64,000 nucleotides of DNA from Phyllobacterium sp. OV277 (GTDB lineage Bacteria > Pseudomonadota > Alphaproteobacteria > Rhizobiales > Rhizobiaceae). The position numbers were made by a program, and so were the translations under genes. The first letter of the stretch is position 1, and each line of letters starts with the position of its first letter. Below are positions 1 to 64,000 of this stretch, piece after piece. Where the stretch lies: contig NZ_FNIY01000001.1 of NCBI RefSeq assembly GCF_900104355.1, forward strand, positions 186,001 to 250,000. The letters run 5' to 3'. The notes under the pieces were generated by a model, which was not told the origin of the DNA, ran no database searches, and saw only the letters and a program-made list of their open reading frames with translations.

Positions 1-65
1 GCGCCCCGCGCGACTTCTCAGACTACGTTCAGGAAACAGCAGCAACCGGCGTCTGGTCGGTATAG
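1..65 (+). CDS. C-terminal end of an NmrA/SDR-like NAD(P)-binding protein (partial)
   Basis: The window opens inside a coding frame that runs from base 3 to a TAG at 63-65 and encodes APRDFSDYVQETAATGVWSV. The ending, with a D-F-x-x-Y/F-x-x-x-x-A-x-x-G-x-W pattern, resembles the C-terminus of NmrA-type NAD(P)-binding proteins (atypical short-chain dehydrogenases). Only about 20 residues are visible, so the family call is a recollection of pattern. It lies 15 bases before the next gene on the same strand and could be cotranscribed with it. Confidence 0.45.
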   Translation, partial: APRDFSDYVQETAATGVWSV

Positions 66-80
66 TGGAGGGACAGTAAC

Positions 81-566
81 ATGTGGCTACCTATTCTCAC
101 CCTTTTGGCCGCCTTGGGAAGCGGCCTGATGGCGGGTTTGTTCTTCGCCTTTTCAAGCTTCATCATGACGGCATTCGCCAAGCTTCCGCCCGAACAGGGC
201 ATCGCCGCCATGAATTCGATCAATGTGACGATCCTCAACTTCTCGTTCACGCTGGCTTTCTTCGGCACAGCAGCGATCTGTGTGGTGCTTGGTGTTGTCA
301 GCGTTCTACGCTGGAGCGACGCCGGGTCTCTGGCCCTACTGGCTGGCAGCGTGCTCTTTCTCGTCGGCACGATCATCGTTACAATGGTTTTCAATGTACC
401 GCTCAATGACGCATTGGCGGCGGTTGCTCCCGCAAGCACCGAGGGCGCAAGCGTCTGGGCAAATTATCTGAAGGATTGGCTTCCCTGGAATCATGTGCGG
501 ACGGTTGCAAACTTCGCCGCCCTCGCCGCCTTCATCTTCGCCTTCGCCCAGCAATCGCAGGCATAA
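81..566 (+). CDS. DUF1772 (anthrone oxygenase-like) membrane protein
   Basis: A 161-residue integral membrane protein with about four hydrophobic segments (roughly residues 5-30, 50-75, 85-110 and 140-158). The loop after the third segment has the FNVPLND motif, an N-x-P-x-N type signature of the DUF1772 family, and a W-x-x-W-N-H-x-R motif follows near residue 135. The family includes fungal anthrone oxygenases, but bacterial members are mostly of unknown function. The start is supported by GGAGGGA about 8 bases upstream. It is probably cotranscribed with the partial oxidoreductase gene before it, a common pairing. The substrate cannot be told from the sequence. Confidence 0.8.
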   Translation: MWLPILTLLAALGSGLMAGLFFAFSSFIMTAFAKLPPEQGIAAMNSINVTILNFSFTLAFFGTAAICVVLGVVSVLRWSDAGSLALLAGSVLFLVGTIIVTMVFNVPLNDALAAVAPASTEGASVWANYLKDWLPWNHVRTVANFAALAAFIFAFAQQSQA

Positions 567-568
567 AA

Positions 569-1513
569 CTACCCGATGACACGAAGCGCGCGTGCAGCGC
601 GCTTCAAAGCCTGCGGCGGCTGACCATAAAGCCGCAAAAACGCGCGCCGCATGCGTTCGGGATCCACGAACCCCACGGACACCGCAATGCTCTCAATCGG
701 TTCACTACCCGATTCAATCCGCCCTCGTGCCGCTTCCGCCCGCAAACGCTCTACCGCCTTTGCCGGAGTCTCTCCCGTTTCAGCCCGAAATGCCCGGCCA
801 AACTGACGCGGACTGAGACAGGCCGCCTCTGCCAGCCGTTCCACCGGCAATGCCTCATGCAAATGCTCACGGGCAAAGCTCAAAGCGCGCCGCACCCGGT
901 CGCTATCGGGCGCCAATTCCAGCATGGCGGAAAATTGCGACTGGCCACCGGGACGGCGATGATAGACCACCAGCTCCTGCGCCACCGCCCGCGCTGCATC
1001 GCCACCAAGATCATCCTCAATCAGCGCCAGTGCCAGATCAATTCCTGCGGTGATACCAGCCGATGTCCAGACCGAACCATCCTTCACGTAGATTTTGTCG
1101 CCATCAACCGCGATATCGGGAAAGCGCTTTTGCAGATCCGCCGCGCGCCGCCAATGGGTTGTCGCCCGCCTGCCGTCAAGCAGACCCGCAGCCGCAAGCA
1201 GAAACGCACCGGTGCACACACTGGCAACCCGCCGCGAACGCAGCGCCATATCCCGTACCAATGCGGGAAGTGTTTCCGTTTGTGATCCCGTGCGCGCGCC
1301 TCTACCGCCTGCAATCATCAGTGTATCGAAAGTCTGATCCCCGACCCGCTTGGTCATGACTTCAAGTGCTGCGGTGCTCGCTACAAGCCCGCCATCTGCC
1401 GAGATCACGTGCAACCGATATTCCGGCCCTGCAATCTGAAAAGCCGACAATGGCCCCGTCAGGTCGAGAATCTGAAACTCAGGGAAAATGAAAAATCCGA
1501 TATTGCGGGTCAT
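569..1513 (-). CDS. GlxA-type transcriptional regulator (DJ-1/PfpI domain plus AraC helix-turn-helix)
   Basis: A 314-residue regulator. The N-terminal half (about 1-190) is a DJ-1/PfpI class I glutamine amidotransferase-like domain with the SVCTGAFLLAAAGLLDG nucleophile-elbow region. The C-terminal third is an AraC double helix-turn-helix with the typical second-helix ending SVGFVDPERMRRAFLRLYG. These proteins bind DNA; the amidotransferase-like domain is thought to sense a ligand. It is divergent from the DJ-1/PfpI enzyme gene at 1598 with an 84-base gap, the usual layout for a regulator and its target. That it controls the neighbour is an inference. A second regulator of the same architecture lies at 4501-5451. 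Confidence 0.88.
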   Translation of the reverse strand: MTRNIGFFIFPEFQILDLTGPLSAFQIAGPEYRLHVISADGGLVASTAALEVMTKRVGDQTFDTLMIAGGRGARTGSQTETLPALVRDMALRSRRVASVCTGAFLLAAAGLLDGRRATTHWRRAADLQKRFPDIAVDGDKIYVKDGSVWTSAGITAGIDLALALIEDDLGGDAARAVAQELVVYHRRPGGQSQFSAMLELAPDSDRVRRALSFAREHLHEALPVERLAEAACLSPRQFGRAFRAETGETPAKAVERLRAEAARGRIESGSEPIESIAVSVGFVDPERMRRAFLRLYGQPPQALKRAARALRVIG

Positions 1514-1597
1514 GGCTGGAAATGAGGGTTCTATGTCATTTAAGACTCGATCATGCCGCTCTATTCTGATGCTGTCAACTCATGCAGAGGAATAGCC

Positions 1598-2284
1598 ATG
1601 GCCCATCCGATCACCATCGTCATCCCCATCTACAACGGCGTCACGCATCTTGATTTCACTGGACCGCACCAGTTTCTCTCCCGTCTGCCGGATGCAAAGG
1701 TCATTGTTGCTTCCATGGGTGGCAAGGATGTCGGTGCGGACGGCCTTGTCTTTTCCGGTCTTGCTGATCTTTCGACAATCGAACGGTGCGACGTGCTTTG
1801 CGTGCCGGGTGGCTCCGGTTGCACACGCGCCCTGCAGGATGAAGCGTTTGTCCTTGCAATTCGCCACCTCGGCCTCTCTGCACAATACATCACCTCGGTC
1901 TGTACCGGATCGCTGATCCTTGGCGCTGCCGGTCTTCTCAAGGGCAAACGGGTGGCCTGTCATTGGGCATGGCGGGACATGCTGCTGCCATTCGGTGCTA
2001 TTCCCAACACTGATCGCGTGGTGCGCGACGGCAATATCCTGACTGGCGGCGGCGTCACCGCTGGCATTGATTTTGTGCTCACGCTGATTGCCGAATTGCA
2101 GGGGGATGAGGTTGCCCAGCGCATTCAACTCATGCTCGAGTATGCGCCTGCCCCGCCTTTCAACTCCGGCCGCCCCGAAACCGCATCGCAAAAGACTGTC
2201 GACGCAGTGCGCAGTTGGATGCAGCCATTTGTGCAACAGCGGCATGACGAGATCGCGCTGGCTGCTGCACGGCTTGCGGAATAA
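1598..2284 (+). CDS. DJ-1/PfpI family protein, isonitrile hydratase-like
   Basis: A 228-residue single-domain DJ-1/PfpI protein. The nucleophile-elbow cysteine is Cys102 in SVCTGSLILGAAGLL, and Asp19 lies in HLDFTGPHQF. Both features and the length match the Pseudomonas isonitrile hydratase InhA, which hydrates isonitriles to N-substituted formamides. The enzyme assignment is by family resemblance and the true substrate is unproven. I chose the ATG at 1598 over an in-frame ATG at 1553 because AGAGGAA lies just upstream. It is divergent from the GlxA-type regulator at 569-1513. Confidence 0.8.
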   Translation: MAHPITIVIPIYNGVTHLDFTGPHQFLSRLPDAKVIVASMGGKDVGADGLVFSGLADLSTIERCDVLCVPGGSGCTRALQDEAFVLAIRHLGLSAQYITSVCTGSLILGAAGLLKGKRVACHWAWRDMLLPFGAIPNTDRVVRDGNILTGGGVTAGIDFVLTLIAELQGDEVAQRIQLMLEYAPAPPFNSGRPETASQKTVDAVRSWMQPFVQQRHDEIALAAARLAE

Positions 2285-2357
2285 TCCTGCTCCAATCAAC
2301 CAGACCCGGCCAGCCATGTGGCCGGGTTTTATTTTCTTATAATCGCGCTTGCGACTC

Positions 2358-2377
2358 ACATAAGTCTGTGCTTATGT
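2358..2377. promoter_or_regulatory. Probable ArsR-family operator
   Basis: A perfect inverted repeat, ACATAAG-N6-CTTATGT, with 7-base arms, ends 6 bases before the start codon of the ArsR-type gene. This size and position fit an autoregulatory operator for a winged-helix dimer. The sequence shows the palindrome; the binding is inferred. Confidence 0.6.
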
Positions 2378-2383
2378 ATTGGC

Positions 2384-2698
2384 ATGTCTGAGGTCGATAT
2401 ATTCAAGGCACTTGCCGATCCCACCCGCCGCGCCGTGTTTGAACGGCTGGCCGATGGTGAGAAGAATGCGACGGAACTGCGCGAGGGATTTTCCCTGTCA
2501 CAGCCCGCCATGTCGCAGCATCTTGCGGTGTTGCGCTCCGCCGGGCTTGTTGCCGAACAAAAGACCGGTCGCCATGTTCATTACCGGGTCAACCCGGATG
2601 GACTGGCGCAAATCCACCAATGGCTCAACCGCTACCGCGCCTTCTGGCCGCAGCGCGTCGATGAACTGAAGCAGCTTTTGAAGGAGATGGATCAATGA
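2384..2698 (+). CDS. ArsR/SmtB-family winged-helix repressor
   Basis: A 104-residue winged-helix regulator beginning MSEVDIFKALADPTRRAVFE, the classic opening of ArsR-like regulators paired with SRPBCC proteins. The recognition helix region reads LSQPAMSQHLAVLRSAGLV and the wing RHVHYRV. It lacks the CxCxxC metal site of true arsenic or cadmium sensors, so metal sensing is unlikely. The start at 2384 follows the palindrome at 2358-2377. The stop overlaps the next start (ATGA at 2695-2698), so it is translationally coupled to the SRPBCC gene. Confidence 0.88.
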   Translation: MSEVDIFKALADPTRRAVFERLADGEKNATELREGFSLSQPAMSQHLAVLRSAGLVAEQKTGRHVHYRVNPDGLAQIHQWLNRYRAFWPQRVDELKQLLKEMDQ

Positions 2699-3075
2699 CC
2701 AGCGACACGGCAGAAGCCGACACCGCCCTGCGTTACGAATATGATCTGGATGCCGCACCCTCAAAAGTCTGGCGCGCCCTGACCGTGCCGGAATTCGTGG
2801 CCCGCTGGCTGCTGCCCGACCCGCAGGCGCCACAGGAGCCATCGCGCATTTCGCTTGAAGTCATCGAGGCCGATACGGAGCGCTTCGTTCGCTATTCCAT
2901 GCGCGAAGACGATGAAGCGGTGCCTGATAGCATCGTCACCTTCCGGATCGATCCCAATGGCTCGGGCGGCACCACGTTCAGCATTGTGCATGAGCCTGTA
3001 GCCTTGGCAAAGCCGATCAGCCGCACCGCTGCCAACGGCAACGCGCCGCCGACAACCATGCGCCTTGCCGCTTAA
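2695..3075 (+). CDS. SRPBCC / AHSA1-like domain protein
   Basis: A 126-residue START-like (SRPBCC) protein with the family opening YEYDLDAAPSKVWRALTVPE and the WLLPD element. Such proteins bind small hydrophobic ligands in a helix-grip fold. They are very commonly encoded directly after an ArsR-type repressor, as here with a 4-base overlap. At 126 residues it is slightly shorter than most AHSA1-like proteins (140-160), but the C-terminal ANGNAPPTTMRLAA resembles known members, so I do not call it truncated. The ligand is unknown. Confidence 0.8.
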   Translation: MTSDTAEADTALRYEYDLDAAPSKVWRALTVPEFVARWLLPDPQAPQEPSRISLEVIEADTERFVRYSMREDDEAVPDSIVTFRIDPNGSGGTTFSIVHEPVALAKPISRTAANGNAPPTTMRLAA

Positions 3076-3111
3076 ACCAAACAAAATCTCAATATCGAAG
3101 GAGTGTTCGCC

Positions 3112-3735
3112 ATGCGCGACATGATGCAGCTCGTCCCTATGGTCGTGGAACAATCCAGCCGTGGTGAACGATCATTTGATATCTATTCGCGCCTGTTGCG
3201 CGAGCGAATTGTCTTTCTGAATGGTCAGGTGGAAGATGGAATGGCAACGCTGATCTGCGCGCAACTGCTGTTCCTTGAATCGGAAAACCCGAAAAAACCC
3301 ATCTCCATGTATATCAACTCGCCCGGCGGCGTGATTACCAGTGGTCTTGCCATTTATGACACGATGCAGTTCATCACCTGCCCTGTTGCCACGCTGTGCA
3401 TGGGCACGGCGCGCTCCATGGGATCATTCCTGCTGATGGCTGGTGAACCCGGCCATCGCGCCGCCCTGCCCAATGCCAGCCTGCACGTACACCAGCCGCT
3501 TGGCGGTTTTCAGGGTCAGGCCTCGGATATTTTCATTCAGGCTCAGGAAATGGCCGTCGTTAAACGGCGCATGACAACGCTCTATGCCCATCATTGCGGA
3601 CGCACGGTGGAAGAGGTCGAGAAAACCCTCGACCGCGACCATTTCATGACCGCACAGGAAGGGCTCGACTGGGGGCTTGTGGATACGATCATCACCAAGC
3701 GCGACAGCGATCCGTTGCAGATTACGAAGGAGTGA
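3112..3735 (+). CDS. clpP: ATP-dependent Clp protease proteolytic subunit (ClpP paralogue)
   Basis: A 207-residue ClpP-fold serine protease. The catalytic triad is visible: Ser102 in ARSMGSFLL, His127 in LHVHQP and Asp176 in DRDHFM. The nucleophile region reads GTARSMGS where most ClpPs have GQAASMGA, which suggests an extra paralogue rather than the housekeeping copy. ClpP forms two stacked seven-member rings that degrade proteins fed by ClpX or ClpA. No clpX or tig is adjacent; tig lies at 25311. GAAGGAG at 3097-3103 supports the ATG at 3112 (an in-frame GTG at 3103 sits inside it). It follows the ArsR/SRPBCC pair by 36 bases and may share its promoter. Confidence 0.9.
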
Positions 3736-3744
3736 GCGCCAGCC

Positions 3745-4386
3745 TCACCCCTTCCAGTGCGAACAGCGGATCACATCGCAGAAATTGCCACGATGGAAAT
3801 GCGGATCCTTATCCGCAAGTACATCGGCCTTGACGTTGCCAAAAGTGGTGTCAGGCTTGTGCTTGATGCCGTCATAGAAGGCCTGAATGATATCTTCCTT
3901 GAAGTGGTCACTGCGTGGAAACGCCTTGACCACCGCCTCACGCTCCGCATCGCTATATTGCTTGTAGGTCAGCCCCAGCACATCCATCTCCACCCCGGCA
4001 GTCACCAGTGCCACAACAGGGTGCATATGTTTGGGGATTCCGGGCGTTGTATGCAGGGCAATCGCCGTCCACACCGTATCAATATCCGCTTGGGCAATGC
4101 CATGACCGCGCAAAAATTCCCGTGCCGCATTGGCACCATCCACTTCGAAGCGCTCATCGGCGCTGCTGTGCTGATGGGTCAGGCCCATATCATGGAACAT
4201 TGCGCCGGTGTAAAGCAGCTCAGGGTCGAATTTCAGCCCCTTCTGCTGTCCTGCAATCGCACCGAAATAATAGACGCGGCTTGAATGGTTGAAGAGCAGT
4301 TCCGAAGCCGTGTCACGCACCAGCTCGGTGACGTCTCTTGCAAGCTTCGTATCGGGAATGCTGATACCACCAATGGATATGGACAT
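3745..4386 (-). CDS. HD-domain hydrolase, cyanamide hydratase-like
   Basis: A 213-residue HD-superfamily protein. The metal ligands are visible as His in FNHSSRVYYFG, the HD pair in MFHDMGL and further histidines around IALHTTPGIPKHMHP. The NHSxRVY opening and the FHDMGL block resemble the cyanamide hydratase (Ddi2-like) family, though many bacterial members have no proven substrate. I chose the ATG at 4386, which has AAAGGAG 8-14 bases upstream, over an upstream start at 4470. It is divergent from a GlxA-type regulator (4501), with 114 bases between the starts. Confidence 0.75.
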   Translation of the reverse strand: MSISIGGISIPDTKLARDVTELVRDTASELLFNHSSRVYYFGAIAGQQKGLKFDPELLYTGAMFHDMGLTHQHSSADERFEVDGANAAREFLRGHGIAQADIDTVWTAIALHTTPGIPKHMHPVVALVTAGVEMDVLGLTYKQYSDAEREAVVKAFPRSDHFKEDIIQAFYDGIKHKPDTTFGNVKADVLADKDPHFHRGNFCDVIRCSHWKG

Positions 4387-4500
4387 TTTGAGTTCTCCTT
4401 TGTCTTGGATACCGACCCTATCGTTCGCGCCATTTGGCAGCAATTGACTGAATACGTCTAATTCTGCCAATATACGATCCGTAACGCCACGGAGCGAAAA

Positions 4501-5451
4501 ATGCGGACCATCAGTCTATTGGCCATGCCCGGCGTCCAGCTTCTCGATGTATCGGGACCAATGGACGTGTTTGCCGAAGCCAATGTGCAATCGGGACGCA
4601 CGGAATATGAATTACAGGTGGTCGGCATTGAAGCCGGGCCAATCCGCAGTTCATCAGGTGTGCGGCTTTTGCCTGACCGGATCATAACGGATGAGGCAGA
4701 TAGCATCGATACAATGCTGGTTGCCGGATGCCCGCATGCGCCTGATATCCGGCTTACGCTGGAACAACATCAATGGTTGCGCAGCTCCTGCCTGCGGGCG
4801 CTCCGCTTTGGTTCCGTTTGCAGCGGCGCTTTCATTCTTGCAGCGGCAGGGCTGCTTGATGGCAGGCGCGTCACCACCCACTGGGCCGTCGCGGACACCC
4901 TGACTGCAACTTACCCCACCATTCACGTCGATGCGGATGCGCTGCATGTGCGCGATGGTCCTGTGCGGACTGCTGCGGGCGTGACGGCCGGGCTCGATAT
5001 GGCGCTTGCTCTGGTTGAGGAAGATCTTGGCCGCGACATCGCCCTCAAAGTGGCGGGTCAACTGGTGATGTTCTTCAAGCGCCCCGGCGGACAGATGCAA
5101 TTCAGCCGTCATGGCGAGGCGGAACCGGGCGGGCGGTCCGCCCTGCAGGAGGTCCAGCGCTGGGTTGCCGCCAATCCCGGCGAAGACCATTCCGTCGCCA
5201 GCCTTGCCCAGCGCACCGGGCTTAGCCCACGCCATTTCGCCCGTATTTTTCAGCAGGAAGTGGGTATTACACCGGCTATATGGGTGGAAACGGCGCGAAT
5301 CACCGCTGCGCGCAATCTTCTGGAAAATGGCCACCGGCTGCCAAAACAGGTCGCAGTCGAATGCGGCTTTGCCGATGCGGACACGCTGCGCCGCGCCTTT
5401 GTGCGCCATGTCGGCGTGACACCGGCAGAGTACAGGCGGCGCTATTTGTGA
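4501..5451 (+). CDS. GlxA-type transcriptional regulator (DJ-1/PfpI domain plus AraC helix-turn-helix)
   Basis: A 316-residue regulator with the same two-domain layout as 569-1513: an amidotransferase-like N-terminal domain with SVCSGAFILAAAGLLDG, and a C-terminal AraC domain with LAQRTGLSPRHFARIF and VECGFADADTLRRAFVRH. GGAGCG lies about 5 bases before the ATG. It is divergent from the HD hydrolase gene and is a likely regulator of it, judged by position only. The two GlxA-type genes in this window are clearly related but not a recent duplication, because the sequences differ throughout. Confidence 0.88.
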   Translation: MRTISLLAMPGVQLLDVSGPMDVFAEANVQSGRTEYELQVVGIEAGPIRSSSGVRLLPDRIITDEADSIDTMLVAGCPHAPDIRLTLEQHQWLRSSCLRALRFGSVCSGAFILAAAGLLDGRRVTTHWAVADTLTATYPTIHVDADALHVRDGPVRTAAGVTAGLDMALALVEEDLGRDIALKVAGQLVMFFKRPGGQMQFSRHGEAEPGGRSALQEVQRWVAANPGEDHSVASLAQRTGLSPRHFARIFQQEVGITPAIWVETARITAARNLLENGHRLPKQVAVECGFADADTLRRAFVRHVGVTPAEYRRRYL

Positions 5452-5647
5452 GGGTGGACAGGGCGGCGATCTTATTTTATACGGCTCGTCCACACCGATG
5501 GAGTGTTTATGTCTAATCAGTCTGAGTCCCGCTAGAGCCCCAGCTTCTTTGAAGGTTGGGGCGTGAAAACAGGAGCACCGCGCCAAACGTATTTGGCAGC
5601 GGATAGGTTCTTATGGGCTTTTGCCCGTTTTCCCAGGACTTGGATCA

Positions 5648-5905
5648 ATGGATATTTCGCGCGACGAACAGCGCATACTTCACCTGCTCGCCCAGGGCGG
5701 CAAAATTTTACTCGAAAAAGATGAGCGCAAGGCCATCACGGACATCATCTGCCTCACCCGCGATGGTTCCCGCTATACGGCTTGCAATTTGCGGCTCTTC
5801 CGCAAGCTCAAGCAGAAGGGCGCCATCGCCTCATCCGGCGGCGGCCCCTACCGCGTAACCCGTCGCGGCCTGCAACTGGTAAGGGCGGAGCTGGATAATC
5901 GGTAA
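5648..5905 (+). CDS. yjhX: YjhX-family toxin (UPF0386)
   Basis: An 85-residue protein, exactly the length of Escherichia coli YjhX, and collinear with it: SRDEQRILHLLAQGGKI near the N-terminus, LRLFRKLKQKGAI in the middle, PYRVTRRGLQLVRAELDNR at the end. YjhX is reported as a toxin paired with the acetyltransferase-like antitoxin YjhQ. No acetyltransferase gene is adjacent here, so this is a solitary copy or it uses another partner. The ATG at 5648 (AGGACT upstream) fits the family length; an out-of-frame ORF starting at 5613 is not real. Repeats follow immediately downstream. Confidence 0.8.
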   Translation: MDISRDEQRILHLLAQGGKILLEKDERKAITDIICLTRDGSRYTACNLRLFRKLKQKGAIASSGGGPYRVTRRGLQLVRAELDNR

Positions 5906-5975
5906 ATGGGTGACCGGCGGTGCTGAATGGTGCCGCCGGTTGCTTTACCAAGGTTCTGGCATTGATGTTGAGGCA

Positions 5976-6140
5976 TTCACCCCCCTCTGTCCTGTCGGAC
6001 ATCTCCCCCACAAGGGGGGAGATCAGCTGTCACTACTGCCCTTGCACAATCTGCAACATTTCCAGTTGTGCAAAGGCGTTGATGTCAATGTGATCTCCCC
6101 CCTTGTGGGGGAGATGTCCGACAGGACAGAGGGGGGTGAG
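5976..6140. repeat. Long inverted repeat (49-base arms) with G/C-run mini-hairpins
   Basis: The arms at 5976-6024 and 6092-6140 are reverse complements over about 49 bases. Each arm itself contains a small hairpin (CTCCCCC-ACAA-GGGGGGAG type). The 67-base centre carries another inverted pair, TTGCACAA and TTGTGCAA. The whole element can fold into a large cruciform or RNA hairpin. Elements with this CTCCCCC/GACAGGACAG sequence are scattered through many Rhizobiales genomes; that is recollection, not a search. No gene lies in it. Confidence 0.8.
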
Positions 6141-6157
6141 CGCTTGGCAGAGCCATT

Positions 6158-6280
6158 GTTCGTGGTTCGACAAGCTCACCATGAGGGAGAGTGGAGCACT
6201 GCAACGCTAATCACCAACTTTGCCGAACTTGGCTCCCTGCAGCCTATGCTCTCCCTCATGGTGAGCCTGTCGAACCACGC
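6158..6280. repeat. Dispersed palindromic element, copy A
   Basis: The left arm (6158-6191, TTCGTGGTTCGACAAGCTCA and on) is the reverse complement of the right arm (6249-6280). The core between the arms is related to the core of copy B (11571-11725) in the same orientation and to copy C (39589-39739) in the opposite one. It encodes nothing. It lies directly after the long inverted repeat, so 5906-6322 is wholly repeat sequence between yjhX and the polymerase gene. Confidence 0.85.
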
Positions 6281-6322
6281 AGAATAGGCCTGCAATCATC
6301 GATGCAAGCTAACCACAAACCC

Positions 6323-7567
6323 TCAAAAATCCTCCGGCTCGGGTATCCGGCCAAACGCAATTTTTGAGCCGATATAATTCCCCGGACCGGTGGTCAGCCC
6401 GAGATTGAGTGCCTTGGAACCGTGGCGCACGCGCACCTTGTCGAGCATATCGGACACCCGCTCCCACTGTCCGCGCTGTTCGGTGACGGCGTACGTATCA
6501 AACAGATCCTGGCTTTCCTCCGTCTCGCTGGACAGATCATGCAGCACAACGGTCACGGTGCTCACATTTCTCATTTCACCTGCCTTGACCATTTTATCGT
6601 GCAACGCATTGAGGCAATTGAGAAAACTGTGGTCATCACGCGCCGGGCGAAATTGACCTTCCATGGTCACGCGGTTGTCCCGGTGGGCACCAACCGTATA
6701 GCTGAGCGCTCCTGCGCGGTAATGCGAACGGCGCAAACGCCGGGCGGCGCTGAGGCAAAGCAGCCGCGCGCATTGCAGCACCTTGTCGGGTGCCCGCCAG
6801 TCCGGCGGCAGGTTGCGGCCATGGCCAAACATGCGTTTGACCGTCTCGGGCTTTTCCACCGCATAGCCATGCAGCGCCGTGACAAACCGCTCGCCCTCCA
6901 CGCTGCTCCAGATTGCCCGGGCGTGTTTGGGCGCGAGCGCCCAAAGGCCCGGCACGTCATTCACCCCGGCCTGTCCCAGCCGCTGCTCCATACCCTTGGA
7001 AATACCGGGTAGATCTTTCAGTCGCAGGTCGAACAGCCGTCCCGGCAGGTCTTCATGGTCAAGCACGACGCAACCATCGGGCTTGTCCATTTCCGCCGCG
7101 ATCTTGGCGAGGAGTTCATTCAGGGAAATGCCGATGGAACAGGTCAGCACCGCGCCCATTTCATTGTGCAGAGCCCGCTTGATGCGTGCGGCAAGCCCAT
7201 GCGGGTCCTTTGCTTCCGATGCCAGCAGCGTGCATGCAACTTCATCAATGGAACGCACCGCAGCAATGGGCACGCACGTCTCAATGGTTTTCAGAATCTG
7301 GTTATGCAACTTCACATAGACGTCAGGCCGGGCTTCCAGAAAAACGATATCAGGACAGAGTTCTCGCGCTTCGCGTACGGAAGTGCCTGTTTTGATGCCA
7401 AACGGCTTTGCCTCGCGGCTGGCGGCAATCACACTCGTATGGGGAGAATCCAGCGGCACTACCGCAATCGGACGGTCGCGCAGTGCCGGGTTCAGCTGCT
7501 GCTCGGCGCTGGCGAAGAAACTGTCAAAGTCGAGATACAGTTTTTCCAGATGGGTCGGTTTGCGCAT
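6323..7567 (-). CDS. Y-family (DinB/UmuC-like) translesion DNA polymerase
   Basis: A 414-residue Y-family polymerase. The palm carboxylates are present in YLDFDSFFASAEQ near the N-terminus and in RSIDEVACTLL near residue 105, with the FF steric-gate region after the first Asp. A helix-hairpin-helix (DLPGISKGMEQRLGQAG) follows near residue 185, then a little-finger domain. It copies damaged DNA with low fidelity. It is longer than typical Pol IV (about 350-365), and I see no obvious QLSLF-type clamp-binding motif at the C-terminus, which ends IAFGRIPEPEDF. An SOS box lies 31 bases upstream, so damage-inducible expression is likely. Confidence 0.85.
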   Translation of the reverse strand: MRKPTHLEKLYLDFDSFFASAEQQLNPALRDRPIAVVPLDSPHTSVIAASREAKPFGIKTGTSVREARELCPDIVFLEARPDVYVKLHNQILKTIETCVPIAAVRSIDEVACTLLASEAKDPHGLAARIKRALHNEMGAVLTCSIGISLNELLAKIAAEMDKPDGCVVLDHEDLPGRLFDLRLKDLPGISKGMEQRLGQAGVNDVPGLWALAPKHARAIWSSVEGERFVTALHGYAVEKPETVKRMFGHGRNLPPDWRAPDKVLQCARLLCLSAARRLRRSHYRAGALSYTVGAHRDNRVTMEGQFRPARDDHSFLNCLNALHDKMVKAGEMRNVSTVTVVLHDLSSETEESQDLFDTYAVTEQRGQWERVSDMLDKVRVRHGSKALNLGLTTGPGNYIGSKIAFGRIPEPEDF

Positions 7568-7597
7568 GGATCACGGGTTCTATCATTGCCGATATGA

Positions 7598-7612
7598 GAA
7601 CAAAAATAGAAC
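7598..7612 (-). promoter_or_regulatory. LexA (SOS) box of the Y-family polymerase gene
   Basis: GAAC-AAAAATA-GAAC, which is GTTC-TATTTTT-GTTC on the coding strand, matches the alphaproteobacterial LexA consensus GTTC-N7-GTTC exactly. It lies 31 bases before the start codon at 7567, in the promoter zone. The match is seen directly; LexA binding is inferred from the known consensus. Confidence 0.8.
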
Positions 7613-7671
7613 ATATGCGGAGAGAGTGCAAACTTATTCCGAAATTGCCGCGGTTCTGCTGACAGCCGCCG

Positions 7672-9462
7672 TCAGGCTTTTGCGGCGTCCATGATACGAA
7701 ACTGGGTGGTTGTCGACCCGTTCCAGTGGTTGAGCGCAAGATTACCCGCCACATGCATGGATTGGCCAAGATTGCCGAACAGGAAATCACCAAGCGGCGC
7801 ACCCGTGGCGCGAAAGGCAATGGCGTTGATGCGCTTGCCATCGGCCCCCGCCAGCGTTGCCTTGACGTGGTTGGTGCCAACGGTGCGGGCATCAACCAGC
7901 CTATGGTGTGGCAGCACAAGCACGGGCTGCGGATGGCCCGACCCGAACGGCCCGGCCCTTTCCATTGTCTCATAGAGTGGCACTGTCGCACCCGAGGCAC
8001 TGAGCGCGCCATCAATGGCCAATGACTCGTTTTCGCGCAATTGGCCGACCATTTCCGCCGCGTGCTCTTCGAAAAATGCCCGCAAGGCACCCATTTTGCC
8101 ACGTTCAAGTGTGATACCCGCCGCCATCGCATGGCCGCCGCCCTTGACCAGAAGCCCGGCATCAACGGCACTGCGCACCAGTTTGCCGAGATCAAATCCG
8201 CTGATCGAACGTCCGGAACCACTTCCCGTGCCATTGACATTGAACGCAATGGCAAAAACCGGACGGCGCGTCCGCTCCTTCAATCGTGCCGCAATCAACC
8301 CGACAATTCCGGGGTGCCAGTCGTCACTCGCTGTCACCAGAACGGCAGGACCGCCGCCACTCGACATCTCAAACATAGCCTCGGCTTCCGCCTGCTCCAG
8401 CATGACGGTTTCCATGGCTTGCCGTTCCGTATTGAGCCGATCAAGCTCGGTGGCAATGCGCGCTGCTTCGTTGGGATCATCCAGTGTCAACAGGCGCGAG
8501 CCGAGCCCGGCATCGCCAATACGCCCACCGGCATTGATGCGCGGTCCGATCAGATAACCGAAATGGAAGGCGCTCAGCGGCTCGCCGATGCGTGATACCC
8601 GCGCCAGAGCAGCAAGCCCGGCATTCTGCTGCGCCCGCGCCACCAGCAGACCTTTGACCACAAAGGCGCGGTTCAGTTCTTTGAGCGGCACCACATCGCA
8701 AACGGTGGCCAGCGCCACCAGATCAAGCATCGACAGCAGATCAGGCGCAAGTGTTCCCGTCGCGATGCGCTGTTCGCGCAGCGTCCGCAAAACCTGCACC
8801 AGCGTGAGGAAAACCACACCCGCCGCGCAAAGATAGCCCTGCCCTGACAAATCATCTTCGCGGTTGGGATTGACCACGGCGACGGCAGCGGCTGGCAATT
8901 CACCGCCGACCTGATGGTGATCAAGCACAACCACATCGGCGCCTGCCTCACGGGCCGCCTCAATGGCCAAAGCGCTGTTGGTGCCGCAATCCACGGTGAC
9001 AATCAGCGAAGCGCCGTTTTGCGCCAGTTCGCGCATGGCCTGCGGATTTGGCCCATAACCTTCGAAAATCCGATCCGGGATATAGATGTGATTGGCAATG
9101 CCGTAATGGGTGAGAAACCGCGACAGAATGGCCGATGAACAGGCGCCATCCACATCGTAATCGCCGAAAATCGCCACTTTTTCATGTTTGCCGATGGCCT
9201 GCGCAATGCGGAGGGCGGCCTTCTCCATATCGGTGAGCGAGGCCGGATCGGGCATCAGCCCCTTGATTGTCGGATCCATGAAGGCCGGCGCATCATCGAC
9301 ACCAACGCCGCGCCCGGCAAGAACACGGGTGACAAGATCGGGAAAACCATGGTTCTGCGCCATGGCAAGGGCAATGTTGGCCTCGCGCGGTCCCAGCCGG
9401 TCAATCCATTTGAGACCGGTTGCCGAGTTTTCAACGCCGAGGAAGAGCCGTTCTGGTGCCAT
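7672..9462 (-). CDS. recJ: Single-stranded-DNA-specific exonuclease RecJ
   Basis: A 596-residue RecJ of normal length. The DHH phosphoesterase motifs are visible: FGDYDVDGACSSAIL near residue 97, VTVDCGT near residue 155 and VVLDHHQ near residue 180. The DHHA1 region carries KGGGHAMAAGITL. RecJ degrades single-stranded DNA 5' to 3' in RecF-pathway recombination and mismatch repair. The ATG at 9462 gives the usual start (MAPERLFLGVE); a TTG at 9474 is the alternative. It stands between the polymerase gene and an exported-protein gene on the same strand. Confidence 0.95.
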   Translation of the reverse strand: MAPERLFLGVENSATGLKWIDRLGPREANIALAMAQNHGFPDLVTRVLAGRGVGVDDAPAFMDPTIKGLMPDPASLTDMEKAALRIAQAIGKHEKVAIFGDYDVDGACSSAILSRFLTHYGIANHIYIPDRIFEGYGPNPQAMRELAQNGASLIVTVDCGTNSALAIEAAREAGADVVVLDHHQVGGELPAAAVAVVNPNREDDLSGQGYLCAAGVVFLTLVQVLRTLREQRIATGTLAPDLLSMLDLVALATVCDVVPLKELNRAFVVKGLLVARAQQNAGLAALARVSRIGEPLSAFHFGYLIGPRINAGGRIGDAGLGSRLLTLDDPNEAARIATELDRLNTERQAMETVMLEQAEAEAMFEMSSGGGPAVLVTASDDWHPGIVGLIAARLKERTRRPVFAIAFNVNGTGSGSGRSISGFDLGKLVRSAVDAGLLVKGGGHAMAAGITLERGKMGALRAFFEEHAAEMVGQLRENESLAIDGALSASGATVPLYETMERAGPFGSGHPQPVLVLPHHRLVDARTVGTNHVKATLAGADGKRINAIAFRATGAPLGDFLFGNLGQSMHVAGNLALNHWNGSTTTQFRIMDAAKA

Positions 9463-9533
9463 GCAACGCTTCAATCATCCGGCGCACCTGAATGCAATGC
9501 TTCGAATGATGTATCCGGTGAACAAACCGGCAA

Positions 9534-10217
9534 TTACTGGGCGGGCGCTGGTGTAACGGCCCCATTTGCAGGCGCGGCTGCACCATCCGGCGGTGGTGGT
9601 GGCGGTGCACCGATGTCATGCATTGTTGTGGCAAGCGAGGTGGCGAAGTCGGAAAGGGTGCGTTCCGCCGCTTCCTTGCTGCCTTTCGCGTAGTTGGCGG
9701 CGGGCTGGATCAGCAGATAGCGGCTATGCATACCGACAACACAGACGAGAAAGGCGTGCTTTTCCTGTGCCGCGTCGGCGCTGACACAGGGCATTGCCAG
9801 ACCTGCACTGTATGGCAGCGTACTCTGCACGGCTATTTCGCCAGGTTGTGTCGAATGATACTGGGTCGCCTTCTCAAACAGATCGCGAACAACTGGATCA
9901 TCCGCCCCGTCCTTGATGGGATAGGCGGCTGCCTTGTTGTTGGCCTTGACGCCCGCCATTATCACCGTTGCCTTGGCATCCACGGCTTCATATTCCGCTG
10001 TGACACCAAAATCCTGCGGATTGACACTGTGCTTGACCAAGGTGAATGGCCCAACGGTCTGAGGAAATTTGTCGGCAATGGAATTGGATCGATACCCCTG
10101 AATGAGGTCAAGATAGGGATCCTGAGCCAACGCACCGCCGGACAGCCCGGCGAGCACGAGCGTCGAAACAAGGCAGGCAGTTATTTTCGTTCGGATATTC
10201 ATGGCTTTAACACTCAT
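9534..10217 (-). CDS. Exported protein of unknown function with Pro-rich tail
   Basis: A 227-residue protein I do not recognise. A signal peptide is clear (about residues 8-31, ending GGALA-QDP). The body has mixed alpha/beta character, with two cysteines (MPCVS and FLVCVVG) that could form a periplasmic disulfide. The tail is a run of prolines followed by Ala/Pro-rich sequence. GGGAG lies 7 bases before the ATG at 10217. It lies between glpX and recJ, same strand. A periplasmic or outer-membrane-associated role is inferred only from the signal peptide. Confidence 0.75.
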   Translation of the reverse strand: MSVKAMNIRTKITACLVSTLVLAGLSGGALAQDPYLDLIQGYRSNSIADKFPQTVGPFTLVKHSVNPQDFGVTAEYEAVDAKATVIMAGVKANNKAAAYPIKDGADDPVVRDLFEKATQYHSTQPGEIAVQSTLPYSAGLAMPCVSADAAQEKHAFLVCVVGMHSRYLLIQPAANYAKGSKEAAERTLSDFATSLATTMHDIGAPPPPPPDGAAAPANGAVTPAPAQ

Positions 10218-10300
10218 ATGAACTCCCGATATGAAAATAGCTCAAAAAGCATGGCCCCAATAGGGCAATTCCTACTGAGCCACGAACGCAGTTAATAAAA

Positions 10301-10335
10301 TGCCCTGCTGCTCGGGTGAGCGGCAGGGCAAAAAG
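10301..10335 (-). terminator. Rho-independent terminator of glpX
   Basis: TGCCCTGC (10301-10308) pairs with GCAGGGCA (10323-10330). On the minus strand the stem is followed by a T-rich run (ATTTTATT). It lies just after the glpX stop codon. Confidence 0.7.
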
Positions 10336-10353
10336 TGTTTCAATTGCCTGATC

Positions 10354-11343
10354 TTACTGGAATTTGCTCATATCCTGATGCTTTGCCTTGATCTCGCGCA
10401 CGGTCTGCGAGTGCGAGCGCATGACGATGGTATGGGTCTGGATATAGTCACGGGCGAATTTGACGCCTGACAGCATATTGCCGTCCGTAACGCCGGTTGC
10501 GGCGAAAAGCACGTCACCCTTGGCCATTTCTTCCATGGTGTAGATCTTCTTGGGGTCGCTGATGCCCATCTTGGCTGCACGAGCGATCTTGTCGTCGCTG
10601 TTGAGCTGCAACCGGCCCTGCATCTGACCGCCAATGCAACGCAGTGCTGCGGCAGCCAGAACGCCCTCAGGCGCACCACCAATACCGATATAGATGTCGA
10701 TGCCCGTTTCATCGGGGTCGGTTGTGTGGATCACTCCGGCCACGTCGCCATCACCGATGAGGCGGATCGAAGCGCCTGTTGCACGTACTTCCTCGATCAG
10801 ACGCGCATGGCGCGGGCGATCCATGATGCAGGCGGTAATCTCGTTGATTGGAACACCCTTGGCTTTCGCAACGGCAGCAATATTCTCGGCTGCTGGCGCA
10901 TCAAGCTGGATAATACCGGCGGGGTATCCGGGTCCAACGGCAATCTTTTCCATGTAAACATCCGGCGCGTAAAGCAGATTGCCCTTTTCGGCAATCGCGA
11001 TCACTGCAAGCGAATTGGGCAGGTTCTTGGCGCAGATTGTTGTGCCTTCCAGCGGATCGAGCGCAATATCGACTTCGGGGCCGGTACGTGTACCGACTTC
11101 TTCACCGATATAGAGCATCGGCGCTTCATCGCGCTCACCCTCGCCGATCACCACGGTACCGCTGATTGGCAGACGATTGAGTTCCTGACGCATGGCATCC
11201 ACGGCGGCCTGATCGGCAGCCATTTCATCGCCGCGTCCGCGCAGACGCGCTGCCGCCACGGCGGCACGTTCGGTCACGCGGACAAGCTCAAGGGTCAAAA
11301 TACGGTCGAGGCCCATTGAAGTCTGGTCGGAAGTTTTCGGCAT
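10354..11343 (-). CDS. glpX: Class II fructose-1,6-bisphosphatase
   Basis: A 329-residue GlpX, full length for the family. It hydrolyses fructose 1,6-bisphosphate to fructose 6-phosphate in gluconeogenesis, with Mg2+ or Mn2+. Metal- and substrate-binding motifs are visible: VVIGEGERDEAPM near residue 60, ALDPLEGTT near residue 90 and GIGGAPEGVLAAAALRCIGG near residue 195. The ATG at 11343 (AGGAT upstream) gives the standard MPKTSDQTSMGLDRIL start; longer upstream readings are not supported. In related genomes glpX lies near hom; here they are separated by a repeat and a VOC gene. Confidence 0.95.
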   Translation of the reverse strand: MPKTSDQTSMGLDRILTLELVRVTERAAVAAARLRGRGDEMAADQAAVDAMRQELNRLPISGTVVIGEGERDEAPMLYIGEEVGTRTGPEVDIALDPLEGTTICAKNLPNSLAVIAIAEKGNLLYAPDVYMEKIAVGPGYPAGIIQLDAPAAENIAAVAKAKGVPINEITACIMDRPRHARLIEEVRATGASIRLIGDGDVAGVIHTTDPDETGIDIYIGIGGAPEGVLAAAALRCIGGQMQGRLQLNSDDKIARAAKMGISDPKKIYTMEEMAKGDVLFAATGVTDGNMLSGVKFARDYIQTHTIVMRSHSQTVREIKAKHQDMSKFQ

Positions 11344-11570
11344 AAATCTATCCTGCGTTCGTGTGGAGATACCCAGTTGCGGATCAACAGGGTTCTTCCT
11401 AGCATTGCTGTGCAAACCTTTTGTCAAAGTCATGCCGCAGCGGCAAGACCCCGCCAGCAGGAAAGTGCCCTCACCGAAAAAGCTAATCGATTAAACGGGC
11501 TAGCAGCCGTTCACGAAGCAATACAGCGCTTTTACAAAGGGTCATGTGGTTGGCTTTTGTGTGAGGGGGT

Positions 11571-11725
11571 GTGGTTCGTGGTTCGTGGTTCGACAAGCTC
11601 ACCATGAGGGATTGGGTGGATGCAACGATAATCGCCAACGTTGCAGACTACCGACATTGCAGAACCTGACTCCCTGCAACCCACCCCTCTCCCTCATGGT
11701 GAGCTTGTCGAACCACGAACCACGC
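11571..11725. repeat. Dispersed palindromic element, copy B
   Basis: Arms at 11571-11611 (including three GTGGTTC units) and 11686-11725 are reverse complements. The core (TGCAACGATAATCGCCAACG and on) matches copy A in the same orientation and copy C in reverse. The region 11344-11758 has no gene beyond this element. Confidence 0.85.
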
Positions 11726-11758
11726 ATCACGCACTGTGGTGATGCAAAGCAAATCTCC

Positions 11759-12421
11759 TTACAAAGAAACCACTGTCGTCCATTCAGAAAGCTGCTCTGT
11801 TCTGGCACGCGTAGGCGCGTCAATTTCGATCAGCAATGGAGCGCGGGCGGCATGGATATTGAGCGTTGGAAACCACAATCGGTTTTTGTCGACGACAATC
11901 AGCAATCCATCCGTATCGCCGACCGGAGAAAATGTATCGGTCTGGGGCGGAAACGGCGGCACACCAAACCCGGTCGTCAACAGATCAACGGAGGTTTTGA
12001 CGTTCTCAACAGCAAAACCAATCTCGGCAATGGAAAATGGCTGCGGGCCAACAAAGGGCAGACCGCTATATTCATCATGGGCAATATATTCCAGAATAAT
12101 CCCTTCGGGGCCGATGAAGTAAAGTGAACGCGAATGCCAGCCCTGCGGACCGGTAACAACATCGCTGTCACCGACGGAAATCAGTCCAATGCGCCTACCC
12201 AACCAGTCTCTGATCCGCTCGAACTTTGTCGGTGCAATGCCGAACGCCAGATGATGCACACCGCTGAATGCTGTGCCCTGCTCCATCACAAGGCGGCTGT
12301 AACCCACAGTTACAACGGCATGGCTGATATGCTCTTCAACCGGCAACTGGAGTATATCCCGATAGAAGGAAACAGCCGCGCTTAAATCCTGCACAGTGAT
12401 GCGCGCAGAGAAAATCTTCAT
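11759..12421 (-). CDS. VOC (glyoxalase/bleomycin-resistance fold) protein
   Basis: A 220-residue protein with two VOC modules. The first begins ARITVQDLSAAVSFYRDIL and has the metal-type VHHLAFGI and EGIILEYIAHDE elements, a His/Glu pattern typical of the fold. The second begins IAEIGFAVENVKTSVDLLTTGF and is more divergent. Members are dioxygenases, isomerases or resistance proteins; no substrate can be assigned. The start at 12421 is a clear ATG. It follows hom on the same strand but is separated from it by the terminator at 12530-12563, so it probably has its own promoter. Confidence 0.75.
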   Translation of the reverse strand: MKIFSARITVQDLSAAVSFYRDILQLPVEEHISHAVVTVGYSRLVMEQGTAFSGVHHLAFGIAPTKFERIRDWLGRRIGLISVGDSDVVTGPQGWHSRSLYFIGPEGIILEYIAHDEYSGLPFVGPQPFSIAEIGFAVENVKTSVDLLTTGFGVPPFPPQTDTFSPVGDTDGLLIVVDKNRLWFPTLNIHAARAPLLIEIDAPTRARTEQLSEWTTVVSL

Positions 12422-12529
12422 TTCACATATCCCTGAAAATCATTCGATTTGCCCAACGTAATTCCTCAAGCAAGGTTGAGGTCAATAGCCGTAAACATCT
12501 GTTTTAGATATATTTTGGTGCATAATAAC

Positions 12530-12563
12530 AAAACGCCACCCCTTGGAATACAAAGGATGGCGT
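12530..12563 (-). terminator. Rho-independent terminator of hom
   Basis: ACGCCACCCCTT and AAGGATGGCGT form a stem with one mismatch. On the minus strand it is followed by TTTTGTTATT. It lies about 27 bases after the hom stop codon. Confidence 0.65.
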
Positions 12564-12589
12564 CTGAACCGGGTAAATAATCTGGCCTG

Positions 12590-13906
12590 TTAGCCAGCGC
12601 GCTCGATGCGGATCATCTGTGGCTTGTCGGTGGCATGTCCATCCTTGACGATGCCTTCCAGCGCCTTCTTGACGGCGGCCTCGGTCGTCTCGTGCGTGAC
12701 GAGAATGACAGTCTTGGTCGCATCAGCATGGCTTTCCGGCGTCTGACGCTGGACAATCGATTCCAGCGAAATGTCATTATCGGCCATACGCTTGGCAATG
12801 GCTGCAAAAACACCGGCACGGTCATGCACTGTCAGGCGAATGAAATAGCCGCCCTCATGCGAACGCATCTTGGCGCGTTTATAGGGTGCGAGGGCTTTTG
12901 CCGGTGTGCCAAATACCGGTCCATGCTGGAAACCTGGACGGCTTTTGGCGATATCGGCAAGATCACCAATGACCGCCGATGCCGTTGCAGCACCGCCCGC
13001 GCCCGGACCAGACAGCAGCAACTCGCCAAGCAGATCGGTTTCAATGGCCACCGCATTGGTCACGCCATGCACCTGCGCAATCACCGATTCGACCGGAACC
13101 ATGGTTGGATGCACACGCTGCTCGATACCGCTATCGGTTTTGAGGGCAACGCCAAGCAGCTTGATGCGATAGCCGAGTTCATCGGCGGCTTTGATATCGG
13201 CCAGCGAAATATTGCTGATGCCTTCGAGGTAAATATCATCGGCGGCAATCTGCGTGCCAAAGGCGAGACTGGTCAGGATCGCCAGCTTGTGCGCCGTGTC
13301 GTTACCTTCAATATCGAAAGTCGGATCGGCTTCCGCATAGCCAAGACGCTGCGCGTCGGCGAGACAATCCTCAAACGAAATGCCCTCATCCCACATCCGC
13401 GTCAGGATGTAGTTGCACGTACCATTCATGATGCCATAGACGCGCGACACGGTGTTGCCGGTGAGCGATTCACGCAAGGCCTTGATAACCGGGATACCGC
13501 CAGCGACCGCCGCTTCGAAGTTGAGCAGAACGCCCTTTTCCTCGGCAATCTTGGCAAGAGATACGCCGTGCTTGGCCAGAAGCGCCTTATTGGCGGTGAC
13601 CACATGACGGCCAGACTTGAGCGCAGCTTCCACTGCAGTGCGGGCTGGACCCTCGTCACCGCCGATCAGCTCGATAAAGACGTCGATATTATCAGACTTC
13701 GCCAAGGCAACGGGATCATCGAACCAGGTGGCAGATGAGAAATCCACGCCGCGATCCCGCTTGGCATCACGCGCAGATACAGCGGTGACGATGATTTGCT
13801 TGCCGCACTGACGGGTGAGCATATCGCCCTTGTCCCGCAAAATTTTCAGGACCGCGGCACCAACAGTGCCCAGTCCGGCGATTCCCACGCGCAGCGCATC
13901 ACTCAT
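12590..13906 (-). CDS. hom: Homoserine dehydrogenase
   Basis: A 438-residue homoserine dehydrogenase that reduces aspartate semialdehyde to homoserine for threonine and methionine synthesis. The N-terminal NAD(P) site reads VGIAGLGTVGAAVLKIL. The catalytic domain carries GIPVIKALRESLTGN and NGTCNYILTRM, followed by FEDCLADAQRLGYAEADPTFDIEG, all family signatures. A C-terminal ACT domain (about 350-435, FIRLTVHDRAGVFAAI) suggests feedback control by threonine. It lies 73 bases after the aminotransferase gene on the same strand, with a GC-rich hairpin (13938-13955) between them, so the two are probably one transcription unit. Confidence 0.96.
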   Translation of the reverse strand: MSDALRVGIAGLGTVGAAVLKILRDKGDMLTRQCGKQIIVTAVSARDAKRDRGVDFSSATWFDDPVALAKSDNIDVFIELIGGDEGPARTAVEAALKSGRHVVTANKALLAKHGVSLAKIAEEKGVLLNFEAAVAGGIPVIKALRESLTGNTVSRVYGIMNGTCNYILTRMWDEGISFEDCLADAQRLGYAEADPTFDIEGNDTAHKLAILTSLAFGTQIAADDIYLEGISNISLADIKAADELGYRIKLLGVALKTDSGIEQRVHPTMVPVESVIAQVHGVTNAVAIETDLLGELLLSGPGAGGAATASAVIGDLADIAKSRPGFQHGPVFGTPAKALAPYKRAKMRSHEGGYFIRLTVHDRAGVFAAIAKRMADNDISLESIVQRQTPESHADATKTVILVTHETTEAAVKKALEGIVKDGHATDKPQMIRIERAG

Positions 13907-13979
13907 CGTTCATTTCCCTGAAATATCTAGCCTGAAACGGCGCCCAAAGGCGCCGCGAGTTCCGGTTTCGGCTTACCGC

Positions 13980-15197
13980 TTAGCGGCGCGCGTTCAACGG
14001 AATGACGTTGTGCAGCTTTTCATCCGCCGTTGCAAGAAACCGCTTGAGGTTGCGGGCTGCCTGACGAATGCGATGCTCGTTCTCGACCAGCGCGATGCGG
14101 ATATAGTCATCACCGTGCTCGCCGAAGCCGATGCCCGGAGCAACGGCCACATCCGCATGTTCGATCAGAAGCTTGGAGAATTCCAGCGAGCCGAGGCTGC
14201 GGAATTTTTCCGGGATCGGTGCCCAGGCGAACATGGTTGCCGCCGGTGATGGAATATCCCATCCGGCGCGGCCAAAACTGTCGACCAGAACATCACGGCG
14301 ATGCTTGTAGATCGAACGGACCTCCGCAATGTCGGAACCATCGCCGTTCAATGCAGCAGCGGCAGCAACCTGAATGGGCGTGAATGCACCATAGTCGAGA
14401 TAGGATTTAACCCGGGTGAGCGCCGAAATCAGGCGTTCATTGCCAACGGCAAAGCCCATGCGCCAGCCGGGCATGGAGAACGTCTTTGACATGGAGGTGA
14501 ATTCCACGGCCACATCAATAGCGCCCGGCACCTGCAAAACAGATGGAGGCGGCGCATCATCGAAGTAAATCTCCGAATAGGCCAGATCCGACAGAATGAT
14601 GATTTCATTCTTGCGGGCAAAGGCAACCACATCCTTATAAAAATCCAGCGATGCCACATGGGCTGTTGGATTGGATGGATAGTTGAGGATCAGTGCCAGC
14701 GGCTTGGGGATCGAGTGGCGAATGCCACGCTCCAGCGCCGGGATGAACTGGTCATCGGGCATCGCCGGGATCGAACGGATCACACCGCCCGACATGATGA
14801 AGCCGAAAGCATGGATCGGATAGGTCGGATCGGGGCAAAGCACCACATCACCGGGCGCGGTGATCGCCTGCGCCATATTGGCAAAGCCTTCTTTCGAGCC
14901 AAGCGTTGCCACAACCTGCGTGTCCGGGTTGAGCTTAACGCCGAAACGGCGCTCGTAATAGGCGGCCTGAGCGCGCCGGAGACCCGGAATACCCTTGGAT
15001 GAAGAATAACGATGGGTGCGCGGGTCCTGAACGGCCTCGCACAGCTTGTCGACAATGCCCTGCGGCGTCGGCAAATCGGGATTGCCCATACCCAGATCGA
15101 TAATGTCCGCACCCGCCGCTCGCGCGCTCGCCTTCAGGCGATTGACCTGTTCAAATACGTAAGGTGGCAGGCGGCGAACTTTATGAAATTCTTCCAT
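13980..15197 (-). CDS. Class I/II PLP aminotransferase, AlaC-like
   Basis: A 405-residue aminotransferase of fold type I. The PLP lysine is in SMSKTFSMPGWR near residue 240; NYPSNPTAH and LSDLAYSEI are the other cofactor-contacting motifs. The opening FHKVRRLPPYVFEQVN matches the AlaC / LL-diaminopimelate aminotransferase-like group, which in Proteobacteria mostly make alanine from pyruvate and glutamate. It is upstream of hom in the same direction, a conserved pairing in Rhizobiales. Exact substrate use cannot be read from sequence. Confidence 0.88.
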   Translation of the reverse strand: MEEFHKVRRLPPYVFEQVNRLKASARAAGADIIDLGMGNPDLPTPQGIVDKLCEAVQDPRTHRYSSSKGIPGLRRAQAAYYERRFGVKLNPDTQVVATLGSKEGFANMAQAITAPGDVVLCPDPTYPIHAFGFIMSGGVIRSIPAMPDDQFIPALERGIRHSIPKPLALILNYPSNPTAHVASLDFYKDVVAFARKNEIIILSDLAYSEIYFDDAPPPSVLQVPGAIDVAVEFTSMSKTFSMPGWRMGFAVGNERLISALTRVKSYLDYGAFTPIQVAAAAALNGDGSDIAEVRSIYKHRRDVLVDSFGRAGWDIPSPAATMFAWAPIPEKFRSLGSLEFSKLLIEHADVAVAPGIGFGEHGDDYIRIALVENEHRIRQAARNLKRFLATADEKLHNVIPLNARR

Positions 15198-15383
15198 AGG
15201 TTTGGGTCCGGTAAAATGGGTTTAATGTGCGGGTGCGCTATACACCCAAACTGCAAAGCGGTCGAGCAATGATTGACCTTTTGTGTCTGGCACTTAAGTC
15301 AATTGCTGCGATGCCATCCAGCTTGGGATTTCTTAGGAAGACACTGTGAATGCGGTGTCTTCGTGACTATGCAAGGCAGCGTG

Positions 15384-15728
15384 TTATTGCGTGCCTTCGA
15401 TGGCCTTCAGATCATCCTGCTGTTGCTGGACCAGCTTCTTCATTTCCGCCTGTCGCCGCGCAACGGCGGCGGGATCGGCGGTGGCATTGCCCTGCCCGCT
15501 TTTGGCAGCAACAAGCTTCTTATGCACTGCGTCCTTCTCTTGCGGCGTAAACTGCGCGGTCTCGCCCTTCGGATCGGGTGTGAACACCGGATAGGTGCCG
15601 GTATTGACCGGACCGGTCAGCGGCGAGTTGGACATTGGCTCCGGCGGCATGTTCGCACAGGCGCTCAGACCAGCAATCAGAACGGCGCCAACCGAGAAGC
15701 GGATAATGGTTTTGACCGAGATATTCAT
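15384..15728 (-). CDS. Small putative lipoprotein
   Basis: A 114-residue protein with a lipoprotein signal (MNISVKTIIRFSVGAVLIAG, then LSAC, Cys at residue 24). After a Pro-rich linker comes a charged, probably helical C-terminal half with FTPQEKDAVHKKL and QAEMKKLVQQQQDDLKAI. The family is unknown to me. I chose the ATG at 15728 because it places the signal peptide at the N-terminus; the reading from 15815 adds 29 unlikely residues. It lies alone between the aminotransferase gene and the divergent phaC. Confidence 0.75.
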   Translation of the reverse strand: MNISVKTIIRFSVGAVLIAGLSACANMPPEPMSNSPLTGPVNTGTYPVFTPDPKGETAQFTPQEKDAVHKKLVAAKSGQGNATADPAAVARRQAEMKKLVQQQQDDLKAIEGTQ

Positions 15729-15977
15729 TGTTTGTCCTGACTGCCGGAATCGATATTCATCATGGTGATAAGAATTGCAGGTTAGAGGGATAGCATTAGA
15801 GCCCCGTACATTCAAATAGGTTCAATTCTGTTTCTCCAAGGGAAATACAATCTGCGGGCAAGGTGACAACACCATCATCTTTCCTGCAGAATGGCTTCAA
15901 TTGAATGTCCGTTGCTCTGACTTGTGGTATCATGTCTATTATGCTGATCGGGAGGATCGGCGGGAGGAAGTGAATAT

Positions 15978-17798
15978 ATGGATAATCACGGCGACAAGAC
16001 CGGAAAAACGCCGAACCTCGATCATTATGTCATCAAGGACCCTGAAGCCTTCGCTCGTAATGTCGCCCATATGATTGAGCAGGCCGGCAAGGCCGCTTCC
16101 GCCTGGGTCGAGCCGCGTGAAAAAGGTCTGAAGCGCGACACGATTGCCGATCCTGTCACCGATGTGGTGAAAACCCTCTCACGCGTTTCCGAGTACTGGT
16201 TATCAGAGCCGGGCCGTGCGCTTGAAGCGCAAACCAAGCTTTTCGCCAGCTACATGACCATCTGGTCCAACTCCATCCGCCGCATGAGTGGTGAAGAGGT
16301 TGAAGATATCGTCAAGCCCGACAAAGGCGACAAGCGCTTTTCCGATGAGGATTGGGGCAAGAATGCCTTCTTTGACTTTCTCAAACAGGCTTACCTTGTC
16401 ACAGCAAACTGGGCTGGCGAACTGGTCACCCATGCGGAAGGCCTTGACGATCACACGCGCCACAAGGCCGCGTTCTATGTCAAGCAACTGACCTCAGCCA
16501 TATCGCCGAGCAATTTCCTTTTGACCAATCCCGAGCTTTACAAGGAAACGGTCGCCAGCAATGGCGAAAATCTGGTCAAAGGCATGAAGATGCTGGCGGA
16601 GGATATTGTCGCCGGTGGTGGTGATTTACGCCTGCGTCAGTCAGACCTGACGAAATTCACCCTTGGCGAGAACGTCGCGACCACGCCCGGCAAGGTCATT
16701 GCCCGCAGCGACGTGGCCGAAATCATCCAGTATGAAGCATCCACCAAGGACGTGTTGAAGCGTCCGCTTCTGATCTGCCCGCCATGGATCAACAAATTCT
16801 ACATTCTTGATCTCAATGCTGAAAAGTCCTTCATCAAATGGGCCATCGATCAGGGTCACACCGTTTTTGTGATTTCATGGGTCAATCCCGATCATCGTCA
16901 CGCGCTGAAGGACTGGACCGCCTATATCAATGAAGGCCTCCGCTTTGGCCTCGATACAGTCGAGAAAGCCACAGGCGAAAAGGAGGTCAATGCGATTGGC
17001 TATTGCGTTGGTGGCACCCTGCTCAGCGCCGCCCTTGCCCTTTTCGCGGCAGAAGGCGAAAACCGGATCAAAAGCGCCACACTTTTCACCACCCAGGTCG
17101 ATTTTACTTACGCTGGTGATCTCAAGGTCTTTGTCGACGAGGATCAGATTCGCGCGCTGGAAGCCGCCATGTCCGCCGAGGGCTATCTCGATGGCACACG
17201 CATGGCGACAGCCTTCAATATGTTGCGCTCCGGCGATCTGATCTGGCCCTATGTCGTCAACAACTACATGCGCGGCCGCGATCCGGTGCCGTTTGATCTT
17301 CTCTATTGGAATGCCGACGCGACACGGATGAGCGCTGCCAATCACTCCTATTATCTGCGCAATTGCTATCTCGATAATAATCTGGTGCGCGGGATGATGA
17401 AACTGGCAGGCGAGAACCTGTCATTGGGCAACGTCAAAATCCCCATCTACAATCTCGCAGCCAAGGAAGACCATATTGCCCCGGCTTTGTCAGTCTTCAC
17501 CGGCTGCAAATATTTTGGCGGCGATGTCACCTATGTGCTCGCTGGCTCCGGTCATATCGCTGGCGTCGTCAACCCGCCTGCCAAGAACAAATACCAGTAC
17601 TGGACCGGCGATTCACCGGTTGGGGCATTCGACGAATGGCTCACCAAGACCACAGAACATCCCGGCTCCTGGTGGAATCATTGGCACAAATGGATCGAAT
17701 CGCAGGATGAAAACCGCGTCCCGGCCCGCATACCGGGTGAAAATGGTTCGGAAATCCTCGCCGAGGCCCCCGGAACCTATGTCCGCATCCGCGTCTGA
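15978..17798 (+). CDS. phaC: Class I poly(3-hydroxyalkanoate) synthase
   Basis: A 606-residue PhaC, normal for class I. It polymerises (R)-3-hydroxybutyryl-CoA into PHB at the granule surface. The lipase-like box has the catalytic cysteine Cys343 in IGYCVGGTLL. The Asp of the triad is probably in the KEDHIAP segment or nearby, and the His in SGHIAGVVNPP. The N-terminal PHB-polymerase domain and the PPWINKFYILDL block are typical. GGGAGGAAG precedes the ATG. No phaA, phaB or phaR is adjacent. A 12-pair hairpin (17849-17878) lies after the stop but lacks a T-run. Confidence 0.95.
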   Translation: MDNHGDKTGKTPNLDHYVIKDPEAFARNVAHMIEQAGKAASAWVEPREKGLKRDTIADPVTDVVKTLSRVSEYWLSEPGRALEAQTKLFASYMTIWSNSIRRMSGEEVEDIVKPDKGDKRFSDEDWGKNAFFDFLKQAYLVTANWAGELVTHAEGLDDHTRHKAAFYVKQLTSAISPSNFLLTNPELYKETVASNGENLVKGMKMLAEDIVAGGGDLRLRQSDLTKFTLGENVATTPGKVIARSDVAEIIQYEASTKDVLKRPLLICPPWINKFYILDLNAEKSFIKWAIDQGHTVFVISWVNPDHRHALKDWTAYINEGLRFGLDTVEKATGEKEVNAIGYCVGGTLLSAALALFAAEGENRIKSATLFTTQVDFTYAGDLKVFVDEDQIRALEAAMSAEGYLDGTRMATAFNMLRSGDLIWPYVVNNYMRGRDPVPFDLLYWNADATRMSAANHSYYLRNCYLDNNLVRGMMKLAGENLSLGNVKIPIYNLAAKEDHIAPALSVFTGCKYFGGDVTYVLAGSGHIAGVVNPPAKNKYQYWTGDSPVGAFDEWLTKTTEHPGSWWNHWHKWIESQDENRVPARIPGENGSEILAEAPGTYVRIRV

Positions 17799-18050
17799 AA
17801 ACCCGCTATTTTGCTGGCTTTTAAGTTTATCGAAGCGTTGAGAACCGTGGCAGGAAAGTGGCTAATCACTTTTCTGCCTCATTCTCACTATAGCCAAACG
17901 CTTGTAGAGACGTTTAAAAACCGTTAACTTTACCAACTCTCTGCCGGTGTTTTTTGCACTTCAACGAAACTTCGCGAGCGTCCTGCTCATAAGAAAAGCG
18001 GATTGGACTGAACCTTTGCAAGCGCCGGAAAAGACGAGACGGGGGAATCG

Positions 18051-19343
18051 TTGAACAAACTGTCAGCCTCAGTAGCGGCCTTCCGGGCAAGCACCGTCAT
18101 ATGCGTTGTCACGCTTTTTGCGATGGCAACGGTGTCGTGCACGTCTACGGGCTCGTCGCCGACAGCAGGTTCCGTCCTCAGTGTCGCCCCAACAACGACC
18201 ACAACATCCACGGCTACCGCCAATGCAATGCCCGTGACTGGCTCGGAAAGTGTCTCTCCGGAAGCATTGGCACTTGCTGGCGGTTCAGAAACCAATGCGC
18301 TGAAGGCTGTCAATGAGGCCGCCGTGCAGCCGGGGCAGGATAAGCTTGCCGCCGCTAACGCCACGCCGCTGCAGGCAGGGAAAGAGGCGGCTGCCACAGC
18401 TGCACCGGGCAAGATACCCGGCAAAACCGCGCTTTTCGGATCAAGTACACCAACACCACAACCGGAAGCCCAGCAGCAGATTGCAGCGCTGGCACCAGCA
18501 GCGGCGAAACCACCGGTAAAGACTTCATTGTTTGGCAGTTCCACCAAAGCTCCGGAACCGGTAGCAGCAGAGCAACCTCAGCAGGTTGAAACGCCTGAGG
18601 CCAGCAGCAAGGGCGCAAAAGCGGCTCAAGCCGCGGAAGCACAGGCAGCCGCAGCCCAAACACGGCCGGGCGCAGGCAAGGATAACGGGCGGCTGGTGCG
18701 GCTCTTTTCCAATAACAATGCTGCCCCGCCGTCAAAACGTCTCGTAGCCGTCATTCAACCCAAGGCACAGGCTCAGCTCAAGGCACTCAGCAGCGATAGT
18801 CAGGTGCAAATGGCCGGACTGCCCTCTCCTTCTGATTACAAGCCGACCGAGCATCTTGCCTCGCTACCCGGCGTGCGCCCCAATGGCGGCATTGTCATCA
18901 TGCAGCGCGACAGCCTTTATCAGGATGATGATGAGGGGTCCGCAGCGCCGGTGATTCTCGCTTCAGCGGCCGGACTCGCCCGTCTTGCTCCCAATGGCCT
19001 CAGGGTGCAGCGCGAAAGCGTCGACGTAGCCTGCCTGAAACCGCAGCTGGTTGGCATACTGAAAACAATCGAACGCCGTTATGGCAAATCGGTTATCGTC
19101 ACGTCAGGCTATCGCAGCCCGCCCTACAACCGGCTGGTGAACGGTGCAAAGGCCTCTTTGCACATGTCCTGTGCCGCCGCCGATATTCAGGTTCCCGGTG
19201 TTTCCAAATGGGAATTGGCAAATTTTGCCCGGTCAATGCCGGGGCGTGGCGGCGTTGGCACCTACTGCTATACCGAATCAGTACATGTCGACATCGGCCC
19301 GACTCGCGACTGGAACTGGCGCTGCGGCCGTCGTCGCAGCTAG
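18051..19343 (+). CDS. Lipoprotein with C-terminal peptidase M15 (DUF882/VanY-like) domain
   Basis: A 430-residue protein. The N-terminus carries a lipoprotein signal with Cys30 after MATVS. Residues 30-300 are low-complexity Ala/Pro/Thr-rich linker with a repeated KT(A/S)LFGSST motif (residues 125-133 and 157-165). The last 110 residues are an M15-type domain: VTSGYRSPPYNRLVNGAKASLH, then AAADIQ and a final ESVHVDIG, giving the His-Asp-His zinc triad. The likely role is D-alanyl-D-alanine or murein peptide cleavage in the periplasm. The start is TTG at 18051, backed by GGGGGAA 3-9 bases upstream; no good ATG fits the signal peptide. Confidence 0.85.
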   Translation: MNKLSASVAAFRASTVICVVTLFAMATVSCTSTGSSPTAGSVLSVAPTTTTTSTATANAMPVTGSESVSPEALALAGGSETNALKAVNEAAVQPGQDKLAAANATPLQAGKEAAATAAPGKIPGKTALFGSSTPTPQPEAQQQIAALAPAAAKPPVKTSLFGSSTKAPEPVAAEQPQQVETPEASSKGAKAAQAAEAQAAAAQTRPGAGKDNGRLVRLFSNNNAAPPSKRLVAVIQPKAQAQLKALSSDSQVQMAGLPSPSDYKPTEHLASLPGVRPNGGIVIMQRDSLYQDDDEGSAAPVILASAAGLARLAPNGLRVQRESVDVACLKPQLVGILKTIERRYGKSVIVTSGYRSPPYNRLVNGAKASLHMSCAAADIQVPGVSKWELANFARSMPGRGGVGTYCYTESVHVDIGPTRDWNWRCGRRRS

Positions 19344-19491
19344 TATAAATCGATAGTAGCGGCACTCGTTCTGCCCGGCACGCAGTATATTTGCCCACAG
19401 CCGTCCGAAACAATTTTCACTTTTCCCAAAAAAGAATGAAATATGGGGTTGCAGTCGAAAAACTGTTTCACTATAAGCCGCTTACCTGCAG

Positions 19492-19566
19492 GCGCCCATC
19501 GTCTAGCGGTTAGGACGGCGCCCTTTCACGGCGCAAACAGGGGTTCGATTCCCCTTGGGCGTACCA
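19492..19566 (+). tRNA. tRNA-Glu (anticodon TTC)
   Basis: The cloverleaf is complete. The acceptor arm GCGCCCA pairs with TGGGCGT, closing with a G-T pair. The anticodon loop is CTTTCAC with TTC, the T-loop is TTCGATT, and CCA is encoded at 19564-19566. It decodes glutamate GAA/GAG codons. Confidence 0.97.
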
Positions 19567-19686
19567 GGTTTTCTCCCCGGAAAATCAATGATTTATAACA
19601 GCTGGCTAACAACCCTGCGTGTCGTATGGTCATGTGAAACGGCCAGCCCTTGAAGGAGCCGGCCGTTCTGTCTTTGGTCAGTATTA

Positions 19687-19866
19687 TCAGTTTGCAGGCG
19701 CCGGTTTTGCTGGATCCGGTGCGGGAGTTGCCGGAGCTGCATTGGGTTTTGCAGGTTCCGACGTGGTCGCAGGTGGCGTCGTACCACCCCCTGATTGCTT
19801 GTTGTCACAAGCTGCCAACGTGAACGCAGCGATCGCTAGAATCGGTACAAGAAACTTATAGTTCAT
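19687..19866 (-). CDS. Small Pro/Ala-rich lipoprotein
   Basis: A 59-residue lipoprotein: signal MNYKFLVPILAIAAFT followed by LAAC (Cys20), then DNKQSGGG and a Pro/Ala/Thr-rich tail. The ATG at 19866 is fixed by AGGAGGAGA 6-14 bases upstream, one of the best ribosome sites in the window. Such mini-lipoproteins are common in Rhizobiales and usually have no assigned function; the flexible tail suggests a surface or peptidoglycan-proximal location. Confidence 0.78.
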   Translation of the reverse strand: MNYKFLVPILAIAAFTLAACDNKQSGGGTTPPATTSEPAKPNAAPATPAPDPAKPAPAN

Positions 19867-19959
19867 CGTGTCTCCTCCTATGCGTTTCACCCGCCTTAGG
19901 CAGGCAAGACACAGGATGTGACACTCAAAGCGATGAGAACAGCCCACGGCGTTCAAGCT

Positions 19960-19988
19960 TTGTCACTGACTGTTAAAGAAAGTTATGA
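19960..19988 (+). promoter_or_regulatory. Candidate sigma70-type promoter of the sRNA at 19995
   Basis: TTGTCA (19960-19965), a 17-base spacer and TTATGA (19983-19988). It would start RNA at about 19994-19996, in front of the structured, terminated segment. Found by eye, so the evidence is moderate. Confidence 0.4.
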
Positions 19989-19994
19989 GGTTGT

Positions 19995-20131
19995 ATTCCT
20001 GACCTGACCTATCATGAATCACTGCTGAGATTCCGATCTTTAGCAGTAGGGTTCGGTTTAACCTCCAAACGAACCCGAATTCTCCCACCCCAGAGCAAAT
20101 TTGCCTGCCCCTTAAAAGGCAGGCTTTTTTT
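19995..20131 (+). ncRNA. Candidate trans-acting small RNA with CCTCC loop
   Basis: No open reading frame explains this stretch, but it folds well on the plus strand. Hairpin 1 is CTGCTGAGAT-TCCG-ATCTTTAGCAG. Hairpin 2 pairs GGGTTCG with CGAACCC and shows CCTCC in its loop. Then come an unpaired TCTCCCACCCC stretch and the terminator at 20103-20131. Pyrimidine loops complementary to the Shine-Dalgarno sequence are typical of alphaproteobacterial sRNAs that block translation. The 5' end is estimated from the promoter call. Confidence 0.5.
20103..20131 (+). terminator. Strong Rho-independent terminator with no upstream gene
   Basis: GCCTGCC (20103-20109) and GGCAGGC (20118-20124) form a 7-pair stem followed by seven T residues. 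The nearest plus-strand gene upstream is tRNA-Glu, more than 500 bases away, so the terminator probably ends the candidate sRNA. Confidence 0.8.
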
Positions 20132-20241
20132 CGCCTTCTGTTTTTACACAGTGCGGATGCAATGCCTGCGAATGAGCATAACTGAGCCACAATCCCGGCA
20201 CGTTTTTTCTGTCTCTTCGGCCCATGCAGGAAAACATAATC

Positions 20242-20364
20242 ATGAGCAAACAAACGAAAACAACGCTGACATTCTTTCTGGCTGGCCTTGCTGCTATCGC
20301 GGCAGTGCTGACCGCAGATATGTCCCTCGCAGACGTGATCCGGACAGTCCAAAATCTGTCCTGA
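20242..20364 (+). CDS. Putative 40-residue membrane or exported small protein
   Basis: A short reading frame encodes MSKQTKTTLTFFLAGLAAIA, then AVLTADMSLADVIRTVQNLS. Basic residues are followed by a hydrophobic stretch of about 17 residues (9-25), as in a membrane anchor or signal peptide. AGGAAAA lies 13 bases upstream; an in-frame ATG at 20224 is an alternative. The stop codon lies in the first unit of a 20-base tandem repeat. No family is recognised. It sits between the sRNA candidate and sfsA. Confidence 0.4.
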   Translation: MSKQTKTTLTFFLAGLAAIAAVLTADMSLADVIRTVQNLS

Positions 20365-20420
20365 CGGCTGAAAGCCTGTCCTGACGGCTGAAAGCCTGTC
20401 CTGACGGCTCAAAGCCTGTC
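20361..20420 (+). repeat. Three tandem copies of a 20-base unit
   Basis: The unit CTGACGGCTGAAAGCCTGTC occurs at 20361-20380 and 20381-20400, and with one change at 20401-20420. It overlaps the stop codon of the small ORF and ends 46 bases before sfsA. The copies are nearly identical, so the repeat is recent. Confidence 0.9.
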
Positions 20421-20466
20421 TTGATTACAGATTGTTCAGAGCCGCCGGTTCGGATAGATCTCGGAC

Positions 20467-21168
20467 ATGATTTTCTCCACGCCCCTCGCCACCGGCAAAC
20501 TGGTCCAGCGCTATAAACGATTCCTCGCCGATATCATTCTGGACGACGGCATTCCGATTACCAGTTCCGTTCCCAATACAGGTTCCATGCTCGGGCTCAC
20601 TGATCCCGGCATTCGCGTCTGGTTGTCCCAGTCCGACGATACGAAACGCAAATATGCGCACACGCTGCAAATCGTCGAAGCACAGGGTACATTGGTTGGG
20701 ATCAACACCGGCCTGCCCAACCGCATTGCCGAGGAAGCTATTGTGGCAGGTCTATTGCCGGGCCTTTCCGGATATCGCGATCTTAAGCGCGAGCAGAGAT
20801 ATGGTGCCAATTCACGGATCGACATCCTGCTGACTGACCCTGAGCGCCCGACAGCCTATGTCGAGGTGAAGAACGTCCACTTCTCCCGGACGGCAAATCT
20901 CGCGGAATTTCCCGATTCTCCGACCGCCCGTGGCGCAAAACATCTGGACGAGCTAGGCAACATGGTTGAGAATGGTCACCGTGGTGTCATGCTCTATGTG
21001 ATCCAGCGCGATGATTGCGACCGCTTGAGAATCTGCGGCGATCTTGATCCGGTTTATGCAAGGGCATTCGAGCGGGCAATGGGTCGTGGGGTTGAAGCTT
21101 ACGCAATAAAATGCCACATCACACCTTCGGGTATCGCAGCAACAGGCGCGATACCCATTATTGATTGA
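20467..21168 (+). CDS. sfsA: SfsA family protein (sugar fermentation stimulation protein homologue)
   Basis: A 233-residue SfsA of usual length. Family motifs are visible: [14 protein letters not shown] opening ([13 protein letters not shown]), [16 protein letters not shown] [19 protein letters not shown] and [16 protein letters not shown]. The VEVKN core resembles a nuclease-like fold, and E. coli SfsA is described as DNA-binding, but the true function is unsettled. It is the first gene of sfsA-map-radC, a conserved Rhizobiales cluster, with 18 bases to map. Confidence 0.93.
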
Positions 21169-21186
21169 CGCCAAGCGGAAAGCACC

Positions 21187-22017
21187 ATGGTTACCTATCT
21201 TGATGCGCAGACTGCGCCCCTGAAGAACACCGGACAGATCAGGCTGCACGGCCCTGACGGTTTTGCGGCCATGCGCAAAGCTTGCCAACTGACCGCACGC
21301 TGCCTCGATGAGCTTGCGAGCATTGTTGCACCCGGCGTCACCACCAATACCATCGATCGCTTCGTCTTCGAATTTGGTGCCGATCATGGCGCCCTGCCCG
21401 CAACGCTGAACTATCGCGGCTACACAAAATCGTCCTGCACCTCGATCAATCATGTGGTCTGCCATGGCATTCCCGATGACAAGCCAATGCGTGAAGGCGA
21501 TATCGTCAATATTGACGTCACCTATATTCTCGACGGCTGGCACGGCGACTCCAGCCGCATGTATCCGGTTGGCGAAATCAAGCGCGCTGCGGAACGGCTT
21601 ATGGAAGTAACCCACGAAAGCCTGATGCGCGGCATTGCAGCCGTCCGCCCCGGCGCGCGCACAGGCGCTATCGGCGCAGCGATCCAGAATTATGCGGAAG
21701 CGGAGCGCTGCTCGGTTGTACGTGATTTCTGCGGCCACGGCGTTGGCCAGCTGTTTCATGATGCACCGAACATCCTGCACTACGGCACGCCCAATGAGGG
21801 CGTCGAACTGCGGGAGGGCATGATCTTCACCATCGAGCCGATGATCAATCTTGGCCGTCCGCACGTCAAAGTGCTCGCCGATGGCTGGACCGCAGTTACG
21901 CGTGACCGCTCGCTGACAGCACAGTACGAACACACAGTCGGCGTTACCAAAGATGGCTGCGAAGTCTTCACGGTATCACCGGCAGGCCTGTTCGCCCCAG
22001 GACTGAAACTCGAATAG
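21187..22017 (+). CDS. map: Type I methionine aminopeptidase
   Basis: A 276-residue MetAP that removes the initiator methionine from new proteins. The dinuclear metal ligands are all in place: Asp in [16 protein letters not shown] (two Asp), His in [13 protein letters not shown], Glu in FTIEPMI and Glu in QYEHTVGVT. The substrate-binding His is in [17 protein letters not shown] lies upstream of the ATG. It is cotranscribed with sfsA and radC. Confidence 0.96.
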
Positions 22018-22030
22018 AATGCAGAGGCCC

Positions 22031-22831
22031 ATGAGCGAAGACGAGCCACAAAAGACTTTCTTCCTCAATGAGCCTTCCCCAAACACCCTTCAGAAACAAC
22101 CTGGTGTTGAAAAAAGCGCTGGCACGTCGAATCTTGCCAGCAAACCGGATGAGCCAGTCGAGCCTCATTATACCGGTCACCGCGAGCGCATGAAGGAGCG
22201 TTTTCTGAAAGTTGGCCATCAGGGCTTGGCTGACTATGAAATGCTGGAAGTGCTGCTTTACCGCTCGATACGGCAAGGTGACACCAAGCCGCTCGCCAAG
22301 GCGTTTTTGGCGCGCTTCGGCAGTCTTGCGGAGGTATTGGGTGCACCAGAGCATCTGCTGCTGGAGGTGAAGGGCTGTGGGCCCGTTGTGGCCTTTGACC
22401 TTAAACTCATCGCCGCCTTTACGCACCGCATCATCCGCAGCGATATGAATCAGCGCACAGTGCTCGGCTCATGGGGCAAGCTGATCGACTATTGCACTGC
22501 CGCCATGGCGCACGAACAGCGCGAGCAGTTGCGTATTCTGTTTCTCGACAAAAGAAACACCCTGATTGCCGACGAGGTGCAACAGGTTGGAACAATCGAC
22601 CATACGCCCGTTTACCCGCGTGAAGTCATCGCCCGGGCGCTGCAATTGTCAGCCAGCGCCATTATCCTTGTCCACAATCACCCCTCCGGCGATCCGACAC
22701 CATCGAAAGCCGATATCGAAATGACCAAGACCATCGCCAATATCGGCTCGCAAATGGGCATCGTGGTCCATGATCACATCATTATCGGCAGGAACGGCCA
22801 TGCCAGCCTCAAAGGCATGAAACTTTTTTAG
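22031..22831 (+). CDS. radC: RadC-family JAB/MPN domain protein
   Basis: A 266-residue RadC (UPF0758). A helix-hairpin-helix region ([21 protein letters not shown]) precedes the MPN+/JAB domain, with the zinc motif [15 protein letters not shown] beginning at His215. The early claim of a DNA repair role was later disputed; the biochemical function is not established. The ATG at 22031 follows AGAGG and is preferred to one at 22019. The first 50 residues are a divergent, probably disordered extension. Confidence 0.92.
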
Positions 22832-22922
22832 CCCTGTCAAAATTGCATTCGAACCGCAATCGCGATCAAATGCCCTCTCCCGGCGGCGTGTAGTTGAATG
22901 CCGTGCATATGTGGAGAGTTTC

Positions 22923-23756
22923 ATGAATTCGGTTGAGAAAGCGATCTGGTACGTTGAAGGGCATTTTGCCGAGGACATAACGCTCGACGATATTGCCGGC
23001 GTTGCAGGTCTTTCGCGGTTCTATATGTCGCGTGCATTCGGCATTTTTGCCGGGCGCTCGGTCAGCAGCCATATACGTGGCCGCAGATTAACGGAAGCAG
23101 CGAAATCCCTGTGCGAAGGCGCCCCGGATATTCTCAGTGTCGCGCTTGATGCCGGTTATAGCTCCCACGAGGCATTCACGCGGGCGTTCCGCGATCAGTT
23201 CGGGCTTACCCCCGAACAGGTTCGCGCACAGCGCCATGTCAGAAACATCCCATTGGTGGAGCCGATGAAAATGGATCAGCAATTTATTATCAATCTGGAA
23301 GAGCCGCGCATCGAAAATGGCAGGCCGATGCTCATCGCAGGCATAGGCGAACGGTATAGCTGCGAAACAAGTTCAGCCATCCCGGCACAATGGCAACGCT
23401 TCGGCCCCTATTTCGGCCATATCAACGGCCAGATCGGTGATTTCGCCTATGGTGTGTGCTGCAATGGCGATGATGCCAGTAATTTCGACTATATTGCTGG
23501 TGCTGAAGTGAAAGACTTCTCGGATATTCCGGCGGAATTTGCGCGGGTTCGCATACCCGCCCAGACCTATCTGGTATTCTCGCACCGGGATCATATCTCG
23601 ACGATACGCAGCACCATCATGACGATCTGGGGCAAATGGATACCCGAATCCGGTCATGTGCTGGCTGATGCGCCCAATTTTGAGCGCTATGGGCCGGAGT
23701 TTGATGCGCGAACTGGCAATGGCGGCATGGAAATCTGGATTCCAATCAATAGCTGA
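22923..23756 (+). CDS. AraC-family regulator with GyrI-like effector-binding domain
   Basis: A 277-residue regulator. The N-terminal 105 residues form an AraC double helix-turn-helix (ITLDDIAGVAGLSRFYMSRAF; SVALDAGYSSHEAFTRAFRDQFG). From about 125 to the end is a GyrI-like small-molecule-binding domain (bacterial effector-binding fold), closing with EFDARTGNGGMEIWIPI. This layout is that of the Rob/SoxS-like group responding to drugs or hydrophobic ligands. GGAGA lies 5-9 bases before the ATG at 22923, so I prefer it to the GTG at 22911. Its targets are unknown. Confidence 0.88.
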   Translation: MNSVEKAIWYVEGHFAEDITLDDIAGVAGLSRFYMSRAFGIFAGRSVSSHIRGRRLTEAAKSLCEGAPDILSVALDAGYSSHEAFTRAFRDQFGLTPEQVRAQRHVRNIPLVEPMKMDQQFIINLEEPRIENGRPMLIAGIGERYSCETSSAIPAQWQRFGPYFGHINGQIGDFAYGVCCNGDDASNFDYIAGAEVKDFSDIPAEFARVRIPAQTYLVFSHRDHISTIRSTIMTIWGKWIPESGHVLADAPNFERYGPEFDARTGNGGMEIWIPINS

Positions 23757-23825
23757 ACATATCCTGACACAGTGCTGTCAGCAGCAAATCCGCTATGATG
23801 AACACATAAAAGCGGAGAAACCAGC

Positions 23826-24542
23826 ATGTTACAGGCCTGTCTCAACGGAGGACGGACACGGGAATTTCACCCTGCAGTTCCGTTGACAGCATCGGAAATA
23901 GCCGGGGATGCAGCGCTTGTCGTGGCAGCCGGGGCGCGTGAATTACACATCCATCCACGCGGCCCGGACGGATTGGAAACACTCGATCCGGATCATGTTG
24001 CCGAGACATTACAGGTTGTTCGCGCAATCATACCAGGCATTCCTGTCGGCCTTTCCACCCATTGGCGCATAGCACCGGGCGGAATTGCCCGACAGGAACC
24101 CATCAACCGCTGGAAGACACTCCCTGACTATGTCTCGATTAATCTGATCGAAGACGATGCAGAGGATTTGATCGCCCTTGTTCTTGGCAAAGGTATCGGC
24201 GTAGAAGCCGGCCTCTGGTCCATCGACGATGCAGAACGATTTGTCAGGCTGAGCAACGCCGGAAAATGCCTGCGTGTCCTGATTGAGATCAACGAACAGG
24301 ATGTTGAGGATGGCTTGCGCGTTGCAGACGGCATACAGGCGGTCCTGAACGCGGCGGGCAGCAAACTTCCCATCCTCATGCATGGCGATGAAGTCAGCGT
24401 CTGGCCGCTCTACAGGGCAGCTATGGAGAGAGGTTTTGACGGCCGCATCGGTCTGGAAGACGGCAATCTCCTGCCTTCAGGGCAAATGGCAAAGGATAAT
24501 GCCGATCTGCTGCACGCTGCTTTCAGCATGCTTGCTCGCTAG
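23826..24542 (+). CDS. BKACE-type (DUF849) beta-keto acid cleavage enzyme
   Basis: A 238-residue TIM-barrel protein of the 3-keto-5-aminohexanoate cleavage enzyme family. Family members condense a beta-keto acid with acetyl-CoA using a zinc ion. The zinc motif HIHPRG is at about residue 42, and MHGDE near the C-terminus would supply active-site residues. At 238 residues it is shorter than typical members (270-310), so it may be a divergent subgroup. GGAGAA lies upstream of the ATG. The substrate is unknown. Confidence 0.8.
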   Translation: MLQACLNGGRTREFHPAVPLTASEIAGDAALVVAAGARELHIHPRGPDGLETLDPDHVAETLQVVRAIIPGIPVGLSTHWRIAPGGIARQEPINRWKTLPDYVSINLIEDDAEDLIALVLGKGIGVEAGLWSIDDAERFVRLSNAGKCLRVLIEINEQDVEDGLRVADGIQAVLNAAGSKLPILMHGDEVSVWPLYRAAMERGFDGRIGLEDGNLLPSGQMAKDNADLLHAAFSMLAR

Positions 24543-24548
24543 ATATTT

Positions 24549-25193
24549 TTATATCTCATCGAGAAACTCATCCAGAAACCGGCGCAGCCGCTCTTGCCGC
24601 ACCTGCGCTATCTGCGCGCCTTTTGCAGTATTGAATCCAGCAGTCAGTTTGAAAAGCTTCGTCTCGAAGTGATCAATGGCGAAGTTCCTATCGTCAAACT
24701 CACGGTTGATTGCGGTCGGATCAGCGCGATCATAGAGCCCACTTCCCATTCTACCGGCAATGTAGAAACACCGTGCCGCACCAACCATACCAATGGCATC
24801 CAACCGGTCGGCATCCTGAAGGATTTGCGCCTCCAATGTACGTGGTGGAATGTTTGCAGAAAAACTATGCGCCTCAATAGCATGTGCCGCTGCTGCGATC
24901 TTGTGAGTTTGCCAGCCGATATCTGTAAGAAGGTCAGATGCCTTCTTCGCGGCCAGCTGCGAGGCTTGTGCCCGGAGCGGCGAGTTCTTTTCCACCGCTA
25001 CGCAATCGTGCAGGATTGTCGACGCAACCAGTATCTCCTTGTCGCCGCCCTCCGCAGCATGGATTGCTGACGCGTTTTTCCAGACCCGCAAGAGATGCGA
25101 CACGTCGTGGGAACCATCCGTTGAACCCTCGGTCGCATAAGGTAGCAATTTTTCGGCAAGCGCCTCGAACGGCGTAAAAGCAGCAAAGGACAT
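24549..25193 (-). CDS. HD-domain phosphohydrolase (YedJ/YpgQ-like)
   Basis: A 214-residue HD-superfamily protein. The metal motif is GSHDVSHLLRVWKNA near residue 27, STILHDCVA near residue 58 and LQDADRLDAIGMVG near residue 128. These match the YedJ/YpgQ group, which may hydrolyse nucleotides. Position 25193 gives the family-like start; several in-frame starts exist upstream and no strong ribosome site marks any of them. It is convergent with the BKACE gene, with 6 bases between stops. Confidence 0.82.
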   Translation of the reverse strand: MSFAAFTPFEALAEKLLPYATEGSTDGSHDVSHLLRVWKNASAIHAAEGGDKEILVASTILHDCVAVEKNSPLRAQASQLAAKKASDLLTDIGWQTHKIAAAAHAIEAHSFSANIPPRTLEAQILQDADRLDAIGMVGAARCFYIAGRMGSGLYDRADPTAINREFDDRNFAIDHFETKLFKLTAGFNTAKGAQIAQVRQERLRRFLDEFLDEI

Positions 25194-25265
25194 TGCACGG
25201 CATCTCTTTGGAATCAGTCGGAGTGCCAACATACCCTGTTGAAACATGACCGGGTATAGGTAACA

Positions 25266-25292
25266 AAAAGGCCGCTCAAAAGCGGCCTTTTC
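25266..25292. terminator. Bidirectional terminator after tig
   Basis: AAAGGCCGCT (25267-25276), CAAA and AGCGGCCTTTT form a strong hairpin, with T-runs on both strands. It ends the minus-strand tig transcript, 19 bases past its stop. Confidence 0.8.
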
Positions 25293-25310
25293 ATTCAATA
25301 AATCAGAAGC

Positions 25311-26735
25311 TTATGCTTCGTCTTCGGTCTTCTTCTTGGCGGCCTTTTTCGGCGCTGCTTTCTTGGCAGGCTTCTTGGCTTCACCAGACTTTTCGTCCGA
25401 CTCGTCTTCAGCCATCAGCTCTTCCTTCGTCACCTTCTTGTCGGTGACATTGATGGAAGTGAGAAGGTGATCGACAACCTTTTCTTCAAAAATCGGAGCG
25501 CGGAGATTGTTGATTGCTTCCGGGGTCTTGCGGAAGAATTCATAAATCTGCTGTTCCTGACCTGGGTACTGACGAACCTGATCGTAAACGGCGCGCTGCA
25601 ATTCTTCTTCGGTCACTTCGATACCGGCCTTGTTGCCGATTTCGGAGAGAACGAGACCAAGACGAACGCGGCGCTCAGCCAGCTTGCGATATTCTTCGCG
25701 CGCGGCTTCTTCCGTTGTGTCTTCGTCTTCAAAGGTCTTGCCAGCCTGCTGCAGGTCCTGACCGATCTGTGCCCAGATATTGTTGAACTCGGCATTGATC
25801 AGACGTTCTGGCGATTCGAACTGGTACTCACCATCGAGCGCATCGAGAATCTGACGCTTGACCTTCTGGCGGGTGAACGAGCCGTACTGGCTTTCGATCT
25901 GTTCGCGGATAACCTGACGTAGACGGTCGGCGCTTTCGATACCGAGCTTCTTGGCGGTTTCGTCGTTGATTTCGAGTTCGCCGGGCTTGCCGATTTCCTT
26001 GACGGTGATGTCGAAGGTTGCATCCTTGCCTGCGAGGTGCGCCGCACCATATTCAGCCGGGAACGTCACCTTGATCTGCTTTTCGTCGCCAGCCTTGGCG
26101 CCTACAAGCTGATCTTCAAAGCCGGGAATGAACTGGCCCGAGCCGAGGATCAGCGTTGCGTCCGTATCAGCGCCACCATCGAACGGCTCGCCGTCGATCT
26201 TGCCGAGATAATCCATGGTAACGCGGTCGCCGGTTTCGGCCTTACCCTTCTTGGGCTCAAAAGTCTGGGCAGAGCTTGCAACGCGCTTGACCTGCTCTTC
26301 AACTTCCGCATCCGTAACATCCACGACTTCGCGCGTGATGGAAATCTTGGAAGCATCCTTGAGTTCGATCGCTGGCAGAACTTCGTAGTTCAGCGTGAAT
26401 TCGAAATCGGCTTCGCCGTTCAGAACCTTGTCTGCTTCCTTCTCGTCTTCAGTCATTGCGACTTCTGGCTGGGTAGCGGACTTTTCGTTGCGGTCTGCAA
26501 GGATCGTGCGCGAGGAATCGCTGAGGATCTCGTTGACGACTTCAGCCATGAAGGACTTGCCGTACATCTTGCGCAGGTGATTGAGCGGCACTTTGCCGGG
26601 GCGGAAGCCATTGATGCGCGCCTTGGCGCTGGCACCTTGGAGGCGTTCGGAAAGCTTTGCTTCCAGATCCTTGGCCGGAACGACGACCTTGATCTCGCGC
26701 TTCAGCCCTTCATTGAGCGTTTCAGTAACCTGCAT
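25311..26735 (-). CDS. tig: Trigger factor
   Basis: A 474-residue ribosome-associated chaperone and prolyl isomerase. The ribosome-binding motif is in [17 protein letters not shown] (about 44-60). The PPIase domain follows with [20 protein letters not shown] near residue 165, then a long alpha-helical chaperone domain. The C-terminus is a Lys/Ala-rich tail ([16 protein letters not shown]) beyond the usual end. It binds nascent chains at the ribosome exit. The ATG at 26735 is preferred over a TTG two codons earlier. clpP-clpX are not downstream, unlike in many bacteria. Confidence 0.96.
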
Positions 26736-27397
26736 GTCCAAACCTTCACTTTTTTAACATTTGTCCCGCCGTCGCCGGCCTATTAGCCAGATTGCGGGAG
26801 AAAAACTGTCTGCCATCGTGGCTTCTGGTGCAGATGGGGCGAGCCATGCCCTGACCATCTACGTTGATTTTATTGCTTTATTTCTTTTTCGGCCTGTTAT
26901 TTGTGTCAGAATTCTTATCACAGAACGTGCCACAAAGCCGCGGAAGAAATTGCACCCTTACCGATTGGTGGCTCCATTTACTTGCACTGCGTACAAAAAT
27001 CAATGGCACAGCCCTATGCGATTTGAAAATCCGCGCCGGTGCGCCTGAACTCCTGCACACAAGTCCGGCGCTTTCATGATCACAAAAAGAAGTGAAATAT
27101 TTGTCTGATGACAACCATGTGCAACTGTGCAAATCTTGATGTGTGGGGACCATCGATAGCCATACTGGAAATACACCATACGGAATTTTGGAACTGCCCT
27201 TGCGCTGGTCCCTATCGAGACTAAGTATTAAATCGATACAATCTGAGAAATTGACTTGTTTGTCTGCGGCACCAGCGTTCCAGCTGTTCTGGTCAGTGCT
27301 CATCTGACTCGTAGCCATAAGATGAATCACCGGCGCGGACGGAGATGCCCAAGCATTTCAACAGGCGCGGAAGTCTGATCGTCATGGAGGCCTGCCC
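26736..27397. other. Gene-free spacer upstream of the RND pump operon
   Basis: About 660 bases between the divergent tig and efflux genes. Frames here look random, with no family-like translation, tRNA or clear terminator. One possible regulator site is TATCGA-N14-TCGATA at 27213-27238, and ATCGATA recurs near 27152. The spacer is unusually long and AT-richer than its flanks, so a small RNA or regulatory leader is possible but not supported. Confidence 0.4.
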
Positions 27398-28555
27398 TTG
27401 TCACGGAACTCTCTTTCTACACTTACCCTCGGCTTTGCACTTGCGCTCACGACTGCCTTGCCGGTGCTGGCGCAAAATGCGCCCCCGCCTCCGACAGTCA
27501 CCGTAGCAAAACCTGTCGTGCGCGACGTCATCGACAGCGATGAATTCATCGGCCGCTTTGAAGCCGTCGATCAGGTTTCTGTCCGATCGCGTGTTGATGG
27601 CTATCTCGATACTGTCCACTTCAAGGATGGTGCTCTGGTCAAAAAGGGTGATCCGCTTTTCACCATTGACCAGCGGCCATACATATCCGCGCTGGCTCAG
27701 GCACAATCCGCGCTGGAAGTTGCCAAGACCACGGAAACCTATGCGGAAGCACAGTTCAAGCGGACACAATCGCTGACCGGAAGTGGCACATTGTCCGTAT
27801 CGACGCTGGATGACCAGCGGCGGGCGTTTCTCGCCGGTCAGGCGAGTGTCGTTGGTGCTCAGGCCGCCGTGGATGCAGCCCAGCTCAACCTCAACTATAC
27901 GCAGATCACTGCCCCGCAGGATGGCCGTATTGACCGCCGGCTTATTTCGGTCGGCAATCTGGTCAATGCCAACAATACAATCCTGACATCTATCGTTTCG
28001 CTTGATCCGATCGACTTCTATTTCGACGTGGATGAGCGCAACCTGTTGTCCTATTCGAAGACTGCCCGTGAAAACGGCGCAAATCTGCAGGAAGGCGGCG
28101 GTGGCCTTGAAGTCACCGTCAGGCTTACCGATTCGAACGAGCAGCCATTCAAGGGCAAACTCGACTTTGCCGAGAACAGGCTGGATGATGCTACGGGAAC
28201 AATGCGCGTGCGTGCACGCTTCGACAATCCCAAGTTCATTCTTCAACCCGGCCTTTTTGGCCGTGTCGAAGTGGCTGCTTCGAACACATATAAGGGCACG
28301 CTCGTGCCTGATGAAGCGGTTGGCTCCGATCAGAATGAACGCGTTGTCTATGTCGTCAATGCTGACGAAACAGTCACCACCAAGCCAGTTCGTCTCGGAC
28401 CGAAGCTTTACGGCTACCGGGTTATCCGCAGTGGCCTGAAGGGTGACGAAACCATCGTGGTCAACGGCCTGATGCGCATACGCCCCGGCATCAAGGTCAA
28501 GCCCGAAATCATCCAGCTTCCGCCGGAGGTTAAGGGTGCGGAGGCAGGGCAATGA
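27398..28555 (+). CDS. RND efflux pump, periplasmic adaptor (membrane fusion protein)
   Basis: A 385-residue AcrA/MexA-type adaptor. A signal peptide (about 1-26, ending PVLAQ) is followed by a beta-barrel/lipoyl region with SVRSRVDGYLDTVHFKDGALVKKGDPLFTID, an alpha-hairpin and a second lipoyl half (ITAPQDGRIDRRLISVGNLV). It links the inner-membrane pump to an outer-membrane channel. The start is TTG at 27398 with GGAGG 8-12 bases upstream; no ATG precedes the signal peptide well. It overlaps the pump gene by ATGA. No TolC-type gene or regulator is adjacent. Confidence 0.93.
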   Translation: MSRNSLSTLTLGFALALTTALPVLAQNAPPPPTVTVAKPVVRDVIDSDEFIGRFEAVDQVSVRSRVDGYLDTVHFKDGALVKKGDPLFTIDQRPYISALAQAQSALEVAKTTETYAEAQFKRTQSLTGSGTLSVSTLDDQRRAFLAGQASVVGAQAAVDAAQLNLNYTQITAPQDGRIDRRLISVGNLVNANNTILTSIVSLDPIDFYFDVDERNLLSYSKTARENGANLQEGGGGLEVTVRLTDSNEQPFKGKLDFAENRLDDATGTMRVRARFDNPKFILQPGLFGRVEVAASNTYKGTLVPDEAVGSDQNERVVYVVNADETVTTKPVRLGPKLYGYRVIRSGLKGDETIVVNGLMRIRPGIKVKPEIIQLPPEVKGAEAGQ

Positions 28556-31500
28556 GGTTTGCGCATTTTTTCATCGACAGACCGATCTTCGCGTCGGTTC
28601 TGTCCATTGTGCTGCTGATTGTCGGCGGTATCGCCTATACTCAGCTTCCCGTTGCCCAATATCCTGAAATCGCACCACCAACCATCGTTGTCCGCACCGC
28701 CTATCCCGGTGCTGATGCCGAAACCATTGCCAATACGGTCGCCACACCCATCGAACAGCAGATCAACGGCGTCGAGGACATGCTCTATATGTCCTCCTAT
28801 TCGACCGCTGACGGCTCAATGGCGCTGACGATCACCTTCAAGCTCGGCACGGATCTCGATAAGGCGCAGGTTCTGGTGCAGAACCGCGTTGCCATCGCCG
28901 TACCGCAATTGCCGCAGGACGTGCAGCGCAACGGTATCACCACGACGAAAAGCTCGCCCGACCTGATGATGGTCGTCCACGTGCTTTCGCCTGATAATCG
29001 TTATGACCAGCTCTATGCGTCCAACTATGCCAACACCCGTATCCGTGACGTTCTGTTGCGGCTCGACGGTGTCGGTGAAGTTACTATCTTTGGTGAACGC
29101 CAGTATTCCATGCGTATCTGGCTCGATCCGCAGAAACTGGCCGCTTACAGCATGACATCCGCTGATGTGGTTCAGGCGCTGCGTGACCAGAACGTGCAGG
29201 TCAATGGCGGCGCTATTGGCGGGCCGCCCACATCAGGCACGAATGCTTTCCAGTATACGGTCACCATGCAGGGCCGTTTCAGCGATGCCCGCCAGTTCCG
29301 CTACGTCATCGTCAAGACAAGCGGTGATGGCCGTCTTGTACAGTTGCAGGACGTCGCCCGCATCGAGCTTGGTGCGAAAGACTATGTGACAAACAGCTAT
29401 CTCGACGGCAGCCCTGCCGTTGCACTGGGTATTTTCAGCCGCCCTGGCACCAATGCGCTCGCTGCCGCCGAAACAATCCGGTCCACGATGACGGAACTCT
29501 CCAAGGATTTCCCTCCGGGCCTGAAATACGACATCGTCTATGATCCAACGGAATTCATTTCTGAATCAATTTCCGACGTTTACAAGACGATCTTCGAAGC
29601 CGTCATCCTTGTGGCACTGGTTGTGCTTGTCTTCCTGCAATCCTGGCGGACGGCAATCATCCCCATCGTTGCAATTCCAGTCTCGCTGATCGGCACCTTT
29701 GCCATACTCTCGGCATTCGGCTTCTCGCTGAATATGCTGACCTTGTTTGGTCTGGTGCTCGCCATCGGCATTGTGGTTGATGACGCCATTGTGGTGGTCG
29801 AAAATGTCGAACGAAACCTCGCGGCGGGCATGAGTCCGAAAGAAGCCTCGCACATAACCATGGATGAGGTCGGAACTGCGGTCATCGCCATTTCGCTGGT
29901 GCTGATTGCGGTGTTTGCGCCCACAGCCTTCATTCCCGGCATCTCTGGCCAGTTCTATATCCAGTTTGCCGTGACCATCTCGGCCGCGACGGCCATTTCG
30001 GCGCTTAACTCGCTGACACTTTCGCCTGCTCTGGCAGCAATCGTGCTGCGACGGCATGACCATGCACTGTCCAACAATCCCGCAGCACGTTTCGGGCGAA
30101 TGCTCGCCAATGGTTTCAATACGGGCTTCGACAAGATGGCGAACGGCTATTCATGGATCGTTCGGCGCCTTGTCGGATCGTGGGTTGGCATAGGCGCGTC
30201 TCTGCTCGTCTTTGTTGGCTTGCTCGGCGCCACATGGTTTATGGCCAATACGATCCCGCGCGGCTTCGTGCCGCCCATGGACCAGGGCTACGCCATTGTG
30301 GTCGTCCAGCTTCCTGACGGTGCATCCCTCGCCCGCACGGACGCGGTTATTGAAAAAGCGTCAAAGATCATCCGGGGTATTCCGGGTGTCCGCAACGCGG
30401 TGGCCTTTGCCGGCTTCAACGGTGCGACGTTCACCAATGCATCAAACTCCGGCGTGGTCTTTGCTCCGTTCCAGCCCTTTGCTGACCGGATCAAGAATGG
30501 CCAGACCGGCGATTCGATCATCAAGCAGATCTATGGAAGCCTGCAAAGCATTCAGGAAGCCTTCATCATCGCCGTACCGCCGCCACCAATTCGCGGCGTC
30601 GGTAATGCCGGTGGCTTCAAGATGCAGATTCTCGACCGCGACAGCTCGGACATGCGCCGCGTTCTCGGCCTTGCCTACCAGATGATGGGGGAAGCCAACC
30701 AGACACCGGGACTAACAGGCGTCTACACCACTTTCTCCGCCAATAGCCCGCAATACTTCCTCGAGATCGACAGAGACAAGGCGCAGGCGCTCAACGTGCC
30801 TATTCCAAACATCTTTGAAACGCTCTCAACCAATCTTGGCACGTCCTATGTCAATGATTTCAACGCCTTCGGCCGTGTTTATCAGGTACGGGCGCAGGCC
30901 GACCAGCAATACCGGCTGGATCGGACTGATATCCTTGCACTGAAAGTACGCTCGGCCACGGGCGCACTGGTGCCACTTGGCACCCTGATTGAAATCAAGG
31001 ACACAAACGGCCCCTCGCTCGTGCAGCGATACAATATGTACGTATCGGTGCCGCTACAGGGTAACGCTGCACCCGGTGTTTCCTCCGGTTCAGCGCTTGA
31101 CAAGATGGAGGCATTGGCAGCCAAGACCCTGCCCGCTGGAACAACCTTCCAGTGGACAGAACTTTCGCTGCAGGAGAGACAAACGGGCAACACGGCTATC
31201 CTGATCTTCGGACTTTCCGTGGTGTTCGTCTTCCTTGCCCTCGCTGCCCAGTATGAAAGCTGGGTCCTGCCACTGGCGATCATCCTGATTGTCCCATTGG
31301 CAGTGCTGGCCGCGCTGATAGGCGTCTATTTGCGAGGGATGGATAACAACATCCTGACTCAGATCGGTCTTGTGGTTCTGATTGGTCTGGCGGCGAAAAA
31401 CGCGATCCTGATCGTGGAATTCGCCCGCCAGCATCAGGCGGAAGGCTCTACTCCCGTCGAGGCAGCCATTGAAGCCAGCCGTCAGCGTCTGCGCCCGATC

Positions 31501-31722
31501 CTGATGACGGCTTTCGCCTTCATCTTCGGTGTCGTGCCGCTGATGATCGCCCAAGGCCCCGGCGCAGAAATGCGTCAATCACTGGGTACGGCTGTGTTCT
31601 CCGGCATGCTTGGCGTGACATTCTTCGGCCTGTTCCTGACACCGGTGTTCTACGTTGCACTCCGCTCCATCGGGCGCAAGAAAGCCACTGTGGAGACGCC
31701 TACGGAAGCGCCTGCCCATTAG
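28552..31722 (+). CDS. RND multidrug efflux transporter (AcrB/MexB type, HAE1)
   Basis: A 1056-residue inner-membrane pump of standard length. It opens FAHFFIDRPIFASVLSIVLL, the HAE1 start. It has 12 predicted membrane segments and two large periplasmic loops. The proton-relay aspartates lie in GIVVDDAIVVVENVER near residue 405, and the companion lysine region in GLAAKNAILIVEFA near residue 945. It exports hydrophobic drugs or toxic compounds by proton antiport as a trimer. It is translationally coupled to the adaptor gene. Similar pairs in Brucella are named bepDE or bepFG, but I cannot tell which this is. Confidence 0.95.
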   Translation: MRFAHFFIDRPIFASVLSIVLLIVGGIAYTQLPVAQYPEIAPPTIVVRTAYPGADAETIANTVATPIEQQINGVEDMLYMSSYSTADGSMALTITFKLGTDLDKAQVLVQNRVAIAVPQLPQDVQRNGITTTKSSPDLMMVVHVLSPDNRYDQLYASNYANTRIRDVLLRLDGVGEVTIFGERQYSMRIWLDPQKLAAYSMTSADVVQALRDQNVQVNGGAIGGPPTSGTNAFQYTVTMQGRFSDARQFRYVIVKTSGDGRLVQLQDVARIELGAKDYVTNSYLDGSPAVALGIFSRPGTNALAAAETIRSTMTELSKDFPPGLKYDIVYDPTEFISESISDVYKTIFEAVILVALVVLVFLQSWRTAIIPIVAIPVSLIGTFAILSAFGFSLNMLTLFGLVLAIGIVVDDAIVVVENVERNLAAGMSPKEASHITMDEVGTAVIAISLVLIAVFAPTAFIPGISGQFYIQFAVTISAATAISALNSLTLSPALAAIVLRRHDHALSNNPAARFGRMLANGFNTGFDKMANGYSWIVRRLVGSWVGIGASLLVFVGLLGATWFMANTIPRGFVPPMDQGYAIVVVQLPDGASLARTDAVIEKASKIIRGIPGVRNAVAFAGFNGATFTNASNSGVVFAPFQPFADRIKNGQTGDSIIKQIYGSLQSIQEAFIIAVPPPPIRGVGNAGGFKMQILDRDSSDMRRVLGLAYQMMGEANQTPGLTGVYTTFSANSPQYFLEIDRDKAQALNVPIPNIFETLSTNLGTSYVNDFNAFGRVYQVRAQADQQYRLDRTDILALKVRSATGALVPLGTLIEIKDTNGPSLVQRYNMYVSVPLQGNAAPGVSSGSALDKMEALAAKTLPAGTTFQWTELSLQERQTGNTAILIFGLSVVFVFLALAAQYESWVLPLAIILIVPLAVLAALIGVYLRGMDNNILTQIGLVVLIGLAAKNAILIVEFARQHQAEGSTPVEAAIEASRQRLRPILMTAFAFIFGVVPLMIAQGPGAEMRQSLGTAVFSGMLGVTFFGLFLTPVFYVALRSIGRKKATVETPTEAPAH

Positions 31723-31748
31723 CGCTGGCACTCCCCCTTACAAATCAG

Positions 31749-31781
31749 ATCGCGCCGGCATCAGTGTCGGCGCGATTTTTT
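31749..31781 (+). terminator. Rho-independent terminator of the RND operon
   Basis: ATCGCGCCG (31749-31757) pairs with CGGCGCGAT (31768-31776), followed by a T-run (TTTTTTA). Confidence 0.85.
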
Positions 31782-31868
31782 ATTGGCATCGAAATTGATC
31801 CTTTGAGGCATTGCAAAACGCCTCACTTTCACCAGACTGCTCGGCAGATTCTCAAGGAAGTGAAGCTC

Positions 31869-33956
31869 ATGACCGTTCACGATATCCGCCCGACTGTCGA
31901 CGCCCCCGATGATGATCCGCATATCTGGCTCGAGGAAATTGAAGGGACCAAGCCGCTTGAATGGGTTGCCCGGCAATCCGCAGCCACCCTACAGCGCTTT
32001 GGTGGCCAGCAATTTGAACGGGATCGTGATGTTCTGACCGCAATTCTGAACAGGCCAGACAAGATTCCGATGGTCGCACGCCGTGGCAACTATCTCTACA
32101 ATGTCTGGCAGGATGAACAGAACCCGCGCGGCCTGTGGCGCCGCACCACCATGGCATCCTATAAAACGCCGGAGCCGGAATGGGAGCTTCTCCTCGACAT
32201 TGATGCGCTCGCCACATCCGAGAACGATGACTGGATATGGAGCGGAGCGCATATCGAATCGGAAAAACGGCAGCGTGCCATTATCAGACTATCGCGCGGT
32301 GGCAGCGATGCCGTTGTCCATCGCGAGTTCGATATGGACAGCTTCCGTTTCATCGAGGATGGGTTCAACCTGCCCGAGGCGAAAGGCGATCTTGACTGGC
32401 TGGACATTGATACCGTCCTGATCTCGAGCGCGCTTGGCGAAGGCATGGTTACCCAATCCGGTTATGCCCGCACTGTGCGTCTGTGGAGGCGTGGCAGTGA
32501 TCCACTGTCTGCGCCTGTCCTCTTTGAATGCCCACCGGAATCCATGGCTGTGGGTGCAGATATTGACCGCAGCAGCGGCAGCGAGCGCATCTGGTTTGTC
32601 GAGCAGCGCTCCTTCTTTGAAACGACGGGCTGGTTGGGCGACCGTGAAGGCGCCAAACAGCGTCTGGATGTACCGGCGACGGCCTGGTGGAATTCCTACA
32701 ATAAATGGCTGACCGTAAAGCCGAGGGAGGACTGGACCGTATCCGGCATCACCTACCCTGCCGACACGCTGCTGGGCATTTCGCTCCAGGCCTTTCTAAC
32801 GGGCGAGCGCAATTTCCAGATTCTGTTCGAGGCCGCGCCGCGCCGCGCCCTGCAGGGCTTTTTCTGGAATGATAAGAAGCTTGTTGTCTCGTTTCTCGAC
32901 AATCTTGCGCCGCGCTTCGAAATTTTCGAACCCGGCGAAGGCAAATGGGCAAAGACATCCGTCAGCGCCCTTCCCTCCGAAGGTATTGTTCATCTCTGGT
33001 CGCTGGATGTCGAACATGACGACACCACGGGCGAATTGCTGGTTGCAGCACAGGACCCGATAACGCCAGCACAGGTGCTGTTGCTCGATATTGCCAAGCC
33101 AGAGGCCATCGCCGCACCGACGCTGCTCAAACAAAGCCCTGCGGTCTTTGATGCCACCGGCCTTGTTGTCACGCGGCATGAAGCTATCTCGACGGATGGC
33201 GAAGCGATCCCTTACACGCAGATCGGGCCAAAGGGTGAAACGGGTGATGCACCTGTCCACATGACTGGCTATGGCGGTTTTGGTCTGTCGATGGAGCCTT
33301 ATTACAGCGCATCCATCGGCAAGTTGTGGCTGGAACGCGGCGGCACCAGCGTGGTTGCCAATCTGCGCGGCGGAGGTGAATTCGGCAGCGCGTGGCACGA
33401 GGCGGGGCGCCGGGCAGGCAAAAAGCTCTCCCACGATGATTTTGCCGCCATTGCCGCAGATCTGGTTCGTCGCGGCGTTACGCGGCCCGAACGTATAGCG
33501 GCAGAAGGCGGCTCCAATGGCGGTCTGTTGATCTCCAATATGCTGACGCGTTACCCCGAACGTTTCGGGGCGCTGTTCTGCACCATTCCACTGATCGACA
33601 TGCGCCGCTACAACAAGCTTCTCGCCGGAGCAAGCTGGGTCGACGAATATGGTGATCCTGACAAGCCTGAGGACTGGGACTTCCTGAAAGAGCTGTCAGC
33701 CTATCACAATGCTGTACCTGGTCGTCCCTATCCGCCCACCCTCATTGCAACAACACGCCGGGATGATCGCGTTCACCCCGGGCACGCACGCAAGATGGCG
33801 GCAAAGCTGCAGGCTCTTGGCTATAATACCTATTTCTACGAGCCTGAAGCTGGCGGGCATGGTTATGGCAAGGACAATAAAGAACGGGCGAGCTTCATTG
33901 CGCTTGGCTACACTTTCCTGCGCGATGCAATCGGCTGGAAGCCAGTCTCGGAGTAA
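31869..33956 (+). CDS. Prolyl oligopeptidase family serine peptidase (S9A)
   Basis: A 695-residue S9A peptidase. The N-terminal half is a beta-propeller and the C-terminal half an alpha/beta hydrolase. The catalytic Ser lies in AEGGSNGGLLISNM, Asp in TRRDDRVHPGHA and His in EAGGHGYGKDNKE, in the expected order. It cleaves short peptides, often after proline; without a signal peptide it is likely cytoplasmic. The ATG at 31869 has AAGGAAG upstream and removes 35 doubtful residues of a longer reading. Same strand as the RND operon but after its terminator. Confidence 0.92.
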   Translation: MTVHDIRPTVDAPDDDPHIWLEEIEGTKPLEWVARQSAATLQRFGGQQFERDRDVLTAILNRPDKIPMVARRGNYLYNVWQDEQNPRGLWRRTTMASYKTPEPEWELLLDIDALATSENDDWIWSGAHIESEKRQRAIIRLSRGGSDAVVHREFDMDSFRFIEDGFNLPEAKGDLDWLDIDTVLISSALGEGMVTQSGYARTVRLWRRGSDPLSAPVLFECPPESMAVGADIDRSSGSERIWFVEQRSFFETTGWLGDREGAKQRLDVPATAWWNSYNKWLTVKPREDWTVSGITYPADTLLGISLQAFLTGERNFQILFEAAPRRALQGFFWNDKKLVVSFLDNLAPRFEIFEPGEGKWAKTSVSALPSEGIVHLWSLDVEHDDTTGELLVAAQDPITPAQVLLLDIAKPEAIAAPTLLKQSPAVFDATGLVVTRHEAISTDGEAIPYTQIGPKGETGDAPVHMTGYGGFGLSMEPYYSASIGKLWLERGGTSVVANLRGGGEFGSAWHEAGRRAGKKLSHDDFAAIAADLVRRGVTRPERIAAEGGSNGGLLISNMLTRYPERFGALFCTIPLIDMRRYNKLLAGASWVDEYGDPDKPEDWDFLKELSAYHNAVPGRPYPPTLIATTRRDDRVHPGHARKMAAKLQALGYNTYFYEPEAGGHGYGKDNKERASFIALGYTFLRDAIGWKPVSE

Positions 33957-34044
33957 ACTGTTCAAACAGCAGCTTTTTCCTTTGACCCCCGGGAAGACGG
34001 TGATATAGAGACCGGCGCTTGGGGGTCGAATACGACAACCATCT

Positions 34045-34127
34045 GCGGATATGGCGAAATTGGTAGACGCACCAGATTTAGGTTCTGGCGGGAGACCGTG
34101 GGGGTTCGAGTCCCTCTATCCGCACCA
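34045..34127 (+). tRNA. tRNA-Leu (anticodon TAG)
   Basis: A class II tRNA of 83 bases. The acceptor GCGGATA pairs with TATCCGC and CCA is encoded at 34125-34127. The anticodon stem CCAGA/TCTGG encloses TTTAGGT with anticodon TAG. A variable arm is present (GGCGGGAGACCGTG). It decodes CUA and other CUN leucine codons. Confidence 0.97.
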
Positions 34128-34167
34128 CTCTTCAATAGATATTTCAGGATTTTAGATCGATCTGTCA

Positions 34168-34188
34168 AAGCCGCTTTAGTTGCGGCTT
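34168..34188 (-). terminator. Possible terminator of the GDYXXLXY/DUF2157 pair
   Basis: AAGCCGC and GCGGCTT form a 7-pair stem with a 7-base loop just past the minus-strand stop codon. The following T-tract is short (TTTGAC), so this is a weak call. Confidence 0.4.
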
Positions 34189-34189
34189 G

Positions 34190-34759
34190 TCAGTATGCCG
34201 GCTCCTGATAGAGCAGACGCCCATTATACTTGAGCGCACTGATCTGTGCGTCGCCTGTCTTGGACACCGCGATCACAGCATCAACCGCGTGTTCGCCTTG
34301 CATCTTCTCAACAGTTTGCCCCCATCCCTCGGGAAGGTAATAGCGCTCAACGCCGTACTGAACCGCATACACGTCGTTTGTGACCGCGTAGGAATGATTG
34401 AGCGTCCGTCCGTGCAATTGAACGTCACCGGCAGCAATGTCCGTACGCTTCTGCCAGGAAGCACTGGCGAAATTCCAGCGCCCGTCCGCACCTTCCTTGA
34501 CCGTAACATAGATATCGATGAGCCCTGTTGTCTCGGGCTTATTGCCCGTCACTTTGTCTGTCCCAACAGATGAAATGCCATAGCCCAGCCGCACATATTC
34601 GCCGCGCAGAAGGTCACGCGGATCAACCGGTTCCGTTGCCAAGGTGATCCTTGTACCATGGCGAAGAACCGTCGCATGCTTTTCCACCATGGCGTAAAGT
34701 ACACCCGATTGCAGCAGTGCGACGACAATCCCTGCCAGCAAAAAGCGATTTATTTTCAT
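34190..34759 (-). CDS. GDYXXLXY-domain protein
   Basis: A 189-residue membrane-anchored protein. An N-terminal hydrophobic segment (6-27) is followed by DPRDLLRGEYVRLGYGI, the GD/EYxxLxY signature of the family, and a second region with YGVERYYLPEGWG. Members are usually encoded next to a DUF2157 or related membrane protein, as here with a 4-base overlap (34756-34759). The function is unknown; the Y-rich repeats suggest a periplasmic assembly or cell-envelope role, which is inference. Confidence 0.82.
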   Translation of the reverse strand: MKINRFLLAGIVVALLQSGVLYAMVEKHATVLRHGTRITLATEPVDPRDLLRGEYVRLGYGISSVGTDKVTGNKPETTGLIDIYVTVKEGADGRWNFASASWQKRTDIAAGDVQLHGRTLNHSYAVTNDVYAVQYGVERYYLPEGWGQTVEKMQGEHAVDAVIAVSKTGDAQISALKYNGRLLYQEPAY

Positions 34760-35868
34760 AGCGCTACACTCTTCAGCAGACTCTTTTTCTGAAGGCGCCG
34801 CTCCATGCGGATGACAAAGACCGCAAGCAACAGGACCAGCACACCGACAGTGAGGAAAAAGCCGGCTGTTCCAATCATCGTGCCGATTGTTTCGAAGGCA
34901 AGATAAAGCACCTCAACACAGAAAATCGCATAGGCGCTCCACCTGATGGCAAGATTGCGGTGGCCCGACAGGGCCAAACCGGCAATCGCAAGCGCCAGAA
35001 TGGCAAAGCCCGTTGTCACCTCGCGCGTCCGGCCAAACCCATGATCATCAAACTGGAAAATCATCAGCACCATGTGGGCAGCCAGAAAGCCATAGGCACC
35101 AAGACCTATACCCCATCCAGTCAGATCATCCAGAACCGGCGATCGCAATGCATCAAGCAAAAACAAGCCAAGTCCTGCGGCAAGCGACAGCCACAGGATG
35201 ACACTGACATCAAGATCGAAATGAACCACACAGACAAAGACCAACAGTAAGACTGCCAGGAAATGCCGCGCCGCGTCAGCTTTCACGTACCAGATAAGGC
35301 CTGCCGCCATGACAGAAAAGACTGGTACGAGCCAGACATAGGTCAAACGTGATGCATTATCCGGCTCCACGCTTGCCGCAAGATAGATACCGGCAATGAC
35401 AATGCTGGTTGAGACAAGCGTCGGTGATCGCAACAACAGGGCAGCAATAACCGTTCCGCCAGTCCACCACAGGGCAGCAGAGGCCATATCACCCGATAGA
35501 TGATACATCTGACCGACAAACGCGATACCGGCGCCGAAACCTATGGCGGCGATCAGATAGAGCGCTTCGCTGAAAATCTTGTCACCCCGGCTCGCCCGCC
35601 ATGCGCCGCCAAGATAACCGCACCAGAGAACAGCAAAGATCAGCCCAACGCGAACAAGCCTTGGCATGGCTTCCCAATTCGCAGCGATCAGGGACAGGAG
35701 CGCGGCGCCTAGCAGAATAGCGCCGAGGATGGCCAGAACATTGCCAAGGCCAAAGCTGACGCCCTGCCCGGCAATATCTTTGCGCAAGCGTTCTGCCGTG
35801 GCGTCATCAATCAGCCCGTCACGCTGCCACCGCGCAATATGCTTGCGCAGGGTGAAGCCGATTATCAT
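34756..35868 (-). CDS. DUF2157 polytopic membrane protein
   Basis: A 370-residue protein with a short soluble N-terminal domain (LRKHIARWQRDGLIDDATAERL, a DUF2157 hallmark) followed by about ten hydrophobic segments. It overlaps the next gene by ATGA. The ATG at 35868, with AGAAGG close upstream, puts this domain at the N-terminus; a longer reading from 35982 adds unlikely residues. Function unknown. The pair recurs across Proteobacteria. Confidence 0.82.
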   Translation of the reverse strand: MIIGFTLRKHIARWQRDGLIDDATAERLRKDIAGQGVSFGLGNVLAILGAILLGAALLSLIAANWEAMPRLVRVGLIFAVLWCGYLGGAWRASRGDKIFSEALYLIAAIGFGAGIAFVGQMYHLSGDMASAALWWTGGTVIAALLLRSPTLVSTSIVIAGIYLAASVEPDNASRLTYVWLVPVFSVMAAGLIWYVKADAARHFLAVLLLVFVCVVHFDLDVSVILWLSLAAGLGLFLLDALRSPVLDDLTGWGIGLGAYGFLAAHMVLMIFQFDDHGFGRTREVTTGFAILALAIAGLALSGHRNLAIRWSAYAIFCVEVLYLAFETIGTMIGTAGFFLTVGVLVLLLAVFVIRMERRLQKKSLLKSVAL

Positions 35869-36124
35869 GCCTTCTGCTCCCGATTCGAGATGTGTGACTA
35901 ATAACGATAGCCGTAATGAAAACGCAATTGCAGCCGGATTCGGGCAACAAACCATGAAGATGACAATTGTGCGGCGCAGCAATTAAAATCGATTAATGAT
36001 GCAATGCAACATATGCATAGCTGGCGTGCAAACTTGGCTCTGCACATTCGGCAAGGCATCCACTATCTTCAGTTCAACGATCAAGACTGATCAACGAAAC
36101 AATTTGAACCGAATGGTGAATGAA

Positions 36125-36271
36125 ATGAACCTTATCCGCTCTTACAGCAACTGGCGCCGTTATCGTGACACGGTTTCCGAGCTGAACCGTCTGTCGACCC
36201 GCGAACTGAACGATCTGGGCATCTCCCGCTCGGACATCCCGTTCGTAGCCAAGAAGTCCGCAGTACGCTAA
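36125..36271 (+). CDS. DUF1127 small protein
   Basis: A 48-residue protein: MNLIRSYSNWRRYRDTVSEL, then NRLSTRELNDLGISRSDIPF and VAKKSAVR. The LSxRELxDLGIxRxDI core is the DUF1127 signature, and the basic, tryptophan-containing N-terminus fits the RNA-binding members described in Rhodobacter (CcaF1-type). It is followed within 16 bases by three CCTCCTCCC-loop hairpins, the arrangement in which such a gene is cotranscribed with regulatory RNAs. An in-frame ATG at 36113 would add four residues. A promoter was not identified with confidence. Confidence 0.9.
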   Translation: MNLIRSYSNWRRYRDTVSELNRLSTRELNDLGISRSDIPFVAKKSAVR

Positions 36272-36286
36272 TCGCATAACAGAATA

Positions 36287-36322
36287 TCGCCGAGGCTCAT
36301 CCTCCTCCCAGAGCCTCCGCGA
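36287..36322 (+). ncRNA. Cuckoo/CcsR-type sRNA hairpin 1
   Basis: The inner stem GAGGCT/AGCCTC is extended by an outer TCGC/GCGA stem. The loop exposes CCTCCTCCC at 36301-36309. This anti-Shine-Dalgarno nonamer in a loop, repeated in tandem after a DUF1127 gene, is the defining pattern of the cuckoo/CcsR family. The boundaries are those of the stem. Confidence 0.8.
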
Positions 36323-36324
36323 TC

Positions 36325-36357
36325 AAAGGCCGGCACTCCTCCTCCCAGTCGGCCTTT
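36325..36357 (+). ncRNA. Cuckoo/CcsR-type sRNA hairpin 2
   Basis: AAAGGCC (36325-36331) pairs with GGCCTTT (36351-36357), and an inner ACT/AGT pair brackets CCTCCTCCC at 36338-36346. Stem sequences differ from hairpins 1 and 3 while the loop is identical, so the loop is what is conserved. Confidence 0.82.
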
Positions 36358-36366
36358 ACAAAACGG

Positions 36367-36405
36367 CACCCACCGCACCTCCTCCCGCGGTGGGTGTTGT
36401 TGTTT
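36367..36405 (+). ncRNA. Cuckoo/CcsR-type sRNA hairpin 3, also the transcript terminator
   Basis: A perfect 10-pair stem, CACCCACCGC/GCGGTGGGTG (36367-36376 and 36387-36396), closes a loop with CCTCCTCCC at 36378-36386. TTGTTGTTT follows, so this last hairpin also serves as the Rho-independent terminator of the DUF1127-sRNA transcript. Confidence 0.85.
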
Positions 36406-36410
36406 CGGGC

Positions 36411-36989
36411 CTACCTCTGGCTGTTGAAACCTCTCTCCTCCCAATCAGTCAAACGCATAACGTCAGGTTTTCCGCCCGCCGGCTCATACCAGGAGTCGAC
36501 GGCCCAGAGCGTTCCGGATTTGTCGCGCAGCACCGCTGCGAAATGCGGATAGCGGCCATCGACGAAGCTTCCGCGCGATTCCCGGCGGCTGACACTGTGA
36601 TGTCGCAACAAGCCAGCATTTTGCAAATAGCGCAGGAAATGATCCGTATTGGTGGATTCATCCACGCAATCCATCTGACCCTTCTGCCGTGCTTCGCCAA
36701 ATTCCATCTTTGGCCGGTCCGCCACGCCAATCACCTGTGTCGAGCGAAGCTCAAACACCTGCACGGCGCGCCGTATGGCAGCGCGCTCCGCATCGGCCGA
36801 TTTGCGTCCACTTGCCATAATGGCGGCAATCCGAGTGCGATCGCCTGATGTCAACGTCACCGGTGTTTGGAAGTAACAACCATAACCATGGCAGACACGG
36901 AAGCTTTGCGCATTGGCGGAACCTGGCCAAAGTGACAGCGCCGTAAAAAGAACCAACGACAGATAAAACCCTAAGCCTGATGTTTTCAT
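36411..36989 (-). CDS. Exported protein, possible transglutaminase-like cysteine hydrolase
   Basis: A 192-residue protein with a signal peptide (about 1-28, ending SANAQS). A CHGYGC motif follows near residue 33. Cys in QMDCVDEST, His in YPHFAAVL and Asp in WAVDSW occur in the Cys-His-Asp order of transglutaminase-like cysteine proteinases. I infer that fold; I do not recognise the family with certainty. The ATG at 36989 is taken because it starts the signal peptide; one at 37004 is alternative. Convergent with the DUF1127-sRNA locus. Confidence 0.7.
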   Translation of the reverse strand: MKTSGLGFYLSLVLFTALSLWPGSANAQSFRVCHGYGCYFQTPVTLTSGDRTRIAAIMASGRKSADAERAAIRRAVQVFELRSTQVIGVADRPKMEFGEARQKGQMDCVDESTNTDHFLRYLQNAGLLRHHSVSRRESRGSFVDGRYPHFAAVLRDKSGTLWAVDSWYEPAGGKPDVMRLTDWEERGFNSQR

Positions 36990-37129
36990 GCGCCATTGTA
37001 TCAACGGCCATAATCAAAACCTATCACAACAGCTTGATTTGGTTACCGGCACCATCTCTGCGGGGTAGAAACGTGCGGTGAACCTGCGTACATTCGCAGT
37101 CCCCAACCATCCTCCCCGGAGATTAAATC

Positions 37130-38077
37130 ATGCAAAAACGCCCCCTTGGCCGTACTGGCCTTTCCATCGCGCCGCTGGTTTTTGGCGGCAATGTTTTCGG
37201 CTGGACCGCCGACAAAAAGACTTCCTTCGATCTGCTCGACCGCTTCGTCGATGCGGGCCTCAATGCAGTCGATACAGCCGATGTTTACTCACGCTGGGTT
37301 CCGGGAAACAGCGGCGGCGAATCAGAAACAATCATTGGCGAGTGGATCAAGTCTCGTAACGCACGCGATAAGGTGATCATCATCACCAAGGTCGGCGGTG
37401 ACATGGGTCAGGGCAAGAAGGATCTTTCCCCTGCCTATATCGCCAAGGCAGTTGAAGCATCACTGAAACGGCTGCAGGTGGACAGCATCGATGTATATCT
37501 CTCCCATTGGCCTGATCCGGAAACGCCTTATGAAGAAACACTGTCGGCCTATGACACGCTGCTGAAGGCAGGCAAGATCAAATCCATTGGTGGCTCCAAT
37601 CTCGATGCGGACCAACTGCGTGCGGCGCTTGATGTTGCCAAGGCAAACGGCCTTCCCCGTTATGATGTGCTGCAGCCAGAATATAATCTCTATGACCGCG
37701 TCAGCTTCGACGGCAAGCTGCGCGACCTGTGCATCGCCGAAGAGATCGGCGTCATCAGCTATTTCGCACTCGCACGCGGCTTTCTCTCCGGCAAATACCG
37801 CAGCCAAGCTGATCTGGCACAGAGTCAGCGTGGCAGCGGCGTCAAGGATTATCTCAACCCGCGCGGGTATCGCATTCTTGATGCACTGGATGCGGTTGCC
37901 GCCAGGCACGGCGCCAAGCAGGCCGAGGTGGCCATCGCGTGGATCATAGCCCGCGACGGCGTGACAGCCCCCATTTCCAGCGCCACATCGCTGCAGCAGT
38001 TGGAAAGCCTGATCAAGGCAGCGTCGCTGAAACTTGACGCAAGCGATATTGCCGAACTTGATAAAGCCAGCGCCTGA
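37130..38077 (+). CDS. Aldo/keto reductase
   Basis: A 315-residue NADPH-dependent (beta/alpha)8-barrel oxidoreductase. The catalytic Asp/Tyr are in VDTADVYSRW near residue 52, the Lys in IITKVGGD, and His in LSHWPDPETPYEE. The C-terminal AIAWIIARDGVTAPISSATS supplies the cofactor loop. It reduces aldehydes or ketones; the substrate is unknown. GGAGA lies 8-12 bases before the ATG. Confidence 0.92.
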   Translation: MQKRPLGRTGLSIAPLVFGGNVFGWTADKKTSFDLLDRFVDAGLNAVDTADVYSRWVPGNSGGESETIIGEWIKSRNARDKVIIITKVGGDMGQGKKDLSPAYIAKAVEASLKRLQVDSIDVYLSHWPDPETPYEETLSAYDTLLKAGKIKSIGGSNLDADQLRAALDVAKANGLPRYDVLQPEYNLYDRVSFDGKLRDLCIAEEIGVISYFALARGFLSGKYRSQADLAQSQRGSGVKDYLNPRGYRILDALDAVAARHGAKQAEVAIAWIIARDGVTAPISSATSLQQLESLIKAASLKLDASDIAELDKASA

Positions 38078-38083
38078 CCCTTT

Positions 38084-38116
38084 AAAAGCCGCCACGGACA
38101 AGCTGTGGCGGCTTTT
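38084..38116. terminator. Bidirectional-type hairpin terminator after the aldo/keto reductase
   Basis: AAAAGCCGCCAC (38084-38095) pairs with GTGGCGGCTTTT (38105-38116), ending in a T-run, 7 bases past the stop codon. Confidence 0.82.
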
Positions 38117-38157
38117 GTACCATTGAAGCGTGACGCCAAACCGTTTATTGGGGTGCT

Positions 38158-39567
38158 ATGTCAAACACACCCGTACATATCATTGGCGGCGGTCTCGCCG
38201 GTTCCGAAGCTGCATGGCAACTGGCCGAAGCAGGTATTCCCGTCATCATCCACGAAATGCGCCCCGTTCGCGGCACAGATGCGCACAAGACGCAGGATCT
38301 GGCTGAACTTGTCTGTTCCAACTCGTTCCGCTCCGATGATGCCGAAACCAACGCCGTTGGCGTCCTGCACGCGGAAATGCGCCTTGCCAATTCACTGATC
38401 ATGGCATCGGCGGATTCCCATCAGGTTCCGGCTGGTGGCGCGCTCGCTGTCGACCGTGATGGCTTCGCTCAGGCCGTCACAGCCAAGCTTGAAGCACACC
38501 CGTTGATCACCATCGAGCGTGAAGAGATCACCGGCCTCCCGCCCGCAGAATGGGACAAGGTCATCATCGCGACCGGCCCGCTCACGGCCCCTTCTCTTGC
38601 GGAAGCCATTGGCAAGCAGACCGGTGCTGACGCACTCGCCTTTTTTGATGCCATCGCGCCGATCGTCCATTTTGACAGCATCGACATGAATACCTGCTGG
38701 TTCCAGTCGCGCTACGACAAGGTCGGTCCCGGCGGCACCGGCAAGGACTATATCAACTGCCCCATGACCAAAGAGCAGTATGAAGCCTTTGTGCAGGCGC
38801 TGATTGGCGGGGACAAGACGGAGTTCAAGCAGTGGGAAGGTACGCCCTATTTCGATGGTTGCCTGCCAATCGAGGTCATGGCGGAACGCGGCGTCGAAAC
38901 TCTGCGTCACGGCCCCATGAAGCCGATGGGCCTGACCAATGAGCATAACCCCACTGTCAAGGCCTATGCCGTCGTGCAGCTCCGGCAGGACAATGCACTT
39001 GGTACGCTCTACAATATGGTCGGCTTCCAGACGAAGCTGAAATATGGCGCACAGACTGAGATTTTCCGGATGATCCCCGGCCTTGAGAATGCAGAATTTG
39101 CGCGTTTGGGTGGTCTGCACCGTAACACCTATCTGAACTCGCCCATCCTGCTCGATCCGACACTGCAGCTGAAATCACGTCCGGGCCTGCGTTTTGCCGG
39201 TCAGATCACCGGTTGCGAAGGTTATGTCGAGTCTGCAGCCATCGGCCTGCTTGCCGGGCGTTTTGCTGCCGCCGAGCGGCTGGGGCAGAGTTTGACGCCA
39301 CCGCCTGTTACAACTGCCTTCGGTGCTCTGCTTGGCCACATCACCGGTGGCCATATCGTCAGCGATGAGGAACCCGGCAAGCGCTCGTTCCAACCGATGA
39401 ACGTCAATTTTGGCCTGTTCCCACCGATTGAAGCGCCAAAGTCCGAGGGCAAGCGCCTGCGGGGCAAGGAAAAGACCAATGCCAAGAAACGCGCCATGAG
39501 CGCGCGTGCCCTTGCAGATTGCCGGGCTTGGCTGGGTTTGCCAGTGATAGCTGAGGCTGCTGAGTAA
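38158..39567 (+). CDS. trmFO: FAD/folate-dependent tRNA (uracil-54-C5)-methyltransferase
   Basis: A 469-residue TrmFO that makes 5-methyluridine at position 54 of tRNA, using methylenetetrahydrofolate as the carbon donor and FADH2 as reductant. The FAD-binding motif [20 protein letters not shown] opens the protein. Other signatures are [37 protein letters not shown] and [16 protein letters not shown]. The C-terminus is Lys-rich. A dispersed repeat element follows the stop. Confidence 0.96.
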
Positions 39568-39588
39568 CCAAAGTGTTGCAGAGCCTAT

Positions 39589-39739
39589 GGTTCGTGGTTC
39601 GTGGTTCGACAAGCTCACCATGAGGAGAGTGCGGATGAAAGGGAGTCAGGTTCTGCATTCCTTATGATCTGCAAAGTTGACGGTTATCGTTGCATCACCC
39701 CTCTCCCTCATGGTGAGCTTGTCGAACCACGAACCACGC
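39589..39739. repeat. Dispersed palindromic element, copy C
   Basis: Arms at 39589-39628 and 39699-39739 are reverse complements and match copies A and B. The core is the reverse complement of the copy B core (GGGAGTCAGGTTCTGCA here, TGCAGAACCTGACTCCC there), so this copy lies in the opposite orientation. The whole interval 39568-39773 has no gene. Confidence 0.85.
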
Positions 39740-39773
39740 ATCACGCGCGATATCCCGCAGAACAGTACGCGAT

Positions 39774-40616
39774 TCAAGCAAAGCGCATTGAAGCCCGGAG
39801 CATAACCCACTGGCGGCGTAGCGGCGAAACAACCGGCGTCTCATTCGCCACATCAAACCCACTCGCCTTGAGTTTCTTCAAATACATTCCTGTGAGACCA
39901 ACGGGCAGATAGGCAGGGCGCAACGTTGCTGGCAGTGATTTCGCCGCTGTTTCATACTTGCCAAGGTGATCCTCAGCCAGTGCAATCATCGCATCTATCG
40001 CGCGTTTGATTGCAGCCTTATCCGTACCTTCGAGCAGCATCTCTGCGCTGCAACCGACGGCTGCCAATATATCTGCCGGAATGTAAGTCTGGCCGCGTCG
40101 CCGGTGCAGCGGCAATAGCCGCAACAATCCGGTTACGGCCTGCGCAACGCCTGCATGCCCTGCAATATCTGCCTGGGCTGGTGCCTTTTCCGCATCCAGT
40201 ACCAGAGACGCCAGTTGGATCAGTGCCGAGGCCGTCTCACCGCAATAGCCCTCAAGATCATTGCGGCTGGGCATGGGATCATCATAGAGGTCGAAAATAC
40301 GCGCTTCGCAATAATTGTCGAAGGCGGCGCGTGGCAGATTGTACGTCTTGATTGCTTCCAGCAAAGCCGCTGCAACAGGATTGCCGACCGCTTCGCCATG
40401 CTCGGTGCCGTTGATCAGATCGCGCCACCACTGCAATCGCACTTCACCCGGCAGTGGATCGTGGATCAGATCACGGATACGCGCGATCTCCACATTGAAT
40501 GCGTAGAGCGCAGCCAAGGCACCCCGTTTCTCTTCCGGCGCATAAAGCACGGAAAGATAGCGGTCCGGATCGGCATCCCGCAATAATTGCAGACAATGGG
40601 ATTCATTTGCGTTCAT
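39774..40616 (-). CDS. Squalene/phytoene synthase-family protein (NDUFAF6-like)
   Basis: A 280-residue protein of the isoprenoid synthase fold. It has LYAFNVEIARIRDLIHDPLPGEVRLQWWRD near the N-terminus and EGYCGETASALIQL mid-protein. The first DxxxD prenyl-binding motif seen in true synthases is replaced by IRDLIHD, so catalysis is doubtful. Alphaproteobacterial members of this type are related to mitochondrial complex I assembly factor NDUFAF6. It lies next to an Mth938-domain gene, the NDUFAF3 type. The link to complex I is inference from those relationships. Confidence 0.82.
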   Translation of the reverse strand: MNANESHCLQLLRDADPDRYLSVLYAPEEKRGALAALYAFNVEIARIRDLIHDPLPGEVRLQWWRDLINGTEHGEAVGNPVAAALLEAIKTYNLPRAAFDNYCEARIFDLYDDPMPSRNDLEGYCGETASALIQLASLVLDAEKAPAQADIAGHAGVAQAVTGLLRLLPLHRRRGQTYIPADILAAVGCSAEMLLEGTDKAAIKRAIDAMIALAEDHLGKYETAAKSLPATLRPAYLPVGLTGMYLKKLKASGFDVANETPVVSPLRRQWVMLRASMRFA

Positions 40617-40643
40617 GGGGCTGAGATACAGACAAGCGCCGGT

Positions 40644-41051
40644 TTAATCTACAGCAATCAACGCCGCAGCGACGGCGCGATCTTCCGCCAGCAGAACATT
40701 ATAGGTGCGCACGGCGGCACCCGTGCTCATGGGATCAGAGGAAATGCGATGCTCGCGCAATACATCGCGCAGGGCCTGCGGCAGGCGGCGCAATTCCGTG
40801 CCCATACCGACAAGCAAAATCTCGATATCATCAGCCTGTTCAAGCACCAGAGCCAAATCCTCTGCGGTCAGGGCAGTTTCGATCTTTGGCGCCCAGCCAT
40901 GAATGCCCGATGGCAGGCAAAGGATTGATCCGCGATGCGACATATCGGCGAACCGGAACCCGCCATTGCCATAGGCATCTATCGGCGCACGACCGGGGAA
41001 ATGCGCATCCCGGATTTCAATGCCTTTGACCACTGTTCTATTCTCCGACAT
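40644..41051 (-). CDS. Mth938-like (DUF498) domain protein, NDUFAF3-like
   Basis: A 135-residue single-domain protein of the Mth938 fold. The core reads FADMSHRGSILCLPSGIHGWAP and EILLVGMGTELRRLPQALRDVLREH, ending MSTGAAVRTYNVLLAEDRAVAAALI, all typical of the family. The eukaryotic relative NDUFAF3 assists complex I assembly. The start at 41051 overlaps the secDF stop by 14 bases, so it is coupled to secDF. In Rhizobiales this gene regularly follows secDF. Confidence 0.85.
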   Translation of the reverse strand: MSENRTVVKGIEIRDAHFPGRAPIDAYGNGGFRFADMSHRGSILCLPSGIHGWAPKIETALTAEDLALVLEQADDIEILLVGMGTELRRLPQALRDVLREHRISSDPMSTGAAVRTYNVLLAEDRAVAAALIAVD

Positions 41052-43296
41052 CGGCCCGGCGGCCATCCTCGACAACATCCCGCCCTTTTAGGCCAAACAG
41101 CATCAGCAATGGGCCTGCGACGAAGATCGACGAATAGGTCGCAACGACGATGCCAACAGCGATGGTAAGTGCAAAGGCGCGCACATCATCACCGCCATAA
41201 GCATAGAGTACGATCAGTGCCAGGAAGGTAGCCAGTGATGTCAGGATGGTACGCGACAAGGTTTGATTGATCGAGGCATCGAGCACCGCAGACAGGGATA
41301 CACCATTGCCATGCCGCCGCAGATTTTCGCGAACCCGGTCGTAAATGACAACCGTATCGTTGAGCGAATAGCCAACAATGGCCAGCAGGGCCGCAATACT
41401 CCAGAGGTTGAACTCCATCTGGAAGATGATGAACATGCCGAGCAGCAGCAAAACATCGTGGATCGTCGCAATGATCGCGCCAAGCGCAAAATGCCATTCG
41501 AAGCGGAACCAGACATAGGCAAAGATTGCAGCGAGAGAAAGCGCAACGGCCAAGCCGCCCGCTTTGGCCAGTTCGCCTGATACCGTCGGCCCTATCACAT
41601 CGACCCGGCGGAATTCATAATCCTGATCGAGTTCGCCGCGGATTTTAACCCCAACGGTCTGCTCGGCATTCTCACCCTCACCCTGACTGCCAACAGTAAT
41701 GAGCGCGCGGTCATCCGATTTGAATGGTTCGATCTTTACGTCGCCAATGTTGAGATCATCAAGCCGGCTGTACACATCATCCAGATCGATCGGGCCCTCA
41801 CTGGACGCGATCTCAACCATCGTTCCGCCCTTGAAATCGATGCCGAAATTCATGCCGATAACAAAGAACAGGACGATGACTGCCACGCTTGATAATGCCG
41901 AGAAACCAAGCGTCAGCCCACGCAGGCGCATGAACGGAATTTTCGTGTTGTAGGGAACAAGCTTCAATGCCGCGCGGGGTACTTCCTTCGGCTTTGACCA
42001 CTGCACCCATGCCGAAACCATCCAGCGTGTGAGGGTGAAGGTTGTGAACAGCGTGGTAATAATGCCGACGGTGACAGTCACGGCAAAGCCATGCACGGGC
42101 CCAGTGCCCAGAATGAAAAGCACCAGAGCCGCGATCAAGGTGGTGACATTGGCATCAACAATCGTCGCCTGCGCCCGGGCAAACCCGGAATCAATCGCCT
42201 GAATGACCGAAAAGCCTGCACGTCGATCTTCGCGGATACGCTCATAGATGAGGACGTTTGAGTCAACCGCCATACCTATGGTCAGAACAATACCAGCCAC
42301 GCCCGCAAGGCTGAGGGGAACGCCAACAATGGTCAAAAACGCCAGGATCAGAATGATGTTGACGATCAGCGCTATGCTGGCGATCACGCCAAGCAGGCCA
42401 TAGGTCAGCAGCATGAACAGGATGACAAGCCCAGCACCGATAAGTGCTGCAATCTTTCCAGCTGAAACAGCCGACGCGCCAAGATCCGTTCCGACCGACC
42501 GCTCTTCAATGACAGTAACAGGCGCAGGCAGTGCTCCAGCGCGCATGACGATAGCAAGATTGCTGGCACCGGACAGATCAAAATTACCGGCGATTTGGCC
42601 GGTGTTACCCGGAATGGCCTCGCTGATAACTGGTGCCGACAACACCTGATCATCGAGAACAATGGCGAACGAGTTTCCGATATTCTCCTTCGTTGCCTTG
42701 GAGAAGCGCTCAGCACCGGCACTATCAAGCTTGAATGTGATGACCGGCTGCTGCGTCGCGGTATCGACACCCGCCTGTGCACCAACGAAATTCGCATTGG
42801 TAACGATAGGTTCTTTCTTGACGAGATAGGCGACGGGCGGATCATCAAAGGAATAGACAACATCCGAGCCCGCAGGCGGCGTGCCATCAATGGCCTGCTG
42901 CACCGGCATTGATGTATCGATCATCCGAAAGCTCAATTGCCCGGTGAGGCTCAGAATGTCCTTGAGCAGCTGCGAGTCATAAAGACCCGACACTTCAACG
43001 AGAACACGGCCACTTCTCTGGCTCTCCACATTGGGATTGGTATAGCCAAGTTCGCTGAGGCGGCGGTTCATCACCTCTATTGCCGCATCAGTCTGCGCCA
43101 GCTTGTCTTTGTCGACCTGCAGGCGGATACGCGAACCGCCCTCCAAATCAAGCCCAAGCGCAAGCTGTTTCTTTGGAAGCCAATTTGGCAGGTTCGCCAG
43201 CTGGATGGGCGTAAACAGATTTGGCAGAGCCAGGATCACGCCTACAAGAACAACGGCCCAGATGAGAAGTGTCTTCCAGCGGCTAAAATAGAGCAT
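41038..43296 (-). CDS. secDF: Fused protein translocase subunit SecDF
   Basis: A 752-residue fusion of SecD and SecF. The SecD part (about 1-440) has LALGLDLEGGSRIRLQVD and TIGMAVDSNVLIYERIRED. The SecF part (about 445-752) begins with MNFGIDFKGGTMVEI and has VGYSLNDTVVIYDRVREN. The protein uses the proton gradient to pull preproteins across the inner membrane after SecA. Twelve membrane segments are expected. It is downstream of yajC (56-base gap) and upstream of the Mth938 gene in one operon. Confidence 0.95.
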   Translation of the reverse strand: MLYFSRWKTLLIWAVVLVGVILALPNLFTPIQLANLPNWLPKKQLALGLDLEGGSRIRLQVDKDKLAQTDAAIEVMNRRLSELGYTNPNVESQRSGRVLVEVSGLYDSQLLKDILSLTGQLSFRMIDTSMPVQQAIDGTPPAGSDVVYSFDDPPVAYLVKKEPIVTNANFVGAQAGVDTATQQPVITFKLDSAGAERFSKATKENIGNSFAIVLDDQVLSAPVISEAIPGNTGQIAGNFDLSGASNLAIVMRAGALPAPVTVIEERSVGTDLGASAVSAGKIAALIGAGLVILFMLLTYGLLGVIASIALIVNIILILAFLTIVGVPLSLAGVAGIVLTIGMAVDSNVLIYERIREDRRAGFSVIQAIDSGFARAQATIVDANVTTLIAALVLFILGTGPVHGFAVTVTVGIITTLFTTFTLTRWMVSAWVQWSKPKEVPRAALKLVPYNTKIPFMRLRGLTLGFSALSSVAVIVLFFVIGMNFGIDFKGGTMVEIASSEGPIDLDDVYSRLDDLNIGDVKIEPFKSDDRALITVGSQGEGENAEQTVGVKIRGELDQDYEFRRVDVIGPTVSGELAKAGGLAVALSLAAIFAYVWFRFEWHFALGAIIATIHDVLLLLGMFIIFQMEFNLWSIAALLAIVGYSLNDTVVIYDRVRENLRRHGNGVSLSAVLDASINQTLSRTILTSLATFLALIVLYAYGGDDVRAFALTIAVGIVVATYSSIFVAGPLLMLFGLKGRDVVEDGRRADVGE

Positions 43297-43352
43297 GCAG
43301 TCGCGACCTCAAGAATCAACAGGGCGGCCTGATGCCGCCCCGTCACTATGAC

Positions 43353-43694
43353 TTATTTCTTGTTATCGGCAACCGGTTCGCCTTTGACGCGTACGTCCGA
43401 CACCAATGCGCGGATAACGCGAGCCTTGACGCCCTCGCCGATTTCAACTTCGAGTTCGCCAGTATCTTCGAACACTTTCGTCACCTTGGCAACGAAACCA
43501 CCACCGGTGATGATGGTGTCACCGCGGCGGATGTTCTTCAGCTGCTCTTCGCGCTTTTTCATCGATGTGCGCTGCGGACGGATGATCAGGAAGTACATGA
43601 TCACGAAAATCAGGATGAATGGCAGGATGCTCATCAGCATTTCCGGCGCACCACCGATGCCCGTTGTCTGTGCATATGCGGGAGTTACGAACAT
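43353..43694 (-). CDS. yajC: Preprotein translocase subunit YajC
   Basis: A 113-residue protein with one membrane segment (about 20-42, LMSILPFILIFVIMYFLIIRPQ) followed by the family motif RPQRTSMKKREEQLKNIRRGD and a small soluble domain. YajC forms the SecDF-YajC accessory complex of the Sec translocon. It is the first gene of yajC-secDF-Mth938. Confidence 0.95.
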   Translation of the reverse strand: MFVTPAYAQTTGIGGAPEMLMSILPFILIFVIMYFLIIRPQRTSMKKREEQLKNIRRGDTIITGGGFVAKVTKVFEDTGELEVEIGEGVKARVIRALVSDVRVKGEPVADNKK

Positions 43695-43856
43695 AGAGAC
43701 AGTCTCCAGAGTAATTCTTGTTTGAATGATACAGAACCTGCGGAATACAATGTTTGGAATGGGAAAAGCAACCGTGCAAAATCCCGCATCCCGCTTTTCG
43801 GTTTCCCATCAACATGATAGTGGCTTGAACGCAGAAAAAACAAAGGCTTGAGAAGA

Positions 43857-44720
43857 ATGTTCGAGGAATTGCTGGCCGATAAACTTGACCGACTGATTGC
43901 TGTGCTGGAACGTATGGCACCGCCAAAAGCGCAACCCGCCAATCTCGATGTGGCTGATTGCTTCGTCTGGAACCCGGATCATCTTGCCTTTGACCCGGTT
44001 CTGAAGGTCAATCGTGTCGACATTTCCCTCATTCGCGGCGTCGATCGTGTGCGCGATATTCTCTTTGACAACACCAAGCGCTTTGCCGATGGATTGCAGG
44101 CAAATAATGTATTGCTGTGGGGCGCGCGCGGCATGGGTAAATCATCGCTGGTCAAGGCGGTTCACGCTTCGGTGAACGCTGCGGCGCCCGGCAATGACAA
44201 TACGCTGAAGCTGGTCGAGATACACCGCGAGGATATCGACAGCCTCCCCGCCCTGATGGCCGCAATCAAGGACACACAATATCGTTTCATCCTGTTTTGC
44301 GACGATCTGTCCTTTGATCATGACGATACTTCCTACAAGTCGCTCAAGGCAGCGCTTGAAGGCGGCGTCGAGGGCCGACCTGACAATGTCATCTTCTACG
44401 CCACATCGAACCGACGACATCTCTTGCCGCGTGACATGATCGAGAACGAGCGCTCAACCGCCATCAATCCCTCTGAAGCCGTCGAAGAAAAGGTCTCGCT
44501 GTCAGATCGCTTTGGGCTGTGGCTGGGTTTCCACAAATGCAGCCAGGATGATTATCTCTCGATGATTGATGGCTATGCCGCCCATTTCGACCTGCCGATG
44601 CAGAAGGAACAATTGCACGCGGAAGCACTCGAATGGTCGACCACGCGTGGTTCGCGCTCCGGCCGCGTTGCATGGCAATTTACGCAGGATCTGGCCGGGC
44701 GGCTGGGCAAGAAACTTTAG
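43857..44720 (+). CDS. DUF815 AAA-type ATPase
   Basis: A 287-residue ATPase. The Walker A is LLWGARGMGKSSLVKAV near residue 87, Walker B is FILFCDDLSFD near residue 146, and YATSNRRHLLP is a sensor-like segment. It matches DUF815-type ATP-binding proteins, usually annotated only as ATP-binding. It is divergent from yajC, a conserved neighbour arrangement in Rhizobiales. An upstream TTG at 43848 lies too close to AAAGG to be used; I chose the ATG at 43857. Confidence 0.88.
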   Translation: MFEELLADKLDRLIAVLERMAPPKAQPANLDVADCFVWNPDHLAFDPVLKVNRVDISLIRGVDRVRDILFDNTKRFADGLQANNVLLWGARGMGKSSLVKAVHASVNAAAPGNDNTLKLVEIHREDIDSLPALMAAIKDTQYRFILFCDDLSFDHDDTSYKSLKAALEGGVEGRPDNVIFYATSNRRHLLPRDMIENERSTAINPSEAVEEKVSLSDRFGLWLGFHKCSQDDYLSMIDGYAAHFDLPMQKEQLHAEALEWSTTRGSRSGRVAWQFTQDLAGRLGKKL

Positions 44721-44746
44721 TGCTGTGGATATGGAGGATTCATTAG

Positions 44747-45142
44747 ATGGCGCTGCGAAACAATATCCAACTGGCTCATTATCTGATGTGGATATCCGTG
44801 CCAGTTCAAATAGCGATATTGTATCTCATGTTCTCTGCAGGAAGTACCTTGTACCTAAATATTTCAGTGTTTGTATCGCTGATACTTATGGCTATCGTAA
44901 GAGACATAAAACTGAAATGGACTATGCATTTCTTGGATTTTTTCAAATTCAAAGGAAATAGCGAAACTCACAAAGACGAATGGAAGGCGATGATGGTCTA
45001 TGTTCCAACCTTTATAGGAATAGCGGATATCTCCAACAAGTTTGTAAACGACGGAAGTCTATTGTCGTATCTTATTGTTCTGAATCTCCTGGTATTCGTA
45101 TCCCTTTCTCTGAAAGAATTCTTTTGCCGGGTTAAGCTCTGA
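44747..45142 (+). CDS. AT-rich hypothetical membrane protein
   Basis: A 131-residue protein with about four hydrophobic segments (13-32, 38-52, 82-97, 103-121) and no family I recognise. Base composition is unlike its neighbours: G+C over 44761-45000 is 37.5% by direct count (90 of 240), against about 68% in the 60 bases 44641-44700. GGAGG lies 9 bases before the ATG, so it should be translated. It lies 26 bases after the DUF815 gene on the same strand. The composition suggests recent acquisition. A terminator follows at 45204-45235. Confidence 0.75.
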   Translation: MALRNNIQLAHYLMWISVPVQIAILYLMFSAGSTLYLNISVFVSLILMAIVRDIKLKWTMHFLDFFKFKGNSETHKDEWKAMMVYVPTFIGIADISNKFVNDGSLLSYLIVLNLLVFVSLSLKEFFCRVKL

Positions 45143-45203
45143 TTTGTCCAACCAACCTTGAAAACCCCGACGGTCACACCTCCACAGGTATCGAACTACA
45201 AGC

Positions 45204-45235
45204 AAAAGGCCCGTGCATCGCTGCACGGACCTTTT
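45204..45235. terminator. Bidirectional terminator between the AT-rich gene and nlpD
   Basis: AAAAGG-C-CCGTGCA pairs with TGCACGG-A-CCTTTT around TCGC, with T-runs on both sides. It can serve both convergent genes. Confidence 0.8.
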
Positions 45236-45254
45236 GAATTCAAGCACGAACCAA

Positions 45255-46538
45255 TCAGGATTCGAGGAACTTCGAAGGATCAACCGGCGTCGAGTTCTTG
45301 CGAACCTCGAAGTGCAGCTTTGGCGAAGTCGCATTGCCGGTCATGCCCGAGCGGCCAAGTTCTTCGCCGCGCTTCACCTTCTGGCCGCGCTGTACATTCA
45401 GCTTGCTCGCATTGCCGTAAACCGTGACCAAACCATTATCATGGCGAACGAGAACCGTATTGCCGAACTCCTTCAAACCATCACCGGAATAGATGACAAC
45501 ACCGTTTTCAGCCGCCTTGATCGGGGTGCCCTCAGGAACCGAAATGTCGATACCGTCATTGCCCTTGCCGTAATTGGCAACGACACGGCCACGAACCGGC
45601 CAGCGCATCTGTGAGGCGCCGGTGGCTGATGGTGCGGATGCAACATCCTTCTCGGCATCATCGATAACCTTTTCGCTCGCCTGTGGCGGTGTGTAAGGCT
45701 TTGCCTGTCCGTCAGCCTGCGGTGCTGCCGGTGTCGTAGCCGTTGCGGCGCTCGGTGCCACGCTCGCGACGACCTTTGGCTGAACAACAGGCGGCGTTGC
45801 GGCAGTCTTGACCTGATCGACCGCGCCCTTTGCCTTCATGTTGTTGGCAACATTCTGCGCCATCGACGAGCTTGATGCCGGAATAACCAGAGCCTGTCCA
45901 AGACGAACATTACCGTCCTTCATGTTGTTGGCCTGCTTGATGGCCTCGACATTGGCACCCGTCTTGCGGGAGATGGCATGCAACGTATCGCCACTCTGAA
46001 CAGTGTATGAACCGGCGTGGCTCGGTGACGTCGTATTATTGGCAGCTATCGCTGGAGCGGCAGCTGGCTTTGTCGGCATACGTGCCTCACGACCATCCGG
46101 TGTTTTCAGCGAACCGGCTGATGATGCAAGCGGCGGAGCCTGCACATTACCCATCGGCTGCGCCGAAGCGACCTGCTGGCGCACAGGAGCAGCGCTCACT
46201 GCCGGACGCATCGGCTGCGAGGAAACCGGCGGAAGCGCAGAAGCGCTTGCCGCACCTACTGGCGGCAGGCTGCTGCGCTGGACACCGCCCGCAGGTGGAA
46301 CCGCATTGCGATTGACCGAAGCTGTGTAAGTTGAATCAACCGGCGGCGTATAACCGCGTGGGGCCGAATTCTGCCCCTGAATGATTGAACGCTGGTTGTC
46401 GCTATAGCCGGAGCTGAAATCCGCGCTGGTGAAGCGCGACACCCCGGAACTGCAACCTGCAGCCAAAGCTGCAATCAAGAGAACGCTGGCATTCAGTGCC
46501 AGCCGCTGTGACGCTTTGTCTAGTACACTCAAACGCAT
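45255..46538 (-). CDS. nlpD: NlpD-like lipoprotein: LysM plus degenerate LytM (M23) domain
   Basis: A 427-residue lipoprotein (signal ending ALAAGC, Cys29). A Pro/Ser-rich linker is followed by a LysM peptidoglycan-binding module near residue 176 (YTVQSGDTLHAISRKTGANVEAIKQANN) and a C-terminal LytM domain. The zinc motifs are degenerate: GNDGIDIS has Asn where the HxxxD histidine should be, and KLHFEVR lacks the first His of HxH. E. coli NlpD has the same loss and acts as an activator of cell-wall amidases, so the same role is likely. It is last of surE-pcm-nlpD, as in E. coli. Confidence 0.9.
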   Translation of the reverse strand: MRLSVLDKASQRLALNASVLLIAALAAGCSSGVSRFTSADFSSGYSDNQRSIIQGQNSAPRGYTPPVDSTYTASVNRNAVPPAGGVQRSSLPPVGAASASALPPVSSQPMRPAVSAAPVRQQVASAQPMGNVQAPPLASSAGSLKTPDGREARMPTKPAAAPAIAANNTTSPSHAGSYTVQSGDTLHAISRKTGANVEAIKQANNMKDGNVRLGQALVIPASSSSMAQNVANNMKAKGAVDQVKTAATPPVVQPKVVASVAPSAATATTPAAPQADGQAKPYTPPQASEKVIDDAEKDVASAPSATGASQMRWPVRGRVVANYGKGNDGIDISVPEGTPIKAAENGVVIYSGDGLKEFGNTVLVRHDNGLVTVYGNASKLNVQRGQKVKRGEELGRSGMTGNATSPKLHFEVRKNSTPVDPSKFLES

Positions 46539-46682
46539 CGCTTATCCCGCCCGTACTCAATACAAGAATATTGGACCATTAAACCGCGTTAATGTTACCC
46601 GACCGTTAAAACGCATAAAAAATTTGTAAAAGATTCACCAAATCCATAAACGGTTGCGCCAACACTGCGGCGGGCGAGCCCG

Positions 46683-47336
46683 TCAGAGTGCTGTGGCGAC
46701 ACCATCCAGCAGCGGCAAGAAGCGTGCAGGCATCATATCCTCACGTTCAAAACGGCTGCCGATTTTGGACAGGCGCGACACCACCTGCTTGCCATCAACC
46801 GGCCCGATCGGTGCAATCATCACCCCGTTGGACGAGAGAAGATCGACGAACTGGCGGGGCATGCTTTCAAAGGCCGCCCAGACGATAATGCGGTCAAACG
46901 GGCCGTCATGGGTCAGGCCAAGCTTGCCATCCGCATGCTTGATGAACAGGTTCTCGATCTTCAATGCCTGATGGCGTTGCTGGGCAAGTTCAATCAGCGT
47001 GCGATATCGCTCTATCGAAAGCACACGTCCGGCAAGCCGGGCCATGATTGCGGCGGTAAAACCCGTGCCGGTGCCGATTTCCAGAACCCGGTGCGTCGGC
47101 TCAAGATCAAGCGACTTAATCAAACGGGCCTGCAGATCCAGCCCTTCCATGAATTCACCGCACTCGATCGGCAGCATCCGGTCGCCATAAGCCACTGTTC
47201 CAAGATTGCCGGAAACAAAAGCCATGCGGGGCGTCGCTTCAAAAGCCCCCATAAGCCGCTGATCCGACAGCCCCAAGGACCGCATACGCAGGACGAAGGC
47301 GGCAAAGCCCTCCCGTTCAGAAAGCGCAGGCTTCAT
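46683..47336 (-). CDS. pcm: Protein-L-isoaspartate O-methyltransferase
   Basis: A 217-residue SAM-dependent methyltransferase that repairs isoaspartyl residues in aged proteins. The SAM-binding motif I is [18 protein letters not shown] near residue 82, and the family region [20 protein letters not shown] is near the N-terminus. It overlaps surE by ATGA (47333-47336), the conserved surE-pcm pair. Confidence 0.94.
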
Positions 47337-48091
47337 GCGAAGGCGTCCTCCAAAGTCTGGCGCGTTTCGTGCGCCGTCAGATCGAGCTGAAGCGGTGTGA
47401 TGGAAATATAGTTCGCCCGGATTGCCGCCACGTCACTATCGGGCGCAGGCTCATCCTTGCCACGACCATAACGCAGCCAGTAATAGGGCAATCCACGCCC
47501 ATCCTGCCGTTCTTCAATGGTCAGCCCATGGGAAAGCTTGCCCTGAGCCGTCACACGAACACCCGCCAACTCACCGCCGCTGCAGCTGGGAAAATTCACA
47601 TTCAGCAACACGCCCTTGGCAAGTTCAACGCCAAGCAATTTCTTTAGCAGAGCCGGAGCCCGCTGCTCGACAATCTCCCACGGCAGAATGCGTGCGCCGC
47701 CATTAAGGTTGTACTCCTGCGACAAAGCGATGGAATTGATACCAAGCAAAGTGCCTTCAATAGCCGCAGCAATGGTCCCGGAATAGGTCACATCATCGGC
47801 CGTGTTCGAACCGGAATTAACGCCTGACAGGATCAGATCCGGTGCTTCAGGCATCAAGTGCCGCACGCCCATGATCACGCAATCCGTGGGCGTACCGCGC
47901 ACGGCATAGTGACGATCATCGATCTTGCGCAGGCGCAGCGGCGTTGAAAGTGTCAGCGAATGCGCGAGACCGCTCTGGTCGGTTTCCGGCGCAATCACCC
48001 AGACATCGTCGGAAAGCTGGTGGGCAATGCGCTCAAGAACAGCAAGACCTTCCGCATGAATACCATCATCGTTGGTCAGCAGTATGCGCAT
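47333..48091 (-). CDS. surE: 5'/3'-nucleotidase SurE
   Basis: A 252-residue metal-dependent nucleotidase and exopolyphosphatase, involved in stationary-phase survival. The metal-binding start is [39 protein letters not shown] is the second signature. It overlaps pcm and lies 9 bases after the serS stop, so serS-surE-pcm may be one transcript. Confidence 0.95.
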
Positions 48092-48100
48092 CGCCCTCTC

Positions 48101-49384
48101 CTATGCAGCTTTTTCGATTCGTTTCAGTCCACCCATGTAAGGCACAAGTACTTCAGGAACCGTAACGCTGCCGTCTTCATTCTGATAATTTTCGACAACA
48201 GCGATCAAGGCGCGGCCGACAGCCGTGCCGGAACCATTCAGTGTATGGACAAAGCGCGTCGACTTCTCGCCCTCAGGCCGGTAGCGCGCATTCATGCGGC
48301 GTGCCTGAAAATCACCGCAGACCGAGCAGCTGGAGATTTCGCGATAAGCCTTCTGGCCGGGAAGCCATACTTCCAGATCATAAGTCTTCTGCGCGCCAAA
48401 GCCCATGTCACCTGTGCAAAGCGTCATGGTGCGGAACGACAGATCAAGCCGCTTCAGCACTTCCTCGGCGCAAGCCGTCATCCGCTCATGTTCGGCAATG
48501 GAGCTTTCGGCATCGGTGACCGATACAAGCTCAACCTTCATGAACTGGTGCTGACGCAACATGCCGCGCGTGTCACGACCAGCGGAACCCGCTTCCGACC
48601 GGAAACAGGCGGTCAGCGCCGTCATGCGGATCGGCAGATCGCGAATATCGAGAATTTCTTCTCGTACCAGATTGGTCAGCGGCACTTCTGCCGTCGGGAT
48701 CAGATAACGGCCTTCCGTTGTCTTGAAGAGGTCCTCTTCAAACTTTGGCAACTGCCCCGTACCATAAAGCACGTCAGCATTGACCAGCAGTGGCGGATTG
48801 ACCTCCATATAGCCATGTTCCGTCGTGTGCAGATCAATCATGAATTGGCCAAGCGCCCGTTCCAATCGCGCCAACTGGCTCTTCAGGACGGTAAAACGGC
48901 TGCCCGAAAGCTTCGCGGCGCGTTCAAAATCCATATAGCCGAGATTTTCACCGATCTCGAAATGCTCTTTCGGCTCGAAGGAAAAGTTCTTCAGGTGGCC
49001 AACACGGCGCGTTTCAACATTGCCGCCTTCGTCCTTGCCAACGGGAACAGTATCGAGCGGAACGTTTGGAAGCACGGCCAGCGCATTATTCAACGCCCGG
49101 TCAAGCTGACGCTCTTCTTCTTCGGCAGACTGCAAAAACACCTTGATATCAGCGACTTCAGCCTTGAGACGGTCAGCCGTCGCCTGATCCTTGGCACCCA
49201 TCGCCTTGCCGATCTCCTTGGAGGCGGCATTGCGGCGCTCCTGGGCATCCTGCAATTTGGCAATGTGCTGACGGCGCTTTTCATCCAGCTCGATCAACCG
49301 GGACGACTGAGCTTCAACACCCCGTTTAGCCAGAGCTGCGTCAAGCGCTTGCGGATTCTCGCGGATCCATTTGATGTCGAGCAT
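48101..49384 (-). CDS. serS: Seryl-tRNA synthetase
   Basis: A 427-residue class II synthetase. An N-terminal coiled-coil tRNA-binding arm (about 28-105) precedes the catalytic core. Motif 2 is [22 protein letters not shown] and motif 3 is [18 protein letters not shown]. It charges tRNA-Ser with serine. Confidence 0.97.
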
Positions 49385-49453
49385 GGGAATAAAGCCGTCT
49401 TGGAGTAGTCGTTGGAATGAGGACGTGATTGTCCGGCGAAACCGATAGCCGCG

Positions 49454-50284
49454 TCAGGAAGAGATATCGCTATCACTGGACCCTGATTGTGCTTCAGCTT
49501 CAGCAGCTTCACGCTTTTTCTCGATCAGACGCGCCATCCAGATGGAAACCTCGTAGAGAAGGATCGTCGGGAGTGCAAGACCGATTTGGCTGAGGGGATC
49601 AGGCGGTGTGATAACAGCAGCAACGATAAAGGCGATAACAATCGCATATTTGCGTTTGGACCGTAGGCCCTCATAGCCAACCAGCCCTACCCGAGCCAGC
49701 AATGTCGTGACAACCGGCAACTGGAATACGAGCCCAAAGGCAAAGATCAGCGTCATGATGAGGCTGAGATATTCTGAAACCTTCGGCAGCAGTGAAATCT
49801 GCACTTCGCCAGCGCCGCCTGTTTGCTGCATGGCAAGGAAAAACCACATGACCATGGGCGTAAAGAAGAAATAGACCAATGCGCCGCCCATGAGAAAAAG
49901 AACCGGCGATGCGATCAGAAATGGCAAAAACGCCATCCGTTCGTTCTTGTAGAGACCCGGCGCTACAAACTTGTAAATCTGCGAGGCAATAACCGGGAAC
50001 GCCAGAACAATACCGCCGAACATGGCGATCTTGACCTGCGTGAAGAAAAACTCCTGCGGCGCGGTATAGATCAGCTGTGCCTTGGCCGGATCGAAACCAG
50101 CCCAGCCCACAGCCCACTGATAGGGAATGACCAACAGGTTGAACAATTGCTTGCCGAAATGGAAGCAGACCAGAAACGCCACAAAGAACGCCAGCAATGC
50201 CCAGATCAGGCGGCGGCGCAGTTCAATGAGGTGTTCGATCAGCGGGGCTGAGCTCTTGTCAATTTCGTCTTCGGCCTTGCTCAA
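49454..50284 (-). CDS. tatC: Twin-arginine translocase subunit TatC
   Basis: A 276-residue protein with six membrane segments. The opening APLIEHLIELRRRLIWALLAF and the P-x-E-x-x loop with F(F)TPxxVxxF-like YFFFTPMVMWFFL are typical. TatC recognises twin-arginine signal peptides. It overlaps tatB by ATGA (50281-50284) in the order tatA-tatB-tatC. Confidence 0.96.
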   Translation of the reverse strand: MSKAEDEIDKSSAPLIEHLIELRRRLIWALLAFFVAFLVCFHFGKQLFNLLVIPYQWAVGWAGFDPAKAQLIYTAPQEFFFTQVKIAMFGGIVLAFPVIASQIYKFVAPGLYKNERMAFLPFLIASPVLFLMGGALVYFFFTPMVMWFFLAMQQTGGAGEVQISLLPKVSEYLSLIMTLIFAFGLVFQLPVVTTLLARVGLVGYEGLRSKRKYAIVIAFIVAAVITPPDPLSQIGLALPTILLYEVSIWMARLIEKKREAAEAEAQSGSSDSDISS

Positions 50285-50931
50285 GATTTTGTCCCCGTAT
50301 CGCCAGCTTTGCCAGTGGCACGTGGCTTTGTCGTTCTTTTTACCGGAGCCGCCTTCGCAGGCGTTTCTGCAACTGTCTTGGCAGCAGGCGTGGCTTTGGC
50401 CGCCGTTTTGACAGGTGCTGCCTTGGTCGCAACTTTTGCCGGAGCCGCCTTGGCTGCCGTAGCCGCCGCCGGTGCTTTTTCAGCAACAGCTTTGGGCTTG
50501 GAGGCCCGGCCCGGCTTCTTCGGTGTTGTGGCGGTCATCAATGGCGCAACAGGCTCCATCACCTGCGGCTGCACTTGCGTCGCACCCGGCGCAGAGGGGT
50601 CCGGAATCGCAAGATTGTCTTTAGCTGCCGTTCCCGCATCTTTCAGTGTCGAGCGGATATCTTCGCCGATCGTGCGGACGGGATCGAAGACCTTGCGAAT
50701 ATCATTGCGCGGATCGAGACTCTTGGCATCGTTGATGATATCGCGCACGTCGTCGAGTTCGGCCTCCTTGAGAGCTTCATCGAACTGACGCCGGAATTCA
50801 CCGGCCGTGGCGCGAAACTTGGCCGTTGCCTTGCCAAAGGCGCGCAGCATTTTCGGCAAATCCTTTGGCCCGACCACCACGATCAGGACGATCACGATCA
50901 CCAGGATTTCCGACCAACCAACTTCAAACAT
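50281..50931 (-). CDS. tatB: Twin-arginine translocase subunit TatB
   Basis: A 216-residue protein. The membrane segment and the conserved glutamate/Pro-Gly hinge are in MFEVGWSEILVIVIVLIVVVGPKDLP, followed by the amphipathic helix (KMLRAFGKATAKFRATAGEF). From about residue 105 it continues as a long Ala/Lys/Pro-rich tail with KAAP repeats, common in Rhizobiales TatB. It forms the substrate receptor with TatC. Confidence 0.95.
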   Translation of the reverse strand: MFEVGWSEILVIVIVLIVVVGPKDLPKMLRAFGKATAKFRATAGEFRRQFDEALKEAELDDVRDIINDAKSLDPRNDIRKVFDPVRTIGEDIRSTLKDAGTAAKDNLAIPDPSAPGATQVQPQVMEPVAPLMTATTPKKPGRASKPKAVAEKAPAAATAAKAAPAKVATKAAPVKTAAKATPAAKTVAETPAKAAPVKRTTKPRATGKAGDTGTKS

Positions 50932-50995
50932 TCATCATGCTCCAGCCACGACGCGGCAACGAGGCCGCGCGCAGGACAACTCTACTATGTGCCAC

Positions 50996-51217
50996 TCAGG
51001 ACTTTGTTGTCTTTTCCTTGGTGGAATTCACCGGCTGGCTCGTCTGATTGTCGATCGTCTTGGAATTGTCAGCCGTATCGTCGTCGCTCATGCCGCTCTT
51101 GAAATTCTTGATGCCCTTGGCAACGTCGCCCATCAATTCAGGAATCTTGCCACGACCAAAAACCAGAAGCACGATCGCCAGAACGATCAACCAGTGCCAA
51201 ATTGAAAAACTACCCAT
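50996..51217 (-). CDS. tatA: Twin-arginine translocase subunit TatA
   Basis: A 73-residue protein with [20 protein letters not shown], then the [20 protein letters not shown] hinge and amphipathic helix, and a polar tail. It forms the oligomeric pore. GAGGGT precedes the ATG at 51217; a longer reading from 51238 is rejected because the family starts at MGSFSIWHW. Confidence 0.95.
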
Positions 51218-51406
51218 CTTACCCTCGCATTCGCTCAACAGTTTGAGCTCATCTATGCCTTTTCCCCGTGCTTTTCAAACACAAGTGCATAATGTTGTTT
51301 CACATTCATGTTTGTTCGGCGCAAGTGCGAAGTGAAATCTTCGTCACGAATTTTGCAAACAGGCATGTTCGCGCCACCATCGCGCATAAATGTGGCAAAT
51401 AAAAAC

Positions 51407-52138
51407 TCAATCGTTCTCGACGCGCGGTGTCAAAAGTCCAAGCTCTTCCAGATCGATATCCGTCAACGGATCTTCATCCTCGGTCAATTCGTCAGGATCA
51501 TTGACCGGAACCGGAATGGCAAAATTGGCAGGCATGCGCGCTGAAAGAAGTCCAGCACCACGCAATTCATCGATACCGGGAAGATCGCGCACTTCCTGAA
51601 GACCGAAATGATCAAGAAACGAGGATGTCGTGCCATAGGTAATGGGCCTGCCCGGTGTGCGTCTGCGGCCACGGAACTTGATCCAGCCCGTCTCCATCAG
51701 CACATCAAGCGTGCCCTTGGATGTTTCAACACCGCGAATATCTTCAAGCTCGGCTCGCGTGACCGGCTGGTGATAGGCAATGACTGCCAGAACTTCGAGA
51801 GCCGCACGGGACAACTTCTTTTGCTGTACGGCCTCGCGGTTCATCAGGAAGGCAAGGTCGGCGGCGGTCCGGAACGCCCATGCGCCGCCAACCTGCAACA
51901 GATTAATACCCCGTTTGGAATAAACAGATTGCAACTCACCGAGCAGTGCCGGAACGTCGACGCCCGATGGCAGCCGCTCTTCCAGCGCCCTCACCGTCAC
52001 CGGCTCGGCAGAAGCAAACAGAATGGCTTCCGCCATCCGCAAGGCCTCGGAGACTGGAATAGCCGATGTCCATTCCGCCTCTCGCAGATCGCTTTCATCA
52101 TTGTCGGCTTGCATAAGCAAAGGACCATTGTCAGCCAT
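51407..52138 (-). CDS. scpB: Segregation and condensation protein B
   Basis: A 243-residue winged-helix protein of the Smc-ScpA-ScpB condensin. Typical regions are EALRMAEAILFASAEPVTVRALEERLP and LEVLAVIAYHQPVTRAELEDIRGV, then GRRRTPGRPITYGTT. It helps compact and separate daughter chromosomes. It overlaps the scpA stop by 8 bases (start 52138). The acidic C-terminus is typical of the Rhizobiales form. Confidence 0.94.
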   Translation of the reverse strand: MADNGPLLMQADNDESDLREAEWTSAIPVSEALRMAEAILFASAEPVTVRALEERLPSGVDVPALLGELQSVYSKRGINLLQVGGAWAFRTAADLAFLMNREAVQQKKLSRAALEVLAVIAYHQPVTRAELEDIRGVETSKGTLDVLMETGWIKFRGRRRTPGRPITYGTTSSFLDHFGLQEVRDLPGIDELRGAGLLSARMPANFAIPVPVNDPDELTEDEDPLTDIDLEELGLLTPRVEND

Positions 52139-53006
52139 TGGCCACATCCCTCATCGTTGTGAGCGGAGGTTGCCCCGTCTTTTCCGCTGGCCGCGGCGCT
52201 CTATCGCGCAGGAAAATCGGCTTGAACGCACCAGTCTGCTGAATTTCCATATGCCCTTCCCGCACCATCTCAAGGCTGGCGGCAAAGGAACTGGCAAGCA
52301 CTGTCGCGCGCTCACTCGGCGACGCAATGAATTCAAGCAAATACTGGTCCAAAGCCGTCCAGTCTTTCATCTCGCCAATGAGGCGCATCAGGATCGTGCG
52401 CGCGTCTTTCAGCGACCAGACACTGCGGCGCGCAATCTGCACATGGGAAATGGCCTGCTTCTGCCGCTGCGAGGCATAGGCGGTCAGAAGTTCGTAAAGC
52501 GTCGCCGAATAGATATTGGTCTGATCAACGATGACAGCCTCGGGCATGCCGCGCGCAAAAATATCGCGGCCAAGGCGGTTGCGGTTGACGAGTTTCGTCG
52601 CCGCATCGCGCATGGCTTCGAGCCGTTTTAGCCGGAATTGCAGCGTTGCTGCCAGTTCCTCGCCGCTCTCGCCTTCATCGCCCGGTGCCTTGGGGATCAG
52701 CAGTTTTGATTTGAGGTAGGTCAGCCATGCGGCCATCACCAGATAATCGGCTGCAAGTTCAAGCCGCAGAGCCTGCGCCTGACGAATAAAAATCAGATAT
52801 TGCTCAACAAGAGCCAGCACGGAGATACGCGCAAGGTCTACGCGTTGGTTGCGGGCCAGATGCAGAAGCAGATCGAGTGGGCCTTCAAAACCCTTGATAT
52901 CGATCAGCAGCGACGGCTCGCTGAGGCCGCGATCCGATGTGCTTTCCCACAGCGCCTCCATGGGTGCTGCGGTCGTGCCATTGGTTTTCTGTTCCGTCGC
53001 CGTCAA
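52131..53006 (-). CDS. scpA: Segregation and condensation protein A
   Basis: The kleisin of the Smc-ScpAB condensin, about 291 residues if translation begins at TTG 53006, which has GAGAGA just upstream. ATG 52961 is the alternative (276 residues) but has no ribosome site. The FEGPLDLLLHLARNQRVDLA motif near the N-terminus binds Smc, LAADYLVMAAWLTYLKSKLLIP follows, and the C-terminal winged helix is within EMVREGHMEIQQTGAFKPIFLR. It lies 13 bases after nagZ. Confidence 0.88.
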   Translation of the reverse strand: MTATEQKTNGTTAAPMEALWESTSDRGLSEPSLLIDIKGFEGPLDLLLHLARNQRVDLARISVLALVEQYLIFIRQAQALRLELAADYLVMAAWLTYLKSKLLIPKAPGDEGESGEELAATLQFRLKRLEAMRDAATKLVNRNRLGRDIFARGMPEAVIVDQTNIYSATLYELLTAYASQRQKQAISHVQIARRSVWSLKDARTILMRLIGEMKDWTALDQYLLEFIASPSERATVLASSFAASLEMVREGHMEIQQTGAFKPIFLRDRAPRPAEKTGQPPLTTMRDVANG

Positions 53007-53019
53007 ATCTCTCTCGCTT

Positions 53020-54039
53020 CTATGCCACCGCTTCGAAGAAACGCTGGAATTCTTCCCGGATATCAGCCTCATCGGAGGCATCCGGTTTCTTTGCATATTT
53101 GAGTGCCCGCTGCGCACGCTCCAGCGCTTTACCACCTAGTTCAGGCGTACAGGAGGCAACCGCCGTCATTTGTTCCATAATACCGTGGCAATGAAGCACG
53201 ATATCGAGGCCCGCCGCAAAGATTGCTTTGGTCCGATCGAAATAATCCCCAGAAAGTGCATTCATCGACACGTCGTCGCTCATCAGAAGCCCGTCAAAGC
53301 CTATATGGCCCCGGATGATTTCTTCCACCACCTTGCCTGATGTCGTTGCCGGGTTCTTCGGATCAACAGCCGAGAAAATCACATGAGCGCTCATTGCCAT
53401 TGGCAAATGCGCCAAAGCGCGGAACGGCGCAAAATCATGTTCCGCAAGCTCTTCAAGCGGTGTTGTCACCGTTGGCAGTTCATGATGCGTGTCGGCAAAG
53501 GCACGACCGTGCCCCGGAATGTGTTTCATGACCGGCAGCATACCGCCAGCAACAAGCCCTTCCGCTGCCGCCCTGCCCATCGCCGTGACGATCTCAGGAT
53601 GCTTGCCATAGGCGCGCGTACCGATAACATCATTGGCGCCTTCGACAGGAACATCGAGAACCGGAAGACAATCCACATTGACGCCAAGCTTCAACAGATC
53701 GAACGCATGAAGCCGCGACAGGAGCCATGCGGCGCGCAATCCCGCCTCTTCGTCCTGTTTGAACAAGGCACCCAATGCGGAACCTGCGGGATAGTTCGGC
53801 GCCAGTGGCGGGCGCAGGCGCTGCACGCGTCCGCCTTCCTGATCGATCAGCACCGGCGCTTCATCGCGCCGCACCAGATCGCGCAGATGGGCAGTCAAGT
53901 CCTCGACCTGCGCTGCTTCGCTGACATTGCGGGCAAACAATATAAACCCCCATGGACGCTCATCGCGAAAGAACGCGATTTCGTCAGGGGTCAATTTCAG
54001 ACCGGACGTTCCGGCAATCCATGCTTTTGATTCGCTCAT
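53020..54039 (-). CDS. nagZ: Beta-N-acetylhexosaminidase
   Basis: A 339-residue glycoside hydrolase family 3 enzyme. It removes N-acetylglucosamine from anhydromuropeptides during cell-wall recycling. The signature is MKHIPGHGRAFADTHHELP near residue 172, including the catalytic His/Asp pair of NagZ. It precedes scpA in one operon. Confidence 0.95.
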   Translation of the reverse strand: MSESKAWIAGTSGLKLTPDEIAFFRDERPWGFILFARNVSEAAQVEDLTAHLRDLVRRDEAPVLIDQEGGRVQRLRPPLAPNYPAGSALGALFKQDEEAGLRAAWLLSRLHAFDLLKLGVNVDCLPVLDVPVEGANDVIGTRAYGKHPEIVTAMGRAAAEGLVAGGMLPVMKHIPGHGRAFADTHHELPTVTTPLEELAEHDFAPFRALAHLPMAMSAHVIFSAVDPKNPATTSGKVVEEIIRGHIGFDGLLMSDDVSMNALSGDYFDRTKAIFAAGLDIVLHCHGIMEQMTAVASCTPELGGKALERAQRALKYAKKPDASDEADIREEFQRFFEAVA

Positions 54040-54072
54040 ATCAGAAGTCTACTGCGTTGATGCAAAAAAGGA

Positions 54073-54095
54073 AAAGGCGGCCAATGGCCGCCTTT
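54073..54095 (-). terminator. Rho-independent terminator of the SPOR-protein gene
   Basis: AAAGGCGGCC and GGCCGCCTTT form a 10-pair stem with an AAT loop. On the minus strand it continues into TTTCCTTTTTTG. It also separates this gene from nagZ. Confidence 0.85.
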
Positions 54096-54116
54096 GTCTG
54101 ATGAAGGTGGGATAGC

Positions 54117-56804
54117 TTACTGCGTGACGAAGCAGCTGCCACCCGCCGACTTGAACTTGGTGCACAGATTGACTGCCGCATCCTTGGTACCGGCAGGAAT
54201 GCGGACCCGGTAGAACGTACCCTTACCGGCAATCTCGGCCTGCTTGATATCGACACCACGACCGGCAATCACACCCGGATAGCGCTGGGCCAGAGAAGCG
54301 TAGGTCTTCTGTGCGCCTTCAGCGGTTGGCTGCGAGGCAACCTGGATCAGGTAACTACCCGGAGCAACAGCCGATGCGACCTGCTGAGGCTGTGCTGCTG
54401 GCTGCGCGGTTGCCTTCTGCGGAGCAACCCGGTCGACAACGTTCAGCGGCTGGTCGGCTGGACGATCAACGACAGGGGCATTCCGGGGCGAGACAGACGC
54501 AACGGTTTCGGACGTGATCTTCTTCGTCTCAACCGCCTTGGCCGGTAGCTTGCCGGAAGCCGGAGCCTGCGGTTTGGCAACCAGCGGCTCAACCGCGGGC
54601 TTGGGCGTTGCAGGATTGCTGGCCGCAGCGAGCGAGCCGATCTGATCATTGCCGTCAGGCATCGCATTCACAGGAGCCGGAGCAGCGGCAGCGACTGGAC
54701 GCGCTGCAGGTGCAGCAGCCGGGCCGGAACTGACCGGATCAGCGGCCTGTGGAATAGCAGCAACCATCGTACCATCAGGCTTCACGACCATGGTCTGAAC
54801 CTTGCGTGGTGCAATCGCGTTGTTCGGCTGCGCCTGCTGGTCAGTGGAAGCAACATTGGCAGCGGCAGGATCAACCCGTTCCTCGGCTTTATTGCCTGCT
54901 GTGTCGTTCATTGCTGCATCTTCGTCTTCATCGGTAGCGGCAAGATCAACAGGTGCTTCCTGCGTGGTAACGAGCTGCTGCTGCTTTGGCGGCGAAGTGT
55001 CTGCCGTTGCACCCTTTTCATAGACAATCTTGTCCTGAGCAGGAGCAGTCGCATTGGCAGTGGTTTCAGGCTGAACCTTGATTGGCGTTTTGTCCGCCAT
55101 GATCACAACGGGGGTTCCACCGGAACCACCCATCCACTTATAGGCTGCAGCACCGGAAACGGCGATGAGAACGGCCGCAGCCACTGCACCCGGAACCATG
55201 AAGCTGCGTTTGCGGCTTGCGGGCTGAGCATAGTTTGTTGCGGCCATCCCGACATCATCACGCTTTGGATCGTAGCCAAAGTCCATATCGTCTTCGGGGC
55301 CATTGCTGTAATTGCTGGCAACCGGGCGTGCCTGATGGGCGCTGGCTGCTGCCACACCGGCAGCTGCTGCCGCGACACCAGCTCCGGCAAGCGCGTAATT
55401 TGCCGGGGAGTGGCCAGTCTTTTCTGCCTCATTGCCAAACACATCGGCAAAAATATCGGCGTACTCATCCTTGGGTGCCGCCGTTGACTGCGGCTCTTCC
55501 TGCGGCACGGCATAGGCGGCGCGGGGATCATCCGCTTCGATCGAGCCGAAAACTTCCGCGAATTCTGTCTCCAGTTCGCCCATACCATTATGCTGCGGCG
55601 CATCGTCTTCGTAATGCACTTCAGGCAGATCGAGAGATTCCGTATATTCAACCCGGCTCTCTGTGACAGCCATCGTATGAACATCCGGCGCCGACGCGAT
55701 GGATGACGCTGCGCGATCCAGTTCATCCGCATAACCGCTCAAATCCTGCGGTTCCGGCAGATGATGGGCCTCAATCGCAGGTTCCGGAGCAGAAGCAACC
55801 GGCTGATGAACAGCCGCGTAGGACTGAACAGGGCTTTGATAATGCGGAAGTTCTGCGTCCTCAACCCGGGCTTCAGCCTGTGGCTCGGCTACAACTTCAT
55901 CCTCGATATCAACAGGCACTTCGAAATCATCAAAGGCAGCCATCAGCTCTTCGGTATCAAAATCATCAAGCGGATCATCGTGAACCGTTGCAGATTCCTG
56001 TACCTGAACCGGCTCATCGGCAATGGGAGCCTGATAAGCGGCTGGCTCCGGCACATAGGCCGGCGCTGCCACGGGAGCAGGCTGTGCGACGGGCGCTGTA
56101 TAGGATGTTGCGCGGCTGATGATGGGAGCAGCTTCAGTGCGACCGACAACCGGCGCTTGCGAGCCATAACCCCATGATGCATTGCCAGAACGTTGGGTCA
56201 CAGGTTTTGCAGAACCCGCAAGCAGCGTCTCCAGCTCATCCTCAAGGCTGAGCGATGGTGCGGTGACAACCGGGCGCTCTTCGGCATAAAGAGCAGCAGG
56301 CTCCACACTCGGCGCAGGCGTTGGCTCTGGGGTGAAACTGACAGGTTCGTGCGCATCGGCGCCCTCGCCTGCTTCACTGTCCACATAGGCTGCTTCCGGC
56401 TCGTAATCGCCGTAATCAGGTTCTTCGTAGATTGCCACCGGTTCTGAAATCACCTGACGGACAGGTTCAGCGACATGATGTGAATGGGAAGGTTCCTCAT
56501 CCGACATCAATTCCCGCTCGACCGCATCCTGCAGATCGAAATTCGCAAAAGGATCCTGCGCAACCGCAGGACTGTGATCATGCACGGCTTCCGCAGGTTG
56601 GGCAGCTGCTGCCTGTGGGTGCTCGTCAAAGTCACCCATGAGCTCGCGCTCCAGATCCATAGCAAAATCCTCGCTGGAACCGGTCGCAGAGTTCTCCTCT
56701 TCCTCGGGCGTTCCCATAATGCGGGAAAGCTCCATCAGAGGATCGTCATTACCGATTCGCGAATCATCCTGCCGGTGAGAACGCTGAAGATAGTTGTCCG
56801 CCAT
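54117..56804 (-). CDS. Large SPOR-domain membrane protein
   Basis: An 895-residue protein with three parts. Residues 1-530 are acidic, Glu/Pro/Ala-rich and predicted disordered, and would be cytoplasmic. A basic stop (RKRSFM) and a hydrophobic segment near 535-552 make one membrane span. A second disordered periplasmic region leads to the C-terminal SPOR domain (about 815-895, SYLIQVASQPTAEGAQKTYASLAQ, ending CTKFKSAGGSCFVTQ). SPOR domains bind denuded glycan strands at the division septum. It lies between argS and nagZ, a conserved position. Confidence 0.92.
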   Translation of the reverse strand: MADNYLQRSHRQDDSRIGNDDPLMELSRIMGTPEEEENSATGSSEDFAMDLERELMGDFDEHPQAAAAQPAEAVHDHSPAVAQDPFANFDLQDAVERELMSDEEPSHSHHVAEPVRQVISEPVAIYEEPDYGDYEPEAAYVDSEAGEGADAHEPVSFTPEPTPAPSVEPAALYAEERPVVTAPSLSLEDELETLLAGSAKPVTQRSGNASWGYGSQAPVVGRTEAAPIISRATSYTAPVAQPAPVAAPAYVPEPAAYQAPIADEPVQVQESATVHDDPLDDFDTEELMAAFDDFEVPVDIEDEVVAEPQAEARVEDAELPHYQSPVQSYAAVHQPVASAPEPAIEAHHLPEPQDLSGYADELDRAASSIASAPDVHTMAVTESRVEYTESLDLPEVHYEDDAPQHNGMGELETEFAEVFGSIEADDPRAAYAVPQEEPQSTAAPKDEYADIFADVFGNEAEKTGHSPANYALAGAGVAAAAAGVAAASAHQARPVASNYSNGPEDDMDFGYDPKRDDVGMAATNYAQPASRKRSFMVPGAVAAAVLIAVSGAAAYKWMGGSGGTPVVIMADKTPIKVQPETTANATAPAQDKIVYEKGATADTSPPKQQQLVTTQEAPVDLAATDEDEDAAMNDTAGNKAEERVDPAAANVASTDQQAQPNNAIAPRKVQTMVVKPDGTMVAAIPQAADPVSSGPAAAPAARPVAAAAPAPVNAMPDGNDQIGSLAAASNPATPKPAVEPLVAKPQAPASGKLPAKAVETKKITSETVASVSPRNAPVVDRPADQPLNVVDRVAPQKATAQPAAQPQQVASAVAPGSYLIQVASQPTAEGAQKTYASLAQRYPGVIAGRGVDIKQAEIAGKGTFYRVRIPAGTKDAAVNLCTKFKSAGGSCFVTQ

Positions 56805-56903
56805 GGCGTTAATCCTGTACTCTCAACTATGGACGTCAAAAAACGTCACGCATTGGCCATACCAGCGCAATGTGGGCAAAAGTTGACAGGATTTCTACGC
56901 CTT

Positions 56904-58661
56904 TCAGCGCATTTCGGTTGGGGCGTCCGCACCAATGATAGACAATCCGGACGTCAAAACCTTAGAAACAACCTGAACCAGCCCTAGCCTGGCTTGGGAC
57001 AAGTTTGGATCGTTAACCTTAATAAAACGTAAGTCCGCGTTTTCGGTTCCTTTATTCCACTGCGCATGCAGCGAACTTGCGAGGTCATAAAGGTAAAAAG
57101 CCAGTCTGTGCGGCTCCTGATGGACGGCTGCCGTTTCAATCAAGCGAGGGTATTCGGCAAGCTTGCGAATGAGTGCAATTTCACTTTCGTCCGTCAAAAG
57201 ACCAAAATGCTGCGCGCTTGCAGCAAGTGATTCTTCGCCCATGCCGAGCTGTTCAATCGCCTGGCGGAACACTGAATGGCACCGGGCAGACGCATATTGA
57301 ACGTAGAAGACCGGGTTGTCCTTCGAATGCTCCGTAACCTTCGCGAAGTCGAAATCCAGCGGCGCGTCGTTCTTCCGGTACAACATCATGAACCGGACAG
57401 GGTCCCGACCCACCTCTTCCACCACATCACGCAGGGTTACGAACTCGCCAGACCGTTTCGACATCCGCACGGGCTCGCCATTGCGGTAGAGCTTGACGAG
57501 CTGGCAGATCAGCACCGTCAGCTTGGCCGTACCGCCCGAAACCGCGCGGGCCAGCGATTCCAGCCGCTTGACGTAGCCGCCATGATCCGCGCCGAGCACA
57601 TAGATCATTTCATCGAAATGCCGATCGTACTTGTCCTTGAAGTAGGCAACGTCAGCCGCAAAATAGGTGAACTGCCCGTCAGACTTCACCAATGGCCGGT
57701 CAATATCGTCGCCCACATCGGTTGAACGGAAGAGGGTTTGTTCCCGATCTTCCCAATCTTCAGGCACTTGCCCCTTGGGTGGCGGCAGCTTGCCCTTGTA
57801 GACATGGCCCTTCAGCGTCAGATCATTGATTGCCGACCGGATCTGCTTGGCATTATCGGCATGCAACGTCCGTTCGGAGAAAAACACATCATGATGCACG
57901 TTGAGCGACGCAAGATCGTCCCGGATCATGGCCATCATGGCATCGATAGTCCGGTCCTTGATGATCGCAGTTGCTTCTTCTTCGGGCATGGCCAGAAGTT
58001 TCGTGCCGTAATCGGCAGCAAGTGCCTGCCCCACCGGCACAAGGTAATCGCCCGGATAGAGCCCTGATGGAATATCGCCGATATGTTCGCCGAGCGCTTC
58101 CCGGTAGCGCAGCATCACCGAATTGGCGAGCACATCGATCTGCGCGCCCGCATCATTGATGTAATATTCCTTGGCGACATCATAACCGGCAAAAGACAGA
58201 AGGTTGGCCAGCGCATCGCCCACAACCGCACCGCGGCAATGGCCCACATGCATCGGACCAGTCGGGTTGGCCGAAACGAACTCGACATTGACCCGGTGAC
58301 CATAACCGAGTTTCGACCGGCCATAATCGAGACCTGAATTCAGCATTCCGGCCAGTTGCCTGTGCCAATAGGTATCTTTGAGGCGCAGATTGATAAAACC
58401 GGGCCCAGCGACATCAACAGAGCCGACATCGGGGTCATTTTTCAGCGCATCGCCGATCTTGACTGCCAATTCGCGCGGATTTTGACCAACAGCCTTGGAC
58501 AGAACCATGGCGGCATTTGTCGCGATATCACCGTGGCTCGGATCACGCGGCGGCTCCACACCAACGCGGGATAAATCCACATCAGCGCCATCAATAGTTT
58601 TCAATTCAAGCGCTTGCAGGGCTTTCTTAATCCGCGCGTCGAAATCGGCGAAGATGTTCAT
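56904..58661 (-). CDS. argS: Arginyl-tRNA synthetase
   Basis: A 585-residue class I synthetase. The HIGH-type motif is [22 protein letters not shown] and the KMSKS-type motif is [13 protein letters not shown]. The C-terminal anticodon-binding DALR domain follows. It charges tRNA-Arg with arginine. I chose the ATG at 58661; an in-frame TTG at 58688 would add 9 residues. Confidence 0.97.
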
Positions 58662-58724
58662 GACGTTATACTCGATCGGGTTTTTCAAATTGATACGGCC
58701 TTTTGACCGCGATTGGCCCTCCGC

Positions 58725-59933
58725 TTAAGCCAATTCGGGCGTGTGGTCAAACAAGCGGCGGTGCTCGCGCACAGCATAGGTGTCGGTCATGCCAGCCAGA
58801 AAATCGGCAACAAGCCGTGCGCGGGCCGCCAAACCGTCCTGTTTCTGCCCATCGCGCCAGCCTTCCGGCATGGTCTGCTCGTCGGCCATATAGGCATCAA
58901 ACAAATCTCTCACAATTTTGTCAGCGGATTTTCGAATGCGCACAACACTCTCGTGAAAGTAAAGGTTCTTGTACAGGAATGCCTTGAGCAATTTTTCCTT
59001 CTCACGCATGGCGCCAGAAAACCCGATCAGCATACGCCCTGCATTGTGGATATCATCAACAGTTTGCGGCTGGAGCGCGTCAATATTGGATTGAGCAGTC
59101 CGGATAACGTCCTCGACCATGATTGTGATCTGCCGCCGGACAATCTCGTGCGCAGTCCGAACCTCATCCAAAACAGGATATTTCTCCCGCACCCCGCGCA
59201 AAATATCACCAGTCAAAGGCACATCCTCAAGGGCATCCAGTGACAAAAGCCCGGAGCGCAGACCGTCGTCAATGTCGTGCGCATTATAGGCAATATCATC
59301 GGCAATGGCCGCACACTGCGCTTCAAGGGAAGCATAGCGGCCAAGTTCGAGGTCATATTGGCTGTTATATTCGACAATGGCCGCAGGAACGGGATGTTTG
59401 AGCCCCCTGCCATCCGCATCAGTGAGCGGGCCATTGTGCTTCACCAACCCCTCAAGCGTCTCCCATGTCAGATTGAGCCCATCAAATTCGGCATAACGCT
59501 TTTCCAGATTGGTGACGATGCGCAATGACTGAGCATTGTGATCAAAGCCGCCGAAATCCATCATCCGCTCATTCAGCGCATCTTCGCCCGTATGCCCGAA
59601 CGGTGTATGACCAAAATCGTGAACGAGAGCGATGGCCTCAGCCAGATCTTCGTCAAGCCGCATCGACCGTGCCAAAGCCCGGGCAATTTGGGCGACTTCA
59701 ATCGTGTGGGTCAGACGGGTGCGGTAATGATCACCCTCATGGGCAATAAAAACCTGTGTCTTGTGCTTCAGCCGCCGGAAAGCCGTGGAATGGATAATGC
59801 GATCCCGGTCCCGCTGAAAGACCGTGCGCGTCGGACTTTCATTTTCCGGAAAGAGCCTGCCACGGCTTTGCTGTGGATCGCAGGCATAGGATGCCCTCTC
59901 CCTGTATCCGAAGCCAATTCCCTGCATCGACAT
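58725..59933 (-). CDS. dgt: dGTPase-like deoxyguanosinetriphosphate triphosphohydrolase
   Basis: A 402-residue HD-domain enzyme. The metal site is in [35 protein letters not shown] near residue 115 and [17 protein letters not shown]. Members hydrolyse dNTPs to nucleoside and triphosphate. The family name is dgt-like; substrate range in Alphaproteobacteria is not settled. It lies 63 bases upstream of argS in the same direction. Confidence 0.93.
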
Positions 59934-60091
59934 GATTGAATTGAATGCCTTTCACTTTGCAACCACTGTGGTCGTTGACTTCGCGGTCGCCAATTCTTAG
60001 CTATGGTGTATGATGAATGGCAAGGTGTGACATGACAATGTCAACTTAAGCCGGAGCGCGGCGAACTTGTTCGCATTTGGAGCGTGATGAA

Positions 60092-60427
60092 ATGAGTGAT
60101 GCAATGAATGTTTCCGTATCCGATGCCGCTGCAAAGCGCATTTCGGCAATTCTGAAATCCGATCCTGACAAGACAGCCCTGCGCATTTCCGTCGAAGGCG
60201 GCGGTTGCTCGGGCTTTTCCTATAAATATGATCTCGTCGATGCACAGGACGCCGATGACATCGTTATCGAAAAGCTGGGCGCCAAGGTTTTGATCGATTC
60301 GATCTCTCTGCCCTATATTGGCGGCTCCGAGATCGATTTTGTCGATGATCTGATGGGGCAGTCTTTCCAGATCCGCAATCCCAATGCGACCTCGTCCTGC
60401 GGCTGCGGAACCAGCTTTTCCGTATAA
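60092..60427 (+). CDS. erpA: A-type iron-sulfur carrier protein
   Basis: A 111-residue A-type carrier with the three conserved cysteines: Cys in GGGCSGFSY and the pair in SSCGCGTSFSV at the C-terminus. It carries iron-sulfur clusters to target proteins. The ATG at 60092 has GGAGCG upstream and gives the family length. ErpA and IscA/SufA are closely similar; the location near dgt fits ErpA in Rhizobiales, so the symbol is likely but not certain. Confidence 0.85.
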   Translation: MSDAMNVSVSDAAAKRISAILKSDPDKTALRISVEGGGCSGFSYKYDLVDAQDADDIVIEKLGAKVLIDSISLPYIGGSEIDFVDDLMGQSFQIRNPNATSSCGCGTSFSV

Positions 60428-60450
60428 GCAGCCATTTCTGCCGTTCGATA

Positions 60451-60480
60451 AAAGCCGCCTTATGGGCGGCTTTTTGTTTT
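60451..60480 (+). terminator. Rho-independent terminator of erpA
   Basis: GCCGCC (60454-60459) and GGCGGC (60465-60470) form a stem closed by A/T pairs, followed by TTTTTGTTTT. Confidence 0.85.
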
Positions 60481-60625
60481 TGCGCTGTGTGTCAGGAATA
60501 TGTGCAGCACGGCTCATACTTGCCACCTCGCCGCTTGACCCGCTGGCGGGCGGGCGCGTATCTTTCCGCTCACGATCAATATCGATCTCCATGCAATCAA
60601 AAACCCAGCAAAGTCGTTGTTTCCC

Positions 60626-61405
60626 ATGAAAATTGTCACCTGGAACATCAATGGCGTGAAAGCGCGGATCGAAGTCCTGATTGCCTGGTTGCAGGAGTCC
60701 AATCCTGACATCGTCTGCCTGCAGGAAATCAAATCCGTCGACGAACTCTTTCCGCGTGCCGAGATCGAAGCGCTGGGCTATCACATCGAAACCCACGGAC
60801 AGAAGGGCTTCAATGGCGTTGCCATCCTGTCAAAGAAGACGCCTGACGAGGTAACGCGCGGTCTGCCCGGTGATGATACCGATGAGCAGTCGCGCTTCAT
60901 CGAGGCGGTATTCTCGACAGAAACCGGCGCTATCCGCGTCGTTTCACTGTATCTGCCCAACGGCAATCCCATTGATACGGAAAAATTCCCCTACAAGCTG
61001 CGCTGGATGGCGCGCCTTGAGCGTTGGGCCGAAAGCCGGCTCGCGCTGGAAGAGCCACTGGTGCTTGCGGGTGACTACAATGTCATCGCCGAACCAAAGG
61101 ACGCCAAGCATCCCGAAGCATGGGTTAATGATGCCCTGTTTCAACCGGAAACGCGTCAGGCATTTCGCCGTCTGGAAAATCTCGGTTTCACGGATGCTAT
61201 CCGTTCGGTCACCGATGAGGCTGGCATCTATACGTTCTGGGATTATCAGGCTGGCGCCTGGCAAAAGAACAATGGCATCCGTATCGATCATCTGATGCTA
61301 TCGCCTGAGGCGGCCAACCGGCTCGAATCCGCAAGCATTGAAAAGCACGTCCGCGCCTGGGAAAAGCCTTCCGATCACGTCCCTGTTGCAATTTCCCTGA
61401 TTTGA
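60626..61405 (+). CDS. xthA: Exodeoxyribonuclease III
   Basis: A 259-residue metal-dependent AP endonuclease and 3' exonuclease for base excision repair. Family motifs are MKIVTWNINGVKARIE at the start, IVCLQEIKSVDE near residue 35, LAGDYNVIAEPKDAKHPE near residue 150 and GIRIDHLMLS near the C-terminus, ending PSDHVPVAISL. The ATG at 60626 has only a weak ribosome site; a TTG at 60617 in frame is possible. exoR follows convergently. Confidence 0.95.
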   Translation: MKIVTWNINGVKARIEVLIAWLQESNPDIVCLQEIKSVDELFPRAEIEALGYHIETHGQKGFNGVAILSKKTPDEVTRGLPGDDTDEQSRFIEAVFSTETGAIRVVSLYLPNGNPIDTEKFPYKLRWMARLERWAESRLALEEPLVLAGDYNVIAEPKDAKHPEAWVNDALFQPETRQAFRRLENLGFTDAIRSVTDEAGIYTFWDYQAGAWQKNNGIRIDHLMLSPEAANRLESASIEKHVRAWEKPSDHVPVAISLI

Positions 61406-61435
61406 TTGGGTCTGTTCTAAGCGAACAGAGGCAGC

Positions 61436-62230
61436 TCAGAAGTCGCCGGTTTTGATGATATCTTCGGCCAAAACGATGGCTGTGCGCCGGTCCGCTTCAT
61501 CAGCGATGGAAAACGCTTGTTCCTGAATATCGCCGATCCAGACACGATCCTGTTTGGAAGCCCGCTCGAAAGCAGCGGTCATCATGGCCAGCCCGCGCAC
61601 GGTCTTGCCAGCCTGAAACAGGAGGTTGCCGAGCATGGCCTGCGCGCCCGCATGGCCCTTCTGGGCGGAAAGACGGAACCAGCGCGCTGCCTGATTGGGG
61701 TTGGGTTGACCACCCTCGCCCTTCATTAGCATCTTGCCGAGTTCGAACTGGGCAGCGGGGTCGCCGAAATTCGATGCGGCCTGCAGATAGAGATCGCGCG
61801 CTGCGCCGGGATTGGAGCGAATTGGAGAGTTCGGAATGCCGCGCTTTACATAACCGGCAAGTGCAACGAGCGCATCCGCAACGTAGCTCTCATTCTCTGT
61901 GCCCTGATCGGCGCCTTCATGAATGACCTGCTCGAACATCTTGTAGGCTTCATAGTCGTCTTCCTTGACGCCATCACCTTCCGCATACATGCGGGCAAGC
62001 TTCCAGTTTGCGCCCTGATGACCCTTTTCCGCAGCAAACCGTAGTGCTTTAACAGCCTCGTCCTTGTGGCCATTCTTGTAGGCAGAAAATCCGAACTTGA
62101 AGAGATCGAAGGGGCTTGAATCCTCGTTCATCTCCTTACCTGCATCAAAGGCATGGCACGGCAGCGTCATGACACTCAATGCAAGGCCAATCCCAAACAT
62201 GGGGGCTGCGAAACGATCAATGATGAACAT
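61436..62230 (-). CDS. exoR: Sel1-repeat regulator ExoR
   Basis: A 264-residue periplasmic protein with a signal peptide (about 1-27, ending PCHAF). It is built of Sel1-like repeats such as GANWKLARMYAEGDGVKEDDYEAYKMF and DPAAQFELGKMLMKGEGG. The sequence DLFKFGFSAYKNGHKDEAVKA is collinear with rhizobial ExoR, which binds and restrains the ChvG/ExoS sensor and so controls exopolysaccharide, motility and host-association genes. No chvG-chvI is in the window. The neighbour xthA is convergent. Confidence 0.9.
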   Translation of the reverse strand: MFIIDRFAAPMFGIGLALSVMTLPCHAFDAGKEMNEDSSPFDLFKFGFSAYKNGHKDEAVKALRFAAEKGHQGANWKLARMYAEGDGVKEDDYEAYKMFEQVIHEGADQGTENESYVADALVALAGYVKRGIPNSPIRSNPGAARDLYLQAASNFGDPAAQFELGKMLMKGEGGQPNPNQAARWFRLSAQKGHAGAQAMLGNLLFQAGKTVRGLAMMTAAFERASKQDRVWIGDIQEQAFSIADEADRRTAIVLAEDIIKTGDF

Positions 62231-62795
62231 GACAGTGCACTTCCCTTGTCCGGAACGCGTGCGTCGCAGCATCGCCGCGCTCAGCACATCTCGTCAGGAC
62301 CTGATATATGGCGACGCCCGCTGTTGTGCGGCTTGCCTTCCAATTTGTACCAGTCAGTGCTGTTCGCGCTGCCGGTGCTGTTATCGAGAAATATTGCACA
62401 TCATTCCAGCGATCGTTTGACCGCATTCCGGCAATAGTACGGCCGGTTACATTTGAATCTGATATGCATGAAACAATGGAATCGTACGGGGTGCGCGTCA
62501 GTTCCGACATCGCGTAACGGCTATCTGTATAAGCCAGAGGGATCGGTTTTGCGTCCATCATTGCCCCGTGCGGGATATCGGCACCATTGCACGATATATC
62601 TTCAACCACTTATCGGTCGCCGCCCTATCGAGTTGCTCCGGGTTTGTGGCGCAAAATGGGCAAAATTGCCCCTTGCCTCCGCCTTGCAAATCATCGCTCA
62701 GAAGTGTTGCTGAATCGTCACAAAACGTAATGGAGAATTTCTTACTTTTAGGACGACGTGCATCGCACTGCACAACAAACCAAGGGCCAAATACT
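62231..62795. other. Gene-free spacer between exoR and the porin gene
   Basis: About 560 bases with no family-like reading frame. The longest frame, on the minus strand (62217-62609), overlaps the exoR start and looks random. It must contain the exoR promoter; I could not define a promoter, operator or RNA here. Confidence 0.4.
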
Positions 62796-62825
62796 AAAAA
62801 GCCCGGTACGAATACCGGGCTTTTC
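62796..62825 (-). terminator. Rho-independent terminator of the FadL-type gene
   Basis: GCCCGGTA and TACCGGGC form an 8-pair stem with a CGAA loop. On the minus strand it is followed by TTTTTAG. It lies 18 bases past the stop codon. Confidence 0.85.
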
Positions 62826-62843
62826 TGTTCAATCTCAGATTGA

Positions 62844-64000
62844 TTAGAACTTCAACTTGCCCGAGAGCGAGACCGCGGTGACAAGGTCGTCGCCAAAGTC
62901 ATAAGTAGCATCTGTACCGCATTTCTTTGCCGCATTCGGGCAAGCCGTTGGGCCGTAGGAACCTGATGTCAGCATGCCGATTGCACCGCCCAAACGAATT
63001 TCAACGTTCTTGTTGGGCGAATAGGCAACACCACCGGAAAGCAGATAGGTATCGGTCTGAGTTGTCAGGCCTGTTGATGTGCCACGATCCCAGCTAACCT
63101 GCAGCTGGCCGCTCCACTGGTCGTTAAACTTGTGACCGACACCACCAGTAACTGTCCAGCCGTCCTGGAACATCAGATCAAGCGACGTCGCACGTGCTGG
63201 CGAAGCTGGTCCGCAGGCAATTTTTCCCTGCGTGGCAGTGGGGCAGAAAGCGATGACGTTGAGAACACTCCAGTCAACCCATTTGACCGAACCATAGGCC
63301 AGCCAGCCCGGTGCGAAACCGCTCTGCAGCTTGAATTCGACCGACTGTGGCATGGTTGCAGTGCCGTAAACATTGGTGATCCGGCCACCAATGCCGGGCG
63401 CCAGCGGCGACTGCGTCAGATCAAGCGTCCCGGTTACCGTACCCAGATCAACTTCTGAGTTGTAAATCAGGCTGGCGCGCAACGCGATCTCTGGAATTTC
63501 GTAGGCAGCGCCAATGCGCCAGCCAACACCGTTGCCTTCAAGATCAAGACGGCCTGTGCCATCGAAACGACCTGGGAAGCCGGGATGAACCTGACGTTCC
63601 TTGAAACCGGAAACTTCCTGATAGGAGACACCACCGATAATGCGGAAGTCGCCTTTTTCACCGACGTTGAATTTGTAGGAACATGTCAGACCCCAGTCTT
63701 CGCTCTTGACCTTGGTTTCGATGTTCTGATTGACGCCGGCCCAATTGTTGCCTGGGTTGGTGTGAACGCCCCATGGCTGGCTATAGGTGCCCAAGCAATC
63801 CAGATCGGGTGTAATGCCAACCTTCGCGCCAAACTTATAAACCGAATAGTCAGGCGTTTCGTTTGCGGACTTGCTTTTGTTATTGTTGTTGCCATCGCGC
63901 GGATCAGTATCCTTCGCATTCTTGATCTTGCGATCAGGCATAACGTAGATCACGCCACCTTCGGTCGCAAAACGCTCTTCACTGAAGAGGAGATCCCAGT
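62844..64000 (-). CDS. OmpP1/FadL-family outer membrane transport protein (5' end outside window)
   Basis: A partial gene of at least 385 residues, open to the window edge; its start lies beyond base 64000. The C-terminal part is a beta-barrel: alternating hydrophobic/aromatic strands, PQSVEFKLQSGFAPGWLAYGSVKWVDWS as the FadL signature, and a final strand ending GKLKF with terminal Phe. Such proteins take up long-chain fatty acids or hydrophobic compounds. A loop with two cysteine-containing stretches (TACPNAAKKCGTD) is likely extracellular. Confidence 0.9.
   Translation of the reverse strand, partial: WDLLFSEERFATEGGVIYVMPDRKIKNAKDTDPRDGNNNNKSKSANETPDYSVYKFGAKVGITPDLDCLGTYSQPWGVHTNPGNNWAGVNQNIETKVKSEDWGLTCSYKFNVGEKGDFRIIGGVSYQEVSGFKERQVHPGFPGRFDGTGRLDLEGNGVGWRIGAAYEIPEIALRASLIYNSEVDLGTVTGTLDLTQSPLAPGIGGRITNVYGTATMPQSVEFKLQSGFAPGWLAYGSVKWVDWSVLNVIAFCPTATQGKIACGPASPARATSLDLMFQDGWTVTGGVGHKFNDQWSGQLQVSWDRGTSTGLTTQTDTYLLSGGVAYSPNKNVEIRLGGAIGMLTSGSYGPTACPNAAKKCGTDATYDFGDDLVTAVSLSGKLKF

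What the first reader, a model, noticed from the sequence alone, without database searches (positions are those of the whole stretch)
36125..36405. DUF1127 gene followed by three tandem CCTCCTCCC-loop hairpins (cuckoo/CcsR-type sRNA locus)
Directly seen: three hairpins in 119 bases carry an identical CCTCCTCCC nonamer in their loops (36301, 36338, 36378) while the stems differ, and the last stem also terminates transcription. From established knowledge, this is the arrangement of the CcsR/cuckoo sRNAs after a DUF1127 gene (CcaF1-type) in Rhodobacter, where the loop competes for Shine-Dalgarno sequences. Inference: here the small RNA-binding protein and its RNAs form one stress-regulated unit, with three copies rather than the four of Rhodobacter.
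Basis: partly seen in the sequence, partly recalled or inferred. Interest (0 to 1): 0.78.

Follow-up and report, generated by a model that had tools for sequence, protein, structure and literature searches.

The report
Small-protein gene plus triple-loop regulatory RNA
A soil bacterium carries a tiny protein gene whose message ends in a known kind of regulatory RNA with three loops that could block the ribosome-binding sites of nutrient-uptake genes; the kind is known, but its likely switch, and copies of the same RNA inside phages, look new.

Summary
In detail: three hairpins with identical CCTCCTCCC loops follow a 48-aa DUF1127 gene. The RNA is a full-length member of the known family αr14 (RF02344, 114.7 bits, cut-off 58.8), the NfeR1/cuckoo type; it fails the CcsR1 cut-off (32.8 against 65.3). 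DUF1127 plus cuckoo RNA is already named the CIN1 locus (passage in PMC10253847). Host genus: Phyllobacterium. The RpoH idea is not supported. The promoter carries the published VtlR/LsrB box inside a TGCA-N9-TGCA dyad, 32 nt before CTATCT. That composite occurs four times in the 5.33-Mb genome: three precede αr14 loci, the fourth a DUF1127-like ORF. Best reading: a VtlR/LsrB-switched operon for a small protein and a three-seed anti-Shine-Dalgarno RNA aimed at transporter mRNAs; transcription, binding and processing are inferred. Outside the window, 40 of 56 triple-motif hits in viral contigs (16 distinct arrays) are αr14-like RNAs beside one kind of phage helicase, 31 with the VtlR box. Locus: new member of a known kind; phage copies: likely new.

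The parts
36014..36030 (+). 17-nt dyad TGCATAGCTGGCGTGCA, putative VtlR/LsrB operator; 36015-36027 fits the published VtlR box GCAT-N3-TG-N3-T
   Evidence: box from PMC7486931 (passage); conserved in position in Phyllobacterium orthologues. Alone, box (17 found, 15.5 expected) and dyad (3 found, 2.9 expected) are at chance in the window
36063..36068 (+). -10-like element CTATCT, 32 nt after the dyad
   Evidence: conserved block; the spacing of 32 recurs; no start site mapped
36125..36271 (+). DUF1127 gene, 48 aa, arginine-rich
   Evidence: PF06568 60.9 bits; in 19 orthologues 22 of 48 codons vary only synonymously and 8 change the amino acid
36282..36402 (+). αr14 (NfeR1/cuckoo-type) small RNA
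   Evidence: RF02344 114.7 bits, model positions 1-123 of 123; covariation
36286..36323 (+). hairpin 1; anti-SD loop 36301-36309
36325..36357 (+). hairpin 2; anti-SD loop 36338-36346
   Evidence: 4 of 10 pairs with changes on both sides in the genus
36362..36401 (+). hairpin 3 and probable terminator; anti-SD loop 36378-36386
   Evidence: 14 of 15 pairs never vary in the genus

Best explanation
A CIN1-type protein-plus-sRNA operon. A VtlR/LsrB-type LysR activator binds the dyad at 36014-36030 and switches on a promoter with its -10 near 36063. The transcript encodes a 48-aa DUF1127 protein and ends in an αr14/NfeR1-type RNA, cut or trimmed from the 3' end (in Rhodobacter RNase E and the DUF1127 protein CcaF1 do this). 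Its three CCUCCUCCC loops are redundant seeds that pair with GGGAGGAG-type Shine-Dalgarno sites and block translation, mainly of solute-binding proteins of transporters. Shown here: anatomy, family membership, covariation, conserved linkage, promoter composite, target-motif bias. Inferred: activator binding, transcription as one unit, processing, target repression, any role of the protein in processing.
For: RF02344 over cut-off, full length. Covariation over 29 sequences: 92.2% of cells paired, 31 of 37 pairs with changes on both sides, 0 of 500 shuffles as high on any of the five measures (relatedness is not controlled by that shuffle, but slid structures pair only 38-59%); genus only: 6 of 37 such pairs, 0 of 500 on four measures, 419 of 500 on 'further pair types'. 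DUF1127 directly upstream on the same strand: 20 of 48 αr14 in ten Phyllobacterium genomes, two in each (one search counts 49 there). 62 of 80 DUF1127 loci kept (best of 521 relatives found) have two or more CCTCCTCCC just downstream. Composite TGCA-N9-TGCA-N30-34-CTAT: four sites in the genome, reversed-pattern control 0; three at αr14 loci, the fourth before a 54-aa DUF1127-like ORF (16.6 bits, below cut-off 23.3). In 13 Phyllobacterium genomes 32 of 65 composite sites lie just upstream of an αr14, 24 at 204-219 nt (room for DUF1127) and 8 at 2-5 nt. Dyad with at most one mismatch plus CTAT at 28-36 nt upstream of 44 of 80 DUF1127 loci (29 of the 44 with two or more exact motifs downstream), 0 of 480 control windows. 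The genome has a LysR gene beside an oxidoreductase gene that looks like trxB, 1.5 kb from an AbcR-like sRNA that also carries the dyad, the gene order given for vtlR. Published: LsrB activates NfeR1; VtlR directly activates abcR1 and atu1667, orthologue of Brucella DUF1127 genes. Targets: GGGAGGAG-N4-12-ATG gives 27 hits, 26 sites; of 16 ORFs longer than 100 aa, 7 are transporter parts (6 solute-binding proteins, 1 ABC ATPase).
Against: No expression data. Box and dyad alone are at chance frequency in the window; only the composite and its conservation inform. 33 of 65 composite sites in the genus are not at αr14, and 36 of 68 αr14 lack the strict composite. Two of the five own copies lack the exact dyad: L003 (one mismatch, by eye) and L005. 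Most Ochrobactrum/Brucella-type loci have the dyad with one mismatch but no CTAT at that spacing. The target control is small and was scanned at a stricter E-value: AAAGGAGA gave 44 hits, 30 became loci, 15 had ORFs of at least 100 aa, 10 were scanned; none matched a solute-binding protein or ABC family, and three matched no family. The best RF00519 (suhB) hit has no dyad; the AbcR-like hit with the dyad is below cut-off (33.3 against 41). RNA binding by DUF1127 is disputed (PMC12501420, passages). A possibly relevant paper on LsrB and sRNAs in Agrobacterium (Eisfeld 2021, seen only as a reference) was not read.
Confidence: 0.75

Rival explanations
1. A true CcsR-type locus: RpoH-driven, stress-induced, several processed RNAs, as in Rhodobacter.
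For: Same gene order and loop motif; the CcsR1 model gives a weak hit (32.8 bits).
Against: Below the CcsR1 cut-off of 65.3; RF02344 is far better. No RpoH-type promoter by regular expression; VtlR/LsrB composite instead.
Confidence: 0.08
2. The hairpins are only a 3'UTR and terminator that protect or end the DUF1127 mRNA; the protein is the only product that matters.
For: The RNA starts 10 nt after the stop codon; hairpin 3 looks like a terminator. In Agrobacterium DUF1127 proteins act through the kinase PhoR (PMC12501420, abstract, passages).
Against: Loops are conserved while stems covary, the reverse of a plain terminator. The same RNA occurs with its own composite promoter and no DUF1127 between (C22 copy), and in phage loci: 0 of 40 show DUF1127 in the stretches held.
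Confidence: 0.1
3. The sRNA also or only has its own promoter inside the DUF1127 gene, apart from the operon promoter (does not exclude the rest of the model).
For: Eight αr14 copies in the genus have a composite promoter 2-5 nt upstream.
Against: For the paired copies the composite sits before DUF1127, at 204-219 nt; the sigma-70 scan of 35850-36450 found one site, at 35960-35989, far upstream.
Confidence: 0.15

Closest known systems
αr14 / NfeR1 sRNA family (Rfam RF02344; Sinorhizobium meliloti)
   Same: Three hairpins, CCUCCUCCC in each loop, variable stems, ~120 nt; model match over cut-off. NfeR1 is LsrB-activated and silences transporter and ntrBC mRNAs (passages in PMC10746234 and PMC7143759, one section of the former).
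   Different: Here the RNA follows a DUF1127 gene in one apparent transcript; NfeR1 has its own promoter. The site is TGCA-N9-TGCA here, TGCA-N6-GCAT in NfeR1.
Cuckoo RNA family and CIN1 locus (Reinkensmeier & Giegerich 2015; not held, seen only as cited in PMC10253847 and PMC4504443)
   Same: 2-4 hairpins with a conserved loop motif, beside a short DUF1127 gene.
   Different: No difference found; the original list of members could not be read.
CcsR1-4 with ccaF1 (Rhodobacter sphaeroides; RF02791)
   Same: DUF1127 gene directly before RNAs of this motif type (passages).
   Different: Four RNAs and an RpoHI/RpoHII promoter there; here one αr14 RNA, no RpoH site found, CcsR1 score below cut-off.
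VtlR-activated DUF1127 genes of Brucella and Agrobacterium atu1667
   Same: Short DUF1127 gene; the published box is present here.
   Different: The passages read treat them as protein genes, once as 'putative sRNA Atu1667'; none of them mentions an αr14 RNA behind the gene.

Membership tests
αr14 (RF02344) | Covariance-model score over the gathering score | tested here: met
   114.7 bits, cut-off 58.8, positions 1-123 of 123
αr14 (RF02344) | Three hairpins, each with CCUCCUCCC unpaired | tested here: met
   25 of 29 aligned sequences fold so with all three exact motifs
αr14 (RF02344) | Redundant silencing of mRNAs at the ribosome-binding site | not testable with these tools
   only SD-motif bias: 7 of 16 ORFs are transporter parts
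CcsR (RF02791) | Covariance-model score over the gathering score | tested here: not met
   32.8 bits against 65.3
CcsR (RF02791) | RpoH-type promoter | tested here: not met
   no match by loose regular expressions based on the S. meliloti RpoH1 consensus
Cuckoo / CIN1 | 2-4 adjacent hairpins with the loop motif beside a short DUF1127 gene | tested here: met
Cuckoo / CIN1 | Match to the original thermodynamic matcher | not testable with these tools
   program and paper not held
VtlR/LsrB regulon | Published binding box in the promoter | tested here: met
   GCAT-N3-TG-N3-T at 36015-36027, conserved in position; at chance level on its own
VtlR/LsrB regulon | Direct binding and activation | not testable with these tools
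   none
CcaF1-type RNA-binding DUF1127 | RNA binding and role in sRNA maturation | not testable with these tools
   domain only

The most novel reading that the evidence does not exclude
VtlR/LsrB, DUF1127 and αr14 form one regulatory unit across Rhizobiales, so effects ascribed to VtlR-activated DUF1127 'small proteins' may partly come from the RNA; and temperate phages have captured the αr14 RNA together with the host-type operator, placing it opposite their early replication genes, so that a host metabolic regulator drives a phage-encoded anti-Shine-Dalgarno RNA that reprograms host translation.
Probability: 0.5. Interest if true: 0.75.

Novelty: new member of a known kind. Interest (0 to 1): 0.5.

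Why it matters
Whether DUF1127 acts through RNA or protein is called an intriguing puzzle (PMC12501420, passage). A promoter-defined unit that makes both a DUF1127 protein and an anti-SD RNA gives a direct test: remove one and keep the other. It joins two literatures, VtlR/LsrB to DUF1127 and LsrB to NfeR1. The phage copies, if expressed, would be phage-borne regulators built from a host sRNA and switched by a host factor.

Tried and rejected
RpoH-type, alpha sigma-70 and EcfG patterns (the last recalled) in 35900-36140: no match. Weak Rfam hits 6C, mir-72 and sX13 are below their cut-offs and were set aside. DUF1127 as target of its own RNA: its SD-like GGTGA does not match the seed (by eye). 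Six cultured phages with the nearest helicases were checked in the 6.7-kb stretches fetched: 0 of 6 carry the array. BLASTN of two phage arrays in 50,697 phage records, and of one in 72,556 plasmid records, found nothing. The nearest cellular copies (up to 94% identical) are not beside the phage helicase in the four stretches fetched.

Limits of my counts. In one search the 68 αr14 rows are those listed, which counts 69 for these genomes. The 80 loci are related, not independent. A 100-aa ORF (L218) was left out of the 16 target ORFs. One of six folds (L169) used wrong coordinates and is void. One search flagged 47 of 56 arrays as three-hairpin; at least L132 (simple tandem repeat) and, by eye, L173 (coding-like) are false, so I use the 40 with the phage helicase; these hold 16 distinct array sequences (7 and 9). 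Papers not held: cuckoo/CIN1 2015, CcaF1 2021, CcsR 2015, Brucella small proteins 2018, αr survey 2012.

Full report
What is there. A 48-aa DUF1127 gene at 36125-36271 (Pfam 60.9 bits, cut-off 23.3) is followed after 10 nt by three hairpins at 36286-36401, each with CCTCCTCCC in its loop. The motif is found three times in the window and 0 of 100 shuffles reach three. The fold has z -8.5. The nearest database relatives place the window in Phyllobacterium: the DUF1127 protein is identical to those of P. myrsinacearum and P. calauticae, and contigs of 'same genus' genomes have the lengths of named Phyllobacterium contigs. Neighbours are a DUF2157 membrane-protein gene, a 192-aa gene without a Pfam match, and an aldo/keto reductase.

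What family. Rfam RF02344 (ar14) matches over its whole length with 114.7 bits (cut-off 58.8), CcsR1 RF02791 only with 32.8 (cut-off 65.3). The αr14 family is described as three hairpins with the ultraconserved CCUCCUCCC anti-Shine-Dalgarno motif and very variable stems (passage in PMC10746234). That is this RNA. [quoted passage not shown] So the arrangement is known; the original paper was not held.

Is it under selection. On 29 aligned relatives 92.2% of cells pair and 31 of 37 pairs have changes on both sides; no shuffle of 500 reaches any of the five measures, and slid versions pair 38-59% of cells. The structure came from one of these sequences and the rows are related, so these controls overstate the case somewhat. 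Within the genus (19 distinct rows) the signal is weaker but present: 6 pairs, 0 of 500 on four measures, 419 of 500 on 'further pair types'. 25 of 29 fold into three hairpins with all three exact nonamers unpaired; the four misses are L033, L040 and L045 (one nonamer altered) and L002 (one partly paired). In the protein gene 22 of 48 codons vary only synonymously and 8 with an amino-acid change, over 19 orthologues.

How it is linked. The genome holds five αr14 copies and eleven DUF1127 matches. Two αr14 follow a DUF1127 gene directly (43 and 47 nt from the domain end). In ten Phyllobacterium genomes 20 of 48 αr14 are so linked, two per genome; over all 28 genomes typed, 35 of 95 (partial lists). 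Of 80 DUF1127 loci from genome contigs, 62 have at least two CCTCCTCCC within about 380 nt downstream.

What switches it. The orthologue alignment shows a conserved block at about 36000-36070. In it lies GCATAGCTGGCGT, which fits the box GCAT-N3-TG-N3-T reported for VtlR (passage), inside the dyad TGCATAGCTGGCGTGCA, 32 nt before CTATCT. Neither box nor dyad is informative alone. The composite is: four sites in 5.33 Mb against 0 for the reversed pattern, at three of the five αr14 loci and before one DUF1127-like ORF below the Pfam cut-off. In 13 genomes 32 of 65 composite sites sit just upstream of αr14, in two distance classes that match the two architectures: 24 at 204-219 nt and 8 at 2-5 nt. 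Upstream of 80 DUF1127 loci a composite with at most one mismatch occurs in 44, against 0 of 480 control windows from the same loci; most Ochrobactrum/Brucella-type loci have the one-mismatch dyad but no CTAT at that distance. The genome has a LysR gene next to an oxidoreductase gene that looks like trxB, 1.5 kb from an AbcR-like sRNA that carries the dyad; that is the gene order given for vtlR. LsrB is reported to activate NfeR1 and VtlR to activate DUF1127 genes. I found no paper that joins the two in the listing and the passages read; Eisfeld 2021 on LsrB and sRNAs, seen as a reference, was not read.

What it may do. A seed complementary to GGGAGGAG before ATG gives 27 hits in the genome (backwards control 3), 26 distinct sites. 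Sixteen lead ORFs longer than 100 aa; 7 are transporter parts, six of them solute-binding proteins. For a weaker-pairing SD, 0 of 10 scanned ORFs matched such families (10 of 15 ORFs from 30 of 44 hits; three had no family). This agrees with the published NfeR1 targets but the numbers are small.

Outside the window. A scan of IMG/VR for three spaced motifs gave 56 stretches. Forty carry a homologue of one phage helicase in the same stretch, in two groups of 18 and 22 with 7 and 9 distinct arrays; 21 of the 40 arrays lie at least 10 kb from both contig ends (positions). In the two loci read in detail the array lies in the gap beside the helicase and on the other strand, amid replication genes by PHROGs. 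αr14 scores over cut-off in 11 of 12 viral loci scanned. The VtlR box lies at -74 from the first motif in 31 of 56, all among the 40, with a chance density of 0.017 per 160 nt; the strict composite is in 24 of 40. None of the 40 shows DUF1127 in the stretch held; only L142 and L159 do, whose arrays lie within 1.2 kb of a contig end and are probably host flank. The nearest cultured phages by helicase include Rhizobium phage 16-3, but 0 of 6 checked carry the array there. Close chromosomal αr14 copies with the dyad exist in one related genus, so capture from a host is the likely origin (inference). No paper on this was found with the searches; the library is limited to open-licence PubMed Central.

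Verdict. The locus is a real, conserved, ordinary member of αr14/CIN1 with a better-supported switch than the one proposed. The phage-borne αr14 RNAs are the part most likely to surprise a specialist.

Noticed in passing
L126-L181, e.g. L148:7518-7638 and L180:11517-11636: αr14-family triple anti-SD RNAs beside a phage helicase in viral contigs, many with VtlR-type boxes upstream.
   Followed up: partly
L005:1501-1616: Fifth αr14 copy of the genome follows a 151-aa ORF that resembles a phasin (by eye) and precedes a tRNA; its loops 2 and 3 are degenerate.
   Followed up: no
window 36282-36402 against L002:1501-1620: The two DUF1127-linked αr14 copies of the genome share hairpins 2 and 3 almost letter for letter, while hairpin 1 is unrelated: modules seem to be swapped or converted singly.
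   Followed up: no
G041:C130:31148-32772: Three DUF1127 and αr14-like pairs (below the αr14 cut-off) alternate in tandem, with a further DUF1127 upstream.
   Followed up: no
L037: In one relative (G014) about 266 extra bases lie between DUF1127 and the RNA; its promoter would lie beyond the stretch scanned.
   Followed up: no
L105 and L069: Records titled Bacillus subtilis SK6B4 and a Xylophilus MAG carry Pseudochrobactrum- and Brucella-like DUF1127 loci: probably contamination or mislabelling.
   Followed up: no
L162:13783-14088: αr14 next to a tRNA gene near the end of a viral contig, possibly host flank at an attachment site.
   Followed up: no
window 39600-39810: Short recurring repeat whose ORFs read MVSLSNHEPR; a similar stretch lies near L204, perhaps a REP-like element.
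   Followed up: no
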